Source of the DNA: Colwellia sp.
GTDB lineage: Bacteria > Pseudomonadota > Gammaproteobacteria > Enterobacterales > Alteromonadaceae
NCBI RefSeq assembly: GCF_013214175.1
Contig: NZ_JABSPA010000003.1
Coordinates: forward strand, 434,001-498,000
Reading direction: 5' to 3'
Length of the DNA stretch: 64,000 bases
Shown here piece after piece: positions 1 to 64,000 of the stretch. Below the pieces are notes generated by a model. That model saw only the letters and a list, made by a program, of their open reading frames with translations, ran no database searches and was not told the origin of the DNA. The position numbers and the translations under genes are program-made. Numbering within the stretch: position 1 is the stretch's first letter; each line of letters opens with the position of its first letter.

Positions 1-41
1 AATTACCTACTTGCTAATAGCTAAATTTTCGCTTAGCGATG

Positions 42-91
42 CTTATTTAAAAACTGTAATTACTGGGAAGCGATTACAGTATTTAAATAAG
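42..91. other. Imperfect 19-bp inverted repeat upstream of the S9 peptidase gene
   Basis: The arms at 42-60 and 73-91 are reverse complements with one mismatch, around a 12-base loop. No run of T follows on either strand, so it is not a standard terminator. It could be the tail of an upstream transcript, an operator or a cruciform. It lies 110 bases before the peptidase start. Confidence 0.5.
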
Positions 92-202
92 GCAATAATA
101 TGTTCGTTGAACAGTGCTCAATTCAAACTATAACTTTACATAGGTTAACTTTTCTGTACGATTAGCCGTTGATTTTTATTGTATTATTGTTAAGGAAAAC
201 AA

Positions 203-2116
203 ATGAAGTTACCGTTATGGATTTTAGCTGTTTTAGCGCTACTGATAAATTTTTCGGTTAGCGCGGCTAAATTAACTTACGCAGACTATGCCAAGCTTCC
301 TGAAAAAAGCATGGTAGTCATATCACCGTCGGCAACTAAGTTAGCTTATCGCCTGACACAAAAGGGTCATGATATGTTAGTGGTGATCGACCTTGTTAAA
401 GGTGACATCCTCAGAGCAGTAATCATTGATGAAATTGACCCTGATAATGTTTACTTTATTGATGATAATCGCTTGATTTTAGTCGCTTCAAAAAATTCTC
501 GTTTATTTGGTTATCGAGGACGTCATGATATTAGCGTCGCTTTTTCATTTAACCTTGATACGGGCAATATTCACCAATTGATGACTGCGGGTTATGGTAT
601 TTATGAAGGACAAACTTCCTTAGGTGGTGTTGTTGGTGTCTCGGCCGATGGTCAGTATGCTTATATGCCTGCTTGGCAAACTGAGTCTCGCTATAATTTG
701 CTTAAAGTAGATCTGACTAAAAAGAAAAAACCTCGCAGGCATAAAAGAGGAACTTCCGATACCATTGATTATTTTGTTAATGACAGTGGCGAACTTCTTG
801 CGCGTGAACGCTTTAATAATGATAAAAACCTGCATAGCCTTGAAGCCTGGCTTGATGATAGCTGGGTAAAAATATTTAAAGAAGAAACGGACATTCGCCA
901 TGTTTCTTTTGTTGGTGTCACTCCAGACAGGAAAAGCTTAGTGATGATAAGGCAAGATGACTCACATGGTCGCTGGGCTTATCATACTATTTTTCTGAAA
1001 GACGGTACCATTTCAAAACCGCTATTTAGCCACAAAGACCGTGATGTGGAAACCGTATTAACCGATATTAATCGCGTGGTTTATGGTGTTCGCTATTCTG
1101 GCTTTAAGCCCACTTATGAATTTTTTGATGACAAACTAAATAAGCGTATGCGCGGTATGGCAGCAGCGTTACCTGGTAATGCTTTGACCATAAATGATTA
1201 TACTCCCGATTGGTCGACAATTATCTTTCATATGACAGGAAAGGGTAGTTCTGGTCAATTCATTCGTTACCAAAATGGTGAATTGGATCTACTGACTAAT
1301 GCTCGTCCTAAAATTACAGCTGAGTATGTTAATGATGTACAAGCGACATCTTTTCAAGCACGTGATGGCTTAACTATTCCTACCTTATTAACCTTACCTA
1401 AAGGTAAGGCTGTAGAAAACCTTCCTGCCATTATGCTACCCCATGGCGGCCCGGAATCTTACGATAAAATACAGTTTGATTGGTTGGCGCAATACTTTGC
1501 TAATCAAGGTTACCTGGTTATTCAGCCACAGTTTAGGGGGTCATCAGGTTTTGGCTCAAATCACTTACAGAAAGGGCGAGGAGAGTGGGGCCGTAAAATG
1601 CAAGATGATTTAACGGATACTATTAAGGCACTAGCAAAACAAGGCAAGATAGACGCAGAGCGTGTTTGTATCGTTGGCGCAAGCTACGGAGGTTATGCTG
1701 CGTTAGCGGGAGCTGCTTTTACGCCGGAACTTTATAAGTGCGTGGTCTCTATTAATGGTGTTGCAGATATCCCAAGCATGCTTAGCGCTGATCGACGCAA
1801 ACATGGTAGTAATCATTGGGTGGTTTCTTATTGGGATAAGGTTATCTCTAATGGTAATTTAGAAGAAGATCACCTCGAAAAAATATCACCGATAAATGCT
1901 ATTAACAATATTACCGCGCCAGTGCTATTAATACATGGCGAGCACGATATAGTGGTGCCATTTTATCAATCGGAAGATATGTTTGATGAAATGAAAGATG
2001 CTGGTAAGCAGGTGACTTTTATTGAATTAGAGGATGGTAATCATTACTTAACGGATGCTAATAATCGCGCTATAGCACTAGAGGAAATTGATAAGTTTGT
2101 TAAGAAGCATATATAA
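203..2116 (+). CDS. Exported S9 family prolyl oligopeptidase-like peptidase
   Basis: This is a serine peptidase that probably trims peptides in the periplasm or at the cell surface. The first ~22 residues form a signal peptide (KLP start, hydrophobic core, SVSAA cleavage region). Residues ~25-380 would be the degenerate beta-propeller and residues ~390-637 the alpha/beta hydrolase domain. The triad is visible: Ser494 in GASYGG, Asp582 in GEHD and His614 in DGNH. An HGGP oxyanion-type motif lies near residue 413. An AAGGA ribosome site sits 6 bases before the ATG. It is monocistronic, with a hairpin terminator behind it. Exact peptide specificity cannot be told; dipeptidyl or acylaminoacyl peptidase activity are both possible. 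Confidence 0.9.
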   Translation: MKLPLWILAVLALLINFSVSAAKLTYADYAKLPEKSMVVISPSATKLAYRLTQKGHDMLVVIDLVKGDILRAVIIDEIDPDNVYFIDDNRLILVASKNSRLFGYRGRHDISVAFSFNLDTGNIHQLMTAGYGIYEGQTSLGGVVGVSADGQYAYMPAWQTESRYNLLKVDLTKKKKPRRHKRGTSDTIDYFVNDSGELLARERFNNDKNLHSLEAWLDDSWVKIFKEETDIRHVSFVGVTPDRKSLVMIRQDDSHGRWAYHTIFLKDGTISKPLFSHKDRDVETVLTDINRVVYGVRYSGFKPTYEFFDDKLNKRMRGMAAALPGNALTINDYTPDWSTIIFHMTGKGSSGQFIRYQNGELDLLTNARPKITAEYVNDVQATSFQARDGLTIPTLLTLPKGKAVENLPAIMLPHGGPESYDKIQFDWLAQYFANQGYLVIQPQFRGSSGFGSNHLQKGRGEWGRKMQDDLTDTIKALAKQGKIDAERVCIVGASYGGYAALAGAAFTPELYKCVVSINGVADIPSMLSADRRKHGSNHWVVSYWDKVISNGNLEEDHLEKISPINAINNITAPVLLIHGEHDIVVPFYQSEDMFDEMKDAGKQVTFIELEDGNHYLTDANNRAIALEEIDKFVKKHI

Positions 2117-2175
2117 GATACAGGCTATCTACCATGGAAGCCTTACTTGAAATTGACGTTTTTTAGCCGCTTTAT

Positions 2176-2204
2176 GCCGGAAGTTGAGATTTTTCCGGCT
2201 TTTA
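2176..2204 (+). terminator. Rho-independent terminator after the S9 peptidase gene
   Basis: A GCCGGAA / TTTCCGGC stem with a ~10-base loop is followed by TTTTAT, 60 bases after the stop codon. Confidence 0.6.
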
Positions 2205-2236
2205 TATAACTCTTTAGATAAATTAAAAATTTCAGG

Positions 2237-3280
2237 TCAATATCTAGGTCTAGTATTTTGACTGTTCGCCCTGCTAATACCGAAGTTCCTGTTCAATTTC
2301 CCAAGCAATCGTCTTAGCATTAATGTCAGAAGTACTAATAAGCTAACCATGCCACCACTACCACCATAAATATGTGTTTCTTCATAATACTCAATATACT
2401 CGATATCAAAATCACTACTCTCTAAGGGTAAGGCATATAAGCTATTACTGTCATCACTGCTGTAAGAAGCGACAATGTTTGGGTAGCCAACTTCATAAAG
2501 ATCGATCAACACATCGTAATGATTAGGGTTAAAGCCCTGAGCTAAGGTGCTATAAACTTCAAAGCTATCATCAGAGCTTTCACCATGAATAACAAAACTG
2601 TCGGTAGTGTAATAATGCTGCCAAGGACCGCCGTTTTCACTTAAATATAACTCCGCATAAACCGCCGCTTCATCATAAGGGTTATACGTGATTAAATCGG
2701 CATCAAAGGTAACGCTAAAGGTTTGATAATAACCGTCGCTATCATAATCTTCTATCAACTGCGAGTAGCCTTCATAAATAACAAAACTGCCGTCACTGAA
2801 ACTTTTGCTGGTGTTAACTATTGGTATTTCAGCCATTTTCTTAAATAAACGGGCTGAATTTTTTTTGCGAGCTTGTTGGTGTTTTTGATTAATAATTTCA
2901 TTACGTGTGCTGACCAAGGCTTTATTTTGTGCTTGGTCGCTACCGCTCAGTAGTATTCTTTGTTTTATAGCTTGCTTCATCTGCTCTGTTGATGCCTTGT
3001 TAGTGATGTTTGCTGATTGCCCGATAGAGTAGCTTTGCATTGCAGTTTTTGTTTCGGAGATATTTATATCGTCAGCTTGTTCAGCAAAACTTGGTAGTGT
3101 CATTAACATCAAAGTTAACATTAAGCTTAACTGTAGGCTGGTTGATACGATAGGTGATAACTCAGCTGTTGCTGCTGATAAGTATCTTGAAGTTTTTTTT
3201 AATGTCTCTCTTGATATAACTTTTGCTGTAGTTCTTGTTGCAACTCTGCAAGATAACTGTTTGATAAAATTGTTCATCAT
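2237..3280 (-). CDS. Exported protein with probable GlyGly-CTERM sorting tail
   Basis: No enzymatic family is recognised. The start chosen (ATG at 3280) follows a GAAGGA ribosome site 5 bases upstream; the longer open frame has no such site. An N-terminal region with a hydrophobic stretch (LSLMLTLMLMTLPSFA) looks like a long signal peptide. The middle is acidic and Tyr/Ser-rich with a beta-sandwich flavour. Near the C-terminus GGSGG is followed by a ~12-residue hydrophobic helix and an RR cluster, the layout of GlyGly-CTERM substrates of rhombosortase. The ~20 residues after the basic cluster are atypical of that signal. It is convergent with the S9 gene and divergent from the PepSY gene. Confidence 0.6.
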   Translation of the reverse strand: MMNNFIKQLSCRVATRTTAKVISRETLKKTSRYLSAATAELSPIVSTSLQLSLMLTLMLMTLPSFAEQADDINISETKTAMQSYSIGQSANITNKASTEQMKQAIKQRILLSGSDQAQNKALVSTRNEIINQKHQQARKKNSARLFKKMAEIPIVNTSKSFSDGSFVIYEGYSQLIEDYDSDGYYQTFSVTFDADLITYNPYDEAAVYAELYLSENGGPWQHYYTTDSFVIHGESSDDSFEVYSTLAQGFNPNHYDVLIDLYEVGYPNIVASYSSDDSNSLYALPLESSDFDIEYIEYYEETHIYGGSGGMVSLLVLLTLMLRRLLGKLNRNFGISRANSQNTRPRY

Positions 3281-3488
3281 TAAATCCTTCTGTGTAGATT
3301 TAACCCTATTAAAGCGCAAGTAAAATGAACTCAAGCTGAACAGCTTTAAACATTCATAACAGCTACTATCAAGGTGTTCATGCTTTGTTCAGTTAGTAAT
3401 TTGTATCATTAAGGGAAACTTGGTTTATTTGCGAGCAGCATTCTTTTACACTGAGTGTTATATAGGTTTATCTGCATTAGGATTTGAG

Positions 3489-3770
3489 ATGAAATTAAGA
3501 GTTTTTTTATTAACGTTGTTTATGAGTGTGCTGACACTGAGTGCCAGCGATGCCTGGTCGGCAGAGAAGCAGGCTAACAAACAAGGGAATAAAAAGGTCA
3601 CTAGCTCAAAGCAGGCGGCGAAATTAGTACAAAATAAGTATGGCGGTAAGGTGTTAAAAGTTAATAAACAAAAAAACAATGCTGGCTATAGAGTCAAAAT
3701 TGTTAAACCTAATGGCCAAGTGGTCTCAAAAAAGGTCAACGCTAAAACCGGTAAGATAGAAAAAAATTAG
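3489..3770 (+). CDS. Small periplasmic PepSY-domain protein
   Basis: This is a 93-residue protein from the ATG at 3489, with a clear signal peptide (KLRVFLLTLFMSVLTLSAS, cleavage near WSA). The upstream frame has no hydrophobic logic and is not used. The mature part holds one PepSY unit: a helix (SKQAAKLVQNKYGGKVLKV) followed by a strand-turn-strand with a KTGKI ending. PepSY proteins of this size are often coded beside PhoPQ-type systems, and this one lies 62 bases before the response regulator, probably in the same operon. A role in tuning the sensor or a periplasmic protease is inferred from the context only. Confidence 0.8.
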   Translation: MKLRVFLLTLFMSVLTLSASDAWSAEKQANKQGNKKVTSSKQAAKLVQNKYGGKVLKVNKQKNNAGYRVKIVKPNGQVVSKKVNAKTGKIEKN

Positions 3771-3832
3771 CTCGAAATAAGTAACCAGAAAAGAGCAAAT
3801 GATTAAGAACTAGCTAGAAGGGAAAAATTGCT

Positions 3833-4510
3833 ATGCGTTTACTTTTAGTTGAAGACGATAAAGCCTTGCAGCAAGAGCTTCAACAACAATTAATTTTGCA
3901 AAACTACTCGGTCGATGTCGCGGCTGATGGTGAAATTGCTTTATTTCAAGGGTTGGAATATGACTATGATATTGCTGTTATTGATTTAGGTTTACCTAAA
4001 ATAGATGGTACTACTGTGGTTAAAACTTTAAGAGAAAAAGGTCGAAACTTTCCCATTTTAATTCTTACTGCCCGTGATCGCTGGCAAGATAAAGTTGCTG
4101 GCTTAGACGCTGGCGCAGATGATTACCTCACTAAACCCTTTCATGTTGAAGAGCTCAGTTCACGTTTAAATGCGTTAATCAGACGCAGTGCTGGTAAAGC
4201 GAGTTCGATCATTAACAATGGCCCATTTACTTTAGATACTACTACCTCGCAGGTACTGGTTGAACAGGTAAGTATTAGTTTAAGTGCCCATGAATTTAAA
4301 GTGTTTAAATATCTGATGCTGCATGTCGGGGAAGTGGTCTCTAAAACCACCTTAACTGAGCATATTTACGATCAAGACTTTGATTTAGACTCTAATGTCA
4401 TCGAAGTATTTATCAGGCGTTTACGGAAGAAACTTGACCCTGACGGTAAACATAACTTCATTGAAACTAAACGTGGCCAAGGCTATCGTTTAATTAACTT
4501 TACTGTCTAG
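3833..4510 (+). CDS. OmpR/PhoP-family response regulator
   Basis: A 225-residue two-domain regulator. The receiver domain (1-~118) has the acidic pair Glu7/Asp8/Asp9, the phospho-acceptor Asp51 in VIDLGLP and the conserved Lys in the LTKPF motif near residue 101. The C-terminal winged helix (~128-223) shows the SAHEFKVFKYLM entry helix, the VIEVFIRRLRKKL recognition region and a GQGYRL wing. It stands between the PepSY gene and its sensor kinase (8 bases to the kinase start), so it is a PhoP/QseB-like pair. The signal is unknown; divalent cations or cationic peptides would be the family guess. Confidence 0.93.
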   Translation: MRLLLVEDDKALQQELQQQLILQNYSVDVAADGEIALFQGLEYDYDIAVIDLGLPKIDGTTVVKTLREKGRNFPILILTARDRWQDKVAGLDAGADDYLTKPFHVEELSSRLNALIRRSAGKASSIINNGPFTLDTTTSQVLVEQVSISLSAHEFKVFKYLMLHVGEVVSKTTLTEHIYDQDFDLDSNVIEVFIRRLRKKLDPDGKHNFIETKRGQGYRLINFTV

Positions 4511-4518
4511 GTATTTTC

Positions 4519-5952
4519 TTGCTGCGATTCATTACATTTTTTGCTAAAAGTTCTTTAAGCGCTTTCTTAAGCTCTTTCTTTAATTCGCTTAAAGTACGTT
4601 TGATGGTGAGCTTATTGGCGATGGTTATTGTTATATTGCCAGCCGTTGCTTTTATCATCATGAAGTCATTTGAAAAACACATGGTACTTAGCATCGAAAA
4701 TGAATTAAGTGCCTACAGCTATTCCATTTTGGCGGTGGCCGAAGTCGAACAAGCTCAGCTGATCATGCCAGAAGTATTAATCGAAAATCAGTTTAATGTC
4801 AGTGACTCAGGCTTATATGCTTTTATCTCGCAGCAAAAGAATAATCAAGCAGAAAAAACAAATAGCACTCGAAAGGATGAAAGCGTCACCTTATGGCGTT
4901 CTAAATCACTGCTAACGCTGACTTTACCCAAAAAATTACCAGAGCAATTAGCAATGCTGACAACGGGGGATAAGCTCTTTACCAGTATTGAACTCAATGG
5001 CTTATCTTTGTTTATTTATAGCTATGCGGTAAGCTTTACTGAGGGTGGACACAGCTTCCCAATGACGGTTCATATCATTAAAGATAAGCAAACCTTTTTA
5101 CTGTTTATTAGCGACTTTAAACAGCAACTTTGGTTTGGTTTAGCAATTTTAATGGTCATTATATTGTTGCTGCAACTTGTCTGGCTGATGTGGACCTTAA
5201 AGCCCTTATCTACCCTAGAAAATGAAATAAAAGCGGTTGAACAGGGCAAAGCAGAAAAGCTAACCAGCATATATCCTAAAGAGTTAGCTAAGCTAACCAC
5301 GCAATTAAATCAATTATTAGCCACAGAGCAAAAACAAAGACAACGTTATCGCAACGCTTTATCAGACCTTGCTCACAGTTTGAAAACACCATTGGCAGTT
5401 TTACAAGCACAAAGGGACATTTCTGCCGTGAACCAAGAGCAAATAAGTCGGATAAATTCGACCATTGACCATCAATTAAAGCGCGCGCAAAGTGCCGGAC
5501 ATTCTTCTTGGTTGCTGGGCATTGCAATCAAACCCGTGCTAGATAAGTTACTCAACACCTTAGCTAAAATTTATCATGATGCAGATAAAAAAGTAATAGT
5601 TAAGCTAACGGGAAAACTCACCTTTAAAGGTGATGAAGCTGATTTATTAGAGCTGTTAGGTAATCTGCTTGATAATGCTTATAAAGCAGCGAAAACTTCT
5701 ATTATGCTAACGGTTAACCAACAAGGTGATGCCCTAGTTATTTGCATTGAAGATGATGGTGTCGGTATAAAAGCACAACAAATCAGCCAAATATTAGAGC
5801 GCGGTGTCCGTGCTGATACCTACCAAGATGGCCATGGTGTTGGTTTGGCGATAGTGCGTGATTTAGTGGCAAGTTATCAAGGCGACTTACATATCAGTCG
5901 TTCGGACAAACTAGGTGGCGCGAAATTTAAAATTACCTTTACTAGAGAATAA
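4519..5952 (+). CDS. PhoQ-like membrane sensor histidine kinase
   Basis: Partner of the preceding response regulator. Two membrane helices (residues ~28-48 and ~194-218) bracket a ~145-residue periplasmic sensor. They are followed by a HAMP-like linker, the H-box with His in DLAHSLKTPLA near residue 290, the N-box GNLLDNAYKAA and G-boxes EDDGVGI and GHGVGLAIV. The DLAHSLKTPL form of the H-box is typical of PhoQ-type kinases. The frame begins with TTG at 4519, 8 bases after the regulator's stop. An ATG at 4606 would cut into the first membrane helix region, so the TTG start is preferred but unsure. Confidence 0.88.
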   Translation: MLRFITFFAKSSLSAFLSSFFNSLKVRLMVSLLAMVIVILPAVAFIIMKSFEKHMVLSIENELSAYSYSILAVAEVEQAQLIMPEVLIENQFNVSDSGLYAFISQQKNNQAEKTNSTRKDESVTLWRSKSLLTLTLPKKLPEQLAMLTTGDKLFTSIELNGLSLFIYSYAVSFTEGGHSFPMTVHIIKDKQTFLLFISDFKQQLWFGLAILMVIILLLQLVWLMWTLKPLSTLENEIKAVEQGKAEKLTSIYPKELAKLTTQLNQLLATEQKQRQRYRNALSDLAHSLKTPLAVLQAQRDISAVNQEQISRINSTIDHQLKRAQSAGHSSWLLGIAIKPVLDKLLNTLAKIYHDADKKVIVKLTGKLTFKGDEADLLELLGNLLDNAYKAAKTSIMLTVNQQGDALVICIEDDGVGIKAQQISQILERGVRADTYQDGHGVGLAIVRDLVASYQGDLHISRSDKLGGAKFKITFTRE

Positions 5953-5982
5953 AATTTAACTGACACACTATTTTTCCATCGC

Positions 5983-6945
5983 TTATCTGTTACTTCTAGC
6001 AACATCTTTCGCGTAAATAATATCGGCTCGTTTCTCAAACAAATCAGTAGAAAAAGGGATGACACATGAGCGGCCATTTTGTTTAGCATAATACAGCGCT
6101 TTATCTGCATTATTAAGTAATACGTCAAGAGTCATGCCATCGATTCCATATTCAGCCACCCCGGCACTAAAAGATATATTGGCTTTATTTTCAGTGGGTG
6201 ATTTTAATTGCATACCCTTTATTGACTCTAAAATACTTTGGATTTTATTAGTACTATCTTCTTTATCACTTTGTTCTTGAATGAGACAAAACTCCTCGCC
6301 ACCGATACGAGCAAAGAATGATCTTGGGCTTATCAGTTTCTGTATATGTTGACAAAAAACTTCTAAAACATAATCACCAAACTCATGACCATAGCTATCA
6401 TTAAATTTTTTGAAGTAGTCAATATCAAGTATGCTTATTGAACATTCTAACCTAGTGTTAGCATTTTTTAATTCGTCAAATTTGGCAAATAATGCGCGTC
6501 GGTTAGCCGCTTTTGTGAGTGGGTCCGTGTGGGCTAACATAAACATTTCATTACTATATTTTTCGAGCATAGAATTTGAACTGTTTAATAGGTACTGAGT
6601 TTTTTTAAGTTCGGTAACATCATTTACTTGAACGACAATAAAGTTTTTATTTTTATAGGAATTATGTTCATAGATGTATTTTTTTCGGTTACTTTCTACT
6701 TCTATATTGAATAAATGAGACTCAGTGATGCCTTGATAGATGCAATCTAATTCATCTAATAGTTTCCTTTCTAGCGCTTTGTTGCAGCCTGCTGATGTAG
6801 CTAAGCCACTTGTCTTATAAAGATTATCGAAGCTTTCATTTTTGAAAATCAGCTCTTTTTTAATTCCGGAAAATAAAGCGATTGGCTGCTTTAATAAGTT
6901 GAACGAGGCAAACTCACTCTGATTAGCCATTATGATTGACTGCAT
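5983..6945 (-). CDS. PAS-GGDEF diguanylate cyclase coupled to a truncated globin
   Basis: A 320-residue soluble protein with no membrane segment. Residues ~20-130 form a PAS-like sensor ending in VNDVTELKK, followed by a short helical linker and a GGDEF domain whose active site reads GGEEF (near residue 215), compatible with c-di-GMP synthesis. The residues at the usual I-site read RSFF rather than RxxD, so product inhibition may be lost. The ATG at 6945 shares one base with the globin's TGA stop (TGATG), and AAAGGA lies 8 bases upstream inside the globin gene. This indicates translational coupling. A haem-gas signal feeding the cyclase is inferred. Confidence 0.88.
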   Translation of the reverse strand: MQSIIMANQSEFASFNLLKQPIALFSGIKKELIFKNESFDNLYKTSGLATSAGCNKALERKLLDELDCIYQGITESHLFNIEVESNRKKYIYEHNSYKNKNFIVVQVNDVTELKKTQYLLNSSNSMLEKYSNEMFMLAHTDPLTKAANRRALFAKFDELKNANTRLECSISILDIDYFKKFNDSYGHEFGDYVLEVFCQHIQKLISPRSFFARIGGEEFCLIQEQSDKEDSTNKIQSILESIKGMQLKSPTENKANISFSAGVAEYGIDGMTLDVLLNNADKALYYAKQNGRSCVIPFSTDLFEKRADIIYAKDVARSNR

Positions 6946-7295
6946 CAAAACATTCCTTTTTTCGCCGAAAGTTTATTTAGGATCACCTCTAAATCAACTC
7001 TTTCCATTTCGAATTCTACTAAAGCCAGCTCTAATAAAGTAATAACTTCATGCCACACATCTTCCTTTATATTTAAATGGCAGTGCACAGCTTGTAGATG
7101 CTCATCAGTATAGGATATTGGGCCACCCAATAATGATGATATGAAGTGACTTTGGTGCTCGATCAGTGTTGCCATATTACTGTTCTCAAAATATGAGCCG
7201 ACGACTTTTGAATCGAGCAGCTTTTCATAAAAATTCTCAATCAAGTTATGAATCGAGCTAAAACCACCGTATTTTATAAATAGAGATGAGTGCAC
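6945..7295 (-). CDS. Group I truncated haemoglobin (TrHbN-like)
   Basis: A 116-residue 2-on-2 globin. Aligning by eye with mycobacterial TrHbN gives Tyr23 at B10, Phe36 at CD1, Leu44 at E7, Gln48 at E11 and the haem-binding His71 at F8 (LQAVHCHL). The LGGP and YT motifs after the E helix are also present. Tyr-B10 plus Gln-E11 is the arrangement associated with tight O2 binding and NO dioxygenation. The start is GTG with AAGGA 7 bases upstream. It is the first gene of a two-gene operon with the PAS-GGDEF cyclase, so a sensory role beside or instead of NO detoxification is likely. Confidence 0.88.
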   Translation of the reverse strand: MHSSLFIKYGGFSSIHNLIENFYEKLLDSKVVGSYFENSNMATLIEHQSHFISSLLGGPISYTDEHLQAVHCHLNIKEDVWHEVITLLELALVEFEMERVDLEVILNKLSAKKGMF

Positions 7296-7569
7296 TAGTT
7301 ATTCCTTATAGACTTCTAATCATAAGTGAGAAAGCCCTTTGGGTAATAATACCCATTCCATTTAAAGGAGCTAAACAGCACTAATTGTAGACCATAAATT
7401 AAGGAAATCATTTTAATTCCAGATAGTTGGATGAATGAACAAACTAATAAAAAAGCTTCGACAATAGCAATGAAGCGGTCAGTTTTGATCAAGTTCTTCC
7501 ATACACCTTTTGATATTTGTTCAGCATTGGTTCAGCTAAGGAGGTTTATTCTATGCAATAAGATTAACA

Positions 7570-8985
7570 ATGAATAAAGGTAAGCTTATGCACATTCATC
7601 AATCCCAACGGCTAACTGAGTTAAAACAAAGTAAGTTAAAGCAAGGAGCGTTAACACCTGGCGTTATAGTGTTTTTGTTGCTGGTAACTACGGTATGCTC
7701 AACTCTAATGTTTTCTACTGCAGTTTTAGCTCAAGAAGCTCAAGAACAGCAAGAATTGCTACTTTCTGAAGCAGAGCTTGCGCAAACGCTAGCACCTATT
7801 GCCTTATACCCAGATACCTTACTCACTCATATTCTTATTGCCTCGACTTATCCCATAGAAGTGATTGAGGCTGAGCGTTGGCTCAATAAACATTCGACCT
7901 TAACGATAGAGCAAGTACATAATAATTCAGCAACTAAAGATTGGGATGCCAGTATTAAGGCACTATTAGCCTTTCCGCAAGTCATGGCTAAATTGAGTGA
8001 AGATCTCACTTGGATGCAAAAGCTCGGTGATGCTTTTTTACAAGATGAAGCCAGAGTAATGGCCAGTATTCAAACCTTACGACAGCAGGCTGAGCAAGCC
8101 GGTAGCTTGGCTAATATGGATAACGTTAGGGTAATAAAAGAACAGCAAGTTATTATCATTGAGCCAGCACAGCCCGAAATTATTTATGTACCTTATTATG
8201 ATACTCGCGTGGTTTATGGCCGTTGGCATTGGTCACACTATCCGCCGGTCTATTGGCATAACCCGCATTATTATACTGCGCATCATGGTCATTTTTATTG
8301 GGGCACGGGCATTCATATCAGCAGTCATTTTTTCTTTAGTGCCTTTCATTGGCATAACCGCCATGTAGTGGTTAATCACTATAATCGCCATGGTTATCAC
8401 CCAAGAAATAAAATAGTTATTAGTCATCATGCAAAACGTTGGAGCCATCAACCTCAACATAGACGTGGTGTTGCTTACAGTAGTGGACGATTAAAACAAA
8501 AGTATTACGACACGCGCCCTAGTATTCATCACAATAAAGTCGTCCGTAGTAGCGATGTTCACCGTAATAAAGTGGTTCACAGTACTAATGTTAGAAGTAC
8601 TAATGTTAGAAGTGGTAATGTGAAAGGTACTAATGTTCGAAGTAATAATGTTAAAAGTACTAATACCCACGTTACTCATACCAAAAGTAATAAGGTTCAC
8701 AGTAAAAAACAGGTTAAAAAAACGGTACATCATTCGAATAACAAACATTACGTGGCGCATAAACAGCCACATCTTAACTCAGCAGTGAATAGCCAAGCGG
8801 TACATCACCAAGCCAAGCAAAGTAAGTCGTATCAATCGAAGTCAGTTTATAAACACCCGGTGTCAAAGTCCTTACCGAAGCAATCATCGAAGCAACCGTC
8901 AAAAAAAGCAACAAGGCACTCAACCAGACAAGCACCTACACATACGGTGAGGGCGACTAAACAGCATAAAACTAAGCATCATTAA
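7570..8985 (+). CDS. DUF3300 protein with His/Lys-rich repetitive tail
   Basis: A 471-residue secreted or envelope protein. A hydrophobic N-terminal segment (residues ~30-55) acts as signal or anchor. Residues ~65-215 match DUF3300 features: LAPIALYPDTLL, the long helical part, and PEIIYVPYYD. Next comes a Trp/His/Tyr-rich stretch (~218-290), then a basic low-complexity tail of short repeats (~338-470) rich in His, Lys, Ser and Thr. A strong AAGGAGG at about 7540 precedes a two-codon frame (ATG CAA TAA) before the listed start. ATG at 7588, preceded by AAAGGTAAG, is an alternative start. Function is unknown; the tail suggests metal, polyanion or wall binding. Confidence 0.8.
   Translation: MNKGKLMHIHQSQRLTELKQSKLKQGALTPGVIVFLLLVTTVCSTLMFSTAVLAQEAQEQQELLLSEAELAQTLAPIALYPDTLLTHILIASTYPIEVIEAERWLNKHSTLTIEQVHNNSATKDWDASIKALLAFPQVMAKLSEDLTWMQKLGDAFLQDEARVMASIQTLRQQAEQAGSLANMDNVRVIKEQQVIIIEPAQPEIIYVPYYDTRVVYGRWHWSHYPPVYWHNPHYYTAHHGHFYWGTGIHISSHFFFSAFHWHNRHVVVNHYNRHGYHPRNKIVISHHAKRWSHQPQHRRGVAYSSGRLKQKYYDTRPSIHHNKVVRSSDVHRNKVVHSTNVRSTNVRSGNVKGTNVRSNNVKSTNTHVTHTKSNKVHSKKQVKKTVHHSNNKHYVAHKQPHLNSAVNSQAVHHQAKQSKSYQSKSVYKHPVSKSLPKQSSKQPSKKATRHSTRQAPTHTVRATKQHKTKHH
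8581..8664 (+). repeat. 15-bp coding tandem repeat in the DUF3300 gene
   Basis: About five and a half diverged copies of a 15-base unit (AGTACTAATGTTAGA-like) encode the pentapeptide series STNVR, STNVR, SGNVK, GTNVR, SNNVK, STN starting at residue 338. It is a likely slippage-prone, length-variable segment. Confidence 0.85.
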
Positions 8986-9035
8986 GGAGCGTTTTTCTGG
9001 GGTAAAGGAGGAGGGAATTAGTCTTTACTTTAAAA

Positions 9036-9062
9036 AGAACTATAAGCAGAGCTTATAGTTCT
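9036..9062. terminator. Perfect 12-bp hairpin after the DUF3300 gene
   Basis: The arms AGAACTATAAGC and its exact complement enclose a 3-base loop, 50 bases after the DUF3300 stop. An AT-rich tract precedes it and only GGTCGGATTTT follows, so termination is plausible but not certain. Confidence 0.5.
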
Positions 9063-9204
9063 GGTCGGATTTTATCGTTGGTTAATAGGGATAACAAGCC
9101 GCACAATTGCTTTAACAAATAGCGGCGGCCTAGTTAAAGCGTCTTACTTATTACAACTGATTTATTGCAATTAATTTATTGTAATAAACGATAGAGATAA
9201 AATT

Positions 9205-9990
9205 ATGAACGACACAATATTCACCTCACTACATCAACAAGCGACACCACTACTACTTTGCAATGTTTGGGATGTTGCAAGTGCAAAAACCGCGGGAAAA
9301 CTTGGCTTTAGTGCTATTGGCACCTCAAGTGCAGCAATAGCGAGTATGCTTGGTTATGCAGATGGTCAGCATATGGCCTTTGAAGAATTACTGTTTATCG
9401 TTAAGCGCATTGTTGCTTGCAGTGAATTACCTCTTAGTGTTGATATTGAAGCGGGTTTTAGTGACAACCCGCAAATAACCGCGGGTTATATTAAAGCACT
9501 GGCAGAAGTAGGTGTTGTTGGTATTAATATCGAAGACAGTAAAGTAAGTAAAACCAATGAAGAGCGAACATTAATTAATGAAAATAACTTTGCCACGTAT
9601 CTTGCTGCGATAACTAGCCAGTTACTAAAAGACAATATTGCCATCTTTATCAATGTCAGAACCGATACTTTTTTACTTGGCGTAGCGAATCCGGTTGAAG
9701 CAACACAAAAGCGTGCTAAGTTATATCAAGCTGCCGGCGCTGATGGTTTATTTGTGCCTTGTATTGTGCAAACTGAGGCGATTAAAGCTGTGGTCAATAG
9801 CACTACTTTGCCGGTGAACGTTATGTGCATGCCTGATTTAGCTGACTTTGCTACTTTACAATCACTGGGTGTTAAGCGCATTAGCATGGGCAACTTCATT
9901 TTTGATGCTTTGCAAGATGACTTAACTACAAGGTTGAGCAATATTGTGCAAGCTAACTCATTCGAACCAGTGTTTAAAGCCATAGCTTAA
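9205..9990 (+). CDS. Isocitrate lyase/PEP mutase superfamily protein
   Basis: A 261-residue cytoplasmic TIM-barrel protein of the PEP mutase/isocitrate lyase superfamily. Visible signatures are CNVWDVASAK near the N-terminus, the metal-site motif VDIEAGFSDNP around residues 78-88, GINIEDS near 110 and INVRTDTFL near 149. The catalytic KKCGH motif of true isocitrate lyases is absent, as in the oxaloacetate decarboxylase, PEP phosphonomutase-like and 2-methylisocitrate lyase-like branches. The substrate cannot be named. It appears monocistronic, with no phosphonate or methylcitrate genes nearby. Confidence 0.85.
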   Translation: MNDTIFTSLHQQATPLLLCNVWDVASAKTAGKLGFSAIGTSSAAIASMLGYADGQHMAFEELLFIVKRIVACSELPLSVDIEAGFSDNPQITAGYIKALAEVGVVGINIEDSKVSKTNEERTLINENNFATYLAAITSQLLKDNIAIFINVRTDTFLLGVANPVEATQKRAKLYQAAGADGLFVPCIVQTEAIKAVVNSTTLPVNVMCMPDLADFATLQSLGVKRISMGNFIFDALQDDLTTRLSNIVQANSFEPVFKAIA

Positions 9991-10138
9991 TCAGTATTTA
10001 AACCAGTGCTCAAATCATTGCTTAAATAAGTGTTCTAGCAAGTGCTTTAGTCAGGGGTCTATAAGTACCTTAACCTTTAGCCTTACTCATTACCCATTGT
10101 TAATGTCAGGTTAAAGTGGTCGACTAAAAAGTTAATTT

Positions 10139-10297
10139 ATAACAGTTTCATTAAGTTTGTGATCTTGTTGTGCATAGGGAAAATAAATCATGGCAAGGCG
10201 CTCGATTGAGCAATAGCTCGCTATTGGGATTGAGAGTAACGTAGAGATGGCTTATTTTAACCAGCACAAGTGAGCAATAATTTAATTAAATTGGTAT
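10139..10297 (-). repeat. 159-bp non-autonomous element, family A, copy 1
   Basis: The sequence matches 16321-16479 along its whole 159-base length in the opposite orientation. The ends are imperfect terminal inverted repeats (TTAATTAAATTGGTAT at one end, ATAACAGTTTCATTAA at the other). The centre holds the palindrome-like CAATAGC/GCTATTG. It has no coding capacity. It fits a MITE or a mobile intergenic repeat, here between a PEP-mutase-like gene and DUF2339. Confidence 0.85.
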
Positions 10298-10394
10298 TAG
10301 TTATTGTAGTCAATAGCTTATCGCATTATCTTAACCGGAGTGGATAGTTTAAAAATTCAAGTACAAATTCAAATGAAAATTACAGGATGTAATA

Positions 10395-13265
10395 ATGAAT
10401 GAAGAAGTTAAAGCGTTAAGATCAGAGTTAGCGCTTGTTAAACTTCAATTTAGTCAACGACTTGATGCGGTTGAAAATCGCTTGAATAACTTGCTGGCTC
10501 AAGATGAACGGCAAGCAGAGCAACACCATCAAGAAGTTACTCAAGTTGAAGGTAGTAATGCAGGAGCTGAGACGGATGTGTTTACTCAGCCTACTTCCTC
10601 TAGGGAGGCTGCCGCTAAAGCCGATGCTCTTAAGGCCGCTTTTTCTGAAACGAATATTGCAGAGGAATACAGCCGGTTAGACAAACAAGCTAAAGCATCG
10701 CTCTTCAACATACCTTCATTTTTCACGTTATTTTTTCAAACTATATTATCTTCTTTGTTCGACTGGCTCTCACCGGTTACTCAAGTTTATCAGTCCTATA
10801 AAGATCGAGGCATGTTAGGAATATTTATCCTCACTATGGTCGGCATCGGCTTAATACTTGCGGGCTTTGGTTATTTAATGCAGCTGCTTATTGATCAGTT
10901 AGGGGCGGGCTATAAATCGCTACTAATGTGCATTGCCGCAATATTGGTGATGGGGTTAGGCATAGGCCTAAAAATAAAGACACGTTTTAGTGAGTTTGCC
11001 ACAGCCATTGTTACCTTAGGCATATTACTTTCTTATAGTACCGTTTATTTTTCCGGTAGTGTTTACGGACTAATACCCAATGTCGCCGTGTTGATTTTAT
11101 ACCTAGCAATCGCCTTGCTTTGTCACACACTGGCATTGTGGCTAGATACCAAGGTTGTCGCTGCTTTGGGTGTAATAGGTATTGCGACTATGCCGATGCT
11201 GTCAAATGTCGTTAATATTGAACCATTTTACTATTTATTATCTCTCGCCTTTGTTGTTGGTAGCAGTTTAATTCTATCTTATAAACACGTTGGACCTTGG
11301 CTTGCCCACTTAAGTTTAGCTTTTACTCTTGTCTCTATTGAGTGGCTTCTGGAAGTCGATAGTATTCATATTTCATCTTGGCTGATTAATCTATTTTATC
11401 TGCTGTTTTTTGCTTATGCCTCCGTTTCCTTGCTTAAAGAAAGCACATCAAGCCGTCAAAGCTTAATTTTCCTAGCAGCGACAGTTGGCACTACTACATT
11501 AATATTTCTGCAAGCATCAGAGCTATTTACTAGGCAAATAAGCGTTAATTTTGCGGTTAATACTTTGATTGCGATAATGGCAAGTTTAATGTTTTATAAA
11601 ATAAAACGTGAGTTAACACATTTTTTCATCTTGCTTGCTGCTTTATGGAGTGTGCTTACTGTAGTAAGTGCTATTAGTGATGCCTATTGGGGGATAGCTT
11701 GGGCCGTAGAAGGAATATTATTGCTGGCAATTGGCCGTCGATATAACTTTTCAATGTCCTTAAATCAAGGGCAAATATTAACGGCAGTAGCACTTTTATA
11801 TTCATTGTCTGCGTTAGCAATATATTTCCCACTACCGGCACTTAAATCGGTAGATGGCTGGGTGTTATCACTGATGATTGTCGCAATTATTGCTATATGG
11901 CAAAGATTGATCAACAACAGCGCAGTATTTGATTGGCTGACGAAAAATAAAGTGAAGCCTTTTTTACAATTGCTAGAAGCGGTTTTCTTAACTACTTTGC
12001 TTATTGTCAGTGCTGATATCTGGTTAGGAAACTGGACAGGAGCCATAGTCATTTTTGTGCAGCTGGCATTATTATTTAGAGCGAGAAGCTGCCAGCAAGT
12101 AGCAATAGAAATATTTGCGGCAATACTTATTATAGTGCCACTATTTTATGTCTATGAAGGGGCATTGATGGTTGATAGCTATCGCTTTATCATGCTGCCA
12201 CTCTTTGCAAAAGGAGCCTTAGTTTCGGCCTTTATTCAACTTTGGTTATGGTCCGCTTTCTATAGAAAATATCAAGCAGATAGCGCAATGATAAAGCTTG
12301 CCGAGGGCATAAGAGTTCTGTTCTATATGTTCATTCCTATTTGTTGGCTTGGCTCGGTTATTCGCCGCTTTGAAGAAGAGTCATTGATGTTTTTATGGCT
12401 TTCACCATTAATCGCTTTATTGTTAGCCCGCAAGGTAAATCACCCCTTACTAGTTAAAGAGACCCAAGTATTAACTGGCCTGGCAAGTGTGGCTTTTGTC
12501 ATTGCTATTGGCGAGTTATCACTAATAAATAGTATTGTTGTACTAGTTGGTTTTTCGAGTTATTACGCTTTGGCCTATTTATTAAACCGAAAAGACTCTG
12601 TTCATATATACCAATTCATTTGTAGTTGGGGAATAGTAACCCTTGGTTTTGCTATCCCTAACCTTGTTGGCTCGCAAGCCGATAGCCTTTTTTATGGGGT
12701 AATTATTGCGGCAATGTATTGGGGCGTTACGTTTAATAGCTTAAACCTATCTGAACATTTAAAAAGAAATGAAACGTTCGTCATAACAGTTAATTTACTC
12801 TTGGTTATTGGCGCTTGGCTGCTCATTTTACCCCAGGCAAGTTATGTAATAGTGCCGGTAATATTTATCATGGCCTGCTTGTATCAAAAAGACTACAAAT
12901 TTAGCCACAATAAACTGGGCAAAAAGTTACAACTCAATGGTGATTTGTTTTTACACTCTATCGCCGCTATTACCTATGTAATCTTGTTATATTCCTTTGA
13001 AATATATCGGATTGAGTTATTAATTGCTCCGGCATTAGCGGTTCATGGCGCTATGATTTTATTCCTAAAAGATAGACGTATAACCACGGTGAAATATAGT
13101 TTCGCTTTGATATTATTAGGCATAGTTAAACTGGCGATGATTGACGCTGCCAATGCCTTGCTATGGCAAAAAGTTATCTTATTTATGGGTATTGGTATAT
13201 TTATTTTGTTGGCATCATTTTGGTATCAAAAGTTGGCCAATAGAGTCGAGCCATCAACAAGTTAG
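10395..13265 (+). CDS. DUF2339 multi-pass inner membrane protein
   Basis: A 956-residue integral membrane protein. The first ~45 residues form a charged coiled coil (heptads around LVKLQFSQRLDAVENRL), followed by a disordered Glu/Gln/Thr linker and a hydrophobic region from ~140 to the end with about 25 or more predicted helices. A DUF2339 landmark, AWAVEGILLLAIGRR, is visible near residue 435. The family occurs widely in Gram-negatives as a large predicted membrane protein of unknown function. It stands alone, with ~210 bases behind it before the next gene. A transport or envelope-polymer role would be a guess. Confidence 0.85.
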   Translation: MNEEVKALRSELALVKLQFSQRLDAVENRLNNLLAQDERQAEQHHQEVTQVEGSNAGAETDVFTQPTSSREAAAKADALKAAFSETNIAEEYSRLDKQAKASLFNIPSFFTLFFQTILSSLFDWLSPVTQVYQSYKDRGMLGIFILTMVGIGLILAGFGYLMQLLIDQLGAGYKSLLMCIAAILVMGLGIGLKIKTRFSEFATAIVTLGILLSYSTVYFSGSVYGLIPNVAVLILYLAIALLCHTLALWLDTKVVAALGVIGIATMPMLSNVVNIEPFYYLLSLAFVVGSSLILSYKHVGPWLAHLSLAFTLVSIEWLLEVDSIHISSWLINLFYLLFFAYASVSLLKESTSSRQSLIFLAATVGTTTLIFLQASELFTRQISVNFAVNTLIAIMASLMFYKIKRELTHFFILLAALWSVLTVVSAISDAYWGIAWAVEGILLLAIGRRYNFSMSLNQGQILTAVALLYSLSALAIYFPLPALKSVDGWVLSLMIVAIIAIWQRLINNSAVFDWLTKNKVKPFLQLLEAVFLTTLLIVSADIWLGNWTGAIVIFVQLALLFRARSCQQVAIEIFAAILIIVPLFYVYEGALMVDSYRFIMLPLFAKGALVSAFIQLWLWSAFYRKYQADSAMIKLAEGIRVLFYMFIPICWLGSVIRRFEEESLMFLWLSPLIALLLARKVNHPLLVKETQVLTGLASVAFVIAIGELSLINSIVVLVGFSSYYALAYLLNRKDSVHIYQFICSWGIVTLGFAIPNLVGSQADSLFYGVIIAAMYWGVTFNSLNLSEHLKRNETFVITVNLLLVIGAWLLILPQASYVIVPVIFIMACLYQKDYKFSHNKLGKKLQLNGDLFLHSIAAITYVILLYSFEIYRIELLIAPALAVHGAMILFLKDRRITTVKYSFALILLGIVKLAMIDAANALLWQKVILFMGIGIFILLASFWYQKLANRVEPSTS

Positions 13266-13474
13266 TTGTGATTTACCGTTAAAATACAACGGTTAAAGTT
13301 TAGACTCTTTATAGCAAAAACTGCCGTTAACGGTATTTAAAAAAATGTGGCTATATGGCATTTCAAATTTGTCTAATAACGCGAACACTTAGTATTAATT
13401 ATCTACTTTGTCTATGTTATAAATGACTATTCAATTTCATCTGGCGAAAAATTAACAAGAGGTTATAAAGGAAT

Positions 13475-14599
13475 ATGAGACGAACTTCATCAATCTTAAA
13501 AAAACATAGGTACGGGGAACGTGTTTATTTACCTAGTGATGCACGTGATAATCAGTATATTTTAGCTGAAATACCCTTAACGGATAATTTAATTAATCTA
13601 GTGTGTGGTGCTATCGATGAAACGTCAGTTAAGCCATATCAAAAGTTCTATCAAAGCTTGTCACACAAAATATTTGAGATCGTTGAAGAACATGGTCTAT
13701 CGCATGTTAATTTTGTTGCCAATAACCGTTTAGTTAGGGTGCGCTATAGTGGCGAACAGCAAGTGTTACACACAGAACAGCAATCTTTTTTCTTCTACTG
13801 TCCTGAGCACAATAGTACTTTTAAAGGCTATTTTGATGGCGCAATTAGAGCCAGAAAAATTAAAATATTGTTTTTAGCTACCGGGCAAGAGCTTAGAGTT
13901 AATTCAGGTAAATTCCATAGTAAGGTTTACCAAGCGATTAAAGATATTTCAAAGTCTATTGGTTTAGCTGAGAATGAGATTAAATTGCGCGATCATCAAC
14001 ATTTAACCTTTGATGTTTTTGCCAAAGAAAAAGGTGCAACTAACACCATTAGCCATACCTTTAGAGAAATTGCCGATCGTTATGAAAGTCAGGGTCAGAG
14101 TCTTAGCAATGAGCATACCTCGGTTACTTACATAGTCGCCAGTATTCCAATGGCACGCCGTTTATTAAAAGGTGCGGAAATTGATTATTTATCGGATGAG
14201 CCATTTACTAAACTTTATAAAAAAATAGAAAATGCTTTTAACAAGTCTTGCCAGGCCAATAAAATTGACCAAGCTGCATTACTTGCCAATGGTGTATCGC
14301 CATTTGTTCGTTATGATGAAAATGAAGTAGCAAATGTGGCTGGTGAGTTAATCTATATCGGTGTCAATCCAAATAACGCTGAGACACGTTTTTGCGTGCA
14401 TTGGGAAGCCGATACATTAGTTGATACGCTACGCTTTGTATTTTTTGCTGATAAGAGTGATGAAACACACCACAACTATGGCAAGTTTGTTAATCAAGCC
14501 ATTGCGGCGGTGAGAGCATTTTCTGATGAAGTGGATTGGAAAAAAGAAAGTGATGACATTATTGTTCGTGTACACCAACATATTATGTTGAATGTGTAA
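13475..14599 (+). CDS. DUF3083-like protein made of two homologous halves
   Basis: A 374-residue soluble protein without signal or membrane segment, probably the DUF3083 family of Alteromonadales (recognised from memory, moderate certainty). It is internally duplicated. YILAEIPLTDNL, the Y-K-F-Y helix and LVRVRYSGEQ of the first half line up with YIVASIPMARRL, FTKLYKKIENAF and FVRYDENE of the second. KIKILFLATGQ, GKFHSKVYQAI and LRDHQHLTFDVF line up with TLRFVFFADKS, GKFVNQAIAAV and VRVHQHIMLNV. The repeated RxHQH motif may be a functional site. It is monocistronic with its own terminator. Function is unknown. Confidence 0.75.
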   Translation: MRRTSSILKKHRYGERVYLPSDARDNQYILAEIPLTDNLINLVCGAIDETSVKPYQKFYQSLSHKIFEIVEEHGLSHVNFVANNRLVRVRYSGEQQVLHTEQQSFFFYCPEHNSTFKGYFDGAIRARKIKILFLATGQELRVNSGKFHSKVYQAIKDISKSIGLAENEIKLRDHQHLTFDVFAKEKGATNTISHTFREIADRYESQGQSLSNEHTSVTYIVASIPMARRLLKGAEIDYLSDEPFTKLYKKIENAFNKSCQANKIDQAALLANGVSPFVRYDENEVANVAGELIYIGVNPNNAETRFCVHWEADTLVDTLRFVFFADKSDETHHNYGKFVNQAIAAVRAFSDEVDWKKESDDIIVRVHQHIMLNV

Positions 14600-14624
14600 G
14601 CGCTAATCAGTTTAGTTTATTTTA

Positions 14625-14655
14625 AAATCCTGCAATATCATGCAGGATTTTTTTT
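14625..14655. terminator. Terminator between the DUF3083 and DUF4442 genes
   Basis: AAATCCTGCA and TGCAGGATTTTTTTT form a 10-bp stem with a 6-base loop and a long T run. It lies between two convergent genes and can serve both. Confidence 0.9.
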
Positions 14656-14678
14656 GTTATAAAATAATACTGAGTAGG

Positions 14679-15176
14679 CTAGTTATGTGTTTTATCAGTC
14701 AACTTGCTCATGCCTTTTGGCTTTTTTCGACGAATATAAAGAGTACGATTTAGTTTGGCCACTATATCTCCTTGTTCATCTTTTACATATACGGGAATTT
14801 GAGGTAAGTATTTTTCACCATTAGCCGTGTTAGCAATAATATCGTCAATGAGTTGTTGATTAATGGCAAAGTCGGCAATGACTTTACCTTTCCCGGGCTT
14901 GATAAAATCAATGTCAGCTGACTTATCCCATACCAGGTATTGATCTCCTAGCTGTGCCATGATCATTAACATATAAAAAGGGTCGGTCATTGCGAATAAA
15001 GAACCACCAAAATGGCTTCCTACAGCATTTTTATTCCACGGGCGTAAGGTTAATTCTACACGTGCCGTTTTAAAGTCAGTTGATATATGTTTTATGCGAA
15101 TACCGGCAAAAAATAACGGCGGCCAAGCATTCATAATACGGCGAAATAGCCAAGATTTTTTAAACAATATATTCAT
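14679..15176 (-). CDS. DUF4442 hot-dog-fold thioesterase-like protein
   Basis: A 165-residue cytoplasmic protein of the DUF4442 family, a PaaI/YiiD-like hot-dog fold. Visible landmarks are FFAGIRIKHIS, the NAVGSHFGGSLFAMTDPF segment typical of the central helix of hot-dog enzymes (residues ~50-66), and the later DIDFIKPGKG strand. Members are presumed acyl-CoA thioesterases, but the substrate is not known. It is convergent with the DUF3083 gene and has a ~480-base region upstream. Confidence 0.8.
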   Translation of the reverse strand: MNILFKKSWLFRRIMNAWPPLFFAGIRIKHISTDFKTARVELTLRPWNKNAVGSHFGGSLFAMTDPFYMLMIMAQLGDQYLVWDKSADIDFIKPGKGKVIADFAINQQLIDDIIANTANGEKYLPQIPVYVKDEQGDIVAKLNRTLYIRRKKPKGMSKLTDKTHN

Positions 15177-15655
15177 TTAGAGTCACTTTATAAAATTCTA
15201 TTAGGCTGAATCGAGGGATAACACTCAACTCATTGTACCAGTTGGCAGGCAGTAATATAAACCTTATAACTTTCAAAATCTAGCTAGTGCGTTGATAGTT
15301 AGATATCTAACCGGTTTACCTTGGTTTTGTTATAGTGATAACTTTAGCTATTTTCTTTATAGCTTATGGAACAAATAGGATGCTAATATCTTAGCTATTA
15401 ATAAGTCGTTTCTGCATTCTTGTAGACTAATATTAATAGAGTCGTCATTAAGGAAAGGCTGGAATTCAGCAAAGTAGTCTGTTCAGTAATACTGCTGTCT
15501 GCCTGGCAATGCATTGAAAACCTTAAGCGTAATCGCTTATCTGTACTTCCACACGGGGAAGTACAATAAGTTAATTTTCCTTACCTTAAGCAACTCTTGC
15601 AACATACCGAGCGGTTGGTTATGATTTAATAGAATGAATAAATTGAGAAGTAACC
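15177..15655. other. 479-bp gap upstream of the TetR gene with a 9-bp hairpin
   Basis: I see no open frame here. A perfect 9-bp stem (TGTACTTCC / GGAAGTACA, 15542-15565) lies ~90 bases before the TetR gene, preceded by the small inverted repeat AAGCG-TAAT-CGCTT. This may be a structured leader, a small RNA end or an operator. The TetR-type site at 15606-15615 is listed separately. Confidence 0.4.
15606..15615. promoter_or_regulatory. Candidate TetR operator in its own promoter
   Basis: The core ACCG-AG-CGGT, followed by TGGT, matches in reverse complement the ACCGCTCGGT core found twice upstream of the MlaC-like gene. It lies ~40 bases before the TetR start, as expected for autoregulation. 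Confidence 0.65.
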
Positions 15656-16240
15656 ATGAGTGATGCAGAGCAAACCCGCCAAAATATATTAACCGTGGCC
15701 GCCGATGAAATTCATCAGCATGGTTTTAAAGCGACTAGCTTGTCGGTTATTCTCAATCGCTGCGAAATATCAAAAGGCGCGCTATATCACCACTTCACCA
15801 GTAAAATTGAGCTGGGTTACGCGGTATTCGAAGAAATTTATACACCAATGTTTTTAGATCTCTGGCAGTCAGCTTTGGCTGTTGAAGACCCTGTTGAAGG
15901 TTTATGTACTTTTTTTACCTCAATGACAGAGCAAATGTCTTGTAGTGAAGTTGTTTGTGGCTGTCCGCTCAACAACCTCTGTGAAGAAATGGCCAATGTT
16001 GATGAGGGCTTCCGATTACGTATTTTGTCTATGCAAGAACAGTTGAATCAGTCGATTGTTGATGCTCTTGAGAAAATCAATGATGATTTACGCGACGGTT
16101 TAGCGCTGAGCCAGGTGAGTTACTTTATTGTCGCGACCCTAAATGGTGCGACCACCTTAAGTAAAAGCTCACGCAATAAAGAGTTGTTCAAGCAAGTAAT
16201 TGCTGAGTTATGCCTTTATATTCGAGCGTTGAAAAAATAG
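15656..16240 (+). CDS. TetR/AcrR-family transcriptional regulator
   Basis: A 194-residue repressor. The N-terminal helix-turn-helix (residues ~8-52) is clear: RQNILTVAADEI, TSLSVILNRCEISKGALYHHF. The C-terminal ligand domain carries the CGCPLNNLCEEMA segment common to the NemR/ComR-like branch, with several Cys residues (SCSEVVCGCPL) that could sense electrophiles or metals. Copies of an ACCGnnCGGT palindrome lie just before this gene and before the MlaC-like operon ~430 bases downstream, suggesting that it represses itself and that operon. The ligand is unknown. Confidence 0.9.
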   Translation: MSDAEQTRQNILTVAADEIHQHGFKATSLSVILNRCEISKGALYHHFTSKIELGYAVFEEIYTPMFLDLWQSALAVEDPVEGLCTFFTSMTEQMSCSEVVCGCPLNNLCEEMANVDEGFRLRILSMQEQLNQSIVDALEKINDDLRDGLALSQVSYFIVATLNGATTLSKSSRNKELFKQVIAELCLYIRALKK

Positions 16241-16320
16241 CTCCGCTTATTGCGATGTTATTACTAACCCCTGTTAACTTATCTTTCTTTTATAGCGCTT
16301 AGCTGAAGATGTAGCTACTA

Positions 16321-16479
16321 ATACCAATTTAATTAAATTATTGCCCACTTGTGCTGGTTAAAATACTCCAAGGCGGTGTTGCTCTCAATCCCAATAGCCA
16401 GCTATTGCTCAATCAAGCGCCTTGCCCTGATTTATTTTCCCTACTCACATCAAGATCACAAACTTAATGAAAATGGTAT
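16321..16479 (+). repeat. 159-bp non-autonomous element, family A, copy 2
   Basis: It has the same length as the copy at 10139-10297 and runs in the opposite orientation. The terminal inverted repeats are ATACCAATTTAATTAA and TTAATGAAAATGGTAT (13 of 16 positions pair). The internal core CAATAGCCAGCTATTG is a perfect 16-base palindrome. It lies between the TetR gene and its presumed target operon, outside the operators. Confidence 0.87.
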
Positions 16480-16571
16480 AAGTTAACAGCCGCTTAATAG
16501 CTCTGACATTGTTTTCGCTTATTCCTATTTACACTTTCGTAAACATTTTTATTCTTTAGATTATCTTTCAC

Positions 16572-16632
16572 AAACCGCTCGGTCGGTGCTATTATCTCGC
16601 CATAAATAAAACATACCGCTCGGTCGGTATGT
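16572..16632 (+). promoter_or_regulatory. Tandem TetR operators upstream of the MlaC-like operon
   Basis: Two copies of ACCGCTCGGTCGGT (16574-16587 and 16615-16628) lie 41 bases apart, near four helical turns. The second is framed as ACATACCG-CTCGGT-CGGTATGT, with perfect 8-base arms. An AT-rich TATTAT between them could be a -10 element. The sites match the one in front of the TetR gene. Confidence 0.75.
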
Positions 16633-16679
16633 TTTGACCTATTCCGTAGTACACATTTTATATTCAAGGATTTCTTACC

Positions 16680-17345
16680 ATGAGAACATTGATAGCAAAA
16701 AGCCTTTTAGCCTTTTTTTTATCTTCGACTATTGCTACAGCGGTAATGGCGGCATCAGCTAACTCAGTACCTTTAGCAACAGTACCTTCAGCACTCTCTT
16801 ATCTAGATAGTGCTTCCCCTTACGTAGTATTAAAAACAGCGGGTACTAACTTATTTTCACGAATATCGGCTAATCAACAAGCCATTGCTAAATTTCCACA
16901 TTTAATGCGCGACATTGTTGAAGAAGAGCTAATGCCCGCAATAGATTATCGCTATGCTTCCTATCGTATTTTGGGTAAACACTTGAAAAAAATATCAAAA
17001 CAGCAGCGTGCTGATTTTGTTGAAGCCATGCGTCATTACTTGGTAAGAACCTACTCTATTGCTTTAGCTAAGTATAAAAACCAGCAAGTGATTTTTGAGC
17101 CGGAAAAACCGACTAAAGGTAAAAGGATCATTGGCATTAAAACTCAAATTATTGAGCAAGGTGCACCAACCATTAATATCGTTTTTCAAATGCGACAAAA
17201 TAAAAAAACCAAGCAATGGAAAGCGTTTGATATCACGATAGAAGGCATTTCATTATTAAGCACAAAACAAGCAGAGCTTAATAAAAAAATAGCTAAGCAG
17301 GGCATAGATCACGTTACTTTAGAATTAGCGGCCTTAGCCAAATAA
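16680..17345 (+). CDS. MlaC/Ttg2D-like periplasmic phospholipid-binding protein
   Basis: A 221-residue secreted protein of the MlaC (toluene tolerance Ttg2D) family. It has a signal peptide with cleavage after VMA near residue 24. The family pattern follows: SPYVVLKTAGTNLFSRI, the EEELMPAIDYRYASYRILGKH segment with conserved aromatics, RADFVEAMRHYLVRTY, then a beta-rich C-terminal half (VTLELAAL ending). MlaC normally shuttles phospholipids between MlaA and MlaFEDB. Here no other mla gene is adjacent; instead it is preceded by TetR operators and followed by a membrane protein gene. It may be an inducible stand-alone lipid carrier. Confidence 0.85.
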   Translation: MRTLIAKSLLAFFLSSTIATAVMAASANSVPLATVPSALSYLDSASPYVVLKTAGTNLFSRISANQQAIAKFPHLMRDIVEEELMPAIDYRYASYRILGKHLKKISKQQRADFVEAMRHYLVRTYSIALAKYKNQQVIFEPEKPTKGKRIIGIKTQIIEQGAPTINIVFQMRQNKKTKQWKAFDITIEGISLLSTKQAELNKKIAKQGIDHVTLELAALAK

Positions 17346-17381
17346 TTTTAATTCACTTAATATAATTTAACCTTTTTACGA

Positions 17382-18029
17382 ATGGAGTTTGTTTTGTTGC
17401 AAATATTTAAAATGTTGGTATTACCTTTTATCATTATTTCACTGCTATCGGCAGGTGTTATTACCACCATTAATATCGATTATTTTGTCTTAGAAAATAA
17501 TTTGTCTGAACGTTCACTGACTGAGCTATTTCAGCAACTGTTATTGCTAGCGAGTGTAGGCATCTTTATTTGGTCAGCAACTAAAGTAGCGGAATCACGG
17601 ACATTGTTTATTTTAGTGGCTGGATTTTTTGGCTGTATGTTTTTACGCGAACTCGATTTTTACTTTGACATGATAGTGCACGGCTTTTGGTTGTACCCAA
17701 CTCTCTTGTTAGCTAGCTCGGTGATCATTTATAGCGTGAGGCATAGTGACTATCTAGTTAGCTCTGTTCGTTCATTTAGTCAAACTAATGCCTATTTCAA
17801 TATTTTAGTTGGTCTAGTTATTATCATGATTTTTAGCCGGTTATTTGGTTCAGGTACGCTTTGGAAGGAAGTGATGAATGATGATTACCATCATATTTAT
17901 AAAACTATCATTCAAGAAGGTTTAGAGCTATTCGGTTATCTATTTTTATTTATTGGTTCATTTCACCAACTAAGAGCAGTGCAGAGCAAGCGATATGACG
18001 ATAACGCTTTACCATTAGCAGTAAGTTAA
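17382..18029 (+). CDS. Multi-pass membrane protein downstream of the MlaC-like gene
   Basis: A ~215-residue inner membrane protein with about six hydrophobic segments (near residues 8-28, 50-65, 70-88, 100-118, 145-162 and 185-200). I recognise no family. It starts 37 bases after the MlaC-like stop, probably in the same operon. The ATG at 17382 has no ribosome site; GGAG at 17384-17387 instead fits TTG starts at 17394 or 17397, which would shorten the protein by 4-5 residues. The context suggests an envelope-lipid or stress function, but nothing in the sequence proves it. Confidence 0.7.
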   Translation: MEFVLLQIFKMLVLPFIIISLLSAGVITTINIDYFVLENNLSERSLTELFQQLLLLASVGIFIWSATKVAESRTLFILVAGFFGCMFLRELDFYFDMIVHGFWLYPTLLLASSVIIYSVRHSDYLVSSVRSFSQTNAYFNILVGLVIIMIFSRLFGSGTLWKEVMNDDYHHIYKTIIQEGLELFGYLFLFIGSFHQLRAVQSKRYDDNALPLAVS

Positions 18030-18285
18030 CTTAGCCTGATTCAAAAATACCAAAATCATCGAAAATTCCCTCTATTAGGGCATAACGACATCTTAAAGCG
18101 CTAGGTACTTTACCAAGTGTCTAAACTTTTTTAAGTTGTCATTATGCCTTCATATCTTTTATTTCTCCTGATAACTTCCTTTCTATCAAGCATGCTTACA
18201 CTTCTAGGTGTAATAGAACAATTTATTGTAAATATTATGTAAAAGCTTTAGTCTTTTACTTAAGTAAAATAAGTGACCACAATGA

Positions 18286-18849
18286 ATGAAATTAATAATC
18301 AGTATATTGTCTTTTATCACACTGTTAGGTTGTTCAGGTGAAAGTACTTCACAAGATAGAATAGTTGAGCAGAGTAAATCAAAAGAAGTAGCAAACAAGG
18401 AATCAAGCATGTTAGGGATATTTGGAAAGGACGGTAAGGAAAAGTATGTTATTTCTTCACCACTTAAAGGGATCTTAATGAAGGGGGGGACCCCTTTAGC
18501 TAACACCAATATTACTCGTTATGTAGAGTGGACTAGTTTTGAAGGTGAAAAAATTGATGGATTTGTTACTGATGATAAAGGTAACTTTAGCATCCCAGCC
18601 TATGAGGAAATATTAAACTTAGGAAAGTTAGCTCAATTTGTTGGGAAAATCTTACTGATTGTTGAGTTAGATGGTGAGGAGATTGCTATTTGGGTCGTTG
18701 CTAAGTTTGATGGAGAAACCTATTCCGATTTAGCAGGCCCTTTAGATGAATTAGTTTGTGATTTAGATTCTGAAAGGTTAAGCCTAGACATGCCCCGCTC
18801 AATGATTTCAACTCGATGCCGTTGGCAGGGCATGCCAGAATTTAAATAA
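18286..18849 (+). CDS. DUF6795-type lipoprotein, candidate immunity partner of the lipase
   Basis: A 187-residue lipoprotein with the lipobox LLGC at Cys16. The mature part (from ~residue 55, SSPLKGILMKGGTPLANTNI) is a transthyretin-like beta domain resembling DUF6795: a 'G-x-P-L-x-N-x-x-I' strand pair, then TDDKGNFSIP near residue 100. A pair of C-terminal Cys residues (VCDL, TRCRW) could form a disulfide. It ends 39 bases before an unexported class 3 lipase gene. A periplasmic lipoprotein beside a cytosolic lipase lacking a signal peptide fits a type VI effector/immunity arrangement, but this is inference. Confidence 0.7.
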   Translation: MKLIISILSFITLLGCSGESTSQDRIVEQSKSKEVANKESSMLGIFGKDGKEKYVISSPLKGILMKGGTPLANTNITRYVEWTSFEGEKIDGFVTDDKGNFSIPAYEEILNLGKLAQFVGKILLIVELDGEEIAIWVVAKFDGETYSDLAGPLDELVCDLDSERLSLDMPRSMISTRCRWQGMPEFK

Positions 18850-18888
18850 TATATGTAACATTATTAAATATAAGGATATATAAATGCA

Positions 18889-20055
18889 ATGGAATTACGA
18901 CCTCAAGAAGCTGCTGGCTTTGCAGATAAAGTTTATGCTATTAATGCAACTCAAACCAGAGCAGGAGCATTACTTTTAAAGGATCTTTTAAAAGATAAGA
19001 TATTTTCTCAAAAAAATACTGCATCCTCATTAACCGCAACCGTTGGTGGTAATCTTTTACTTTCAGCTATGGATGGTTTTGGACTCTGTACTATGGGCGG
19101 AAAAGGTTATGAAGGCGATTTGTTTCTCATCTTTCGTGGTACCACTACCGCAAATAATAAAGCTGACTTTGTCACAGATGGTAATATAGGACTAACTAGC
19201 TCAAGTACTGGCCAAATGGTTCATGTGGGATTTAATAATACTTTTACCAGTATGTTGCCACAAATAAGAACCTTTTTAGCCAAGAATAAAGTTACCGGCA
19301 CCGTACATTGTATAGGTCATAGCCTTGGTGGTGCCGTTGCCTCACTGGCTGCCGATTGGCTTAAGAAAAAAGCCGGTAAAAGTGTCAAGCTTTATACCTT
19401 TGGCGCGCCAAGAGTTGGTACCTATTTTTTTGCTAAAAGTACTACCGATAATCTTAAAGTAGAAAATATACACAGGGTTTATCACAAAACCGATCCTGTA
19501 CCAATGGTGGCCTTATTTCCCTTTATGCAAGCCCCCTATAATTCTAATGGACATTTTATCGAGTCATCAGAATTAGTTTTTAGTGGCGCGGCCCACAAAA
19601 TGGGTAAATATGTCGAATCGGTTAGAAGTAAAAGTTGGACTGCGTTAAATAGCGTGCCAGATGAACCGTATAATGTTGAGTGGGCTATTGAGCAGTGGCT
19701 AAATTCTAAAAGATATACCAGTGCTGATTCGCATACTTTTTTACGTTGGGCTGAGTCCGCTCTGATTTACGTGCTAAAGAAAATAGGCATTAGTGTTGTC
19801 GCAGCCTTACAAGGTGCGGTTATGGGAGTAGCTACTCTGGCGGATAAACTCGCTTACATTCTATCTAAAGGTATTGATCTGGCAGATAATATTAGTTATT
19901 GGGTAGTGAGGTTTATGCGTCGTATTATGCAAGCACTTGGCATGAAAGTAGCGGCTTCAAAAGAGGAGCTAACACGAGGTGTTATTCGAACGGCGCTGCT
20001 GCGTTTAACGAGAAAAAACTATGATAATGCCCAAAGAGCAATTAGAAAGTTATAG
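18889..20055 (+). CDS. Class 3 lipase-domain protein, candidate secreted phospholipase effector
   Basis: A 388-residue protein without a signal peptide. Residues ~40-240 form a fungal-type class 3 lipase domain: FRGT near residue 83, the nucleophile Ser145 in GHSLGG, Asp in KTDPVPM near 203 and a His after it (GHFIE near 222 or AHKMGKY near 236). The last ~130 residues are helical and partly amphipathic or hydrophobic (ALIYVLKKIGISVVAAL, YWVVRFMRR), plausible for membrane insertion. An alternative ATG at 18884 is out of frame. The neighbours are a DUF6795 lipoprotein upstream and a two-helix small protein downstream. Housekeeping cytosolic lipase is the alternative. Confidence 0.85.
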   Translation: MELRPQEAAGFADKVYAINATQTRAGALLLKDLLKDKIFSQKNTASSLTATVGGNLLLSAMDGFGLCTMGGKGYEGDLFLIFRGTTTANNKADFVTDGNIGLTSSSTGQMVHVGFNNTFTSMLPQIRTFLAKNKVTGTVHCIGHSLGGAVASLAADWLKKKAGKSVKLYTFGAPRVGTYFFAKSTTDNLKVENIHRVYHKTDPVPMVALFPFMQAPYNSNGHFIESSELVFSGAAHKMGKYVESVRSKSWTALNSVPDEPYNVEWAIEQWLNSKRYTSADSHTFLRWAESALIYVLKKIGISVVAALQGAVMGVATLADKLAYILSKGIDLADNISYWVVRFMRRIMQALGMKVAASKEELTRGVIRTALLRLTRKNYDNAQRAIRKL

Positions 20056-20097
20056 CTTTAATCGCTTACCACAGTATACAGCTGGTTGGAGGTGTGA

Positions 20098-20271
20098 ATG
20101 ATAATTCTTAAATTGTTTGCCTCTTTTATGCTGTTTTGTTGTTTTCTTGTCGGCATTAGAAAAGCTGATAAAAAATCCCATAATCCAAATTACCATGCGC
20201 TAGCAGAGTACATGACAGGTTTTATATTTGTCTTTGGCGCTTTTTGGGCTTTCTATAAACTCTGGTGGTAG
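20098..20271 (+). CDS. 57-residue small membrane protein
   Basis: A short gene between the lipase and the AraC-HDOD regulator, supported by a strong GGAGG 6 bases before the ATG. The product has a hydrophobic N-terminal helix (LKLFASFMLFCCFLVGI), a charged loop (RKADKKSHNPNYHALAEY) and a second helix ending in FYKLWW. It begins 42 bases after the lipase stop and ends 6 bases before the next start, so all are probably cotranscribed. No family is recognised. It may be an accessory immunity or anchoring protein. Confidence 0.65.
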   Translation: MIILKLFASFMLFCCFLVGIRKADKKSHNPNYHALAEYMTGFIFVFGAFWAFYKLWW

Positions 20272-20277
20272 GTTATT

Positions 20278-21480
20278 GTGCTTATAGCCTTAAGCACTCT
20301 TCAATTAAAAAAATACACTAATCCGATGACTGTAAAACTATTATTTCTAACCGAAGCCGTTAATACTCTACTCAGCAAAAGTGATTTGCCGGCAACACTC
20401 ACCATTGAGCAGTGTGCAACAGCACTCGCGATGAGCATGACGTCTTTTCGGCGTAAACTTGCCCTAGAAGAAACTACTTTTAAACTCATTCAGCATAAAT
20501 TTTTGAATGAGCTGTGTGTGCATGCCTTATTAACTCAAACGGTTAGTGTTAGCGAGTTAGTTGTAAAATTGGGTTATTCGGAACGTGCCACCTTTGAGCG
20601 CGCTTTTCGCAGTAAGTTTGGTCTAAGCCCTGTGCAGTTTCGTGAACTATCCCTTCTCGGCGATGATAAAGATAATCAGCAGAACTTAAGCTCTATCGCG
20701 AAAAATATGCCGCCATTGCCAGATAGCTGTCAGCTGTTACTAAAGGCAAAAGATAAAGACAATTTTGACTTACAACGCGTGATAGATATTGTTGCGAACG
20801 ATGCTATTTTCACCGGACGTTTAATGGGACTTGCCAGTAAAGCTATTTACGGTAAGACGCCTAACAATATCCAAGAAGCAATTAGTCGTAATTTAGGCAT
20901 AAATGCTGTGGTTAATTTAGCGGTTATCTATTCAGTTAAAGATGCGCTAGCTGTACATGTCGATCAAAAGCTTATTAACCAATGTACTCATGCTTTTGTG
21001 ACTGCGCCTAAATTTTTTCAATTAATGCGTAAATCAGCGGGTATTGACGTTAAGTTTGATATTGCCTTTATTGAACAAGTACTGGTATTTTCCTTACTCG
21101 GCATACTATTACTGTGCCATAAGGAGGCGGTTAAGCACCAACTTATGTTGCATTCATTGCAGGGAATTGATGATTTACCTTCGTTAAATCATCACATTCA
21201 TCAGGCTATGGGGATTAGTATTTATGGCGCATCAAGCTTAATGTTATCTTTATGGCATATCGATGCCAGTGTGATTAAACAACTTAATCATTTAGATAAA
21301 GTAGGTAAGCAAGAAGCAAAATCGAGCAGGCAAGATGAATTGCTACTGTTTATGTTGTCATGTTTATACGCGCTAGCAACCGGGCGTAAAGATCTCAGTG
21401 AATTAGAGCAAAAAGCGGAACTGTTAAATCTAGACGGTTTTGCTGAGGTTAAGGCGCAACTATTCAGCAATCTGTGTTAA
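20278..21480 (+). CDS. AraC-type HTH fused to an HDOD domain
   Basis: A 400-residue regulator with an unusual domain order. Residues ~35-125 form an AraC double helix-turn-helix (ALAMSMTSFRRKLALEE, ELVVKLGYSERATFERAF, ending with LSPVQFREL). From ~145 onward there is an HDOD-like domain (LPPLPDSCQLLL, then DLQRVIDIVANDAIFTGRLMGLAS). HDOD domains usually sit beside GGDEF, EAL or kinase domains and relate to HD phosphodiesterases without the catalytic residues. The start is GTG at 20278, 6 bases after the small membrane gene; an ATG at 20326 is possible. Targets and signal are unknown. Confidence 0.78.
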   Translation: MLIALSTLQLKKYTNPMTVKLLFLTEAVNTLLSKSDLPATLTIEQCATALAMSMTSFRRKLALEETTFKLIQHKFLNELCVHALLTQTVSVSELVVKLGYSERATFERAFRSKFGLSPVQFRELSLLGDDKDNQQNLSSIAKNMPPLPDSCQLLLKAKDKDNFDLQRVIDIVANDAIFTGRLMGLASKAIYGKTPNNIQEAISRNLGINAVVNLAVIYSVKDALAVHVDQKLINQCTHAFVTAPKFFQLMRKSAGIDVKFDIAFIEQVLVFSLLGILLLCHKEAVKHQLMLHSLQGIDDLPSLNHHIHQAMGISIYGASSLMLSLWHIDASVIKQLNHLDKVGKQEAKSSRQDELLLFMLSCLYALATGRKDLSELEQKAELLNLDGFAEVKAQLFSNLC

Positions 21481-21663
21481 TAAAAAAGGGAACTTCCTCA
21501 GCCACTCTTATAAAAGAGGGGGGCTGACCGAGAAAGTTATAAAGGGCGAACATTCATTTTACTTACCAACTAATGGCTTACTAAGAAGCGACTAATTAAC
21601 CACATATTAACTAGGTAATATATTCGAAAGCTTAGCCATTGCTTAGGTATCGATTAGCTTGTG

Positions 21664-22395
21664 CTATTTTGATTTATTATGTTGACGGCGCACTAATAAT
21701 GCCAAGCCAAACATTGATAGCGCGAACACTGAAGGCTCGGGGATGTTTGTTGTTGGGCCGTTACTTACTTGCACTAAAGAAACATTATCAAGTAAGCCAC
21801 CTAGGCCATTTTGCTTTCCAAAGGCGCCAAAGCTTAAATCCATTGTTTCAGACTCAGCTGTTAATAATATTGATTGTACTGTCCAGTCTTTGTTCTTTTT
21901 ACTTATGCCATTAATGGCAAAGTCAGCAGTCATCGCTAAGTTAAAGTCTATTGCTGCGTCATACCAAAAGACATTGATACCGTTATCGTTATGATTATTT
22001 GTCCTAGGTTTGTAAGAGAACTCTAATAAATACTCCGCGCCTACGGTGAGTGAAGCAAGTGTCTGTGTCATCACTGAGTTTGATGCCCCTCTGGAGTGAG
22101 AGTCTAGCTCTATATGGTTACTACCGTCTTGAGATTTAGTGACAATATTTTTCTGTAATTCTATGCCATTACCCGCTGTGGTCACCCAACCTGGAAGGGT
22201 GTAAAAAACATCCCAGCCACTTTTTTTGTTAGCAAAGTTTTGTAAATCAGTTTGATGAACTAGGCCTTGAGATTTGGTATTTTCGGAAAATAATAATTCT
22301 TCAAAACTGCCATTGGTGATCAAAGATGCACTCACTATTGAGCTAGCAAGCAGCAGAGAAATAGATAAAATGGTCTTACTCAGAGTTTTTAGCAT
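21664..22395 (-). CDS. PEP-CTERM sorted extracellular protein
   Basis: A 243-residue secreted protein with a signal peptide (LLASSIVSA, cleavage near residue 24). A NGSFEE start and beta-rich body follow, resembling the DUF642/choice-of-anchor lectin-like fold. The C-terminal PEP-CTERM signal is complete: IPEPS, the hydrophobic helix VFALSMFGLALLV and the basic RRQHNKSK end. Such tails are recognised by exosortase in exopolysaccharide-producing bacteria; no exosortase lies in this window. It is monocistronic and convergent with the AraC-HDOD gene. Confidence 0.88.
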   Translation of the reverse strand: MLKTLSKTILSISLLLASSIVSASLITNGSFEELLFSENTKSQGLVHQTDLQNFANKKSGWDVFYTLPGWVTTAGNGIELQKNIVTKSQDGSNHIELDSHSRGASNSVMTQTLASLTVGAEYLLEFSYKPRTNNHNDNGINVFWYDAAIDFNLAMTADFAINGISKKNKDWTVQSILLTAESETMDLSFGAFGKQNGLGGLLDNVSLVQVSNGPTTNIPEPSVFALSMFGLALLVRRQHNKSK

Positions 22396-22633
22396 TTGAA
22401 AGTCATTTAAATAGCATTAAGTTGCCGCTAGTATAGAGAATAAGCGGTTTTCAACATATGGCTAAAGTGTCCAACTTTATCCTGTAGAGCTGAATCCTCG
22501 CTGTTTATAACGAGTTATTTGTTTTTATTTAGCACATGTTTTCAAATGGTTTTAATCGCAGTTAAGTAGTAGTTAAGCAGTCAGGCAGTTTTTAACCTTT
22601 AATCTAATTAACACCTCATTATAAAGGCGCTAT

Positions 22634-23263
22634 ATGAGCATAAAATTATACTATCTCCATGATCCAATGTGCAGTTGGTGTTGGGGCTATCGTCCTGTTT
22701 GGGATGTTTTACAACAAAATTTACCTGCTGCTATCAAAGTGGAATACGTTGCTGGCGGCTTAGCACCGGACAGCAACATTTCAATGCCCATAGCACAGCA
22801 ACAGATGATCCAAAATCATTGGCGCACTATTGAAAATAAGCTAGGCACAACGTTTAATCATGCTTTTTGGACGGAAAATACACCAAGGCGCTCAACCTAT
22901 AATGCTTGTCGAGCTGCAATTTCCGCCCATAAGCAAGCGGTTCAAAAACCTATGATTGATGCTATTTAGCAAGGCTATTATTTAAGGGCTTTAAACCCTT
23001 CAAATGTTGATGTCTTAATTGGCTTGGCAAGAGAGTTGTCTCAACAGCAATCACTCGAGCTAGATATAGATCAATTTATCAATGATCTTAGCTCGGCGGA
23101 AACTGAGCAAGAATTAGCACGACAGATTAGTTTAGCGAGACAGTTAAGCCAACAGGGCTTTCCTTCTTTAGTGCTTGAGCACGATGGCATACGACACCAA
23201 ATCCCTGTGGATTACAGTGACCACTGGCTAACCTTGGCTGATATTATTGATAAGTTAAATTAG
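22634..23263 (+). pseudogene. DsbA-family (FrnE-like) thioredoxin-fold gene with an in-frame TAG
   Basis: The first 111 codons encode the N-terminal part of a DsbA/FrnE-like oxidoreductase, with the CSWC active site at residues 13-16 (HDPMCSWCWGY). A TAG at 22967-22969 interrupts it. The same frame continues without a gap for 97 more codons as the expected C-terminal part (QGYYLRALNPSNVD, then FPSLVLEHDG), ending at 23263. Homologues I know of carry Gln at the TAG position, so one C-to-T change would explain it. The remainder is intact, so the mutation looks recent, or it may be a base-call error. Confidence 0.82.
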
Positions 23264-23308
23264 TGCTTTAATCGTTATAGTGATTGCTAGGATAGTGATA
23301 ATTCGGCA

Positions 23309-23341
23309 AGAAAAAAGCGATGTTGAACATCGCTTTTTTCT
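23309..23341. terminator. Bidirectional terminator between DsbA-like and DUF5916 genes
   Basis: AAAAAAGCGATGTT and AACATCGCTTTTTT form a 14-bp arm pair, with an A run on one side and a T run on the other, between convergent genes. Confidence 0.9.
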
Positions 23342-23377
23342 TATGCTTTTTCTGTCACTTATTCAGCTGAGGCAAAG

Positions 23378-25639
23378 CTACATCTGCCAAGCATAGCTAA
23401 ATTTGGTAAAGACAGAGCGTTCATCTCGGGTCAATTGAGCTAAGCTATCATCTTGATAACCACCATCGGAGTAGCCCAGGAAGAATAACGTTTGCGGGTT
23501 GATTTTATATGAGTAAATTAACTGGCTCGAGAAAAACCTATCTTGTGCGTCGGGCAAGTCCTCAGGGTCTTCTTCAGTATATAAAGCCACATCTCGGGCA
23601 ATATCTGTGTATTGCACCACAAGTTTAAGTTTACTGCGCATACTAAACTGATAACTGAGCCTTATGTCGGATTGGTGCGCGGTAAATAAGCGGCCATCAT
23701 CAACATCTAGGTGCGAGTAGTTATAGTTAATACTGGCGTTAATATGTCGATTAACATCCCATTGGGTAAAAGCTTCGATGTAAACCACATCACCTAATTG
23801 CGCATTGGCAAAATCAATTTGTGTACCAAACTTGAAAAAGGTGCCGATACTGATGTTTGCTACTGGCCTCATTTCAACAAAGGTTTTAAATTGTGTTTCT
23901 TTAAAGTATTGCTCTTCATACAATCTTTCCCTGTGCACTACGCCAAAGTTAGTATAAAACTGTTTTTGACCTTGTAAGTTGCCATGAATTTCATACTCTT
24001 CTTCGAGTACTTTACCGTCTTGGTCGTAGGTTTTATCCCAATCGCCAAAATAGCCCCATTGCGTTAAGATATCATCACTTTCACCGTAATAAGTACGGCG
24101 ACCACCTAAAACGACGCGCTCGATATTACTGCGTGATTGAAAACCTAAATCGGCACGGAAATCTTCACTAATATTGGTGTAGCCGGCTTTTAAATTATAA
24201 TCACGGGTACCACGAGAATAATTCACCCTAAAAGCTGTGCCGGTTTGTTTTTCACTGACATCAAACTCTTCCATCACGTCAGTGGTGTTTTTAGTATCAG
24301 ATTGGGCAACTTGGTACTGAATATTATCATTTTGACTGAGCCAGTAGGTGCCATCAAATGATGCTAGCGTATTGTGATAATTGTCAGATTGTCTATGAGT
24401 CATTAAGACACCAACATTGTTACGCTCACCAACATCCATTTTATAACGTGCTATGGCAACATTAGATTTTTCATCTAAAGTAGCAATATCAGAGCCTTGA
24501 TTGCCGGGCATTAAAAAGGAAGTATTACTGTCATCAGCTAGCATTAAACCATAACTGTGCTCACCTGTTTTACCTGTTAACTTTAAACCCACATCAGGAT
24601 CGGCAATATTACGTGTGTGGACAAAATTAAAGCTAGTAGTATCAAAATATGAGGCGCCATCTAAGAAGAAAGGCCTTTTTTCTGGGTAAAATAAAGAGTA
24701 AGTATTGTTAACATCTAACTGACCGGCATCGGCTTCTACTTGGGAGAAATCAGGGTTTAACGTGGCATTTAGTACTATGTCTTGTGTTAACCCCCAGCGA
24801 ACATCTAAGCCAGGCTCTACCTCAACATCACCGTTTTGCCACTCGCCAGGTAAATCAGGTTTTTCATCGGCACGTGACACTGTAAGTGTTGGTGTTAATT
24901 GAAAGTTTTTACCTGGTTTGATTTCTTCAAAACCAACCAGCTGATTAAACTGACAAAGATTACATTTGATATCACGATCAAATATATTGGTGGCCATTTG
25001 TATCTTGACATCACGAGGATAATTTCGCCAACCGGTAATGTTCCATACCAGTTTTTCATCCGAGTCGGGAAAACGCAGTGCACTAAAAGGAATGCTCATT
25101 TCAACCACATAACCAAAGTCAGTAATTTGTCCTGCACTGTCCCAAATTGCATCCCATGAACTATCTTCGTCCCAACCATCAGTGTCGTCCATTCTAACAT
25201 CAGCTTGTGCGCCTAGAGGGTTAACAAAAAATTCATAACCGCTGCGTTCATCGTTAAAGGTATCGACGATAATGGCGACGTTATCATCAGCCCATAAACT
25301 ATCTCTGTCTCTTAAAGACGCTCTGATTTTTTCTGGGTTTGGATCATAGGCGATAAAGGCAACGTTAAAAGAGCTGCCGTTTTCATAGAAGAATACCTCT
25401 GTTTTCACTGGCGATGGCGTACCATCACCTGGGCTCTTTTCATATTTTAATTCCATTTTCGTAGCGGTCTGCCATACGGCTTCATCCATGCGACCATCAA
25501 CCTTGATAACGGCTTTATTGTGGGTTAATTGAAAACGTTTTCGCTCTCCTTGCTTGGCCGCAAGGTTCAAGGGCAGGGTGGCAATAACAAGAAGGAATAG
25601 AGTGTAAGTAAGTTTTTGGCTGTTTTTTATCAAGGACAT
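23378..25639 (-). CDS. DUF5916 outer-membrane protein with CBM9-like N-terminal domain
   Basis: A 753-residue exported protein. The signal peptide ends near residue 28 (LPLNLAAKQ). Residues ~38-210 form a carbohydrate-binding family 9-like beta sandwich (KVDGRMDEAVWQTAT, FNDERSGYEFFVNPLGAQ, VVEMSIPFSALRFP). The rest is DUF5916, with YPEKRPFFLDGASYF near residue 325 and alternating beta-strands to the end, consistent with an outer-membrane barrel finishing in aromatic FSYAWQM. In Alteromonadales and Bacteroidetes the family is often linked to peptidases or polysaccharide use. Its ligand is unknown. It stands alone. Confidence 0.85.
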   Translation of the reverse strand: MSLIKNSQKLTYTLFLLVIATLPLNLAAKQGERKRFQLTHNKAVIKVDGRMDEAVWQTATKMELKYEKSPGDGTPSPVKTEVFFYENGSSFNVAFIAYDPNPEKIRASLRDRDSLWADDNVAIIVDTFNDERSGYEFFVNPLGAQADVRMDDTDGWDEDSSWDAIWDSAGQITDFGYVVEMSIPFSALRFPDSDEKLVWNITGWRNYPRDVKIQMATNIFDRDIKCNLCQFNQLVGFEEIKPGKNFQLTPTLTVSRADEKPDLPGEWQNGDVEVEPGLDVRWGLTQDIVLNATLNPDFSQVEADAGQLDVNNTYSLFYPEKRPFFLDGASYFDTTSFNFVHTRNIADPDVGLKLTGKTGEHSYGLMLADDSNTSFLMPGNQGSDIATLDEKSNVAIARYKMDVGERNNVGVLMTHRQSDNYHNTLASFDGTYWLSQNDNIQYQVAQSDTKNTTDVMEEFDVSEKQTGTAFRVNYSRGTRDYNLKAGYTNISEDFRADLGFQSRSNIERVVLGGRRTYYGESDDILTQWGYFGDWDKTYDQDGKVLEEEYEIHGNLQGQKQFYTNFGVVHRERLYEEQYFKETQFKTFVEMRPVANISIGTFFKFGTQIDFANAQLGDVVYIEAFTQWDVNRHINASINYNYSHLDVDDGRLFTAHQSDIRLSYQFSMRSKLKLVVQYTDIARDVALYTEEDPEDLPDAQDRFFSSQLIYSYKINPQTLFFLGYSDGGYQDDSLAQLTRDERSVFTKFSYAWQM

Positions 25640-25768
25640 AGAGACTTATTAATAACTTATAAATTATTTTTATTATTGTAATTGTCGCTCGAAAGTTCGA
25701 AAAGGTTTGTTAATAGATGTAACAAAAGATGACTGAGGTAGGCTTGTTTTGGTAGGTGTTTCCTGTAT

Positions 25769-25808
25769 ATACAACAAGGCTACGACTTGTGTCGTAGCCT
25801 TGTTGTAT
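25769..25808. terminator. Perfect 18-bp hairpin in the gap 25640-25998
   Basis: Two 18-base arms (25769-25786 and 25791-25808, ACAAGGCTACGAC core) pair perfectly around the loop TTGT, with AT-rich DNA on both sides. It lies between the DUF5916 start and the serine hydrolase stop, both minus-strand genes, so it likely ends the hydrolase transcript ~190 bases after its stop. The rest of this 359-base gap shows nothing else. Confidence 0.75.
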
Positions 25809-25998
25809 TATTTATTTTTTGTAATAGCTATTTTGTACAAAATTTTCTGCTAAACAGGCCGGTTTATTATCTTTTAAAAGGCAGATGTTAACAGAGTGAG
25901 TCGTTATTTTACTATTCTGTATAATAACTTAGTGTACTTGGCTTGTTTAAGTGCTGTTTAAATGATTTTTTGAGTAAATGATCAAATAGTTATTGAAC

Positions 25999-27198
25999 CT
26001 AACTTTTAGTGCGCTTGGTTAAAGGCCTACTAAATAAACCTTCTACTTGTGACCAAAACTGGCTTGATACTTTACTGATGACGTTTGACTCAGCATTGAT
26101 GAGTATGGCAAAGCCTAAGTCTAGATCAGGTGAGTAACCTATTTCAGCACGAAACCCTGCGACCCAACCTGAATGATAAATTATTTTTCGGTTTTTAAAT
26201 TGGTAAATTCGCCAGCCATAACCGTAATGCGCATCGGTTAAATATTTACGCCAATAGCGTCGGCGTAGATCTTTTTGAGTTCTTATCCTCGGCGTGGTTA
26301 CTTCTGTTAACAGTGCAGGAGTTAATACCTCAGGCTTATGCCCTAAATTGGCAATTAACCATTTCGCTAAGTCGCTAATACTGGCATTAACACCAGCGGC
26401 AGGGGCTACCTTATAATAATCATCTTCAACTTTTACCGTGCGCCAGACATATTTTCTAATGTCGCGACCTTGTGAATCCTTTTTTCCGGTCTTGACTCTT
26501 TTTCGCAGAATATGCGGCTTGGCAGTGTTTACCTGCTCTTTATAGACATCAATACCAACCGAGGCGTTGGTCATATTAAGTGGGGTAAATACCTTGTCTT
26601 GTAATAAAGTGGCATAGCTTTTATCTTGGCTAGCTTCAATGGCAGGTTGTAACATACCGTAGGCTATATTTTGGTAACCATAGCATTTCTGTGGCTGACA
26701 AATTGGCGTTATGCGGTCAAATCTGCCGATAATTTTGTCCATATCCCAGTTTTCATGCAGCAGATTATCAAAGGCGTTTGGCATTAAGCCAGTTGAATGA
26801 CTTAACAGGTGTTTGAGTTGTATTTTTTGTGCTGCGCCATCAGTGGCTAAAACAAAGTTAGGTACATATTTGGTAATAGGGTCTGAGAGGCTTAATTTTT
26901 TTTCCTGCGCAAGCATAGTGGTAATGGTTGCCGCGAAGGTTTTAGATACCGAGGCTAAACGAAAAACAGTGTTGTTATCAACAGGGTGAGATTTAGCTTT
27001 ATCGGTATAACCAAAGTTTTCTAGGGCAACAATTTTATTGTTTTGCACAATGGCATAAGCGCCACCGGGAATACTATAGTGCTTTAATTGCTTAGCGAAA
27101 ATATCGGAAAATTGCTTGTTAAACTGACTAATATTATTGGCGGATGTCAGCGAAGAGAAAAAAACTGCCAATAAGATGCTGATTACTCGAGAAAACAT
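25999..27198 (-). CDS. Class C beta-lactamase-related serine hydrolase
   Basis: A 399-residue exported serine hydrolase with a signal peptide of ~20 residues (LLAVFFSSLTSA). The penicillin-binding triad is present: S83-V-S-K86, the Y-x-N-like GYQN near residue 172, and HSG near 360 (YHSGWVAGF). This family includes esterases, D-aminopeptidases and PBP-like proteins; no beta-lactamase role can be claimed. A basic insert (KRVKTGKKDSQGRD) near residue 235 is unusual. It appears monocistronic. Confidence 0.88.
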   Translation of the reverse strand: MFSRVISILLAVFFSSLTSANNISQFNKQFSDIFAKQLKHYSIPGGAYAIVQNNKIVALENFGYTDKAKSHPVDNNTVFRLASVSKTFAATITTMLAQEKKLSLSDPITKYVPNFVLATDGAAQKIQLKHLLSHSTGLMPNAFDNLLHENWDMDKIIGRFDRITPICQPQKCYGYQNIAYGMLQPAIEASQDKSYATLLQDKVFTPLNMTNASVGIDVYKEQVNTAKPHILRKRVKTGKKDSQGRDIRKYVWRTVKVEDDYYKVAPAAGVNASISDLAKWLIANLGHKPEVLTPALLTEVTTPRIRTQKDLRRRYWRKYLTDAHYGYGWRIYQFKNRKIIYHSGWVAGFRAEIGYSPDLDLGFAILINAESNVISKVSSQFWSQVEGLFSRPLTKRTKS

Positions 27199-27362
27199 AA
27201 CAGGGTCTCAGTTTGAAATGGTCGCTAATTCTATAGATTAAATGAGTAAATAAAAAGCCTTTAATTTTATCACTAAGCTTAGTGAGGTCAGCACAATAAC
27301 ATGACCAATGACGGCAACTCCGTTATAATCAGCGTATTCAGATAATTACCAGTAATGAGCTT

Positions 27363-27725
27363 ATGAGCGATAACAATGAAACTTTAGCAGTCTTTTTGGC
27401 TGAAACTAAACCGACACAAGTACTTTGGGCACTACAAGACAAAACCAGTGAAGACTGGGTAGTGCTTGATTCGCCTAGTTTTGAAAACACTGATGTGATG
27501 CCACTTTGGTCAAGTAGCGCCTTAGCCCAACAACATTGTATTGATGAATGGCAAGACTATGTGCCTTGTGAAATTAGCTTGGCCGATTGGTTTGAATTTT
27601 GGTTAGAAGACTTAAATGAAGATGGCGTTATTGTTGGTATTAACTGGCAAGGTAACGATGAGTGTGTCGAGATGGAATTAAGTGACTTTACCCAAGCCCT
27701 TGCTGCAGTAGAGTCATTAAAATAA
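27363..27725 (+). CDS. DUF2750 family protein
   Basis: A 120-residue acidic cytoplasmic protein that fits DUF2750. Landmarks are LWALQDKTSEDWVVLDS, the MPLWSSSALAQQHC segment and SLADWFEFWLEDLNEDGVIVGINW. Members are small standalone proteins of unknown function in gammaproteobacteria. A strong bidirectional terminator follows ~50 bases after the stop. Confidence 0.85.
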   Translation: MSDNNETLAVFLAETKPTQVLWALQDKTSEDWVVLDSPSFENTDVMPLWSSSALAQQHCIDEWQDYVPCEISLADWFEFWLEDLNEDGVIVGINWQGNDECVEMELSDFTQALAAVESLK

Positions 27726-27773
27726 CTAAGCTTGTCTAAATGAAATAACCAATATAAATAAGATAAGTAAAAT

Positions 27774-27815
27774 AAAAAGCATCGACAGTAATAACCTTAC
27801 TGTCGATGCTTTTTT
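27774..27815. terminator. Bidirectional terminator between DUF2750 and YHYH genes
   Basis: AAAAAGCATCGACAGTA pairs with TACTGTCGATGCTTTTT around a 7-base loop, with runs of A and T at the ends, between convergent genes. Confidence 0.93.
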
Positions 27816-27832
27816 GTTTTTATTGCCTAGTC

Positions 27833-28936
27833 TCAATGACCATGTAGTCGATTGACTATGGCATTACCCGTTTTAACGAGACTAGTATTTGGCGTGCCTT
27901 TAAAGCAGGCCATTACCCAGGGGTAGGTATTTGTTACATAATAGCCATATAGGCCATCAACAGTTTTACCATTACATTCATCTAAGTCACCTAAACCAGC
28001 AACGTATTCATAATCGCCCCTGAATTGGCCATCATAATTATCACTATTAATTAAGCCAACACCTGCTTTTGGGGTTTGATAACCGCTAATTGCAACCCTT
28101 GCGCCTGATTTTAATCGATAACTAGACAGTGCTTTATTAGCGATACCATTTTCTTCAAAACAACTGCCATAAATAGGGAAACCATCAGCGGCAAAGCCAA
28201 TAACAGGTGACGCGAGGGTTAATATACCGCAGTCTTGTTCAAATAGTGCCATAGGATTCGCGTGGTAATGATAGGTACCATCGGGTTGGGTATGGGCGTT
28301 ATGCTCATCGGTGCCAAAACCGTTATGGGGCGACATAGCATCATAACGCCACGGATGATCAATCTGCTCCATACCGCAACCTATGCGCTCTTGCCCTAAG
28401 GGTTCATTGCCTGTGTCATAACAAGCTGCTGGTAAAATATCTAACAAAACACCATTTAGCATTATACCGTTGGTGGTTTGTAGTGATAGCTCAGTATTAT
28501 TGGAGGCAATAGTGGCAGAGCTAGTTACGCGGTAGCTGCCTTGTTGCTCAGCAACATTGGTGGCAAAAGCGGCACTAGTGTCATTAAAGTTGTGATTGGG
28601 GATTTCATTGACGGTAAAAATACATTCATTACCACTTTGTGTTATTACCACCGAGCCATTGAAATCCACAGCTCGTTGAATATCGACCACACTAGATTGA
28701 TATTCACCAATGTAACTGACACAGGAGCCACTCCTACTCGTTAATAAAACATTGGTTATATCCGTAGCGCTGGTGTTTATCGTTGGGGTTGTAGGAGTCG
28801 TTAATGTCCCTGGAGTCTGCTGATTGGCATCCTCAATTAAGTTTACTTCTGACTCTGAGTCACCACAGGCAGTTAACGCAGACGTTAACAAGCTAATTAG
28901 AAGTAGCGGGGACGTTTTTTCTGAAAGCTTTGCCAT
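27833..28936 (-). CDS. YHYH-domain lipoprotein
   Basis: A 367-residue lipoprotein: lipobox LTAC at Cys24, then a Thr/Pro-rich linker (TPGTLTTPTTPTINT). The YHYH domain occupies roughly residues 170-350, with the name-giving motif in DGTYHYHANP near residue 225. Paired Cys and His residues (GIGCGMEQIDHPW, HNAHTQ) and GFAADGFPIYGSC are typical. YHYH proteins are secreted, possibly metal-binding, with unknown function; some are near copper or oxidase genes, but none is seen here. RBS AAGGA is 6-7 bases before the ATG. Confidence 0.87.
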   Translation of the reverse strand: MAKLSEKTSPLLLISLLTSALTACGDSESEVNLIEDANQQTPGTLTTPTTPTINTSATDITNVLLTSRSGSCVSYIGEYQSSVVDIQRAVDFNGSVVITQSGNECIFTVNEIPNHNFNDTSAAFATNVAEQQGSYRVTSSATIASNNTELSLQTTNGIMLNGVLLDILPAACYDTGNEPLGQERIGCGMEQIDHPWRYDAMSPHNGFGTDEHNAHTQPDGTYHYHANPMALFEQDCGILTLASPVIGFAADGFPIYGSCFEENGIANKALSSYRLKSGARVAISGYQTPKAGVGLINSDNYDGQFRGDYEYVAGLGDLDECNGKTVDGLYGYYVTNTYPWVMACFKGTPNTSLVKTGNAIVNRLHGH

Positions 28937-29303
28937 TGATAAATCCTTTTTATTTAGGTCTTTACACCATAGGCTAATTTTCTTACTTGATAAATAACTT
29001 TACACATTTACCTGGCGTTACTAGCGAGCCTTTCATGCTGTAATTTGAAATCACTATTTATCGCTGCATTTAATAATAACAGCGTGAATGTTTAAGGCGG
29101 CCGGTATAAGTAAATAAAAATTGATTGCTGTTTTATTGCTTCAACAGTTATTGAAGGCAGTAATTAATCGTTGAAGTGGGGATTACTGCTGGTGTTTTAA
29201 TCAATAAATGTATGCTGTTAGTCGATACTTAGTAAAGCTGTTTGATTCAGTTAGAGTTTAGCTAAGGTTAGTTAATGTTGGCTGGAATTTAGCGAAGCAG
29301 GAG
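28937..29303. other. 367-bp gap without recognisable content
   Basis: This AT-rich stretch lies between two minus-strand genes. I found no open frame with a ribosome site, no strong hairpin and no copy of the element families found elsewhere in the window. Confidence 0.5.
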
Positions 29304-29645
29304 CTAAAGTGCAGTTAAACTGGGTATTTTTAAAGTCTCTCTTCTAAGTAATTTTGCCGCAACATCAGCAGGAACTTGGTAAAATTCTTTAGTATATTCT
29401 TGTGCGTGCAAATAGGCTTTTATTTGCTTTTTTACTTTACACGGGTTGCTGCATTGTAATGAAAAAGCCACGCTATATTCACCAATGGTTTTTGCGGATA
29501 ACGATTTAGCATACTCTCGGGGGTCTTCAGGCGTACAGCCGATTCTAACAACATCAGAAAAAAATGAATGGCTCATCACATAAACATTTCCTAAGGGAAT
29601 ATCTTTAATAAATGTTGTTGATGGTGCTTGGTCAGTGTTGTGCAT
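29304..29645 (-). CDS. GIY-YIG/T5orf172-like small protein
   Basis: A 113-residue protein resembling the T5orf172/MUG113 branch of the GIY-YIG nuclease fold. The 'GIY' strand reads GNVYVMSHS, the 'YIG' strand DVVRIGCTPEDP, followed by the helix REYAKSLSAKT and a strand YSVAFSLQCSNP. A later Lys-rich helix and a Glu-containing LLRRETLK end are present. Nuclease activity is not guaranteed, because the first Tyr motif is GNVYV and the second is VRIG. It could be a DNA-processing or regulatory protein. Confidence 0.68.
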   Translation of the reverse strand: MHNTDQAPSTTFIKDIPLGNVYVMSHSFFSDVVRIGCTPEDPREYAKSLSAKTIGEYSVAFSLQCSNPCKVKKQIKAYLHAQEYTKEFYQVPADVAAKLLRRETLKIPSLTAL

Positions 29646-29955
29646 AAATTTAATATATATCCAATTATATTGAGCTTAGTCCATGTTTACTTTGCTTAGT
29701 GTACCGTAATTTTACCAAAAGGTTAAACCTACACTTTAAGTTGTCTATTAATTCAAAACCTTGAGATAGCTCAATATTGTTAAATATAAATATTAAAATT
29801 TATTGAAAATACTAGGACTTAATTAGATTCACGGGACTATTTATCCACTTAGCTGCCTGCACTTTAGCTCAATAAGATCAACAGACAAGACTAGGGTTAT
29901 GCTTTGTACTATATATCGTATACAATGCGCGAAAGTTGTAGGTTTTGGTGTAAGT

Positions 29956-30504
29956 ATGCGTTCAAAAGGTTTCACGTTAATTGAATTAGTGACAGTGATT
30001 GTTATTCTTGGTGTTTTGTCAGTGACCGCTTTACCGCGTTTTATTAATCTAACTCAAGATGCCCATGATAGTGTGGCCCATGCCACCTTTGCTTCTTTTG
30101 AAAGTGCCGTAGATCTATACCATAGTTGTTGGCTAGCTCAATCATCGCCAGGTTATGTTAAAGATCTAAAGTGTTTTGGCGCAGGTGATATAGATTCTAC
30201 TGTCACTGGCTTCCCCTTAGGTGAAAATACCGCAGACGGCACACTGCTGACAGCAAGTTTTTGCGCTGAGCTTTGGCAGGGGTTGCTCGAGCAAGACTTT
30301 CAAATCGCAGGACATTCGGATGATGCTTTCGGTGGCGAAATCGATATAGTTTACTGGTATTATGGTGGAGTAGTAACTGCGCCTGATACCTATTGTTATT
30401 TCAATTATATTGCTGATAATCCAGCTAAAGGCCAAGAAAATTGGCAAATGCTCTATTACCCTGGTACGGGAGAAGTTACTGTAACTAAAGCAACGCTAGG
30501 TTAG
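29956..30504 (+). CDS. Orphan type IV/MSHA-like prepilin
   Basis: A ~182-residue pilin-like protein. The chosen ATG at 29956 gives the short leader MRSKG followed by FTLIELVTVIVILGVLS, the classic prepilin peptidase site with Glu5 and the hydrophobic helix; the longer frame upstream would spoil it. The globular part has several Cys residues and FINLTQDAHDSVAHATFASF, which resembles MSHA-type minor pilins. No pilus assembly or secretion genes are adjacent, so it would use machinery coded elsewhere. Confidence 0.87.
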   Translation: MRSKGFTLIELVTVIVILGVLSVTALPRFINLTQDAHDSVAHATFASFESAVDLYHSCWLAQSSPGYVKDLKCFGAGDIDSTVTGFPLGENTADGTLLTASFCAELWQGLLEQDFQIAGHSDDAFGGEIDIVYWYYGGVVTAPDTYCYFNYIADNPAKGQENWQMLYYPGTGEVTVTKATLG

Positions 30505-30605
30505 TTCTTACTTATGTTCTGTCTGTTTTGGTTCTCCATATTGTTCTCATTTTTAAACTCACCGCTATACTTATAAAACAGTTATTCGTTATAAGGCACC
30601 TACAA

Positions 30606-31568
30606 GTGCGTGTTTTGCTATTAATTTTACTCATCTTTACCTCTACTAAGTTATATTCATCAGCGGATGAACCGATAGTTTTGCCAGTAAATCACTGGGC
30701 TAGCCAGAAATTACTCATCAAGATTGTCGGTAATAAAATTGAGCAATTAGGCTATAAAGTAGATTATTTACCAATGAACTCCACGCTTGAACTGGGTGCT
30801 TTAAGAAAAGGATTCATTCATTTCCAAGTAGAGCTTTGGCAAAGCCATGATGATGGTCCATTTATGAAGGCTGTTAGTAAAGGTTATGTTGAAGATATGG
30901 GCTTACATCGCGCAATTGGTAGAGAAGATTGGTGGTATCCATCTTATGTGAAAGAATTATGTCCGGGATTGCCTAAATGGCAAGCATTAAAGAAGTGTTC
31001 AGCTATTTTTAGCCGACAGGGCAGTGGCTCAAAAGGAGTATATTTTACCGGGCCGTGGAATTATCGAGATGCGGAGCTTATCAGGGCACTAGAGTTGAAC
31101 TTTACCATTGAGCGTTTAGACAATGCGCAACAACTTTGGCAAGAATTACGTGCAGCTGAGAAAAATATTAAACCAATAATTTTACTTAATTGGCAGCCTA
31201 ACTGGGTTGATGTTCGCATCAAAGGAGACTTTGTTGAGTTTCCTGATTTTGAAAAATCCTGTGAGCAAGATCCTTCATGGGGGGTCAACAAAGAGATGAC
31301 TTTTGATTGTGGTAACCCCAAGGTAACTCTTATCAAAAAAGCAGCTTGGCCGGGGCTTAAAAATCGTTGGCCTTGTGTTTATCAATTGCTAAAAAAAGTT
31401 AATTTAACCACTGAAATGATTGCCGAAGCTTCGGCGTTAAATAGCGTAGATAAAAATAATGAGCAGCAAGCGATAACAGCATGGCTGGCTAAGTTTAGCG
31501 ATCAAAGCCAAGACTGGTTAAGTTTTACTTGTCCTAAAAATGTGCTCGGTAATCCCCCCTTATCTTAG
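30606..31568 (+). CDS. OpuAC-type substrate-binding protein (glycine betaine/choline/proline class)
   Basis: A ~320-residue periplasmic binding protein. The open frame extends back to a TTG at 30528, but GTG at 30606 has AAGG ~9 bases upstream and gives a proper signal peptide (VLLLILLIFTSTKLYSSA), so it is preferred. The body matches the OpuAC/ProX fold: LPVNHWASQKLL, ELGALRKGFIHFQVELW, later GPWNYRDAELIRAL and LLNWQPNWVD. Aromatic residues (WW, WY) could form a quaternary-amine cage. No ABC permease or ATPase is nearby, so it is an orphan receptor. Confidence 0.83.
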   Translation: MRVLLLILLIFTSTKLYSSADEPIVLPVNHWASQKLLIKIVGNKIEQLGYKVDYLPMNSTLELGALRKGFIHFQVELWQSHDDGPFMKAVSKGYVEDMGLHRAIGREDWWYPSYVKELCPGLPKWQALKKCSAIFSRQGSGSKGVYFTGPWNYRDAELIRALELNFTIERLDNAQQLWQELRAAEKNIKPIILLNWQPNWVDVRIKGDFVEFPDFEKSCEQDPSWGVNKEMTFDCGNPKVTLIKKAAWPGLKNRWPCVYQLLKKVNLTTEMIAEASALNSVDKNNEQQAITAWLAKFSDQSQDWLSFTCPKNVLGNPPLS

Positions 31569-31710
31569 CTCTATTTTCTCCACTGCCTGTGTTTAAGGCT
31601 ATTTATGTCTATATTTACCTATATGTTTTTTAATTATTTAGACTAAGTTTTTGATACTTAGTTTATTTATCTCAGTTAACGTATTTATAGCTAGTAAATG
31701 AGGGCATCCC

Positions 31711-33297
31711 ATGGCAAAAGCAATAATTGCTGATATTAAACCGATTAAAGTGAGTTTAGATAAAGACCAAGAGTACTACTTTTGTACCTGCGGTCGTTCA
31801 CAGAGCCAGCCTTTTTGTGATGGCTCACATAAGGGCTCCGGACTTAAATCACAGCGCTTCGTTGCCGAAGAAAGTGGTGATGCTTATTTATGTCGATGTA
31901 AACAAACGGGCAATGCACCTTATTGTGATGGTAGCCATAAACAATTGACCAAAGAGCAAATAGGCAGTGAAAAAGAATCACAAGCCATTTCAATCACTAA
32001 TTCAATCATTAATACGCCGATAGCAAGTGCCACAAAAGAAGAGCCAACGGTAGAGTTTATTCATCAACTGGCTAAAGAAGGTGTAGCAGGTATTGGTCAA
32101 CATGGGCCAATGACCTCAATGGGCGTGCCTAGGTATCAATTACCGCACTGGGATGATTTGCAAATTATGGTAGCGCAGATGGCGCGTAAACCACTAATGG
32201 AAGATGTCAGTGTCAGCACCGAGCTGGTCATTGGGCCACAAGCTAAAAAACCGTTAAAGTTAAAAATCCCCTTGTTTGTCTCAGACATGAGTTTTGGCGC
32301 ATTATCCGAAGAGGCTAAAGTTTCTTTAGCCAAAGGTGCTGAGCTTTCCGGTACGGGTATTTGCTCAGGAGAAGGCGGCATGTTGCCTGAGGAGCAAGCA
32401 GCTAATTCTCGTTATTTTTATGAACTCGCTAGTGCCAAGTTTGGTTATGATGAAAAGCTATTGAAAAATGTGCAAGCCTTTCATTTTAAAGGAGGTCAAG
32501 CTGCGAAAACAGGCACTGGCGGGCATTTACCAGCCAGTAAAAATGTTGGTAAAATTTCACAAGTTAGGGGGCTAATACCAGGTAAAGCGGCGGTGTCACC
32601 ACCAACGTTTAAAGACTTAGTTAGTGTCAGTGATTTTAAAAACTTTGCCGATCATGTTAGAGCTATTACCGGCGGCATTCCCATCGGCTTTAAATTAAGT
32701 GCTAATCATATCGAGCAAGATATTCAATTTGCCTTAGATGCCAGTGCTGATTACCTTATTTTAGATGGTCGCGGTGGTGGTACCGGCTCAGCGCCAGAGA
32801 TGTTTCGAGACCATATCAGTGTACCTACTATTCCAGCGCTTGCTAGAGCGAGACGGTATCTTGACAAAGTTGGCGCTAGTGGCCGAGTCACGCTCATTAT
32901 TACTGGCGGACTACGTGTGCCTATGGACTTTGTGAAAGCGCTTGCTCTGGGGGCTGATGGTATAGCGATAGCCAACAGTGCTATGCAATCTATCGGCTGC
33001 GTGGCCGCAAGAATGTGTCATACCAATAATTGTCCTGCGGGCATTGCCACACAAAAAGCCGATTTACGTCAACGCTTAAACATTGAAAAATCATCCAAGC
33101 AATTGAGTAACTTCTTTGATGCATCAACGCAATTGATGCAGGTTATGGCACGCGCTTGTGGTCATCATGATTTAAATCAATTTGATCTAGATGATTTATC
33201 GACTTGGCATAGGGAAATAGCGCTACTCAGTGGTGTACACTTTTCCGGAGTACTTGCTCAAGGACAAACTTCACCGGCAGATATTTCCCCTAGGTAA
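31711..33297 (+). CDS. CDGSH iron-sulfur fused to glutamate synthase FMN domain
   Basis: A 528-residue fusion protein. Two CDGSH-type [2Fe-2S] motifs lie near residues 27-40 (CTCGRSQSQPFCDGSH) and 64-77 (CRCKQTGNAPYCDGSH). After a ~35-residue linker, residues ~120-500 form the glutamate synthase central/FMN domain with MSFGALSEEAKVSLAKGA, CSGEGGMLPEEQ, GKISQVRGLIPGKAAVSP and GRGGGTGSAP, plus a Cys-rich NNCPAGIATQ near 443. No glutaminase domain exists. It may use another electron donor through the CDGSH clusters; the true substrate is unknown. It is monocistronic. Confidence 0.87.
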   Translation: MAKAIIADIKPIKVSLDKDQEYYFCTCGRSQSQPFCDGSHKGSGLKSQRFVAEESGDAYLCRCKQTGNAPYCDGSHKQLTKEQIGSEKESQAISITNSIINTPIASATKEEPTVEFIHQLAKEGVAGIGQHGPMTSMGVPRYQLPHWDDLQIMVAQMARKPLMEDVSVSTELVIGPQAKKPLKLKIPLFVSDMSFGALSEEAKVSLAKGAELSGTGICSGEGGMLPEEQAANSRYFYELASAKFGYDEKLLKNVQAFHFKGGQAAKTGTGGHLPASKNVGKISQVRGLIPGKAAVSPPTFKDLVSVSDFKNFADHVRAITGGIPIGFKLSANHIEQDIQFALDASADYLILDGRGGGTGSAPEMFRDHISVPTIPALARARRYLDKVGASGRVTLIITGGLRVPMDFVKALALGADGIAIANSAMQSIGCVAARMCHTNNCPAGIATQKADLRQRLNIEKSSKQLSNFFDASTQLMQVMARACGHHDLNQFDLDDLSTWHREIALLSGVHFSGVLAQGQTSPADISPR

Positions 33298-33467
33298 ATA
33301 CAAAAGGCGCAGCTTACAACTAATGATCGCGTTAGCTACTAGGCTATGTGGATTGCTGTTATAATGCAGCCATTATTATGCTGTCAGCCTTTATTTATCA
33401 GTTAGCCCATTCGTTAACCCCATAAGTAGGCTGTTCAGAACAGTTTCTTTTGCTCTCGAGACACCTT

Positions 33468-34820
33468 ATGTCCTTCTCAACACTTAAATTATCCGCGCCA
33501 ATTTTAACTGCTTTAGCTGATTTAGGTTATGAAAAACCTACAGCGATTCAAAACAAAGCGATACCTCACGTTTTAGCGGGTAGAGATCTTATTGCCACCG
33601 CGCAAACCGGCACAGGTAAAACCGCTAGTTTTGTTTTACCTTTACTTGAACAGCTCAACAGCCGTTATAAAAAAGCCAATCAGAAACTTCGCGGCAAACG
33701 CATTCGTGCGCTTATCCTGGTACCTACGCGTGAACTTGCGGTACAAGTTGAAGCCAGTATTAGTCAGTATGCTAAGCACTTAGATATTAGCTCTATGGCA
33801 ATGTACGGCGGTGTTGATGCGCAAGCCCAAAAGCAAAGCTTGATTTGGGGTGTAGATATTCTTGTTGCCACGCCAGGACGTTTACTCGACATGGCGCATC
33901 AAAGAGCTCTGTATTTTGATGAATTGGATATGTTGGTACTTGATGAAGCCGATAGAATGCTTGATATGGGCTTTATTGATGACATCAATAAAATTATTGA
34001 GCGCTTGCCTGAACAGCGTCAAAATCTATTGTTTTCTGCCACTATCTCAGAAGATGTTCGTGGTTTAGCAAAAAGGACTATCCATAAGCCCGTTGAAATT
34101 AGCGTTGCTGGCGATAAAGCCTCTAAACCTAAAATAAAGCAGTGGTTAGTGACCACCGATAAAACCAATAAGTCAGCATTACTGAGTCATTTAATCAGCA
34201 CGCAAAACTGGCAACAAGCACTTATCTTTATCGAAACTAAACACGGCGCTGCCAAACTGGTAAGCCAATTAGAAAAACGTGGTATTGCCGCAGAAAGTAT
34301 TCATAGTGGCCGAACACAAGATATTCGTGAACAAATACTTGCCGATTTTAAATCAGGAAAAATTAAGTTTCTAGTGGCAACCGGTATTGCTGCTCGAGGG
34401 CTTGATATTGGTGATCTTAGCCTAGTGGTAAATTATGATTTACCTGCGCAAGTAGATGATTATATTCACCGTATCGGTCGAACTGGTCGAGCTGGCGCGG
34501 AAGGTGAGGCGGTATCGCTCGTTTCTAAAGATAACTTTAGAGAGCTTTGTGCCATTGAAAGTCGTTTAGGCCATATTATTGAACGCAAAGAGTTTAGTGA
34601 GTTCCCCGTGAAAAAAATGGTGCCGGTATCGGTTTTAAATTTTGTGCCTAAAAATGCTAAAGCTAGAAGTAGTCAAGGAGAAGGCCGCCAATCGACAAGT
34701 AAAGGGCGCAGTGCTAAACCTCGTAGTTCGAGTTCTTTTAGCCTTAAGCCACGTAGTGCTAAATCGAGTAATGATCAGGCGAAAAAGAGCAATGTAAGAA
34801 GTCCATGGCCAGCTAAATAA
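33468..34820 (+). CDS. rhlE: RhlE-type DEAD-box RNA helicase
   Basis: A 450-residue RNA helicase. The ATG at 33468 (MSFSTLKLSAPI) is preferred over the TTG at 33450. All core motifs are present: Q motif (PTAIQNKAIP), I AQTGTGKT, Ia PTRELAVQ, Ib TPGRLLDM, II DEAD, III SAT, IV FIETK, V ATGIAARGLDIG and VI HRIGRTGRAG. The last ~75 residues are basic and Ser/Arg/Lys-rich. RhlE proteins work in ribosome assembly and RNA decay, especially in the cold. It is followed by its own terminator. Confidence 0.92.
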   Translation: MSFSTLKLSAPILTALADLGYEKPTAIQNKAIPHVLAGRDLIATAQTGTGKTASFVLPLLEQLNSRYKKANQKLRGKRIRALILVPTRELAVQVEASISQYAKHLDISSMAMYGGVDAQAQKQSLIWGVDILVATPGRLLDMAHQRALYFDELDMLVLDEADRMLDMGFIDDINKIIERLPEQRQNLLFSATISEDVRGLAKRTIHKPVEISVAGDKASKPKIKQWLVTTDKTNKSALLSHLISTQNWQQALIFIETKHGAAKLVSQLEKRGIAAESIHSGRTQDIREQILADFKSGKIKFLVATGIAARGLDIGDLSLVVNYDLPAQVDDYIHRIGRTGRAGAEGEAVSLVSKDNFRELCAIESRLGHIIERKEFSEFPVKKMVPVSVLNFVPKNAKARSSQGEGRQSTSKGRSAKPRSSSSFSLKPRSAKSSNDQAKKSNVRSPWPAK

Positions 34821-34853
34821 AGCTATGACGTAAATTATTATAAAGCGTTAAAT

Positions 34854-34891
34854 AAAAACCGCATTAATGTTAGTCATTAACGCGGTTTTTT
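34854..34891. terminator. Terminator after the RhlE helicase gene
   Basis: AAAAACCGC-TTAATG pairs with CATTAACGCGGTTTTT around a short loop, ending in a T run, 35 bases after the stop. It can also serve the convergent MscS gene. Confidence 0.88.
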
Positions 34892-34965
34892 ATATTTATC
34901 TACTATTATTTAGGAGGAAACTCTCTCGAATAAGAAGGTAGTAATCGTTTTAGCTTTTGTTTTAG

Positions 34966-35802
34966 TTACGATTGAATCAAATGTACATCGCGCTGCGGGA
35001 ACGGAATAGTAATACCATTTTTATCAAGGGCTTTCTTAATGCCTTCATTAACTTCAAAGTAAACATCCCAATAATGCTCAGGTAAACAGTGCGGTCGAAC
35101 AACAAAATTCACCGAGCTGTCAGCCATCTCAGATAAACCGACAAAGGGAGCTGGCTCTTGCAGTACTTTGTCATTGCTAACCAGTACCGCCATTAATACA
35201 GCTTTGGTTTGATCTATATCTGCGTCATAAGAAACACCCGCGCTTAAGTCGACACGAATTTTACCTTCAACTGTGTAGTTAACCACTGAGCCATTAGAGG
35301 TTGAGCCATTAGGGATGATAATGCGTTTTGATTGTGGTGAAAGTAAAATAGTATTAAAAATTTGTACTTCTTTAACAACACCTAAGTGACCTTGAGATTC
35401 AATCAAGTCACCGACTTTGTAAGGCTTGAATATCATAATTAATACACCACCAGCAAAGTTGGCTAAGCTACCTTGTAGTGCTAAGCCAATAGCTAAACCC
35501 GCCGCACCGAGTACCGCAATAAATGAGGTTGTCGCTATACCGACCATAGAAGCAACAGAAATAAAGAGTAGTAGTTTAAGTATCCAAGAAACCAAGCTGC
35601 CCATAAAAGGGATCAAGGTTGGGTCGACTTTTGAGCGCTCCATGGAGGCTTTCACTAGTTTACTGATGCCGCTGATGATCCATAAGCCAATCAGTAAAGT
35701 AAGAATCGATAAAGCTAATTTTGGCGCATAAGCTAGGCCAAGTTCATAGGCTTTCATGGTGAGAGTTTCGAGTTGTGTGATAGAGGTATCTATTGTACTC
35801 AT
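34966..35802 (-). CDS. mscS: Small-conductance mechanosensitive channel MscS
   Basis: A 278-residue inner membrane channel. The ATG at 35802 follows AAAGGAAATTC; the longer frame upstream lacks such a site. Three membrane helices occupy residues ~20-125. The third carries the Gly/Ala-rich pore pattern (GAAGLAIGLALQGSLANFAGGVLI) diagnostic of MscS. The cytoplasmic beta domain follows (KVGDLIESQGHLGVVKEV, then RIIIPNGSTSNGSVVNY) and the C-terminal domain ends with ITIPFPQRDVHL. It releases solutes on osmotic downshift. Confidence 0.94.
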   Translation of the reverse strand: MSTIDTSITQLETLTMKAYELGLAYAPKLALSILTLLIGLWIISGISKLVKASMERSKVDPTLIPFMGSLVSWILKLLLFISVASMVGIATTSFIAVLGAAGLAIGLALQGSLANFAGGVLIMIFKPYKVGDLIESQGHLGVVKEVQIFNTILLSPQSKRIIIPNGSTSNGSVVNYTVEGKIRVDLSAGVSYDADIDQTKAVLMAVLVSNDKVLQEPAPFVGLSEMADSSVNFVVRPHCLPEHYWDVYFEVNEGIKKALDKNGITIPFPQRDVHLIQS

Positions 35803-36069
35803 TGAATTTCCTTTATTAACAATGATTAAAGTCGCTGGTATTTTATACTGACTAGAAAAAAACACAATCTATGCTTTTGAAAAACAGGACGTTATTCATC
35901 ATTATTTTTGTAAATTACTTTGTCGCGAGTAAAATTCATATTTGTAATCAAAGCACGCTTATCAGTGCAGAGTCAGTTATAATGTGTGCATCTTTTGAAA
36001 GTTATTTTAAATAGCTATTTATTTAACTATTCAAGCAACTCAAGAACACGACACCCTTTAGGTTTTTAA

Positions 36070-36534
36070 ATGATTAATAATGACATCTTACGCCGCCTCA
36101 GTACTATCTTTGACTTAACGGATGAAAAAATCCGCACTATCTTTGCCTTAAGCCAATGTGAAATTAGTGAACAGCAGTTAGCAAACTATTTCAAAGAAAA
36201 AGATGATGCGGCCTACCAAGAGATACTTGATGTAGAACTTGCTAGTTTCTTAAATGGTTTGATTATTGAGAAACGAGGACCAAGTGATGGTCCGGCACGT
36301 GAAACTGAAGAGCAATTAACCAATAACATGATTTTTAATAAAATTAAAATTGCTATGTCTTTAAAAGCAGAAGAGGTGATTAGCATTCTAGAGCTAGCAG
36401 ACCTTAGCTTAGGTAAATATGAGTTAAGTGCCTTTTTTAGAAACGTAAGTAATAAGCATTATAGAGATTGCTCGGATGATGTTTTATCGACTTTCTTAAA
36501 AGGCCTGAAAATTAAATCACAAGAAGCCAGTTAA
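36070..36534 (+). CDS. DUF1456 (YehS-like) protein
   Basis: A 154-residue cytoplasmic protein with two repeats of the DUF1456 unit: ILRRLSTIFDLTDEKIRTIFAL in the first half and FNKIKIAMSLKAEEVISILELA in the second, each followed by a 'LxxYF' or 'LSAFFR' helix and a 'FLNGL/FLKGLxI' end. The YehS family is widespread in gammaproteobacteria and has no assigned function. It is monocistronic, followed at once by a mobile intergenic element. Confidence 0.88.
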   Translation: MINNDILRRLSTIFDLTDEKIRTIFALSQCEISEQQLANYFKEKDDAAYQEILDVELASFLNGLIIEKRGPSDGPARETEEQLTNNMIFNKIKIAMSLKAEEVISILELADLSLGKYELSAFFRNVSNKHYRDCSDDVLSTFLKGLKIKSQEAS

Positions 36535-36538
36535 GTTA

Positions 36539-36700
36539 ATACCAATCCCACTAACTATGTGATCATTTCTACTTTCCAAAATGACCAACTACTTCGTTAT
36601 TTATTTAATAATTAGAACAACTAGTTATTAAAGTAAATGCCTTGTATTTGGCAATTTTTTCTACGTATAAAGTAGATCACCTAATTAATGGAACTGGTAT
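36539..36700. repeat. 162-bp element with ATACCA/TGGTAT terminal inverted repeats
   Basis: The ends pair imperfectly over ~27 bases (ATACCAATCCCACTAA at the left; TTAATGGAACTGGTAT at the right; both then read GTGATC inward). Its size and ends resemble the family A elements at 10.1 and 16.3 kb, but its interior differs, so it is a relative rather than a copy. It begins 5 bases after the DUF1456 stop. It has no real coding capacity. Confidence 0.78.
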
Positions 36701-36845
36701 AACATCACGGCTGATAAATGGCCTGCAAATTAACAAACATTTGTGGGCGCCGTCACTAAAACGTCATCTTGTCTTCATATTAGTTTCATATAACTACTTT
36801 AAATTGCCACTTAAGTTAAATAAAGTTAAGTGATTGGAGAGTAAT

Positions 36846-37019
36846 ATGGACAATGGATATTGGCATGATGAGGACGTATTAGCAGAGGATGAATTAACCA
36901 GACCTGATAAAAAGGGTAGGGGTAAAACACAAAAACGTAAATGGCGTGAAATCGAAGTGATAAAAGAGCAGCGTCGTTTACGAAGAGATATTGCCGCCTT
37001 TGAGCAGTACTCGTATTAG
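36846..37019 (+). CDS. DUF3545 small basic protein
   Basis: A 57-residue cytoplasmic protein. ATG at 36846 has GGAGAG ~6 bases upstream; the TTG at 36834 overlaps that site and is not used. The acidic start (DNGYWHDEDVLAEDE) is followed by the basic DUF3545 core KRKWREIEVIKEQRRLRRDI. The family is small, found in Vibrio, Shewanella and relatives, and has no known function; a nucleic-acid-binding role is a guess from charge. Confidence 0.82.
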   Translation: MDNGYWHDEDVLAEDELTRPDKKGRGKTQKRKWREIEVIKEQRRLRRDIAAFEQYSY

Positions 37020-37149
37020 CTGTTTTTACTGATACTCATCCTGAAGGTTTTACCTGTTTTTTTGCTTTCTAGCTGAGTACTTATCTAGATTAAACAAGGT
37101 GAGCAAGTAGACATTTAAGTGATGTATGTTAAGTCGTAGCTCATACCCA

Positions 37150-38691
37150 TCAAGTGACCATAACCTGATTCCGTCCAGCTTCTTTTGCGGCATACATAGC
37201 CGTATCTGCAGCTTTCAATAAGTCAGGGATGGTTGTTGCGTGATTTGGGTAGGTGGCAATACCAATACTCACCGTTAGCTTTATGTTTTTATCAGACTTA
37301 GTGGTCATATTAAAATTAGCAATACTGTTGCGCAGTCGATCGGCGAGTTCTTCGGCTTTTTCAGTGATGGTTTCTGGCAGAATAATGATAAATTCCTCCC
37401 CTCCGAAACGTACAGCAAAGTCAGTTGTACGAATGGAGCGTTCAATTTCATTTGCAATGTGTTTGAGTACTTCATCCCCGACATCATGGCCATACGTATC
37501 ATTAACGTCTTTGAAATGATCGATATCAAGCATGAAAATTGACATACTATGCTTATATCTGGACGCTCTTTGAATTTCTTCATTTAATTTTAAATCCATC
37601 TTATTACGGCTATAGAGCCCAGTTAAAGCGTCGTGACAGGCCAAGTATCTTAATTCATCTTCCATGCGTTTTTGTTTGCTAATGTCATGGAGTAACACTG
37701 AAACTAATAGCTCATCATTGATCGTTACTGGATTTAAGCTTATTTCAACGGGAATTTCATCACCACTTTTACCTTGCAGGCATAACTCTCTACCAGCCCC
37801 CATTGCGCGGGTATAAGGCTTACCAAGGTAATTTTCACGAAGCTTATCGTGGTTACTGAATCGTTCTGGTATTAACAATTCCACTTGATGGCCAATTAGT
37901 TCTGTTTTGGTATAGCCAGTCATGATGATCAGTCGTTCATTCACGCTCGCTATTTTCCCTTTGTTATCTACCATTATGATGCCGTCATAAGCAGACTCCA
38001 TCAGGTTACGAAACATTTGTTCACTCGATATTATTGCGCTGTTAGCTCTTTCCCTTTCAGCTATGTATCGGGTGGCTTCACGCTTAATAAAGAATGCAAT
38101 ACAGCCAATAAATATAAGCGTCAGCAAGCCACCAGTGGAAGTGATAAAGTTGGCTATCTTGATCGCCTTACTGGCTTGTTGCTGTCGTTCTGATAATAAG
38201 TGTGTTTCTTCGAATGCCATATTATCGATAATGATGCGAATATCATCCATGATCCTCTTGCCTTGATGCGTTAAGATAAGTTTAATGGCGTCGTCTTTAT
38301 AACCCCCTTTGGCAAGTTCTATGGTTTCTTTAAGTTCTTGAAGTTTTGCATTAACTAGCATGGTTAGTCGGGAAAGGTGTTGTTGCTGCCGATTATTGTC
38401 ATTGGTCAAGGAACTTAGCTTATTCAGATTATGATTTATTTTGGCAACGCTAATTTTGTAGGGCTTTAGATAGGTAATCTCATCTGTAAGCAAGTAGCCT
38501 CGCTGACCTGTTTCAGCGTCTTTCAACTCTGAAATAACCGTTTCAAGCACAGATTTAACCTCATAAGTATGGACAACCCATGATCCTGTTACGATAAGCT
38601 GTTGGGTGCTGCGGTAGCTGAAAAGACTACTAATGATAATAATTAATAGGCATATTATAAAAGCCAGCGAGATCTTCCTGTTGACAGTCAT
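37150..38691 (-). CDS. CHASE3-PAS-GGDEF diguanylate cyclase
   Basis: A 513-residue membrane sensor. The first helix (residues ~8-26) and a second (~180-203) enclose a CHASE3-type periplasmic domain with SELKDAETGQRGYLLTDE and a coiled helical body. A PAS domain follows (~220-340, MESAYDGIIMVDNKGKI to DISKQKRM), then GGDEF with active site GGEEF near residue 435. An RTTD I-site lies five residues before it, so product inhibition is probably intact, unlike the globin-coupled cyclase at 6 kb. It is expected to make c-di-GMP in response to an unknown external signal. Confidence 0.92.
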   Translation of the reverse strand: MTVNRKISLAFIICLLIIIISSLFSYRSTQQLIVTGSWVVHTYEVKSVLETVISELKDAETGQRGYLLTDEITYLKPYKISVAKINHNLNKLSSLTNDNNRQQQHLSRLTMLVNAKLQELKETIELAKGGYKDDAIKLILTHQGKRIMDDIRIIIDNMAFEETHLLSERQQQASKAIKIANFITSTGGLLTLIFIGCIAFFIKREATRYIAERERANSAIISSEQMFRNLMESAYDGIIMVDNKGKIASVNERLIIMTGYTKTELIGHQVELLIPERFSNHDKLRENYLGKPYTRAMGAGRELCLQGKSGDEIPVEISLNPVTINDELLVSVLLHDISKQKRMEDELRYLACHDALTGLYSRNKMDLKLNEEIQRASRYKHSMSIFMLDIDHFKDVNDTYGHDVGDEVLKHIANEIERSIRTTDFAVRFGGEEFIIILPETITEKAEELADRLRNSIANFNMTTKSDKNIKLTVSIGIATYPNHATTIPDLLKAADTAMYAAKEAGRNQVMVT

Positions 38692-39024
38692 TGCTTATAG
38701 CTTGCTCCCTTTGAAAGCGTTTAAAATAATAATTTAAGATTAGTCTAAAAATAGCTAAACAGCACTTTTTAGAGCTGATTCTAATTATTATAACTACCAG
38801 GCTAATTATTTAACAATGAGCCGCTAACACATAGCTAATCAGCTTACTTTTAAAGCACCCCAGTCTTAGTTACTTCTTTCACCATTCCTCTAGATGTAAG
38901 TCGATGTTATTATTACGTCAATATATGATACAAATTGATACATCGGCTTAATTTGTGTTACGTCTATTTGTTCAATGCTTAGTTAATATTACGGTTATCA
39001 AATACAGACGTTCACAGGGAATCT
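38692..39024. promoter_or_regulatory. Divergent promoter region between cyclase and MipA-like genes
   Basis: A 333-base gap feeds both strands. Near its right side TTACGTC occurs at 38913-38919 and again at 38958-38964, and GATACA is repeated between them (GATACAAATTGATACA). Such spaced direct repeats could be response-regulator half sites for the downstream two-component system, but their number and spacing are only suggestive. Confidence 0.35.
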
Positions 39025-40089
39025 ATGAAAAATTTAACAAAAACAACCGTAGCCAGCTTAGTTGCCACCAGTGTTCTTTTAACCTCATTTGCCGTTAGTG
39101 CTAATGAAGAGGCAAAAAAGAAAGAAGCAAGTTCAACAGCGCAAGTGAGTAGCCAAGTTTCAGTAAAAGCAGATAATCAAGCAGACGGTAAAGAAGCTAC
39201 TAAAGAGCTATCGAAAGAACAAACCAAAGATCCTGAAAAAGGCAAAGCGTCAACGAAAAACACTAATGACGATGATGAATTCTCAATCTGCATTGGAGAC
39301 TGTGATGATGAAAGCCATAAATCGCACAGCTGTGACGATGACGATGAAAATTGTGAAACTATTCATCGTTTTTTCCAAAACCGTCGTGATGGCTTTTACG
39401 TTGATGTCAGTGCCATAAGCAGTGTTGGTGATGATTATGCCTATGCTGCTAATGTAGATACCGAATCCGAGTTTGATGTCGCCATTAGTTACCGCGTACA
39501 GTTACTTGGTTTGTTTATGGAGTCGCCAGGTATTAGTACTCGTCGAATCCAAGGCATGTATTCAATGCCTGCTTGGGGAGTCAATTTTTACAATAGCGAA
39601 GATTACTCTTTTGACTTGTTTTACCAATACAGTACTCGCGGCATTGAAGGTTTAGAAGGTATTCAAACCCGTAACGAAGATGAACGTGCTGGGCTGAGAA
39701 TGACCGGATTTTATGAAAATTCTCAGCTGCAAATGATTTATTCACCCGTTAGTCGTAATGGTGAAGGCAGTGATGGTATCGAAGCTTCTATTTCCTATAG
39801 CTATAACTTACAGTTTAGAAATACCAACTTCTACACCAACCTTGGTCTGCAATATCGTTCAAAAGAAGTAACACCTTATGGCGTGCAAACATGGGCTGAG
39901 GATAATTTATCGACCAGTGCAGGTATCAGTTATTCGGCTGAGATTGGGGTTGAGTACCCATTAACCACAGATTGGGTGATAGGCAGTTATGTTGGTTATA
40001 ACGCGCTGTCTGAACGCAGCATTGCTGCTCGCCAAGATACCGTTGAAGATGGTTACCGTGCTGGCCTTTTACTAACATATGTTTTTTAG
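39025..40089 (+). CDS. MipA/OmpV-like outer membrane protein
   Basis: A 354-residue exported protein with a signal peptide ending near residue 26 (LTSFAVSANE). Residues ~27-85 are low-complexity and charged (Lys/Glu/Ser, then Asp). A possible metal-binding stretch follows, with four Cys among acids and His (CIGDCDDESHKSHSCDDDDENC). From ~115 the sequence alternates like a beta barrel and ends in LTYVF, with the C-terminal Phe of outer membrane proteins. MipA/OmpV membership is inferred from the barrel and from the neighbours: DUF3019 and an RstAB-like pair. Confidence 0.68.
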   Translation: MKNLTKTTVASLVATSVLLTSFAVSANEEAKKKEASSTAQVSSQVSVKADNQADGKEATKELSKEQTKDPEKGKASTKNTNDDDEFSICIGDCDDESHKSHSCDDDDENCETIHRFFQNRRDGFYVDVSAISSVGDDYAYAANVDTESEFDVAISYRVQLLGLFMESPGISTRRIQGMYSMPAWGVNFYNSEDYSFDLFYQYSTRGIEGLEGIQTRNEDERAGLRMTGFYENSQLQMIYSPVSRNGEGSDGIEASISYSYNLQFRNTNFYTNLGLQYRSKEVTPYGVQTWAEDNLSTSAGISYSAEIGVEYPLTTDWVIGSYVGYNALSERSIAARQDTVEDGYRAGLLLTYVF

Positions 40090-40095
40090 GGGGTC

Positions 40096-40533
40096 ATGCA
40101 GATGCTCTCTATAAAAATGACCAAGCAGCTAAAACGACTGCTAATACAAATGAAAACCTCTGCTTTATTACTGATATTGTTAGCGATAAACTCGGTTGCT
40201 AACGCTACTGAGGTTCAAGCAAGTATGAAGGTAAGCCCAGAGCAATGTGTTGCTATGCGCCAAGGACAAGCCTGTTATGTTTCGGTGCAGTTAACTTGGC
40301 AAGTGGCTACTCCTGGTAATTATTGCTTATATACCTCGGGGGCTGATAAAGCACTTAACTGCTGGGTAAACACTACTCAGGGTGAATTGAAAAAATCATT
40401 TGATAGTAAGGTCAATTTAGAGTTTTCATTAAGGCGTCAAAATGACAGCTTATCTGTCGCCACCGCGGTAGTAAAAATGGCTTGGGTACATAAGAAAAAA
40501 GGTCAGCCAAGAAAATCATGGCGTATCTTTTAA
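40096..40533 (+). CDS. DUF3019 family periplasmic protein
   Basis: A 145-residue exported protein with a signal peptide (MKTSALLLILLAINSVANA). DUF3019 features follow: SPEQCVAMRQGQACYVSVQLTW, then GNYCLYTS and LNCWVN, giving four Cys for two disulfides and a small beta sandwich. It starts 6 bases after the outer membrane protein's stop and precedes a response regulator by 114 bases. This gene order (MipA-like, DUF3019, OmpR regulator, kinase) recurs in Alteromonadales as far as I know, implying one envelope-sensing unit. Confidence 0.83.
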   Translation: MQMLSIKMTKQLKRLLIQMKTSALLLILLAINSVANATEVQASMKVSPEQCVAMRQGQACYVSVQLTWQVATPGNYCLYTSGADKALNCWVNTTQGELKKSFDSKVNLEFSLRRQNDSLSVATAVVKMAWVHKKKGQPRKSWRIF

Positions 40534-40647
40534 TCGTGGAATCACTCTCTGGAATGGCAGCTGCTATTTCAGTTGATATTTCAATTGAAATAATGACTAA
40601 GATAAGCATCAAGACAAGCATTAAAACAAAATTAGGATAAATAATAG

Positions 40648-41388
40648 ATGGTAGCGCAAACGGGTTCGCATATTTTATTAGTGGAAGATGATATTGATCT
40701 CGCTGAGTGGATAGCGGACTATTTAACTGCCCGCGACTTTAAAGTCACCACTTGTCATCGAGGGGATGAGGCGGTTGAACTTATTGGCTCGCTCAATCCT
40801 GATATCGTGTTACTCGATGGTATGTTACCCGGTATGGATGGACTTGATGTCTGTAAAACCGTGCGAGCAACCTTTACTAACCCTATCATTATGATCACCG
40901 CGCGCGACGAAGAAATAGATGAGGTGCTCGGGCTAGAGATGGGCGCCGATGACTATATCACTAAGCCCGTTCGGGCGAGGGTATTACTTGCTCGGATCCG
41001 AGGTTTACTTCGTCGTGAGGACAAATCTCGCTCGGAAGATAAAGCTAAGCAACAGCTTGTTGATGAACTTGCCTCAAATGGTGTACTCAAATTTAATGGT
41101 TTGGTGATTAGTGAACCGGCGCGCAGCGTTATTCTTGATGGCGAATCGATAAAAGTATCCTCTAATGAGTTTGATGTCTTATGGTTTCTTGCCAACAAAG
41201 CTGGGCAAGTGGTCTCTCGTAAAGAGCTGGTCAGTCACTTTCGTGGTTTTGATTATGATGGTTTTGACCGTTCCATTGATTTACGCATCTCAAGGTTACG
41301 TAAAAAACTAAAAGATGATTCATCAGAGCCTTTTCGCATTAAAACCATTTGGGGTAAAGGCTACTTATTTGCCAATGATGTCTGGTAA
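40648..41388 (+). CDS. OmpR-family response regulator (RstA-like)
   Basis: A 246-residue regulator with acidic residues Glu13/Asp14/Asp15, phospho-acceptor Asp57 (LLDGMLPG), the Lys of ITKPVRARVLLAR near residue 108, and a C-terminal winged helix (SSNEFDVLWFLANKAG, SIDLRISRLRKKL, IWGKGYLF). Its kinase partner follows after 46 bases. RstA-like rather than PhoP-like by the sequence of the receiver and the partner kinase. Confidence 0.92.
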   Translation: MVAQTGSHILLVEDDIDLAEWIADYLTARDFKVTTCHRGDEAVELIGSLNPDIVLLDGMLPGMDGLDVCKTVRATFTNPIIMITARDEEIDEVLGLEMGADDYITKPVRARVLLARIRGLLRREDKSRSEDKAKQQLVDELASNGVLKFNGLVISEPARSVILDGESIKVSSNEFDVLWFLANKAGQVVSRKELVSHFRGFDYDGFDRSIDLRISRLRKKLKDDSSEPFRIKTIWGKGYLFANDVW

Positions 41389-41434
41389 TTAGCGCTAGCT
41401 CACCACTTTTATAAAATCTTTAGGATTCACTTTT

Positions 41435-42745
41435 ATGCGTAATTTAACGCTTTCTCTTCTAGCGGTAGTGCTTATAGCGACTATTGGTTTAGGTTGGATG
41501 TTTGACGGCATTTATAATCAATACCTAAATCAATATAATGAACAAGAGCAACAACAATTCAGAACAGAGCAGCAAGATGCTATCAGTGTTTTAGAGCAAG
41601 TGGGTACTCACTTGGCAGTAACGCTATCGGTACTCGATAATCGTCAAGAATTTATTGATAAATGGCCAAACGAAGGCCGCTTATTATTACGATTACAGCC
41701 TTTAGCAAACTTCCCTTTACCGCAAGCCTTACTCGACGATTTAACTGCTGGTCAACCGTTATTACTGGAAACCGATGACAGTATTTCTTTACATTTTTAT
41801 CTCGCCACTACTGATGAGCTATTGGTATTAACCACACCGCCACAAAAAACCAACCAAAGTAATTCATTATTGCCCATTTTTCTTACCAGCTTGTTTTATT
41901 TGGCGGTATTGGCCTTAATGTTAGTTTGGCTTTATCCGCTGGCAAAAAGGTTAATGACTTTACGACAAACAGCCAAGTCCTTTGGCGAAGGTGATTTAAA
42001 TCAACGGATAAATGTTGGCACTATTTCTTATATCCGAGATTTAGAATTAGAGTTTAACCGTATGGCACAACGTATTGATGACTTAGTAACCGATATAAAG
42101 TTACTGAGTAGTGCTGTTTCTCATGATTTACGTACACCCCTCGCTCGGATCCGCTTTGGTATTGATACCATTGCAGAAGAAGATGATCCGGTATTACGTA
42201 AAAAGTTTGAGCGAAGAATTAGTGATAATGTCGATGAAATGGTCGATTTGGTGGAAAGTTTATTGAGTTACGCCCGTTTAGATCAAACCTTAATCACGTT
42301 AAATAAAGCGCCAGTAGATTTTAAGAAACTGATCAATACTTGTATTAACAATAAAAGCCAAGATGATATCAAGTTGACTTTGCAGGTACCTCAACAGCAG
42401 GTAATGGTTGATGGCGATCTTTCCTATTTATTGGTGTTGATGAGTAATTTATTACAAAATGCTTATCAGTATTGCCACAGTCAAATTCACGTTTCTGTAG
42501 CTGAGCAGGGCAGTAATATTATTGTCACGGTTAGCGATGATGGCCAAGGTATTGCTATCGAGCAAAGAGAACAAATCCTAAAACCTTTTATTCGAGGTGA
42601 AAACAGCGAAAAAAAAGTGAAAGGTTACGGTATGGGTCTTGCCATTGTTAAACGTATTGTTGAGTGGCATCACGGTAATATTCGCATTGATAACTCAGTA
42701 AGTTTAAAAGGTGCCCAGTTTAGCGTGACCTTGCCTAAGGTCTAG
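41435..42745 (+). CDS. RstB-like membrane sensor histidine kinase
   Basis: A 436-residue kinase. The first membrane helix (~5-25) and second (~145-168) enclose a ~115-residue periplasmic sensor. A HAMP region (LRQTAKSFGEGDLNQRINV) and DHp domain with the His in SAVSHDLRTPLARIR near residue 230 follow. The N-box is MSNLLQNAYQYC and the G-boxes are SDDGQGI and GYGMGLAIVKR. The VSHDLRTPL-RIR form matches RstB-type kinases. It is the last gene of the MipA-DUF3019-regulator-kinase group. Confidence 0.92.
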   Translation: MRNLTLSLLAVVLIATIGLGWMFDGIYNQYLNQYNEQEQQQFRTEQQDAISVLEQVGTHLAVTLSVLDNRQEFIDKWPNEGRLLLRLQPLANFPLPQALLDDLTAGQPLLLETDDSISLHFYLATTDELLVLTTPPQKTNQSNSLLPIFLTSLFYLAVLALMLVWLYPLAKRLMTLRQTAKSFGEGDLNQRINVGTISYIRDLELEFNRMAQRIDDLVTDIKLLSSAVSHDLRTPLARIRFGIDTIAEEDDPVLRKKFERRISDNVDEMVDLVESLLSYARLDQTLITLNKAPVDFKKLINTCINNKSQDDIKLTLQVPQQQVMVDGDLSYLLVLMSNLLQNAYQYCHSQIHVSVAEQGSNIIVTVSDDGQGIAIEQREQILKPFIRGENSEKKVKGYGMGLAIVKRIVEWHHGNIRIDNSVSLKGAQFSVTLPKV

Positions 42746-42831
42746 AGCTATAAGCTTATAAACATAGGCAAAGCCAAGTAAAACCAAAGTCATTACTAAC
42801 AAAAACCAAAAATAATCGTTAAACAATAGGC

Positions 42832-42866
42832 AAAAAAAAGCCACGTTAAAAACGTGGCCGAAAAAA
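42832..42866. terminator. Bidirectional terminator between kinase and DUF3718 genes
   Basis: GCCACGTT-AAAA-AACGTGGC forms an 8-bp GC-containing stem flanked by AAAAAAAA on the left and GAAAAAATC on the right. Minus-strand transcripts of the DUF3718 gene get the better T run. Confidence 0.7.
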
Positions 42867-42889
42867 TCAATGTAAGGGATTACAAATGA

Positions 42890-43306
42890 TTAGGAATTTG
42901 AGTAGCGTTTAACAAAATGAACTATTTGTTGGCCATTGCAAATGGTTTGGTTAATATCATCTGAGTTAACTGATTCAAGGCCATTTTTCACTGCTTGAGC
43001 ACATATATTTGACTCAAAAGAATTATTTGCTGGAACAACTAATATTTCTTTTGATAAAATTTCTTTTACTTCAAAATATTTAGCAAATCTCTTAATGCTC
43101 TTACCATTACAAATCATTCGTTTTAAATCTTTTTCACCTGAAATCTTTGCATGGTCAACTGCTGCTTTGTACCCATCTTTAGCTGCGATAACACATAAGT
43201 TACTAGCGACGGTATTATCTATGGATACAAATTTCTTGTTGGCAGTTGATGCTTGCGCAGTGCTGGCAAATAATATGATTGCTAATGCTAGTAATATGTT
43301 TTTCAT
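42890..43306 (-). CDS. DUF3718-like secreted protein with duplicated CNG motif
   Basis: A 138-residue exported protein with signal peptide cleavage near residue 19 (IILFASTAQAS). The mature part holds two similar units, each with a Cys early (NLCVIAAKDGYKAAVDHA; NICAQAVKNGLESV) and a CNG motif late (MICNGKSIKRFAKYF; TICNGQQIVHFVKRY). This pattern resembles the DUF3718 proteins of marine gammaproteobacteria (moderate certainty). Four Cys suggest disulfides. Function is unknown. Confidence 0.68.
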   Translation of the reverse strand: MKNILLALAIILFASTAQASTANKKFVSIDNTVASNLCVIAAKDGYKAAVDHAKISGEKDLKRMICNGKSIKRFAKYFEVKEILSKEILVVPANNSFESNICAQAVKNGLESVNSDDINQTICNGQQIVHFVKRYSNS

Positions 43307-43398
43307 GTAAACCTCTATACAAATAAATGTAATTAATGTGTGTTTGGCTCCCTAAGGAATAGAGTTATTATACTAATTTAATCTCACCTGTAAAGTTT

Positions 43399-43419
43399 TT
43401 ATGTAATTAAATTACATAA
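43399..43419. promoter_or_regulatory. Perfect 21-base palindrome in the gap upstream of the DUF3718 gene
   Basis: TTATGTAATT-A-AATTACATAA lies ~93 bases upstream of the DUF3718 start, in a gap of 375 bases (43307-43681). The arms pair perfectly around one central base, which fits a dimeric repressor or activator site. No T run follows. The rest of the gap holds no open frame and no other repeat that I can see. Confidence 0.5.
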
Positions 43420-43681
43420 TCGTTCTTTTGTTACTTGTTTTTGAGGTGCTTTGTTTCTTTTATACAATAAATAAGCTGTGTATTAGTGTTTTTAAATGAT
43501 TTATTTAAACTAAATTACAATAAGAGTTATTCTTATTTGGTGGTGGTATGTAGTTATTATTATTTAGTTATTGTTATCTTGTAGTGGTGGGGTTTTGTGA
43601 ATAGAGTGAAGTAATCGTTAAAGAGGGGAACTGGCAGGTATAAGGTAGTTAGTAATAAAAAGGCTAACTACCTTCATAATA

Positions 43682-44179
43682 CTATCTGTTTGAAATGATT
43701 TTGTGCTCTATAAAAGCTTTTGTTCCCCATAATGGCACAGTAGAAAGGCTGTGTTTGTAACTACCATCTGTTTCTTTGGTTGTATAAGAAAGGTAAAGCA
43801 GGGTTTGATTTTCAGCATCATAAATACGTCGAACTTTCATGGTCTTGAAGAAGATACTTTTCGACTGTTTAAACACTACTTCACCAGATTTACTCTTATC
43901 GATTGTTGCTATCATTTCAGCGGTTATATCACCTGTTTGACGGCAAGATATAGAACTGTCACTGGGATCAGATAGACTTAAATTAGCTTCAATAGATGCT
44001 ATGTGACAAGTTACACCTGAAATTTTATCATCATCTAAAGACGACACTTTTATGTCCTTTAGCGTAAAGAACCCTAGCGATACATCACCCACTTCATTCT
44101 TCGATAAGCTCTTAAATATGAGTAATGCGATAACTAATATAATGAAGATTGAGCCGTAGATTTTTATCTTTTTTAACAT
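43682..44179 (-). CDS. Membrane-anchored protein of unknown function
   Basis: A 165-residue protein. ATG at 44179 follows GGAA by 6 bases and starts MLKKIKIYG, a basic stretch before a single hydrophobic helix (SIFIILVIALLIF). The rest is probably periplasmic, with two Cys (GVTCHIAS, SISCRQTG) 26 residues apart. The LYLSYTTKETDGSYKHSLSTVPLWG stretch near the C-terminus resembles a CreA-like arrangement: a Cys pair and a 'Y...V.LWG' ending. CreA-family membership is possible but uncertain. It stands between two intergenic stretches. Confidence 0.6.
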   Translation of the reverse strand: MLKKIKIYGSIFIILVIALLIFKSLSKNEVGDVSLGFFTLKDIKVSSLDDDKISGVTCHIASIEANLSLSDPSDSSISCRQTGDITAEMIATIDKSKSGEVVFKQSKSIFFKTMKVRRIYDAENQTLLYLSYTTKETDGSYKHSLSTVPLWGTKAFIEHKIISNR

Positions 44180-44600
44180 GTTAATTTCCATCTGAATTGT
44201 TATTTATCACTGTCACTGATGTTTAAAATGATAATGAAGTGAATAAACGATTTCTTGAACTTTCAAGGCAGGCTAGATACTAACTGGCATTGCTGCTATT
44301 TAAAATATAAACATCAAAATAAGACACTTTATAACTGCTTTTATAACACCTTAGTTCGATCATATTCACTTATATTAGCCGTAATAAATTTCTTATTACC
44401 TTTCCTTCGCTTGAAGGATTTTTTAAAGCTTGTCTGGGCTGATAACTACAAACTTGCGACTAATGTACCAAGATACAAGATAGAACTCGGTGATAACGCA
44501 TGTGAACAGTCGCTTCTTTGTATACAATATTAGCCCTCTTAATCTAAACCCAAATGATGTGAGTACATGTCAAGCTCACTTTTTACCGTGGAGTAAACCA
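44180..44600. other. 421-bp AT-rich gap before the S9 peptidase gene
   Basis: This is the divergent upstream region of the 44179 gene and the 44601 peptidase gene. An open frame at 44255-44533 has no ribosome site and no recognisable sequence. I see no terminator and no copy of the repeat families. Confidence 0.45.
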
Positions 44601-46697
44601 ATGCGCTTTTTTTCTCGATTTTCTTATCGATTAGTCTTGGCTGTTAGTGTCGTAACTGCACCATTCCTTACTGTAGCGAACAGTGTTATGGCTAATAGTG
44701 CTGTAACTACCAGTATTTCGGCTAATAGCCTGTTTGAAGCTAAAGATATTTTCTCGCTGGAATATGCCAGTGAGCCACAAATATCGCCTGATGGCAGTAA
44801 GATCGTTTATATCAGAAACTCTAATGACATCATGACCGATAACAAGAATAAAAACTTGTGGTTGATTGATGTTAAATCTAAAAAACAAATACCTCTTTTT
44901 TCTGATGATAAACAGTACTCATCGCCGCGCTGGTCAGCAGACGGCGAAAAAATTGCATTTATTAGTAACTTAACGGGCAGTTACCAAGTACATGTGCATT
45001 ATCTAAAGCAAAATCGCACAGCACTTGTTAGTCAGTTACAAGGTGGCATTGGTAGTTTGACTTGGTCACCTGATGGTAAATGGTTAGCGTTTAGCCAACT
45101 TGTTGCTGAGCCGGCGACAGTGATTGCCAAAATGCCGAAAAAACCTAAAGGGGCTAAATGGTCTAAGCCCGTTGTAGTGATTGATAAAGCTTATTATCAG
45201 TCGGATGGTCGTGGTTTAGTTAAACCGGGTTACAAACATATTTTTGTCTTACCGAGTGAAGGTGGTACACCACGTCAGCTTACTCAAGGTGACTTTCATC
45301 ACAAAGGTACACTTACATGGACTAAGAACAGTGATGGCATAGTATTTTCAGCTAACCGTATCAAAGATTGGGAATATAAATCACTTGAAGGTAACTTGTA
45401 TCAAGTGAACTTAGCAGGTGGCGAGCTGAAGCAATTAACAAGAAAACCAGGTAAAGAGTTTAATCCAGTATTTTCAGAAAACGGTAAAAAGCTAGCCTTT
45501 TTATCTACATCAAATGCGCTAAACCCCTACCGTAATGCCAAATTAAACATTATGGATTGGAAAACTAAAAAAGTGACTGCCGTTGCCCGTGACTTTGATC
45601 GTTCAATAAGAGATCCGCAGTGGTTATCTAGCTCATTATTAGCAATAAGTTATGATGATTTTGGTAAACGTAAATTGGCCACTATTAGCACTAAAGGAAA
45701 AATAAAAGATCTAACCAACACGCTTGCGGGCACCAGTATTGGTCGACCTTATATCAGTGGTAGCTTTACTGCTTCAAACGAAGGCTATATGGCCTTTACT
45801 CAAGGTAGTTCTTCACGCCCAGCGGATGTTGCTGTTATTAATACTCGTAAGAAGTTATCGAAGTTAACACAATTAAATGAAGATTTATTTGGTCATAAAA
45901 CGCTAGGCAAAGTACACGAAGTGAATTACAAATCATCTTTTGATGGTGAGCCTATTCAAGGTTGGTATATCACCCCGCCAAACTTCGACCCTAAGAAACA
46001 ATACCCCTTGATTCTAGAGATCCATGGCGGTCCACATTTGGCTTATGGCCCACATTTTTCTGCTGAGTTACAACGTTTTGCCGCACAAGGTTATGTGGTT
46101 TTCTATGATAACCATCGTGGTAGTAGCTCTTATGGCGAACGTTTTGCCATGTTATTAAAATACAAGTACAGCTCTAAAGAAGACTTTGCTGATCACAACT
46201 CAGGTGTAGATGCCATGGTAGATATGGGCTTTATCGATGAGCAGAACTTATTTATCGCTGGCGGCTCTGCGGGTGGTATAGCCACTGCTTACGCTATTGG
46301 TTTAACAGATCGTTTTGCTGCGGCTGTTGTTGTTAAGCCAGTGATTAACTGGTTAAGTAAAGTGCTGACGGCTGATAGTGGCTTAGGGCAAATACCGACA
46401 CAGTTTCCGGGTATGCCATGGGAACATGTTGAGCATTACTGGAAACGTTCGCCAATGTCTTTGGTTGGTAATGTCACCACACCAACTATGCTGATCACAG
46501 GGGAAGAGGATTTACGTACGCCAATGGCGCAAACAGAACAATTTTATCAGGCACTTAAATTGAGAAAAATTGATACTGTGTTGATTAAAGTTCCTGGAGC
46601 ACCGCACGGAATTGCTGGTAAGCCATCAAGAATGATCACTAAAATTGAACATAGCCTTGCTTGGTTTAAAAAATATTTAAGCAAAACAGAGAAATAA
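44601..46697 (+). CDS. Exported S9 family peptidase (dipeptidyl/acylaminoacyl peptidase-like)
   Basis: A 698-residue exported serine peptidase. ATG at 44601 has GGAG ~9 bases upstream and begins a signal peptide (MRFFSRF, hydrophobic core, VANSVMA); the longer frame upstream gives no sensible leader. Residues ~45-430 contain TolB-like WD/propeller repeats (ISPDGSKIVYIRN, WSADGEKIAFISN, WSPDGKWLAFSQ). The hydrolase domain carries Ser556 in GGSAGG, Asp637 in GEED and His669 in APHG, and HGGP. It is a second, distinct S9 enzyme in this window. A peptide-scavenging role fits a marine heterotroph. Confidence 0.92.
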   Translation: MRFFSRFSYRLVLAVSVVTAPFLTVANSVMANSAVTTSISANSLFEAKDIFSLEYASEPQISPDGSKIVYIRNSNDIMTDNKNKNLWLIDVKSKKQIPLFSDDKQYSSPRWSADGEKIAFISNLTGSYQVHVHYLKQNRTALVSQLQGGIGSLTWSPDGKWLAFSQLVAEPATVIAKMPKKPKGAKWSKPVVVIDKAYYQSDGRGLVKPGYKHIFVLPSEGGTPRQLTQGDFHHKGTLTWTKNSDGIVFSANRIKDWEYKSLEGNLYQVNLAGGELKQLTRKPGKEFNPVFSENGKKLAFLSTSNALNPYRNAKLNIMDWKTKKVTAVARDFDRSIRDPQWLSSSLLAISYDDFGKRKLATISTKGKIKDLTNTLAGTSIGRPYISGSFTASNEGYMAFTQGSSSRPADVAVINTRKKLSKLTQLNEDLFGHKTLGKVHEVNYKSSFDGEPIQGWYITPPNFDPKKQYPLILEIHGGPHLAYGPHFSAELQRFAAQGYVVFYDNHRGSSSYGERFAMLLKYKYSSKEDFADHNSGVDAMVDMGFIDEQNLFIAGGSAGGIATAYAIGLTDRFAAAVVVKPVINWLSKVLTADSGLGQIPTQFPGMPWEHVEHYWKRSPMSLVGNVTTPTMLITGEEDLRTPMAQTEQFYQALKLRKIDTVLIKVPGAPHGIAGKPSRMITKIEHSLAWFKKYLSKTEK

Positions 46698-46750
46698 CCT
46701 ACCTTTATCCACTTATTTTCATTAATCATGATGAATGGTAATAAACTTAA

Positions 46751-46779
46751 AAACCAAGCTTTAACTGCTTGGTTTTTTT
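46751..46779 (+). terminator. Terminator after the second S9 peptidase gene
   Basis: AAACCAAGC pairs with GCTTGGTTT around a TTTAACT loop and continues into TTTTT. It lies 54 bases after the stop. The remaining gap to 47065 is AT-rich and shows nothing else. Confidence 0.88.
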
Positions 46780-47065
46780 ATATCTTTTTTATCGTTTTTC
46801 TACTTCAGGAATACGCATAATGGCCGATAACTCTATAGATAAGCTTAGTTTTTCATTATATGAAATTATTAACTAAGCTAGGGTAAGTTTTTTAAATAAT
46901 AATGCTATGTGGTCTATAGTTAAATTGGCTAAGTGCTTTATTTAAATAAGCTGAAATTATCCAGTAGCTTAAGCTAGCGGATAGTTTTATTTTATAGTCA
47001 GTTTTTAGTTCTTATTTTAGCCCCATTTCAGTTCGTTTTTTACTTTCAAAGGAAGAGATTTATCT

Positions 47066-48991
47066 ATGTTGAATTTAACTATTCGCCGTAAAGTTGTACT
47101 TACTACCTTGACTGCCGTGGTGCTATCTATTGTGATCGTTAGTGCTTTTGCACTTAGCTCAAGTAGAGCCATTATTTTGGAGGCTGCCATTGAAAGAGAA
47201 TTACCCGCAGCATTGGGTGAGGTTGCCAATGATTTAGATGCACATTTGTTGCTACCTATTACGGTATCGCAAACCATGTCGAGTAACCTTTATTCTCAGC
47301 AATTTATTGCCAATGGTGAACCAAGAGGTGAACATCAACAATTTATTTCTTATTTGAAAAATATTCAGAGTGAATTTGATACTATTAGCGCTTTTCTAGT
47401 GTCAGCCAATAGCGGACACTATTTCACCCCAGGTGGACTTTTTAAAACTCTGTCACCACAAGATAATAATGATCAATGGTTTTATAATTTTATCAATAGC
47501 GGCAAGCAATATGAACTTGCTCTAGATATTGATGAAGAAACCAATATTCCCACCTTGTTTATTAATTACCTGATGAGAGTTTCAGGGGAGCCCAGCGCTG
47601 TAGTGGGAGTAGGTTTATCATTAGAGAATATGGCTAAAACCATTAGTCAGTACCGTATTGCAGAAACAGGGAAAGTGTTCTTAGTCGATCAACAAGGCAT
47701 AGTTAAGCTCCATCCTGATACACAACTTATCGGTAAGAGATTGTCTGATCTCGGTGTCATTGATAATCAAAGTCTTTTATCGAAAGCACAATTTAGTTCT
47801 ACAGAATTTATTCAAAACGGTACGACAACCCTTATAGCTAGCCGATACCTAGATAGTATTGGTTGGTATGTCATTGCTGAGGTACCAAAACATGAGGTAC
47901 TAGGTGGGCTAACTAAATTGACTTGGGCACTTGTGATGATGGGCATTATTATTGCGGTAATTTCTGCCTTTGTTAGTACATGGCTTATTTCTCGTTTAAT
48001 TGCACCTTTTGGTCAAGTGGCCGATATGTTAGCTGAAATTGGTAAAGGTGGTGGTGATTTAACCCGTCGTTTAGATGATTCTCGTGAAGACGAAGCCGGT
48101 ACAATGGCAAAGGGATATAATCAATTTGTTAGCCATTTAAGTGAAATAATGCAACAGGTTTCTAATACTGGTAATGAGCTTGCGGAGGCGATTGAACAAA
48201 TTGACTCTCAAGCTAAATCAATGGAAGCTGAAATTAATGAGCAAGTGAGTCGAGTTGAACAAATTGCCACGGCTATGCATGAAATGGGCATGACAGCAGA
48301 AGAAATTGCCGGTAGCGCTAATAATGCCGCACAGAGTGCGCAAGCTGCAGATGCCACCGTGCAGCAAGGTAACGACTCTGTTGTGCAAACCATATCGAGC
48401 GTTTCAGCTATGAGTGAGCAACTTATTTCAACCAGTACTATGATCACGCAATTGGCTGAAGATGCACGCTCTATTGACACCGTTGTGGAAGTAATACGTA
48501 GTGTTTCAGAGCAAACTAACTTGTTGGCGCTTAATGCCGCTATTGAAGCTGCCCGTGCGGGTGAACAAGGTCGAGGTTTTGCCGTGGTTGCGGATGAAGT
48601 AAGAACCTTAGCATCTCGCAGTCATGATTCGACGGAAGAAATTCGAAATATTATTGAAAAGCTGCAAGCTAAAACCGAAGAAGTGGTTTTAGCTATCTCG
48701 CAAAGCACCGAATTGAGCACTAACAGTCAAACTGAGGCGGGTCATTCAGGTAAACACTTAGAAAGTATCTCTGAAAGCATCGCTATTATGAATGATATGA
48801 ATTTACAAATAGCCACGGCGACAGGAGAGCAATCTAATGTGGTCGGTGAAATTAACCCTCATGTTACTGCTGTTGCTGATATCTCTCGTGCTAATAGCGA
48901 GATAGTTCAGCAAACCTCTATTGCATGTAGTGAGCTAAGAGAAAAAGCAATGCACTTAAATGAATTAGTATCACGTTTTAAGTTTAACTAA
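47066..48991 (+). CDS. Methyl-accepting chemotaxis protein with dCache-type sensor
   Basis: A 641-residue chemoreceptor. The first helix (~12-30) and second (~285-310) enclose a ~250-residue double-Cache-like periplasmic sensor ([52 protein letters not shown]). A HAMP domain follows ([28 protein letters not shown]). The long cytoplasmic coiled coil has the hairpin tip [23 protein letters not shown]-type motif near residue 490. Ligands of this Cache type are often amino or organic acids. It stands alone and there are no che genes nearby. Confidence 0.93.
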
Positions 48992-49008
48992 TATTAATGG
49001 CCTAAATA

Positions 49009-49082
49009 TCCAATAACGTCGTTGCTTTCAATCACAATAGCCAGCTATTGCTCAATCAAGCGTCTTGTTTTTGAACATTTAT
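49009..49082 (+). repeat. Partial family A element
   Basis: The core (GTTGCTTTCAATCACAATAG and CCAGCTATTGCTCAATCAAG, then CGTCTTG) matches the interior of the 16321-16479 element in the same orientation, with scattered differences. The ATACCA and TGGTAT ends are missing. It looks like an old truncated copy between the chemoreceptor and the M13 peptidase genes. Confidence 0.75.
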
Positions 49083-49170
49083 TCTCATTGAATTTGATTG
49101 CTTTAACATAAAATTCATTTAATACAGTTTTCTCTGATAATAGAATTTAAAATATCATCCTACGAAATAA

Positions 49171-49204
49171 AAATGCCAGTCAATATTATTGACTGGCATT
49201 TTTG
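49171..49204. terminator. Bidirectional terminator upstream of the M13 peptidase stop
   Basis: AAATGCCAGTCAATA pairs with TGACTGGCATTTTT around TTAT, in a gap between convergent genes. Confidence 0.9.
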
Positions 49205-49235
49205 TTTGTCTGGCAAAAGTTAATAATTACCCATA

Positions 49236-51296
49236 TTACCAAATACGAACACGTTCATCTTCTGGTAAATAAAGCGCATCACCTGGTTTTACGTCAAAGG
49301 CTTTATACCAAGCATCGTGGTTACGTGGAGCTTGAGCACGAAAACGTCCTGGTGCATGAGTACCACCACGTAGCTGGTTTAACATGCTCTTTTCAGTACG
49401 TTTTTCTTTCCATACTTGTGCCCATGCTAAGAAGAATCGTTGGTCACCAGTAACACCGTCAATCACCGGCGCTTCTTCGCCTTTTAAACTTAATCTATAA
49501 GCATGATAGGCCATTGCTAAACCACCAACATCACCAATATTTTCGCCTAAGCTGTTACGGCCGTTAACAAAGTTATCTGGAATAGGTTCATACTTATTGT
49601 ATTGCGCTACTAACTGATCGGCTTTCGCATCAAAGGCGTCTCTGTCTGCATCTGTCCACCAATTGCGTTGAATACCATTAGCATCAGATTTTGAACCTTG
49701 GTCATCAAAGCCATGGCCCATTTCATGGCCAATTACGGCACCAATAGCGCCGTAGTTAACCGCGGCATCGGCCTTAGGGTCGAAAAATGGCGGTTGTAAA
49801 ATCGCTGCCGGGAAGACAATTTCATTAAATGAACTGTTGTAGTAAGCATTTACGCGTTGTGGTGTCATGCCCCAACGAGTACGATCGGTTTTCATCAACT
49901 CTTTTGATACGCTATCGGCATTAAAGAATTGACGAAGATTTTTAATATTGCCAACTAAATCAGTTTTAGAAATTGTGACACCGTCAAACTCCTGCCATAC
50001 ATCAGGGTAACCAATTTTAGGGTTGAAAGCCTCAAGCTTAGCGTGGGCGTTAACTTTAGTTTCTTCACCCATCCAGTCAAGTCCGTCAATACGTTGGCCA
50101 AGTGCTGTACGTAAATTCTCAACCAGCTGCGCCATTTGTACTTTTGAGCTTTCAGGGAAATAGCGCGCTACATAAACTTTACCAATAGCAAAACCTAATG
50201 ATTCGGTATCTGACATTTCACCAATAGCACGTTTCCAACGAGGACGAGGCACTTCTTGGCCATTTAATTCTTTACCATAAAAAGCAAAGTTAGCGGCATA
50301 AATTTCATCAGACAATAAGTCTGAGTTACCACTGATAGTATGGAATGTTAAATAATCTTGCCAAACAGCTAATGACTCTGAATTGATTAAAGCAATCATG
50401 GCCTTAACTGGCTCTGGCTGAGAGATATTAAGTTGTGGCACTTTATAGCCAGATTGAGCAAAGTAAGTATCCCAGTCAAAATCAGGATATTGCTTAGTTA
50501 AATCAGCACGTTTAACTTGATTTAAGCTTAAGTCACGGTTACGTTTTTTCTCACGTGGCCAGTGGCCTTGTGCTATTTTCGTTTCTAGTGCTAAAACCTG
50601 TTCAGCACGTGTTTGGCCATTTTCAATACCAGCAAAAGCTAGCATAGTCGCAATATGCGCTACATAGGCATTACGCGTTGTCTCAAAACGCTCACTTTCT
50701 TCTAAGTAGTAAGAACGATCAGGAAGACCTAAGCCGCCAGCACCAATAGACATTTCATACTGATTTGGATCTAAACGGTTAAACCACATATAGCCACCGA
50801 TAGGAGACTCGGTGCCCGTTAACCATGCTTCGCCAAATACCTTGGTTAAGTCTTTAGTGTTTTTAACTGCACTAATTTGGTCTAAAGTACTCTGAATTGG
50901 GCTGATGCCTAATTTGTTGACCGTTTCAGTATCCATATAAGCCTGATAAAAGTCAGCAACTAATTGCTCATCGGCGTTAAGGTCGCTGCGGCTGGTAATA
51001 TCATCAATAATCTCTTTTACTTGTTTTTCACTACGTTCAGCTAAACCAGTAAAAGCACCATAGCGGGTTTTATCGGCAGGCATAACAAAATTGTCATACC
51101 AAGTACCACTGGCATACATAAAGAAGTCATCACCGGGTTTTATCGCTTCATTACGTGCACTTAAATCAACGCCAAAGCTGCCTAACTCTGCTTTACTGGC
51201 GACAAGGCTGCTATTACTGTCGTTACTCGCTTCAAACATGCCACAACCACCAAGAAAGGTAGTTGCCAAGGCAAGAGCTATTAAAGATTTTTTCAT
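49236..51296 (-). CDS. M13 family zinc metallopeptidase, lipoprotein
   Basis: A 686-residue neprilysin/PepO-like enzyme. A lipobox (FLGGC, Cys18) anchors it to the envelope. The N-terminal part is the all-helical M13_N domain (LSARNEAIKPGDDFFMYASGTW near residue 50). The catalytic domain has VNAYYNSSFNEIVFPAAILQPPFF-type signature and HEMGH at 524-528, with the third zinc ligand Glu in ENIGDVGG near residue 585. It cleaves oligopeptides, as do the S9 enzymes in the window. RBS is weak but the start is fixed by the signal. Confidence 0.95.
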   Translation of the reverse strand: MKKSLIALALATTFLGGCGMFEASNDSNSSLVASKAELGSFGVDLSARNEAIKPGDDFFMYASGTWYDNFVMPADKTRYGAFTGLAERSEKQVKEIIDDITSRSDLNADEQLVADFYQAYMDTETVNKLGISPIQSTLDQISAVKNTKDLTKVFGEAWLTGTESPIGGYMWFNRLDPNQYEMSIGAGGLGLPDRSYYLEESERFETTRNAYVAHIATMLAFAGIENGQTRAEQVLALETKIAQGHWPREKKRNRDLSLNQVKRADLTKQYPDFDWDTYFAQSGYKVPQLNISQPEPVKAMIALINSESLAVWQDYLTFHTISGNSDLLSDEIYAANFAFYGKELNGQEVPRPRWKRAIGEMSDTESLGFAIGKVYVARYFPESSKVQMAQLVENLRTALGQRIDGLDWMGEETKVNAHAKLEAFNPKIGYPDVWQEFDGVTISKTDLVGNIKNLRQFFNADSVSKELMKTDRTRWGMTPQRVNAYYNSSFNEIVFPAAILQPPFFDPKADAAVNYGAIGAVIGHEMGHGFDDQGSKSDANGIQRNWWTDADRDAFDAKADQLVAQYNKYEPIPDNFVNGRNSLGENIGDVGGLAMAYHAYRLSLKGEEAPVIDGVTGDQRFFLAWAQVWKEKRTEKSMLNQLRGGTHAPGRFRAQAPRNHDAWYKAFDVKPGDALYLPEDERVRIW

Positions 51297-51615
51297 GAAA
51301 AGTTCTCTTTTATATTAATAGGTTGCAGTTAATTTATTGTAGTTATTTAGTAATACAGGTAAATACCTAGATTAAATCAAGCCGCTATAGTTTTGTTTTT
51401 ATAAGTTATGATTATAGTGTCTGCTTTATAACTTTATTGTTTCTGTCTGCTTATTTATTGTTAGCGATTTTTATCGACTAACTTTAGCATTGTTCACTTA
51501 GCCATTTTCTCGTATGTTAAAAAAATGTCAACTAGGATACGTTTAACGGTAGTGTTTAACCGACGAGGTTATTGTCACAGCAACTTTACAAGCTAATATG
51601 CCTTGATGTGATCAC

Positions 51616-51660
51616 TGCATGGATGTAGCTTATTAGATAATGCAGGACCATAGCCTCCAG
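51616..51660 (-). repeat. Fossil of the TATACCCG element family interior
   Basis: On the minus strand this 45-base piece matches 55850-55894 with a handful of differences (shared GCATTATCTAATAAGCTAC and TCCATG). No terminal repeats are near it. It lies in a 487-base gap (51297-51783) upstream of the SDR gene in which I see no open frame. Confidence 0.65.
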
Positions 51661-51783
51661 AGCTATCGTATGAGAAAGACTCAGGTTGTATAAATCTCCC
51701 AAAACAGCTGTAAAAAATATTAAAAGAACAACAGTCCTAGGAGTTTTAATCTATAAAAATAATAAAAACAAGGTGATAAAATA

Positions 51784-52596
51784 ATGGATTTCAAAAACAA
51801 GACGGTAATCGTAACGGGTGCATCCGCAGGTGTTGGCGCCGCGGTTGCGCGAAATTTTGCAAAACTTGGTGCTAACATAGTGTTGGTAGCTCGCGGTGCT
51901 GAAGCACTCGATAAAATAACTAAAGATTTAGCCACGCTAACTGATGTATATAGCCACACGTTGGATGTTGGTAATAGTGAAGCATGTCGAGAGCTTGTCG
52001 ATATAGTCGTAGAAAAATTTGGCTCTGTTGATGTCTTGGTTAATAATGCTGGCTATCATCAGCGGGGTGATGTTAGTTGCAATGATCCCCGAGATTTAGC
52101 GGCAATGGTTGATATAAACTTACGCGCACCGATTGTGTTGTCATCGCTAGTGTTACCACACATGCTAGAAAATAAATCTGGCGCCATTGTCAATGTTGGC
52201 TCACTTGCTGGTCGCACACCACTGCAAGGTGCGGCAACGTATAGCGCAACTAAAGCAGGATTACGTGCATTTTCGTATGCACTAGCCGACGAAGTTAAAG
52301 AATGCGGTATTAATGTCGGTTTGGTATCTCCAGGACCTATCGATACAGGGTTTATCATGGATAATATGGATACCGTAGAAGATATTGTATTCTCGCAACC
52401 TTTAAGTACAGCTGAACAAGTGGCTGACGCGGTTGTTAAAGTTGCTGAGGGCAAACGCACTGAAATCATTTTACCAGCGTCGAGTGGCTTTCTAACGACC
52501 ATTTCTTATTTGTTTCCTACATTAAGACGTGTGATCCGCCCATCGCTTTATGAAAAGGGTCGCAAGGCTAAATTGCGTATCGCACAAAGAAAATAG
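51784..52596 (+). CDS. Short-chain dehydrogenase/reductase
   Basis: A 270-residue NAD(P)-dependent oxidoreductase. TGASAGVG (residues 11-18) is the nucleotide-binding motif. NNAG near residue 88, the Ser of NVGSLAG near 140, and Y-S-A-T-K near 157-161 form the active site. The C-terminus is basic (RKAKLRIAQRK) and hydrophobic before that (FLTTISYLFPTLRR), possibly for membrane association. Substrate is unknown. An AAGGTGA site lies ~8 bases before the ATG. Confidence 0.9.
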   Translation: MDFKNKTVIVTGASAGVGAAVARNFAKLGANIVLVARGAEALDKITKDLATLTDVYSHTLDVGNSEACRELVDIVVEKFGSVDVLVNNAGYHQRGDVSCNDPRDLAAMVDINLRAPIVLSSLVLPHMLENKSGAIVNVGSLAGRTPLQGAATYSATKAGLRAFSYALADEVKECGINVGLVSPGPIDTGFIMDNMDTVEDIVFSQPLSTAEQVADAVVKVAEGKRTEIILPASSGFLTTISYLFPTLRRVIRPSLYEKGRKAKLRIAQRK

Positions 52597-52812
52597 CATT
52601 TAATCAGTTGTTTCGCAGTACTTCTAAGGATATAATCCTTTAATTACAATGTCTTAATGAGATATCTATTTTCCGATGTGAATAGTTTTTTACTAAATAT
52701 TCTTTAAGTAATAGTGTACGTTGATTATCTTCTGTCAGTTAAATGAGCTTTGCAATTATTGCTTTGGCTAGGTATAAAGGCGACCATGATTTGTTTTTTA
52801 TGGGGTAATTGA

Positions 52813-53337
52813 GTGAAGGCGTTTTTATTTATATGTTTATTGGTTGTTGCGGGTCCAGTACTAGCAAAGTCAAATCTAGAAAAATCAGGGGATATCATCC
52901 ACTTACTTTTACCTGTCGCAGCTTTAGGGGCAACGCTTGTTATCGAGGATGATTATCAGGGCAGTTGGCAGTTAATTAAGTCAGGTGTGGTATCTCGCGT
53001 GGCGGTGGAAGGGTTAAAGTTTGCTGTCGATAAAGACCGACCTGATGGCTCGGGTGATGACTCTTTCCCTTCTGGCCATACGGCAGATAGCTTTGCTGCA
53101 GCAACATTTATTCAACAGCGTTACGGTTGGCGTTGGGCTATTCCTGCCTATATAGGTGCAACATTTGTTGGTTATAGCCGAGTTCAAAGTGATAAACATT
53201 ATGCGGTAGATGTATTAGCTGGTGCTGCTATTGGTATTATTTCAGGGCTATATTTTACCGAGCCTTATTCAGGTATTACCATTTCTCCTACAGCTAGCAG
53301 TGGTCATTATGGCTTGAGCTTCAGTGGCACTTTTTAA
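52813..53337 (+). CDS. PAP2-family membrane-associated phosphatase
   Basis: A 174-residue exported or membrane protein beginning with GTG after GGGGTAATTGA. A signal-like helix (KAFLFICLLVVAGPVLA) is followed by the PAP2 motifs: KFAVDKDRP (motif 1, near residue 70), PSGH (motif 2, near 88) and SRVQSDKHYAVDVLAG (motif 3, near 122). Substrates may be lipid phosphates such as undecaprenyl pyrophosphate or phosphatidic acid. The short length and few helices suggest a mostly periplasmic form. Followed by the DUF2956 gene. Confidence 0.87.
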   Translation: MKAFLFICLLVVAGPVLAKSNLEKSGDIIHLLLPVAALGATLVIEDDYQGSWQLIKSGVVSRVAVEGLKFAVDKDRPDGSGDDSFPSGHTADSFAAATFIQQRYGWRWAIPAYIGATFVGYSRVQSDKHYAVDVLAGAAIGIISGLYFTEPYSGITISPTASSGHYGLSFSGTF

Positions 53338-53415
53338 TAAACTAGGTGAGCCAGTGAAAAATTTAGCAATGGCTAATAAATTATCAAAAGAATCAGTTAA
53401 GAGTAGCAACAAGTA

Positions 53416-53751
53416 ATGAATACTAAAGTATCAAAAGAAACTCAAGAGCAAGCCATGAAAGTGGCGAAAGGCATACAAAAGAAAGGTCAAAATAAAGATC
53501 AAACCAAACTCATTGCTCAAGGTATTGAAAAGGGCATTAGTGAGTATAAAAAGCAGCAAAGCAAAAAATCCCGTGACCGAGATAAAGACCGTAAACAGCT
53601 AGTAAAACAAAAGCAACGTGCTGCACAAGAGCTAGACGAATTGGGTGAAGCAAATGAAATTCACAGCACTGATAAGTTACCTTGGGCCTTACTAGTATTT
53701 AGCTGGCTTGGCTTTATTAGCTATTTGTTAGTTAACCTGAACTCGATTTAA
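53416..53751 (+). CDS. DUF2956 family protein
   Basis: A 111-residue protein of the DUF2956 family: a long charged helix (SKETQEQAMKVAKGIQKKGQ, IAQGIEKGISEYKKQQSKK), then a single C-terminal membrane helix (LPWALLVFSWLGFISYLLV). Its ATG overlaps by one base the TAA of a possible 20-codon frame starting GTG at 53354. The function of the family is unknown. It may be cotranscribed with PAP2 (78 bases upstream). Confidence 0.83.
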   Translation: MNTKVSKETQEQAMKVAKGIQKKGQNKDQTKLIAQGIEKGISEYKKQQSKKSRDRDKDRKQLVKQKQRAAQELDELGEANEIHSTDKLPWALLVFSWLGFISYLLVNLNSI

Positions 53752-53966
53752 CAAATGTTTCTCTAGCAGGTGTTTTTACTTACTTTTGCGTTAAATTCAC
53801 TTGCAATATGCCAGCTATTGACGCGTAAATTAGCCTTGAATTAAGAAAAACTATCAAGATAGATATAGTATTAAGTTATTTGGCTAATAGCTTCAATGAG
53901 TTAAATATATCTTAAACCGAGCTCAGGTTAATTAGCTAATAAAGTTACACTGGAATTTGTTAAGGC

Positions 53967-54148
53967 TAGTTAAAGCGGCTGATACAAAAAGCGCTTAAAT
54001 CTATTTCAGTGGTTTGTTTGCTAACTAACTGACCAACCAATAAGTTTTCCCGTTATTACTCCTTGCGTTAGCCCCAAGTATTGATGACCAAGAGCAAAGA
54101 ATACTTTATCGTGGTTTGGCGCTTGGTAAATTCGCTAAGAGCAATACT
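53967..54148 (-). pseudogene. Decayed 3' fragment of a second D-hydroxyproline oxidase gene
   Basis: On the minus strand this piece matches the last ~150 bases of the intact oxidase gene at 56290-57585, including its stop codon, with many substitutions (for example CAAGAGCAAA, TTTGGCGCTTGG shared). It then jumps to a piece equal to ~56929-56945 (AAATTCGCTAAGAGCAA). The two joined places of the intact gene both carry TTGGCAAAT, so the internal ~490 bases were probably lost by recombination between short repeats. It ends exactly at the element at 54149. Confidence 0.82.
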
Positions 54149-54414
54149 TATACCCGCTCCACTTGAATATGCTCGTTTCAGGAAGCTTGAGCGAATCATA
54201 TTCAAGGCATGTTTTTTGTTAATGGTTATTCCCTTAAAAACAAATGTAACGACGAATATGGTTTGCTCAGGCTTCCCCAAAGGGCTGGTTTATAAACGAT
54301 TTATGTTACGTTATTGATTTCGACAAGGGAATAACCATTCTCTTCAATCAATGCCTTACCTAAAGGCGTTTATAATTCCAGCTGAATCCTGCATCTTCAA
54401 GTGGAACGGGTATA
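54149..54414. repeat. 266-bp foldback element, TATACCCG family, copy 1
   Basis: The ends TATACCCGCTCCACTTGAA and TTCAAGTGGAACGGGTATA pair with one mismatch. Further in, AATGGTTATTCCCTT pairs with AAGGGAATAACCATT, giving a long foldback. It has no convincing coding frame. Its left ~60 bases align with those of the copy at 55767-56077 in the same orientation. Confidence 0.87.
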
Positions 54415-54415
54415 A

Positions 54416-54535
54416 CGCTACCTGGTCAAATGTTTAGAAGAACACAGTCAACCCGAGCCTGACATAGAATCATTGCTACCTTGGGATCTAAAAACTCGGT
54501 GCCAATCTGAAGACGGAAACAAAAAAGCTCCGTAA
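54416..54535 (+). pseudogene. C-terminal remnant of an IS66-type transposase
   Basis: A frame without a start begins just at the element border: RYLVKCLEEHSQPEPDIESL, then LPWDLK, ending at TAA 54533-54535. The 'YLxxxL...DIESLLPW' pattern is the usual end of IS66 TnpC transposases. Only ~39 codons remain. It marks a former insertion sequence beside the DHDPS-like gene. Confidence 0.55.
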
Positions 54536-54550
54536 AAACGGAGCTTTCTC
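54523..54550. terminator. Terminator after the DHDPS-family gene
   Basis: AAAGCTCCGT-AAAA-ACGGAGCTTT is a 10-bp stem, 25 bases beyond the minus-strand stop codon. On the minus strand it is followed by TTTTTTGTTTCC, a good terminator. Confidence 0.87.
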
Positions 54551-54570
54551 TTTTTGAATATTTGAAAGGA

Positions 54571-55542
54571 TCAGTCTATTAAATCCAGAAGTTCAAGTCT
54601 TTCTTTTGCTAGACTATATCTTGTGCGGACATCATCAATTTGCAGTTGAGTTAATTTCTTACCAAAGGTACGAAGCCCTCCAGTAGCATCATTATGATGA
54701 ATTCCCATAGCAAACTTAAGATATTCCATAAGCAGCGGTTGAGCATCAAGATATGATATGGAATTCATAGCCTGAGAAATTTTGTTTGCCTCAGCCCATT
54801 CACCTTTTAAAACATATTCCTGCATAGTAACACTAGCTTTTGGGAAGATAGTACCTACACCTGTAATCCCACCGCATGCTCCAGCAAGTCCTGCATGTAC
54901 AGTTACAGTATCAACACCTGCCAATATTTTTAAATCTTTGTTCTCTAACATCAGCGTTTCAATAGTTGAAACATCTGTAGTCGATATTTTAAGAGCAGTT
55001 ACTGCAGGTAGAGCAGCAAGTCTTCTAAGAATATCTGTTGAAAGTGCATGATAGCCGGCTGCATCAGGGTTGTTATAAGGCATAATTGTTACGCCTGCCT
55101 CTTTTGCAGCTATTGCAGCAAGCTCATAGTACGCATACATTTCTTCATCAGAAGGAACCGCCTTAGTTTTTGGCGGCATCACCATGACTGTATCCACTCC
55201 AACCGTTGCGAGTCCTTCAATGATTGTGGCAAGCTCTTCCTTAGTTTCTGCCGCAGCTCCACTGATCAACGGGACATTGTATTCTTTAGCAACCTCAGAA
55301 AGGCATTTAAGTAAAGAAAGACGCTGTTCGTTGCTCAGGTAGCTATTCTCACCCAGAGTACCAGAAGCGACAAGTCCGCCCATTCTGCTTCCGCCCTTTC
55401 CCTGAGCTTTTAAAACATCTGCGGCCTGTTTTTTTGTTACATCAAAGTCAATTTCAAGGGCACCAGATTCTGACTCTTTTAGCCATGTAAACACGGCCGG
55501 CATAACCGTATATCGCCAATCTGTACTATTTGTTTCCATCAT
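54571..55542 (-). CDS. DHDPS-family lyase, probable pyrroline-4-hydroxy-2-carboxylate deaminase
   Basis: A 323-residue class I aldolase-type TIM barrel. Tyr156 (MPYNNPD) and the Schiff-base Lys185 (ALKIST) match the DapA/NanA family. With the hydroxyproline epimerase and oxidase beside it, the expected reaction is deamination of 1-pyrroline-4-hydroxy-2-carboxylate to 2-oxoglutarate semialdehyde. The start is ATG with AGGAAAT just upstream. Base use differs from its neighbours: leucine is mostly CTT instead of TTA, and GGA, GCA and AGA are frequent. It is flanked on both sides by same-family foldback elements, so recent transfer is likely. The protein could also be a non-hydroxyproline DHDPS homologue. 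Confidence 0.8.
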   Translation of the reverse strand: MMETNSTDWRYTVMPAVFTWLKESESGALEIDFDVTKKQAADVLKAQGKGGSRMGGLVASGTLGENSYLSNEQRLSLLKCLSEVAKEYNVPLISGAAAETKEELATIIEGLATVGVDTVMVMPPKTKAVPSDEEMYAYYELAAIAAKEAGVTIMPYNNPDAAGYHALSTDILRRLAALPAVTALKISTTDVSTIETLMLENKDLKILAGVDTVTVHAGLAGACGGITGVGTIFPKASVTMQEYVLKGEWAEANKISQAMNSISYLDAQPLLMEYLKFAMGIHHNDATGGLRTFGKKLTQLQIDDVRTRYSLAKERLELLDLID

Positions 55543-55595
55543 ATTTCCTGTTGTTCAAAAATTACACCAAATAATTGTATCACACATTACGTATG

Positions 55596-55608
55596 GTATA
55601 CAATATAC
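55596..55608. promoter_or_regulatory. GntR-like operator upstream of the DHDPS-family gene
   Basis: GTATACAATATAC lies 54 bases upstream of the DHDPS-family start. The identical 13 bases occur at 57691-57703 between the divergent oxidase and epimerase genes. The palindromic TGTATACA/GTATAC type is typical of FadR/GntR-family sites. A matching GntR gene is not in this window. Confidence 0.75.
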
Positions 55609-55642
55609 AATGTAGATCAAGTAAATTATATCAGTTAAATTA

Positions 55643-55735
55643 CCTTCGGCAAAACCGAGGTTTATTGGGTTACGCCCTCAAAGGGCTTAAGTTAACGCTC
55701 AAAGCGTATTACAAGCCAAACTTCAGTTGATCCCT
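55643..55735. other. Row of three micro-hairpins in a degenerate segment
   Basis: CTTCGG-CAAAA-CCGAG, GCCCT-CAA-AGGGC (55674-55686) and ACGCT-CAA-AGCGT (55695-55707) follow one another within ~65 bases, the last two with the same CAA loop. Nothing here codes convincingly. It resembles the structured end of some mobile element, but I cannot name it. Confidence 0.4.
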
Positions 55736-55766
55736 GAACTCATCATTTTTCTCTTGATTTCGGATA

Positions 55767-56077
55767 TATACCCGTTACCATTCAAGATGCATGTTTCAGA
55801 GTGCTTGAGCAATTTCAATTCAAGGCGCTGTGATGAAATAATGGTTGTTCTGGAGAATAGCTCCTGCATTATCTAATAAGCTACCTCCATGTAGCGTCCT
55901 TCTAAGTCACTGCAACGATGAAGTGATGTTGCTCAAACGCTTATTCGATGGGTTTAAAATGACTTTATGCAGCGTTAAAGAACAAAAATATAGAGTGACT
56001 ATGTTTACGTTCTTCTCCTTGCCTAAAGTCCTTTTAATTCCCACTGAAATCGAGCACTTTGAATGGTAGCGGGTATA
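55767..56077. repeat. 311-bp foldback element, TATACCCG family, copy 2
   Basis: The ends TATACCCGTTACCATTCAA and GAATGGTAGCGGGTATA form terminal inverted repeats. The left ~60 bases (ATGTTTCAG, GCTTGAGC, ATTCAAGGC) align with copy 1 at 54149 in the same orientation. Part of the interior recurs as a fossil at 51616-51660. It and copy 1 bracket the DHDPS-family gene. Confidence 0.85.
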
Positions 56078-56091
56078 AACCTATGCGAGTC

Positions 56092-56113
56092 ACCCCAGCA
56101 TAGCTGGGGGTTT
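56092..56113. other. GC-rich hairpin beside the second foldback element
   Basis: CCCCAGC-ATA-GCTGGGG is a perfect 7-bp stem, followed by GTTTATC. It has no T run on the minus strand, so it is a poor terminator for the oxidase gene. It resembles the foldback ends of IS200/IS605-type elements, which is only a suggestion. Confidence 0.4.
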
Positions 56114-56125
56114 ATCAATGTTTAA

Positions 56126-56287
56126 TTAAATTATGTCAATAAAATTATGCAAGCAAGCTTCAATTTTGGCTGTTGAATTTTCCTTATTCAGTAAGCGTTC
56201 TGTGAGATTTTCTACAAGTGATTTAGTTTGGTCAGGATTTTCAAAAATGAACTGTTCAATTTTTACTGTCGCAGTTGCCTGAGTTAA
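56126..56287 (-). pseudogene. Startless open frame after the oxidase gene
   Basis: Just downstream of the oxidase stop, on the same strand, a frame of ~50 codons without a start codon reads TVKIEQFIFENPDQTKSLVE, then a helical Leu/Lys/Glu-rich end, and stops at 56126. It may be the tail of a disrupted gene. No family is recognised. Confidence 0.35.
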
Positions 56288-56289
56288 TG

Positions 56290-57585
56290 CTAGTTAAAGC
56301 GACTAATACAAAAAGGACTAACGTCAATTTCTGTCTTTTTCTTCGTGACTAATTGACCAATTAGTTTGCCGGTAATAGCTCCTTGGGTTAGACCTAAGTG
56401 CTGATGGCCAAGAGCAAAAAATATTTTATCGTGATTTGGCGCTTGGCAAATAACAGGTAAAGAGTCAGGTAATGACGGGCGACAACCCATCCAAGCTTCT
56501 TGCTCAGATTTTTGTTCTGTTCCCTGTTCAGGAAGCGTCTTTAGAATAAAAGCGGCATTAGCTTTTAACATTTCTGCGCGCTTATAGTTGGGTCGTGCTT
56601 TAAGACCAGCATACTCCACTGTGCCCGCAAGTCTTAAGGTGTTAGCCATTGGGGTAATGATAAAGCGACGTTCAGCAGAAGCTACAGGGCGAGATAATAG
56701 GGCAGACTCTTGTTCATTTATAGGTAAACTCAAGCTATAACCGCGTTCGGCTTCAATAGGCAGGTGATAATCTAAGCCTTTTAGTAACTCTTTTGACCAA
56801 GCACCACAAGCAACAACACAATGATCAAAAGTTAAGTTTTCTTGCTCGGTTTTAACCGTAACACAGGTATCACTCTGAGCTAGTTGTGTGACTGCGCTTT
56901 GTTGGAAAGTCATGCCTTTATTTTTGGCAAATTCGCTAAGAGCAACACTCAATGCTAGCGGGTCAATAGTGTGGGCTACATCGGTAAAGAATAACGAGTA
57001 ATTAATATTGTCGTGTAAGTTTGGCTCAAGCTTAATCGTTTCTGCTCTATCTAATAGTTTTACCGCCACACCTTCATTTTTATAATGCTGATACATGGTA
57101 TCTACTTTATTGTAATTGGTTGTCTCAAAAACTAGCAATGAACCTTGCAATGTCATGAGGTGCTCCATATTTTCCTCTTTTAATAGCGCACTATAGTGAC
57201 CGATGGCATCTTTATTTAATGCTTTTATCGCCACTGTGTTTTTGTCGCGCAAACTTGGTCGCATGTTATTAAAAAACTGCATGAACCAAGGAATGGCTTT
57301 AATAAAGTGTTTGGCAGATAAAGACACAGGACCAAGCGGGTCAAGTAAGAGCTTAGGCATTTGCCATAATAATGAAGACTCGGCGAGTGGAAACACTTGT
57401 TCTGTAGCAAAATGTCCGGCATTAGCCTTAGAGCATCCCAAACCTATACCTTCTTTATCAAGTAAAGTGACTTGATAGCCCAAACTTTGCAATTCAAGGG
57501 CACAGTTTATACCAATAATTCCGGCGCCAATTACCGCAACTGTTTGTTGTTTATTATCCTGTTGTTTGTTTGTTACTGTGTTCAT
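56290..57585 (-). CDS. FAD-dependent D-hydroxyproline oxidase/dehydrogenase (DadA-like)
   Basis: A 431-residue flavoprotein of the DAO/DadA family. The N-terminal dinucleotide motif is GAGIIGINCALEL (residues ~20-32), followed by the family's LLDKEGIGLGCSKANAGHF. A second conserved region lies near GYSLSLPI (~290), and GHQHLGLTQGAITGKLI near the C-terminus closes the FAD site. Context assigns it cis-4-hydroxy-D-proline, made by the epimerase coded divergently, giving 1-pyrroline-4-hydroxy-2-carboxylate. A shared operator lies in the divergent promoter. A decayed 3' copy exists at 53967-54148. Generic D-amino acid dehydrogenase is the alternative. Confidence 0.87.
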   Translation of the reverse strand: MNTVTNKQQDNKQQTVAVIGAGIIGINCALELQSLGYQVTLLDKEGIGLGCSKANAGHFATEQVFPLAESSLLWQMPKLLLDPLGPVSLSAKHFIKAIPWFMQFFNNMRPSLRDKNTVAIKALNKDAIGHYSALLKEENMEHLMTLQGSLLVFETTNYNKVDTMYQHYKNEGVAVKLLDRAETIKLEPNLHDNINYSLFFTDVAHTIDPLALSVALSEFAKNKGMTFQQSAVTQLAQSDTCVTVKTEQENLTFDHCVVACGAWSKELLKGLDYHLPIEAERGYSLSLPINEQESALLSRPVASAERRFIITPMANTLRLAGTVEYAGLKARPNYKRAEMLKANAAFILKTLPEQGTEQKSEQEAWMGCRPSLPDSLPVICQAPNHDKIFFALGHQHLGLTQGAITGKLIGQLVTKKKTEIDVSPFCISRFN

Positions 57586-57690
57586 TAATTTACACCTTGG
57601 GATGGATATAGATCTAAGTTATTGTTGTTAATATGTATTACTGGCAAGTAAAAAGTATAACTAAATTATACTTGCCATTACTTAAGGATT

Positions 57691-57703
57691 GTATACAATA
57701 TAC
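57691..57703. promoter_or_regulatory. GntR-like operator in the divergent oxidase/epimerase promoter
   Basis: GTATACAATATAC, inside ATTGTATACAATATACC, is identical to the site before the DHDPS-family gene. It lies in the 305-base gap 57586-57890, about 105 bases from the oxidase start and 190 from the epimerase start, so one regulator could control both arms. Confidence 0.78.
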
Positions 57704-57890
57704 CTAATCTAAACTAGTAATAGTTTTAACAAAATCAATTGTGGTACTAAACGGAATTGACGTCGAATATAACATCAACAGATAAATCGGCATTACTGAT
57801 AGCTTATTTTTGATAAACGGGGAAGCATAGGAGGAAAACCCTTATGCTTCCCTTAGTCGGTTAAAAAAAGGAATTATTATTGGGGATATT

Positions 57891-58904
57891 ATGGTTAAGG
57901 GCACATTTTTTTGTATCGACGCACATACATGCGGTAATCCGGTTCGGTTAGTAACCAGCGGCCACCCTAACTTAGTGGGTAAAACCATGAGTGAAAAACG
58001 CTTAGATTTTCTCGAGCGTTTTGATTGGATCCGTCAAGGTTTGATGTTTGAACCGCGCGGTCACGATATGATGTCAGGTGCATTTTTGTATCCACCTTGT
58101 AGTGACAATGCCGATGCAGCCATTTTATTTATTGAAACCTCAGGCTGCCTTCCAATGTGTGGCCATGGCACTATTGGTACTATTACCGCAGGTTTAGAAA
58201 ACGGTCTTATCACCCCGAAAACTCCAGGTAAACTCATTGTTGATGTTCCTGCCGGTCAAATTTTTATTGAGTATCAAGAAAAGAATGGCAAGGTTGCTAA
58301 CGTTAAAATATTTAATGTTGCCTCTTACTTAGCACATCGCGATATCACCTTAGATATACCCGGTTTAGGGCAGTTAACGGTTGATATTTCTTATGGCGGC
58401 AACTTTTATGTCATCGTTGAACCGCAAGAAAACTTTCCTGGTATAGATAAGTGGACTGCTGCAGAGATATTGCTGTGGAGTCCAATTGTACGTGAAATAG
58501 CAAGCAAGTCGCTTGACTGCGTTCACCCAGAAGATGCTAGCGTTAATGGCGTCAGTCACGTTTTGTGGACAGGAATACCGCAAACCCAAGGCTCTGATGC
58601 GGCTAATGCGGTTTTTTATGGTGATAAAGCCATAGACAGATCGCCATGCGGTACCGGTACAAGCGCGAGAATGGCGCAGTTATTTGCCAAAGGTGAACTA
58701 GCTGTTGGCGATACCTTTGTACATGAGAGCTATATTGGTAGCCAATTTACCGGCAAGATTGAAGGCGTAGTTGAGATCAATGCTTCAGGTAAGACTATCA
58801 CTGCTATTATGCCGAGCATTCAAGGTTGGGCAAAAGTATTTGGTAAAAACTGTATTACCATTGATGACGACGATCCTTATGCCTTTGGTTTTAGCGTTAA
58901 GTAG
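57891..58904 (+). CDS. 4-hydroxyproline 2-epimerase (proline racemase family)
   Basis: A 337-residue cofactor-independent racemase-family enzyme. Both catalytic cysteines are present: Cys90 in PMCGHGTIG and Cys253 in DRSPCGTGTSA, the Cys/Cys pair of epimerases and racemases. Early motifs IDAHTCGNPVRLV and FEPRGHDMM are typical. In this cluster it would convert trans-4-hydroxy-L-proline to cis-4-hydroxy-D-proline, the first step. Proline racemase cannot be excluded by sequence alone. It is divergent from the oxidase, with an operator between. Confidence 0.9.
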   Translation: MVKGTFFCIDAHTCGNPVRLVTSGHPNLVGKTMSEKRLDFLERFDWIRQGLMFEPRGHDMMSGAFLYPPCSDNADAAILFIETSGCLPMCGHGTIGTITAGLENGLITPKTPGKLIVDVPAGQIFIEYQEKNGKVANVKIFNVASYLAHRDITLDIPGLGQLTVDISYGGNFYVIVEPQENFPGIDKWTAAEILLWSPIVREIASKSLDCVHPEDASVNGVSHVLWTGIPQTQGSDAANAVFYGDKAIDRSPCGTGTSARMAQLFAKGELAVGDTFVHESYIGSQFTGKIEGVVEINASGKTITAIMPSIQGWAKVFGKNCITIDDDDPYAFGFSVK

Positions 58905-59040
58905 CGTAAATAAGACAGAAATAACAAAGCATAAGATAAATATACCTCTTATTTTATCCCTTGTTTAAATACATATTATATCCAGTGCCTTTATTCTATA
59001 AAGGCACTTAGCAATACATGCAACATAAGTGAGTAATAAG

Positions 59041-60573
59041 ATGACGATAACAGGACAGAATTTAATTGCCGGCGAATGGTCAGGCGATACTAAAGGTGGT
59101 TTTAAAGCATTTAATGCCCAAACACACCTTGCTATTGATATTGAGTTTGCTGATGCAACTGAGCTTGAAGTAAATACTGCCATTGTACGTGCAAATGAAG
59201 CATTCACTTCTTATAGCCAATTAAGTGCGGCAAAGCGTGCTACATTCTTACGTGCAATTGGTGCTGAAATTCTTGCTTTAGGTGATGAACTTGTTGAAAC
59301 CGCTTGTGGTGAAACAGGTCTACCGGCCATGCGTATTCAAGGCGAGCGCGGTAGAACGATTGGTCAACTTGGACTTTTTGCTGACTTATTAGAGTCAGGC
59401 GAATACCAAGGTGTTATTGAGCAAGCGAATGCTGACCGTCAACCACTTCCAAAACCAGATACTCGTTTAGGTTATTTACCTTTAGGTGTGGTTGGTGTTT
59501 TTGCTGCAAGTAATTTTCCATTAGCTTTCTCTACTGCTGGTGGCGACACTGCTTCAGCTTTAGCTGCAGGTTGTCCTGTAGTTATGAAAGCACACGCAGC
59601 TCATCCTGCCACTGCTGAATTAGTAGCACGTGCTATCTTAAAAGCGATTGAAAGCTGTAATTTAGACCGCGGTGTATTTTCGCTTATTCAAGGTAAAAAC
59701 TACGCTATCGCTACACAAATAGTTACTCATCCATCAGTTAAAGCGGTTGGTTTTACTGGCTCTGAGCGTGTAGGTATGATTTTACAAGCGCAAATTCACC
59801 AACGAGCTGAACCGATTCCATTTTATGGTGAGCTTGGTAGTATTAACCCACAATTTATTATGCCTAATAAAGTTGACCAAGACGGCGCTGAAATAGCACA
59901 AGGCTTAGTTGCTTCATTAATGATGGGCCAAGGACAGTTTTGTACCAGCCCTGGCGTTTGGGTTGTGGTAGGCAGTGAAGATAGTGCCAACTATCAAACG
60001 TTTATTACTTCGGCAAGCGAAGCATTAGCACAGCAAGCTGCTGGTGTTATGTTAACTCCAGCAATGTGTGCTAGCTACAATAACGCGGTTGCAGAGCGAA
60101 AAGCACTTAGCGGTGTCAGCTTATTAGCAACGGGTAAAACAGGTAATGAACAAGAATGTTCAGCCTCTTTATTTGCTACCGACCTAGCAACATTTGCTAA
60201 AACGCCATTACTACAAGAAGAAGTATTTGGATTCAGTGCTTTAGTTGTTCGTTGTGATGATCAAGCACAAATGATGGAGTTTGTTAGCCTTCTTAAAGGT
60301 AATTTAACCGCCAGTATTCATGGTTTAGAGAGTGACTTAACTGCGTCAAAAGAGTTAAGCCTTAACCTTGCCCATAAAGTAGGTCGCTTGATTTATAATC
60401 AAATGCCTACTGGTGTTGAAGTATGTGCTTCAATGAACCACGGTGGTCCATTCCCAGCATCAACTAATATCAGAACAACGTCGGTGGGCAGTGCAGCCAT
60501 AACCCGCTTTAGACGACCTATCTGTTATCAAAATATGCCGGCAGAGTTGTTACCGACCTTGTTAAAAGATTAG
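59041..60573 (+). CDS. Aldehyde dehydrogenase, probable 2-oxoglutarate semialdehyde dehydrogenase
   Basis: A 510-residue NAD(P)-dependent aldehyde dehydrogenase. ATG at 59041 has AAGTGAG 7 bases upstream; a GTG at 59029 would add four residues. The catalytic Cys lies in GQGQFCTSPG near residue 300, the general base Glu in YGELGSINP near 262, and the cofactor region is FTGSERVG. It matches the 2,5-dioxovalerate dehydrogenase branch, which ends with a ~20-residue PENMP-like tail (RRPICYQNMPAELLP). It would oxidise the last intermediate to 2-oxoglutarate and so feed the TCA cycle. Confidence 0.9.
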   Translation: MTITGQNLIAGEWSGDTKGGFKAFNAQTHLAIDIEFADATELEVNTAIVRANEAFTSYSQLSAAKRATFLRAIGAEILALGDELVETACGETGLPAMRIQGERGRTIGQLGLFADLLESGEYQGVIEQANADRQPLPKPDTRLGYLPLGVVGVFAASNFPLAFSTAGGDTASALAAGCPVVMKAHAAHPATAELVARAILKAIESCNLDRGVFSLIQGKNYAIATQIVTHPSVKAVGFTGSERVGMILQAQIHQRAEPIPFYGELGSINPQFIMPNKVDQDGAEIAQGLVASLMMGQGQFCTSPGVWVVVGSEDSANYQTFITSASEALAQQAAGVMLTPAMCASYNNAVAERKALSGVSLLATGKTGNEQECSASLFATDLATFAKTPLLQEEVFGFSALVVRCDDQAQMMEFVSLLKGNLTASIHGLESDLTASKELSLNLAHKVGRLIYNQMPTGVEVCASMNHGGPFPASTNIRTTSVGSAAITRFRRPICYQNMPAELLPTLLKD

Positions 60574-60576
60574 TTT

Positions 60577-60612
60577 AAAGCCAAGTGCATATTGTGTACT
60601 TGGCTTTTTTTT
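60577..60612 (+). terminator. Terminator between aldehyde dehydrogenase and transporter genes
   Basis: AAAGCCAAGT and ACTTGGCTTT pair over 10 bp, followed by seven more T, directly after the stop. The POT gene therefore probably has its own promoter within 60613-60758. Confidence 0.87.
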
Positions 60613-60758
60613 TACTTTTAACTTTATCTTTAAATATTACTTAACATTTACTTTCAACACTAATTCTGTTGATTTATGCAATGTTCAGCGTTGTACAAAT
60701 AAACAAGACTAATGGTGTTAATGATCAACAACCCAGAATAAAAAAATCAATAATAAAA

Positions 60759-62657
60759 ATGGTGGATAAGACAGTGAGCCTAACTAAACGAAGTCCTTTT
60801 CAGCAAGCCTTTTATGTAGCCAATACCATGGAGATCTTTGAACGACTTGCTTGGTATGGCATGTACACATTACTTGCTAGTTATATTATGACGCCTACCA
60901 CGCAAGGCGGTTTAGGTTTAGGTAATACCGAACGTGGTTTAATTATGGGTGTGGTGCCTTTCTTCCTTTATCTTTTTCCTGTAGTTTCTGGTGCACTAGC
61001 CGATCGCTTTGGTTATCGGAAAATGTTTTTGCTGTCTTTTACCCTGATGGCGCCAAGTTATTACTTTTTAGGTTATGCCAAAGATTTAGCCAGCTTTATG
61101 AGCATATTTATGTTGATAGCACTGGGAGCTGGGATATTCAAGCCGGTAGTAACCGCAACCATTAGCCGTACCACAGATGATACTAACCGAGGCTTAGGCT
61201 TTGGTATTTTCTATATGATGGTTAATATTGGTGGTTTTTTAGGGCCAGTAATCGCGCCTATTATTCAAAAGAATTATGGTTGGCAATGGGTATTCATCTT
61301 TGCTTGTATTTGGATCTCGGTAAACTTTATTCCGGCGTTATTTTTCTATAAAGAACCTGAACGTCATGGTAAAAATAAAACACTCACGCAAGTATTCCAA
61401 GAAATGCAGCAAGTACTGGGTAATTTTCGTCTGGCCTTATTAGTTGTTCCCTTGTTAGTCTTGTTAGTGGCTTTTTATGCGGGTTTTATTGGTGCGCAGA
61501 GTACATTGGTAAGTCTGGCCGTTTTGGTGGTAAGCGCGGTTGTTTGGGATGTTTTGGTTACTAAGTTCTCAGATAAAGACAGCCTTGATAACGATTCGCT
61601 CACATCAGGCCAAGAACCACAAGCTCAGTTAGTACCAACAACCTTACCCTGGTATCTACAAAAAATGCGCATAGGTAATAAACCATTTATGATTTATTTG
61701 CTTATTTTGACAGGCTTTTGGACTGTCTATATGCAAATTTTTGTCACCCTACCTGTTTATATTCGCGACTTTGTTGATACCTCAGATTTGGTTTCACTAC
61801 TACATAGCGTTAGCCCTTGGTTACACGATATTTTAACCACAGTTAACCTTGATACTTTATCGGGTGAAATTACCCGCTTAGCTATCAACTTTAAAGACGT
61901 CGATATTGGCCAAACGCCAGCGGCTTTACAAGAAGTAGTACGCACACTATCGTCACTGGATGTCCGCATACCTGAAGATGAAATCATTCATAGTTTTGCT
62001 CAATTTGATCAACTAAATCAGCTAACAGACTCAAGTGCACAGACTCTGAGTAAAGAGGTTGCTCAGCAGTGGTCGACGCAATATCGTCAAATGAACCCGG
62101 CAACTATTTTGAGTATTGATTTCTTAATGATCATTATTTTTCAAATTAGTATCAGTCGCTTTATTGATAAGTTTAAAGCCTTGCCTGCTTTGATTGTCGG
62201 CACCGCTATTTTATCGCTGTCTATGTTGATGCAAGGATTTGCTCACGGCATGATTTTGGGTGGTTTGTTAGTAAGTTGCGCTGTAGTGGTTTTTGCTGTT
62301 GGTGAGATGATTTCAGCGCCAAAAAGCCAAGAGTATGTGGCAAGTTTTGCCCCCAAAGATAAAGCCGCTATGTTTATGGGGTACTACTTTGTTTCAATGG
62401 CATTAGGTAACTTATTTGCCGGTTTACTATCTGGTTGGCTATATGGTTATTTTGCTACCCAGTTATCACGTCCTGAATTGATGTGGGCCATTATTGCCTG
62501 CTTAGGTTTTGTCACTTGTATTGGCTTTTATTTATTCAATAAGCACTTTATCAAAGATATTAAAAAGCAGCAGTTAGCACAAAAAGAGCAGTCAGCAGAA
62601 CTCTCAACTGAATTATCAACTGAAAAATCAGCAAAGCCTTCAGCAACGGTAGCATAA
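60759..62657 (+). CDS. POT/PTR2-family proton-coupled oligopeptide transporter
   Basis: A ~632-residue major-facilitator transporter with 12-14 helices. The proton-coupling motif EIFERLAWYG (the ExxER signature) lies near residue 20, with GALADRFGYRKMF and FYMMVNIGGFLGP later. A large hydrophilic insert (~residues 330-450, with short helices) separates the two halves. The Met at 60759 is preferred, but an ATG at 60681 would add 26 residues. Import of di- and tripeptides containing hydroxyproline, as from collagen, fits the cluster. The final ~35 residues are low-complexity Ser/Glu/Thr/Ala. Confidence 0.88.
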   Translation: MVDKTVSLTKRSPFQQAFYVANTMEIFERLAWYGMYTLLASYIMTPTTQGGLGLGNTERGLIMGVVPFFLYLFPVVSGALADRFGYRKMFLLSFTLMAPSYYFLGYAKDLASFMSIFMLIALGAGIFKPVVTATISRTTDDTNRGLGFGIFYMMVNIGGFLGPVIAPIIQKNYGWQWVFIFACIWISVNFIPALFFYKEPERHGKNKTLTQVFQEMQQVLGNFRLALLVVPLLVLLVAFYAGFIGAQSTLVSLAVLVVSAVVWDVLVTKFSDKDSLDNDSLTSGQEPQAQLVPTTLPWYLQKMRIGNKPFMIYLLILTGFWTVYMQIFVTLPVYIRDFVDTSDLVSLLHSVSPWLHDILTTVNLDTLSGEITRLAINFKDVDIGQTPAALQEVVRTLSSLDVRIPEDEIIHSFAQFDQLNQLTDSSAQTLSKEVAQQWSTQYRQMNPATILSIDFLMIIIFQISISRFIDKFKALPALIVGTAILSLSMLMQGFAHGMILGGLLVSCAVVVFAVGEMISAPKSQEYVASFAPKDKAAMFMGYYFVSMALGNLFAGLLSGWLYGYFATQLSRPELMWAIIACLGFVTCIGFYLFNKHFIKDIKKQQLAQKEQSAELSTELSTEKSAKPSATVA

Positions 62658-62784
62658 GTAATTAACTATAAGAGGCTGTTTATTGCTACAGAGCAACAGC
62701 CTAAGCCTAAAGAAAAGTAGGATTAGTAATTAGTAATTAGTAAATGAAAGAGAAAGTAATGAGTAATATCTATGAGTCATACCT

Positions 62785-63864
62785 ATGAGTAAGAATATAG
62801 CGCAAGCCGCTGAAAAATTTGAGCAGTGGCAACCTAATAACAGCCAAGAAATTTTTTTAACTATTAATACCCTTGAGTGTCATACCGGCGGTGAGCCATT
62901 ACGCATCATCACTAGCGGTTTTCCTGCCCTTAAAGGCGAGACTATCCTAGCGAAAAGAGATTACTGTAGACAAAATTATGATGATCTTCGTCGAGCATTA
63001 ATGTTTGAACCACGTGGTCATGCAGATATGTACGGCGCTATTATTACCGATGCTGAGCGAGACGATAGTCACTTTGGCGCAATCTTTATTCATAATGAAG
63101 GTTATAGCACCATGTGTGGTCATGCGGTAATTGCCTTAACAAAAACTGCGGTAGAGTCAGGTGTGGTTGCCAGAACCGGTGATGTGACTAAGGTTGTTAT
63201 TGATGTCCCTTGTGGTCAAATACATGCCTTGGCCTACAGCCATAACGATGTGGTGAAACAAGTTAGCTTTCAATGTGTACCGTCCTTTGTTTATGCCAAA
63301 GAGCAAAAAATTCAAGTTGAGGGTATAGGCCTTGTCCAGTTTGACATTGCCTACGGCGGCGCTTTTTATGCTTATGTACAGGCATCACCTCTCGGCTTAT
63401 CACTTATGCCTGAGCAACAAGAAAAGCTTATTGATTATGGCCGTAAAATTAAACAAGCCATTATAGAGTCGACAGCCCCAGAGCTGAGTATTACTCACCC
63501 AACAACCCCAGAATTAAGCTTTTTATATGGGGTGATTTTTATTGATGACTCGCCTAACCAAGGGGTGCACTCTCGCAATGTTTGTATCTTTGCTGATGGC
63601 GAATTGGACCGAAGCCCTACCGGTAGTGGTGTCAGTGGTCGCATTGCCTTACATCATGCAAAAGGGCAGGTTGCATTAAATGAAGCGATTACCATTGAAA
63701 GTATTTTAGCTAGCCCCTTTAGTGTGCAAGCCATTGAGGCACTCTCTTTTGCTGGCTTTGATGCCGTGATCCCCGAAGTGACTGGCGATGCCTATGTTTG
63801 TGGCAAAGGTCAGTGGCTTATTAACAGTGAAGACCCATTGAGATATGGCTTTTTATTGAGATAA
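62785..63864 (+). CDS. trans-3-hydroxy-L-proline dehydratase-like protein (proline racemase family)
   Basis: A 359-residue member of the racemase family with a changed active site: Cys111 in STMCGHAVIA, but Thr279 in DRSPTGSGVSG where racemases have the second Cys. The Cys/Thr pair is the one known in human L3HYPDH and bacterial trans-3-hydroxy-L-proline dehydratases. It would dehydrate trans-3-hydroxy-L-proline to pyrroline-2-carboxylate. It follows the POT gene by 127 bases and precedes a further gene at 63936, so the operon continues past the window. Confidence 0.85.
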   Translation: MSKNIAQAAEKFEQWQPNNSQEIFLTINTLECHTGGEPLRIITSGFPALKGETILAKRDYCRQNYDDLRRALMFEPRGHADMYGAIITDAERDDSHFGAIFIHNEGYSTMCGHAVIALTKTAVESGVVARTGDVTKVVIDVPCGQIHALAYSHNDVVKQVSFQCVPSFVYAKEQKIQVEGIGLVQFDIAYGGAFYAYVQASPLGLSLMPEQQEKLIDYGRKIKQAIIESTAPELSITHPTTPELSFLYGVIFIDDSPNQGVHSRNVCIFADGELDRSPTGSGVSGRIALHHAKGQVALNEAITIESILASPFSVQAIEALSFAGFDAVIPEVTGDAYVCGKGQWLINSEDPLRYGFLLR

Positions 63865-63935
63865 TCGAAAGTTAACAAGCGATTTTTTAACGTAGCATAA
63901 ATAGTAAAATTCAAGTCGAATTTTTGAGGAGTATT

Positions 63936-64000
63936 ATGAACTTAGCAACATTACGAGATAAAGTACTGAACAAGCCTTACAGTGCCATGCTGATCTTTAG
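63936..64000 (+). CDS. Start of a further gene, cut by the window end
   Basis: ATG at 63936 has TGAGGAG 5 bases upstream. The first 21 residues (MNLATLRDKVLNKPYSAMLI and F) are visible, too few to name a family. Position directly behind the trans-3-hydroxyproline dehydratase-like gene suggests the next step or a transporter of the same operon, for example a pyrroline-2-carboxylate reductase, but the sequence neither supports nor refutes this. Confidence 0.6.
   Translation, partial: MNLATLRDKVLNKPYSAMLIF

Follow-up and report, generated by a model that had tools for sequence, protein, structure and literature searches.

Hydroxyproline is a building block of collagen, and the takeover of a function by an acquired gene, with loss of the resident one, is known as xenologous or non-orthologous gene displacement. 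The deaminase of the hydroxyproline pathway is placed in the DHDPS superfamily (PMC4113996). A collagen/hydroxyproline cluster was reported in 2021 for Colwellia piezophila ATCC BAA-637 and Colwellia psychrerythraea GAB14E, and that report gives the deaminase as missing from both (PMC7883544). The same cluster is seen here in these two strains; unlike in the published account, an apparently foreign DHDPS-family lyase lies beside the oxidase in both (L001 and L004), which may fill the published gap. The comparisons described below very probably reflect recurrent displacement of the native hydroxyproline deaminase by a horizontally mobile foreign analogue.

The window is the whole stretch of 64,000 nucleotides that was analysed, taken from a Colwellia-like genome of 5.0 Mb (G000). 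From the left, the locus contains DUF2956, an oxidase remnant (OXID2), a first TATACCCG element, an IS66 tnpC fragment, a hairpin, the lyase gene, and an IS200 right end with the TnpA C-terminus. These are followed by a second TATACCCG element, the IS200 left end, the oxidase (OXID1), the epimerase (EPIM1), the aldehyde dehydrogenase (ALDH), a transporter and a second proline-racemase-family gene. The features are as follows.

53959 to 54148, minus strand: OXID2, second oxidase 3'-end remnant, on the DUF2956 side (sequence comparison)
54149 to 54414, no strand assigned: left TATACCCG MITE-like element, 266 bp, at a TA; missing from the same site in L055 (comparison)
about 54415 to 54525, plus strand: IS66 tnpC 3'-end remnant, 94-96% identity in L001, L002, L004, L006 and L055
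54517 to 54554, no strand assigned: terminator-like hairpin (by eye and scan)
54571 to 55542, minus strand: lyase of the DHDPS family, an open reading frame of 323 aa (program-made ORF list and Pfam)
55633 to 55782, minus strand: IS200 remnant immediately upstream of the lyase, with the right end and the C-terminal part of TnpA (79% to the full-length IS200 in L258)
55767 to 56077, no strand assigned: right TATACCCG MITE-like element, inside the IS200 remnant; missing in L055
56075 to 56130, minus strand: IS200 left end (91% over 56 nt to L258)
56290 to 57585, minus strand: OXID1, FAD-dependent, proposed cis-4-hydroxy-D-proline oxidase; 3' end in a recently exchanged block
57663 to 57749, plus strand: what is left of the ancestral intergenic DNA between oxidase and deaminase (82% to G003)
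57891 to 58904, plus strand: EPIM1, 4-hydroxyproline epimerase (NF010578, 582.6 bits, cut-off 376)
59041 to 60573, plus strand: ALDH, proposed ketoglutarate semialdehyde dehydrogenase (profile matches)

The lyase matches the Pfam DHDPS profile (PF00701) at E=1.7e-25 with 89.8 bits against a cut-off of 22.1, which places it in the superfamily. Its predicted fold resembles DHDPS/NAL structures, with query TM scores of 0.66-0.76 among the 50 structures listed; the AlphaFold model, of middling confidence (pLDDT 71), contributed the fold only. Y156 (MPYNNP) and K185 (LKIS), presumably the catalytic tyrosine and the Schiff-base lysine, are unchanged across 16 alignment rows. Against the DapA equivalog TIGR00674 the protein scores 100 bits, below the cut-off of 206, and it is about equally distant by sequence from the native deaminase and from DapA. 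As for characterised hydroxyproline deaminases, its neighbours are an epimerase, an FAD oxidase and an ALDH, and it is a DHDPS superfamily member; it differs in being just 26-28% identical, where measured, to the gene native to Colwellia. The CTT-rich leucine codons remarked upon in the preliminary description are readily apparent: 18 of the 37 leucines are CTT (share 0.486; window mean 0.165, sd 0.084), by far the highest share among the 42 window genes. In the gene-by-gene comparison that had been proposed there, the lyase also ranks first of 42 for codon deviation, by a narrow lead (0.345, next 0.338), with an ordinary GC content (0.42 vs a mean of 0.40). The terminator-like hairpin 3' of the lyase is, by eye, conserved at many loci; a terminator scan of this region gave a count within about one sd of the shuffles, hence no excess. 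Likewise, the promoter scan of 54480-55780 gave two promoter-like sites vs a shuffle mean of 3.2. One promoter-like site (55652-55625, 10 of 12) lies upstream of the lyase with its first hexamer inside the IS200 right end, and is a lead only as a candidate promoter of the gene.

A native DHDPS-family gene is present at full length in ten Colwellia genomes. In eight of them a single contig shows it between EPIM1 and OXID, and in G030 and G035 the contigs break there. This context indicates that the native gene is the deaminase of the hydroxyproline pathway. G003 (L116) carries, in succession, EPIM1, the native gene, OXID, DUF2956, PAP2 and M13 peptidase; about 10-15 bp separate OXID from DUF2956, which constitutes an empty site for the lyase, and a search of the G003 genome found no lyase. 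The same interval holds 1.2-5.4 kb of other DNA in L117, L118 and L119. The native gene between epimerase and oxidase is the ancestral state, seen in these Colwellia relatives. In the window, a DNA search of the former site turned up no coding part of the native deaminase, but did detect about 88 nt kept from the intergenic region that once separated oxidase and deaminase.

Among the 39 Colwellia genomes searched, the same 25 have both EPIM1 and OXID. The native gene is present in ten of these and the foreign one in 14 (two damaged); none has both, and one, G038 (87% complete), has neither. The damaged lyases are truncated (G014) or frameshifted (G007, where ALDH is broken as well), neither genome having an intact native gene, and G023 has a partial lyase match at a contig end. 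The lyase occupies the window locus in nine of the 14, G023 being assigned by the OXID2 remnant on its contig, and another genomic site in G005, G007, G014, G021 and G033. Fragments of the native gene persist at its old site in ten of the 14 lyase-bearing genomes, as found by protein search in G005, G006, G007, G015, G018, G019, G023 and G033 and by DNA search in G008 and G011. In G008 the surviving fragment consists of the first 18 codons of the native gene fused to its last 19 at a short shared, TACAACGAAG-like sequence, consistent with a deletion between short repeats.

In a wider sample of 394 genomes of the order, the lyase was found in 7, EPIM1 in 41 and the native-type gene in 40. All seven lyase genomes carry EPIM1 (7/41 with EPIM1 vs 0/353 without it), and the 41 EPIM1 genomes comprise six with the lyase only, one with both genes, 28 with the native gene only and six with neither (Fisher p 0.0012, kinship ignored); among these last six, G203 is 80% complete and G163 retains fragments of the native gene. 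Since 11 of the 40 native-type matches lack EPIM1 at the threshold used, the native-type gene may serve other uses. From the lyase side, the best 80 of 130 lyase places were kept, L066 and L079 being left out of the native-gene and EPIM1 counts. Forty-three lyase genomes were reached via other loci, of which four look like repeats by coordinates (G441 and G109, G449 and G271, G431 and G033, G452 and G021). EPIM1 is present in 34 of the 43, including all 33 gammaproteobacteria, and a full-length native-type protein in three, the copy in G463 being just 41% identical; native fragments occur in 16 of the 33 gammaproteobacterial genomes. Most lyase genomes combine full-length EPIM1, OXID and ALDH matches with a native gene in pieces or absent, G007 being an exception.

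The relation between the two genes was followed on a tree of 87 EPIM1 proteins (40 from lyase genomes, 38 native, two both, seven neither), which stands as a proxy for the operon, not the species, and is enriched in lyase rows because these came from lyase searches. Pseudoalteromonas prydzensis G464 and G465, plasmid L259 and the lyase genomes without EPIM1 were left out, and the Arcobacter row (L247) is a long branch flagged by the tree tool. The lyase state changes 16 times on this tree. Of 13 independent pairs differing in the lyase, a mean of 10.7 show the opposite difference in the native gene, 0 a parallel difference and 2.3 none (median p 0.001), which indicates mutual exclusion over repeated events. 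Several states run against displacement, namely the seven of 87 EPIM1 genomes with neither gene, including G163 with native fragments and no lyase; two Shewanella carrying both genes (L019, L193; strain UCD-KL12 is a Shewanella of this kind); the damaged lyases of G014 and G007; nine lyase genomes in which EPIM1 was not found at E<=1e-80 (eight Oxalobacteraceae, one Arcobacter); and a third DHDPS gene in the window genome.

The flanks of the lyase carry debris of two insertion sequences. The IS66 piece is the 3' end of tnpC, and its longer copy in L006 matches DDE_Tnp_IS66_C at 2e-11. Both ends of an IS200 and the C-terminus of its TnpA lie upstream of the lyase, and a full-length relative in L258 matches Y1_Tnp (PF01797) at 2e-34; the identities of the window pieces to L258 (79% and 91%) identify them as IS200 remnants, and Pfam gave no Y1_Tnp match on the short TnpA pieces themselves. 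Unlike a typical IS200, the window copy is a remnant only, with the lyase beyond its right end. An IS200 right-end motif upstream of the lyase exceeds the best of 80 shuffles at 22 of 34 gammaproteobacterial and seven of nine betaproteobacterial loci, several narrowly, and at none of the 35 Bacteroidota or two Arcobacter loci. Its presence at many lyase loci indicates that part of the flank travelled along with the gene. Other carriers were considered and found unsupported: the lyase as IS66 cargo, as tnpC 3' ends alone are seen; as IS200 cargo, as it lies outside the right end; and a phage, as no lyase match was obtained at E<=1e-10 in 50,697 phage records or with two patterns in viral_contigs.

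The lyase, with conserved flanks that include the IS200 remnants, recurs in many places across Alteromonadales and Oxalobacteraceae, and Bacteroidota copies beside hydroxyproline genes share 81-89% protein identity. In the unrooted lyase tree its closest relatives cross genera and phyla. The approximately unbiased (AU) test rejects the seven window-locus lyases as one clade (p 6e-5) and the grouping of the window lyase with that of L055 (p 1e-7). L055 (also L127; G029) is a Colwellia MAG whose peptidase, SDR, PAP2, DUF2956, oxidase and epimerase proteins are 88-99% identical to those of the window, and its lyase clusters with Arcobacter (100/100). Its fourfold-site identities are mixed (lyase 83%, peptidase 88, SDR 92, DUF2956 90, oxidase 75, EPIM1 74, PAP2 65). 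Together, the AU rejections and the mixed identities indicate that lyase alleles have been exchanged since arrival. As judged by codon use, tree and patchy distribution, the lyase is foreign.

Mutual exclusion by itself would also fit a history in which Alteromonadales had the two genes from early on and every lineage retained one or the other, by reciprocal loss and with no recent transfer, and the two Shewanella with both genes can be read in the same way. The identities at fourfold sites make this very improbable. Relative to the window lyase they reach 95% in Thalassotalea ND16A (where the hydroxyproline query set had no match near the lyase), 82% in Arcobacter, 73% in Wenyingzhuangia and 66% in Undibacterium. 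In six Colwellia relatives with the window locus they are 90-93% for the lyase, 48-65% for EPIM1 and 57-67% for ALDH (the MFS gene was left out of this comparison). Synonymous-site identity of the lyase across genera, classes and phyla thus exceeds that of neighbour genes between most species of one genus; the nearest relatives lie in other genera and phyla, and just 7 of 394 order genomes hold the gene. It is somewhat less improbable, though still hardly likely, that the lyase does something else, as another aldolase or deaminase, the native gene having been lost otherwise and a different enzyme supplying the step in the window genome. The activity of the lyase is a prediction from the exclusion pattern, the gene stands solo, with EPIM1 outside the fetched DNA, at 25 of 34 gammaproteobacterial and nine of nine betaproteobacterial loci, and the Oxalobacteraceae mentioned above combine it with no detected EPIM1. 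Furthermore, the window genome has two more PF00701 genes, one DapA-like (270.6 bits) and one at C14:376714, which surpasses the lyase in similarity to the native deaminase (E 8e-37 vs 3e-25) and could supply the deaminase step there. A gene of the latter type was not found at E<=1e-15 in the lyase genomes G006, G008, G015, G018 and G019, and G003 has one besides its native gene, so that it is no general substitute. The exclusion seen in some 11 of the 13 independent pairs, the restriction of the lyase to EPIM1 genomes in the order sample, and the full-length remainder of the pathway beside a broken or absent native gene in most lyase genomes argue against another function. So does the Bacteroidota arrangement, where 32 of 35 lyase loci contain EPIM1, 32 ALDH and 27 OXID, and a second DHDPS gene resembling the native one was seen in none (locus DNA only). 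The mutual exclusion with the native gene points to the lyase as the probable supplier of the deaminase step. A search of titles and abstract starts in the open-licence literature returned no paper on this lyase family or on a displacement role for it.

How the lyase reached its place is a separate matter. The preliminary description correctly placed two elements of the same orientation around the lyase and an IS66-like remnant, with a decayed oxidase 3' end just outside the left one, and took the pair for a composite unit that had brought the lyase into the pathway. Both elements are delimited by TATACCCG...CGGGTATA ends, match at 73% over their first 60 nt in direct orientation, and have terminal inverted repeats of their own. 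The TATACCCG 8-mer is not enriched in the genome (141 places, 70 forward and 71 reverse, vs 171 for the backward-read control). The pairing of the ends is unusual, and the family is repeated: 12 forward/reverse pairs 263-312 bp in length were counted by hand among 100 of the 141 places, where simple arithmetic on random placement gives about 0.1. With inverted repeats, an occupied vs empty TA site for the left element and paired ends genome-wide, we take the elements to be TA-target MITEs of the Tc1/mariner-IS630 type. Their orientation on either side of the lyase and their repetition in the genome would suit the composite reading, which is nevertheless extremely improbable. L055 has the lyase with the IS66 and oxidase remnants in the window order and no element at either site, so that MITE-borne transfer is ruled out by its empty sites and joint movement of a composite transposon with the lyase is not observed; the alternative for L055 would be clean excision of both elements. 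Where the window has the left element between TA copies, L055 reads GCGTTAAGTGTT. The right element replaces about 415 bp of the IS200 remnant core, and its position inside that remnant indicates that the element is younger than the remnant. When both elements were compared by blastn with the best 80 of the 130 lyase loci, related sequence was found only in L001-L004, near the lyase, and in L055, away from it; the elements are therefore not unique to the window genome. On the evidence of these comparisons, both MITE-like elements are late insertions, passengers younger than the lyase. What stands of the earlier proposal is the replacement of the deaminase within a resident pathway, the foreign lyase and the mobile DNA represented by IS200 and IS66 remnants; the two elements as carriers do not. 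Three observations had been named there as telling against transfer: a lyase tree following the species and a normal codon use, neither of which was found, and relatives carrying the lyase without elements, which L055 provides and which removes the carrier claim alone. The inspection of related Colwellia loci advised there thus yielded both an empty lyase site (G003) and empty element sites (L055).

The oxidase block offers a more plausible path. OXID2 aligns in blocks with the intact oxidase at 77-78% identity and has suffered an internal deletion. Over codons 401-440 of OXID1, the DNA of the window matches that of each of the seven lyase-locus relatives compared at 97-100%, vs 70-78% in six other Colwellia without the lyase at this locus. 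The partial OXID2 copy and the near-identical OXID1 3' end suggest that homologous recombination via the oxidase gene served for entry or for a later exchange: DNA carrying an oxidase 3' end and the lyase could have recombined into the resident oxidase, perhaps by a single crossover of a circle. A possible vehicle is a plasmid of the type found in Pseudoalteromonas donghaensis (244 kb, typed mobilizable), which carries collagenase, transporter, lyase, oxidase, epimerase and ALDH together. At 82% it is the one close lyase match in the plasmid collection; the 114 further records that match stay below 60% identity. Landing of the lyase in a tandem oxidase duplication is a serious competitor, with a chance somewhat short of even, since it would likewise leave OXID1 and a 5'-truncated OXID2, and the OXID2 remnants begin at differing codons in different species. 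The high identity of OXID1 codons 401-440 among lyase-locus relatives, a block whose left edge varies between groups, argues for recombination instead, as does the mobilizable plasmid; the two diverged groups of OXID2 remnants are expected if the OXID1 3' end accompanied the lyase on arrival or in a later exchange.

Collectively, displacement very probably ran as follows. A mobile lyase gene, its flanks bearing IS200 debris, entered Alteromonadales already equipped with the hydroxyproline pathway and, by prediction, took the step from 1-pyrroline-4-hydroxy-2-carboxylate to ketoglutarate semialdehyde. The native deaminase gene, now redundant, then underwent deletion and decay at its own site, this order of gain and loss being presumed for each lineage. 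In the window clade of Colwellia the foreign gene settled beside the oxidase; entry or later exchange may have run through oxidase homology, possibly as single-crossover integration of a circle, and the two MITE-like elements arrived later as passengers. A bolder extension, which we consider rather unlikely, is that the lyase, the IS200 right end with its overlapping promoter-like site and the hairpin form an insulated, self-sufficient one-gene unit, functional at any landing site, that repeatedly invades hydroxyproline degraders across phyla via plasmids and recombination. Each host would delete its own deaminase and come to depend on the newcomer, some, for instance Pseudoalteromonas, retaining the dead gene only as a short in-frame stub that couples translation to the epimerase.

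Gene displacement is usually deduced from its finished state. Here, genomes with the native gene only, with both genes, with the foreign gene and a decaying native one, and with the foreign gene only are seen at once and in parallel, which amounts to a natural experiment on which version of an enzyme wins and why. The locus also offers an answer to a published pathway hole in hydroxyproline use by deep-sea Colwellia, and cautions that an enzyme 'missing' from a collagen degrader may be an analogue that went unrecognised. Events of this kind are known; what is new is its repetition, its visible intermediates and the portability of one gene. As in xenologous displacement described elsewhere, a horizontally acquired gene appears to assume the function while the resident is lost. 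Unlike it, the incoming lyase lands elsewhere and not in the resident's place, the same gene family is involved repeatedly, as the 13 independent pairs indicate, and the empty site, the both-gene states and the decaying residents are all visible.

In five Pseudoalteromonas loci (L223, L224, L225, L245 and the plasmid locus L259), the displaced native DHDPS-family gene, the resident gene that lies between epimerase and oxidase in Colwellia relatives, is reduced to a stub: an ORF, still in frame, with a length of about 59-74 codons. The stub retains the native start in each of these loci, and in most of them its final codons resemble those of the native gene. Exactly 3 nt separate its stop from the epimerase start in all five, which are related to one another. 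In the shuffle control for the stub, 8.6% of shuffled sequences yield some ORF of at least 25 aa with the same end point. Retention of the stub ORF before the epimerase possibly serves translational coupling. The plasmid-borne example lies within the following feature:

NZ_CP032092.1 220296-226842: lyase-bearing collagen/hydroxyproline cluster on a Pseudoalteromonas plasmid (L259)

Here, the start of a 71-aa "hypothetical protein" ahead of the epimerase is native-deaminase-like, and typing classifies the plasmid as mobilizable (MOBH).

Two genomes carry damaged copies of the lyase, the foreign DHDPS-family gene proposed from sequence as the pathway deaminase: it is truncated in G014 (L252) and frameshifted in G007 (L253), in both cases without an intact native gene. 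This combination may reflect a dying pathway, or errors in the G007 assembly. The genome of the window itself holds a third family member, with a patchy distribution within Colwellia:

G000:C14:376714-377580 (L082, L137): third DHDPS-family gene, 27% identity to the native deaminase, E 8e-37

Among Oxalobacteraceae, the 4-hydroxyproline epimerase EPIM1 was not found at E<=1e-80 in any of the eight lyase genomes searched (G448, G453-G458 and G463). In a set of loci made up of L037, L040, L041, L051 and other Undibacterium loci, inspection by eye shows a palindromic repeat of the CTTACGCAAAATTGCG... type shortly upstream of the lyase start codon at four loci, and a similar repeat downstream in several Undibacterium loci.

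Beside the intact FAD-dependent oxidase OXID1 of the window lies an open segment:

56177-56293: open segment of 39 codons, flanked by the stop codon of OXID1 and the left end of the IS200 remnant

At the protein level, it matches L055, a near Colwellia relative, at 85%, L003 at 79% and L002 at 77%. The lyase of this relative (L055/L127) occupies one and the same locus as that of the window, yet its allele groups with Arcobacter; consequently, the gene underwent exchange in either the window's lineage or that of L055.
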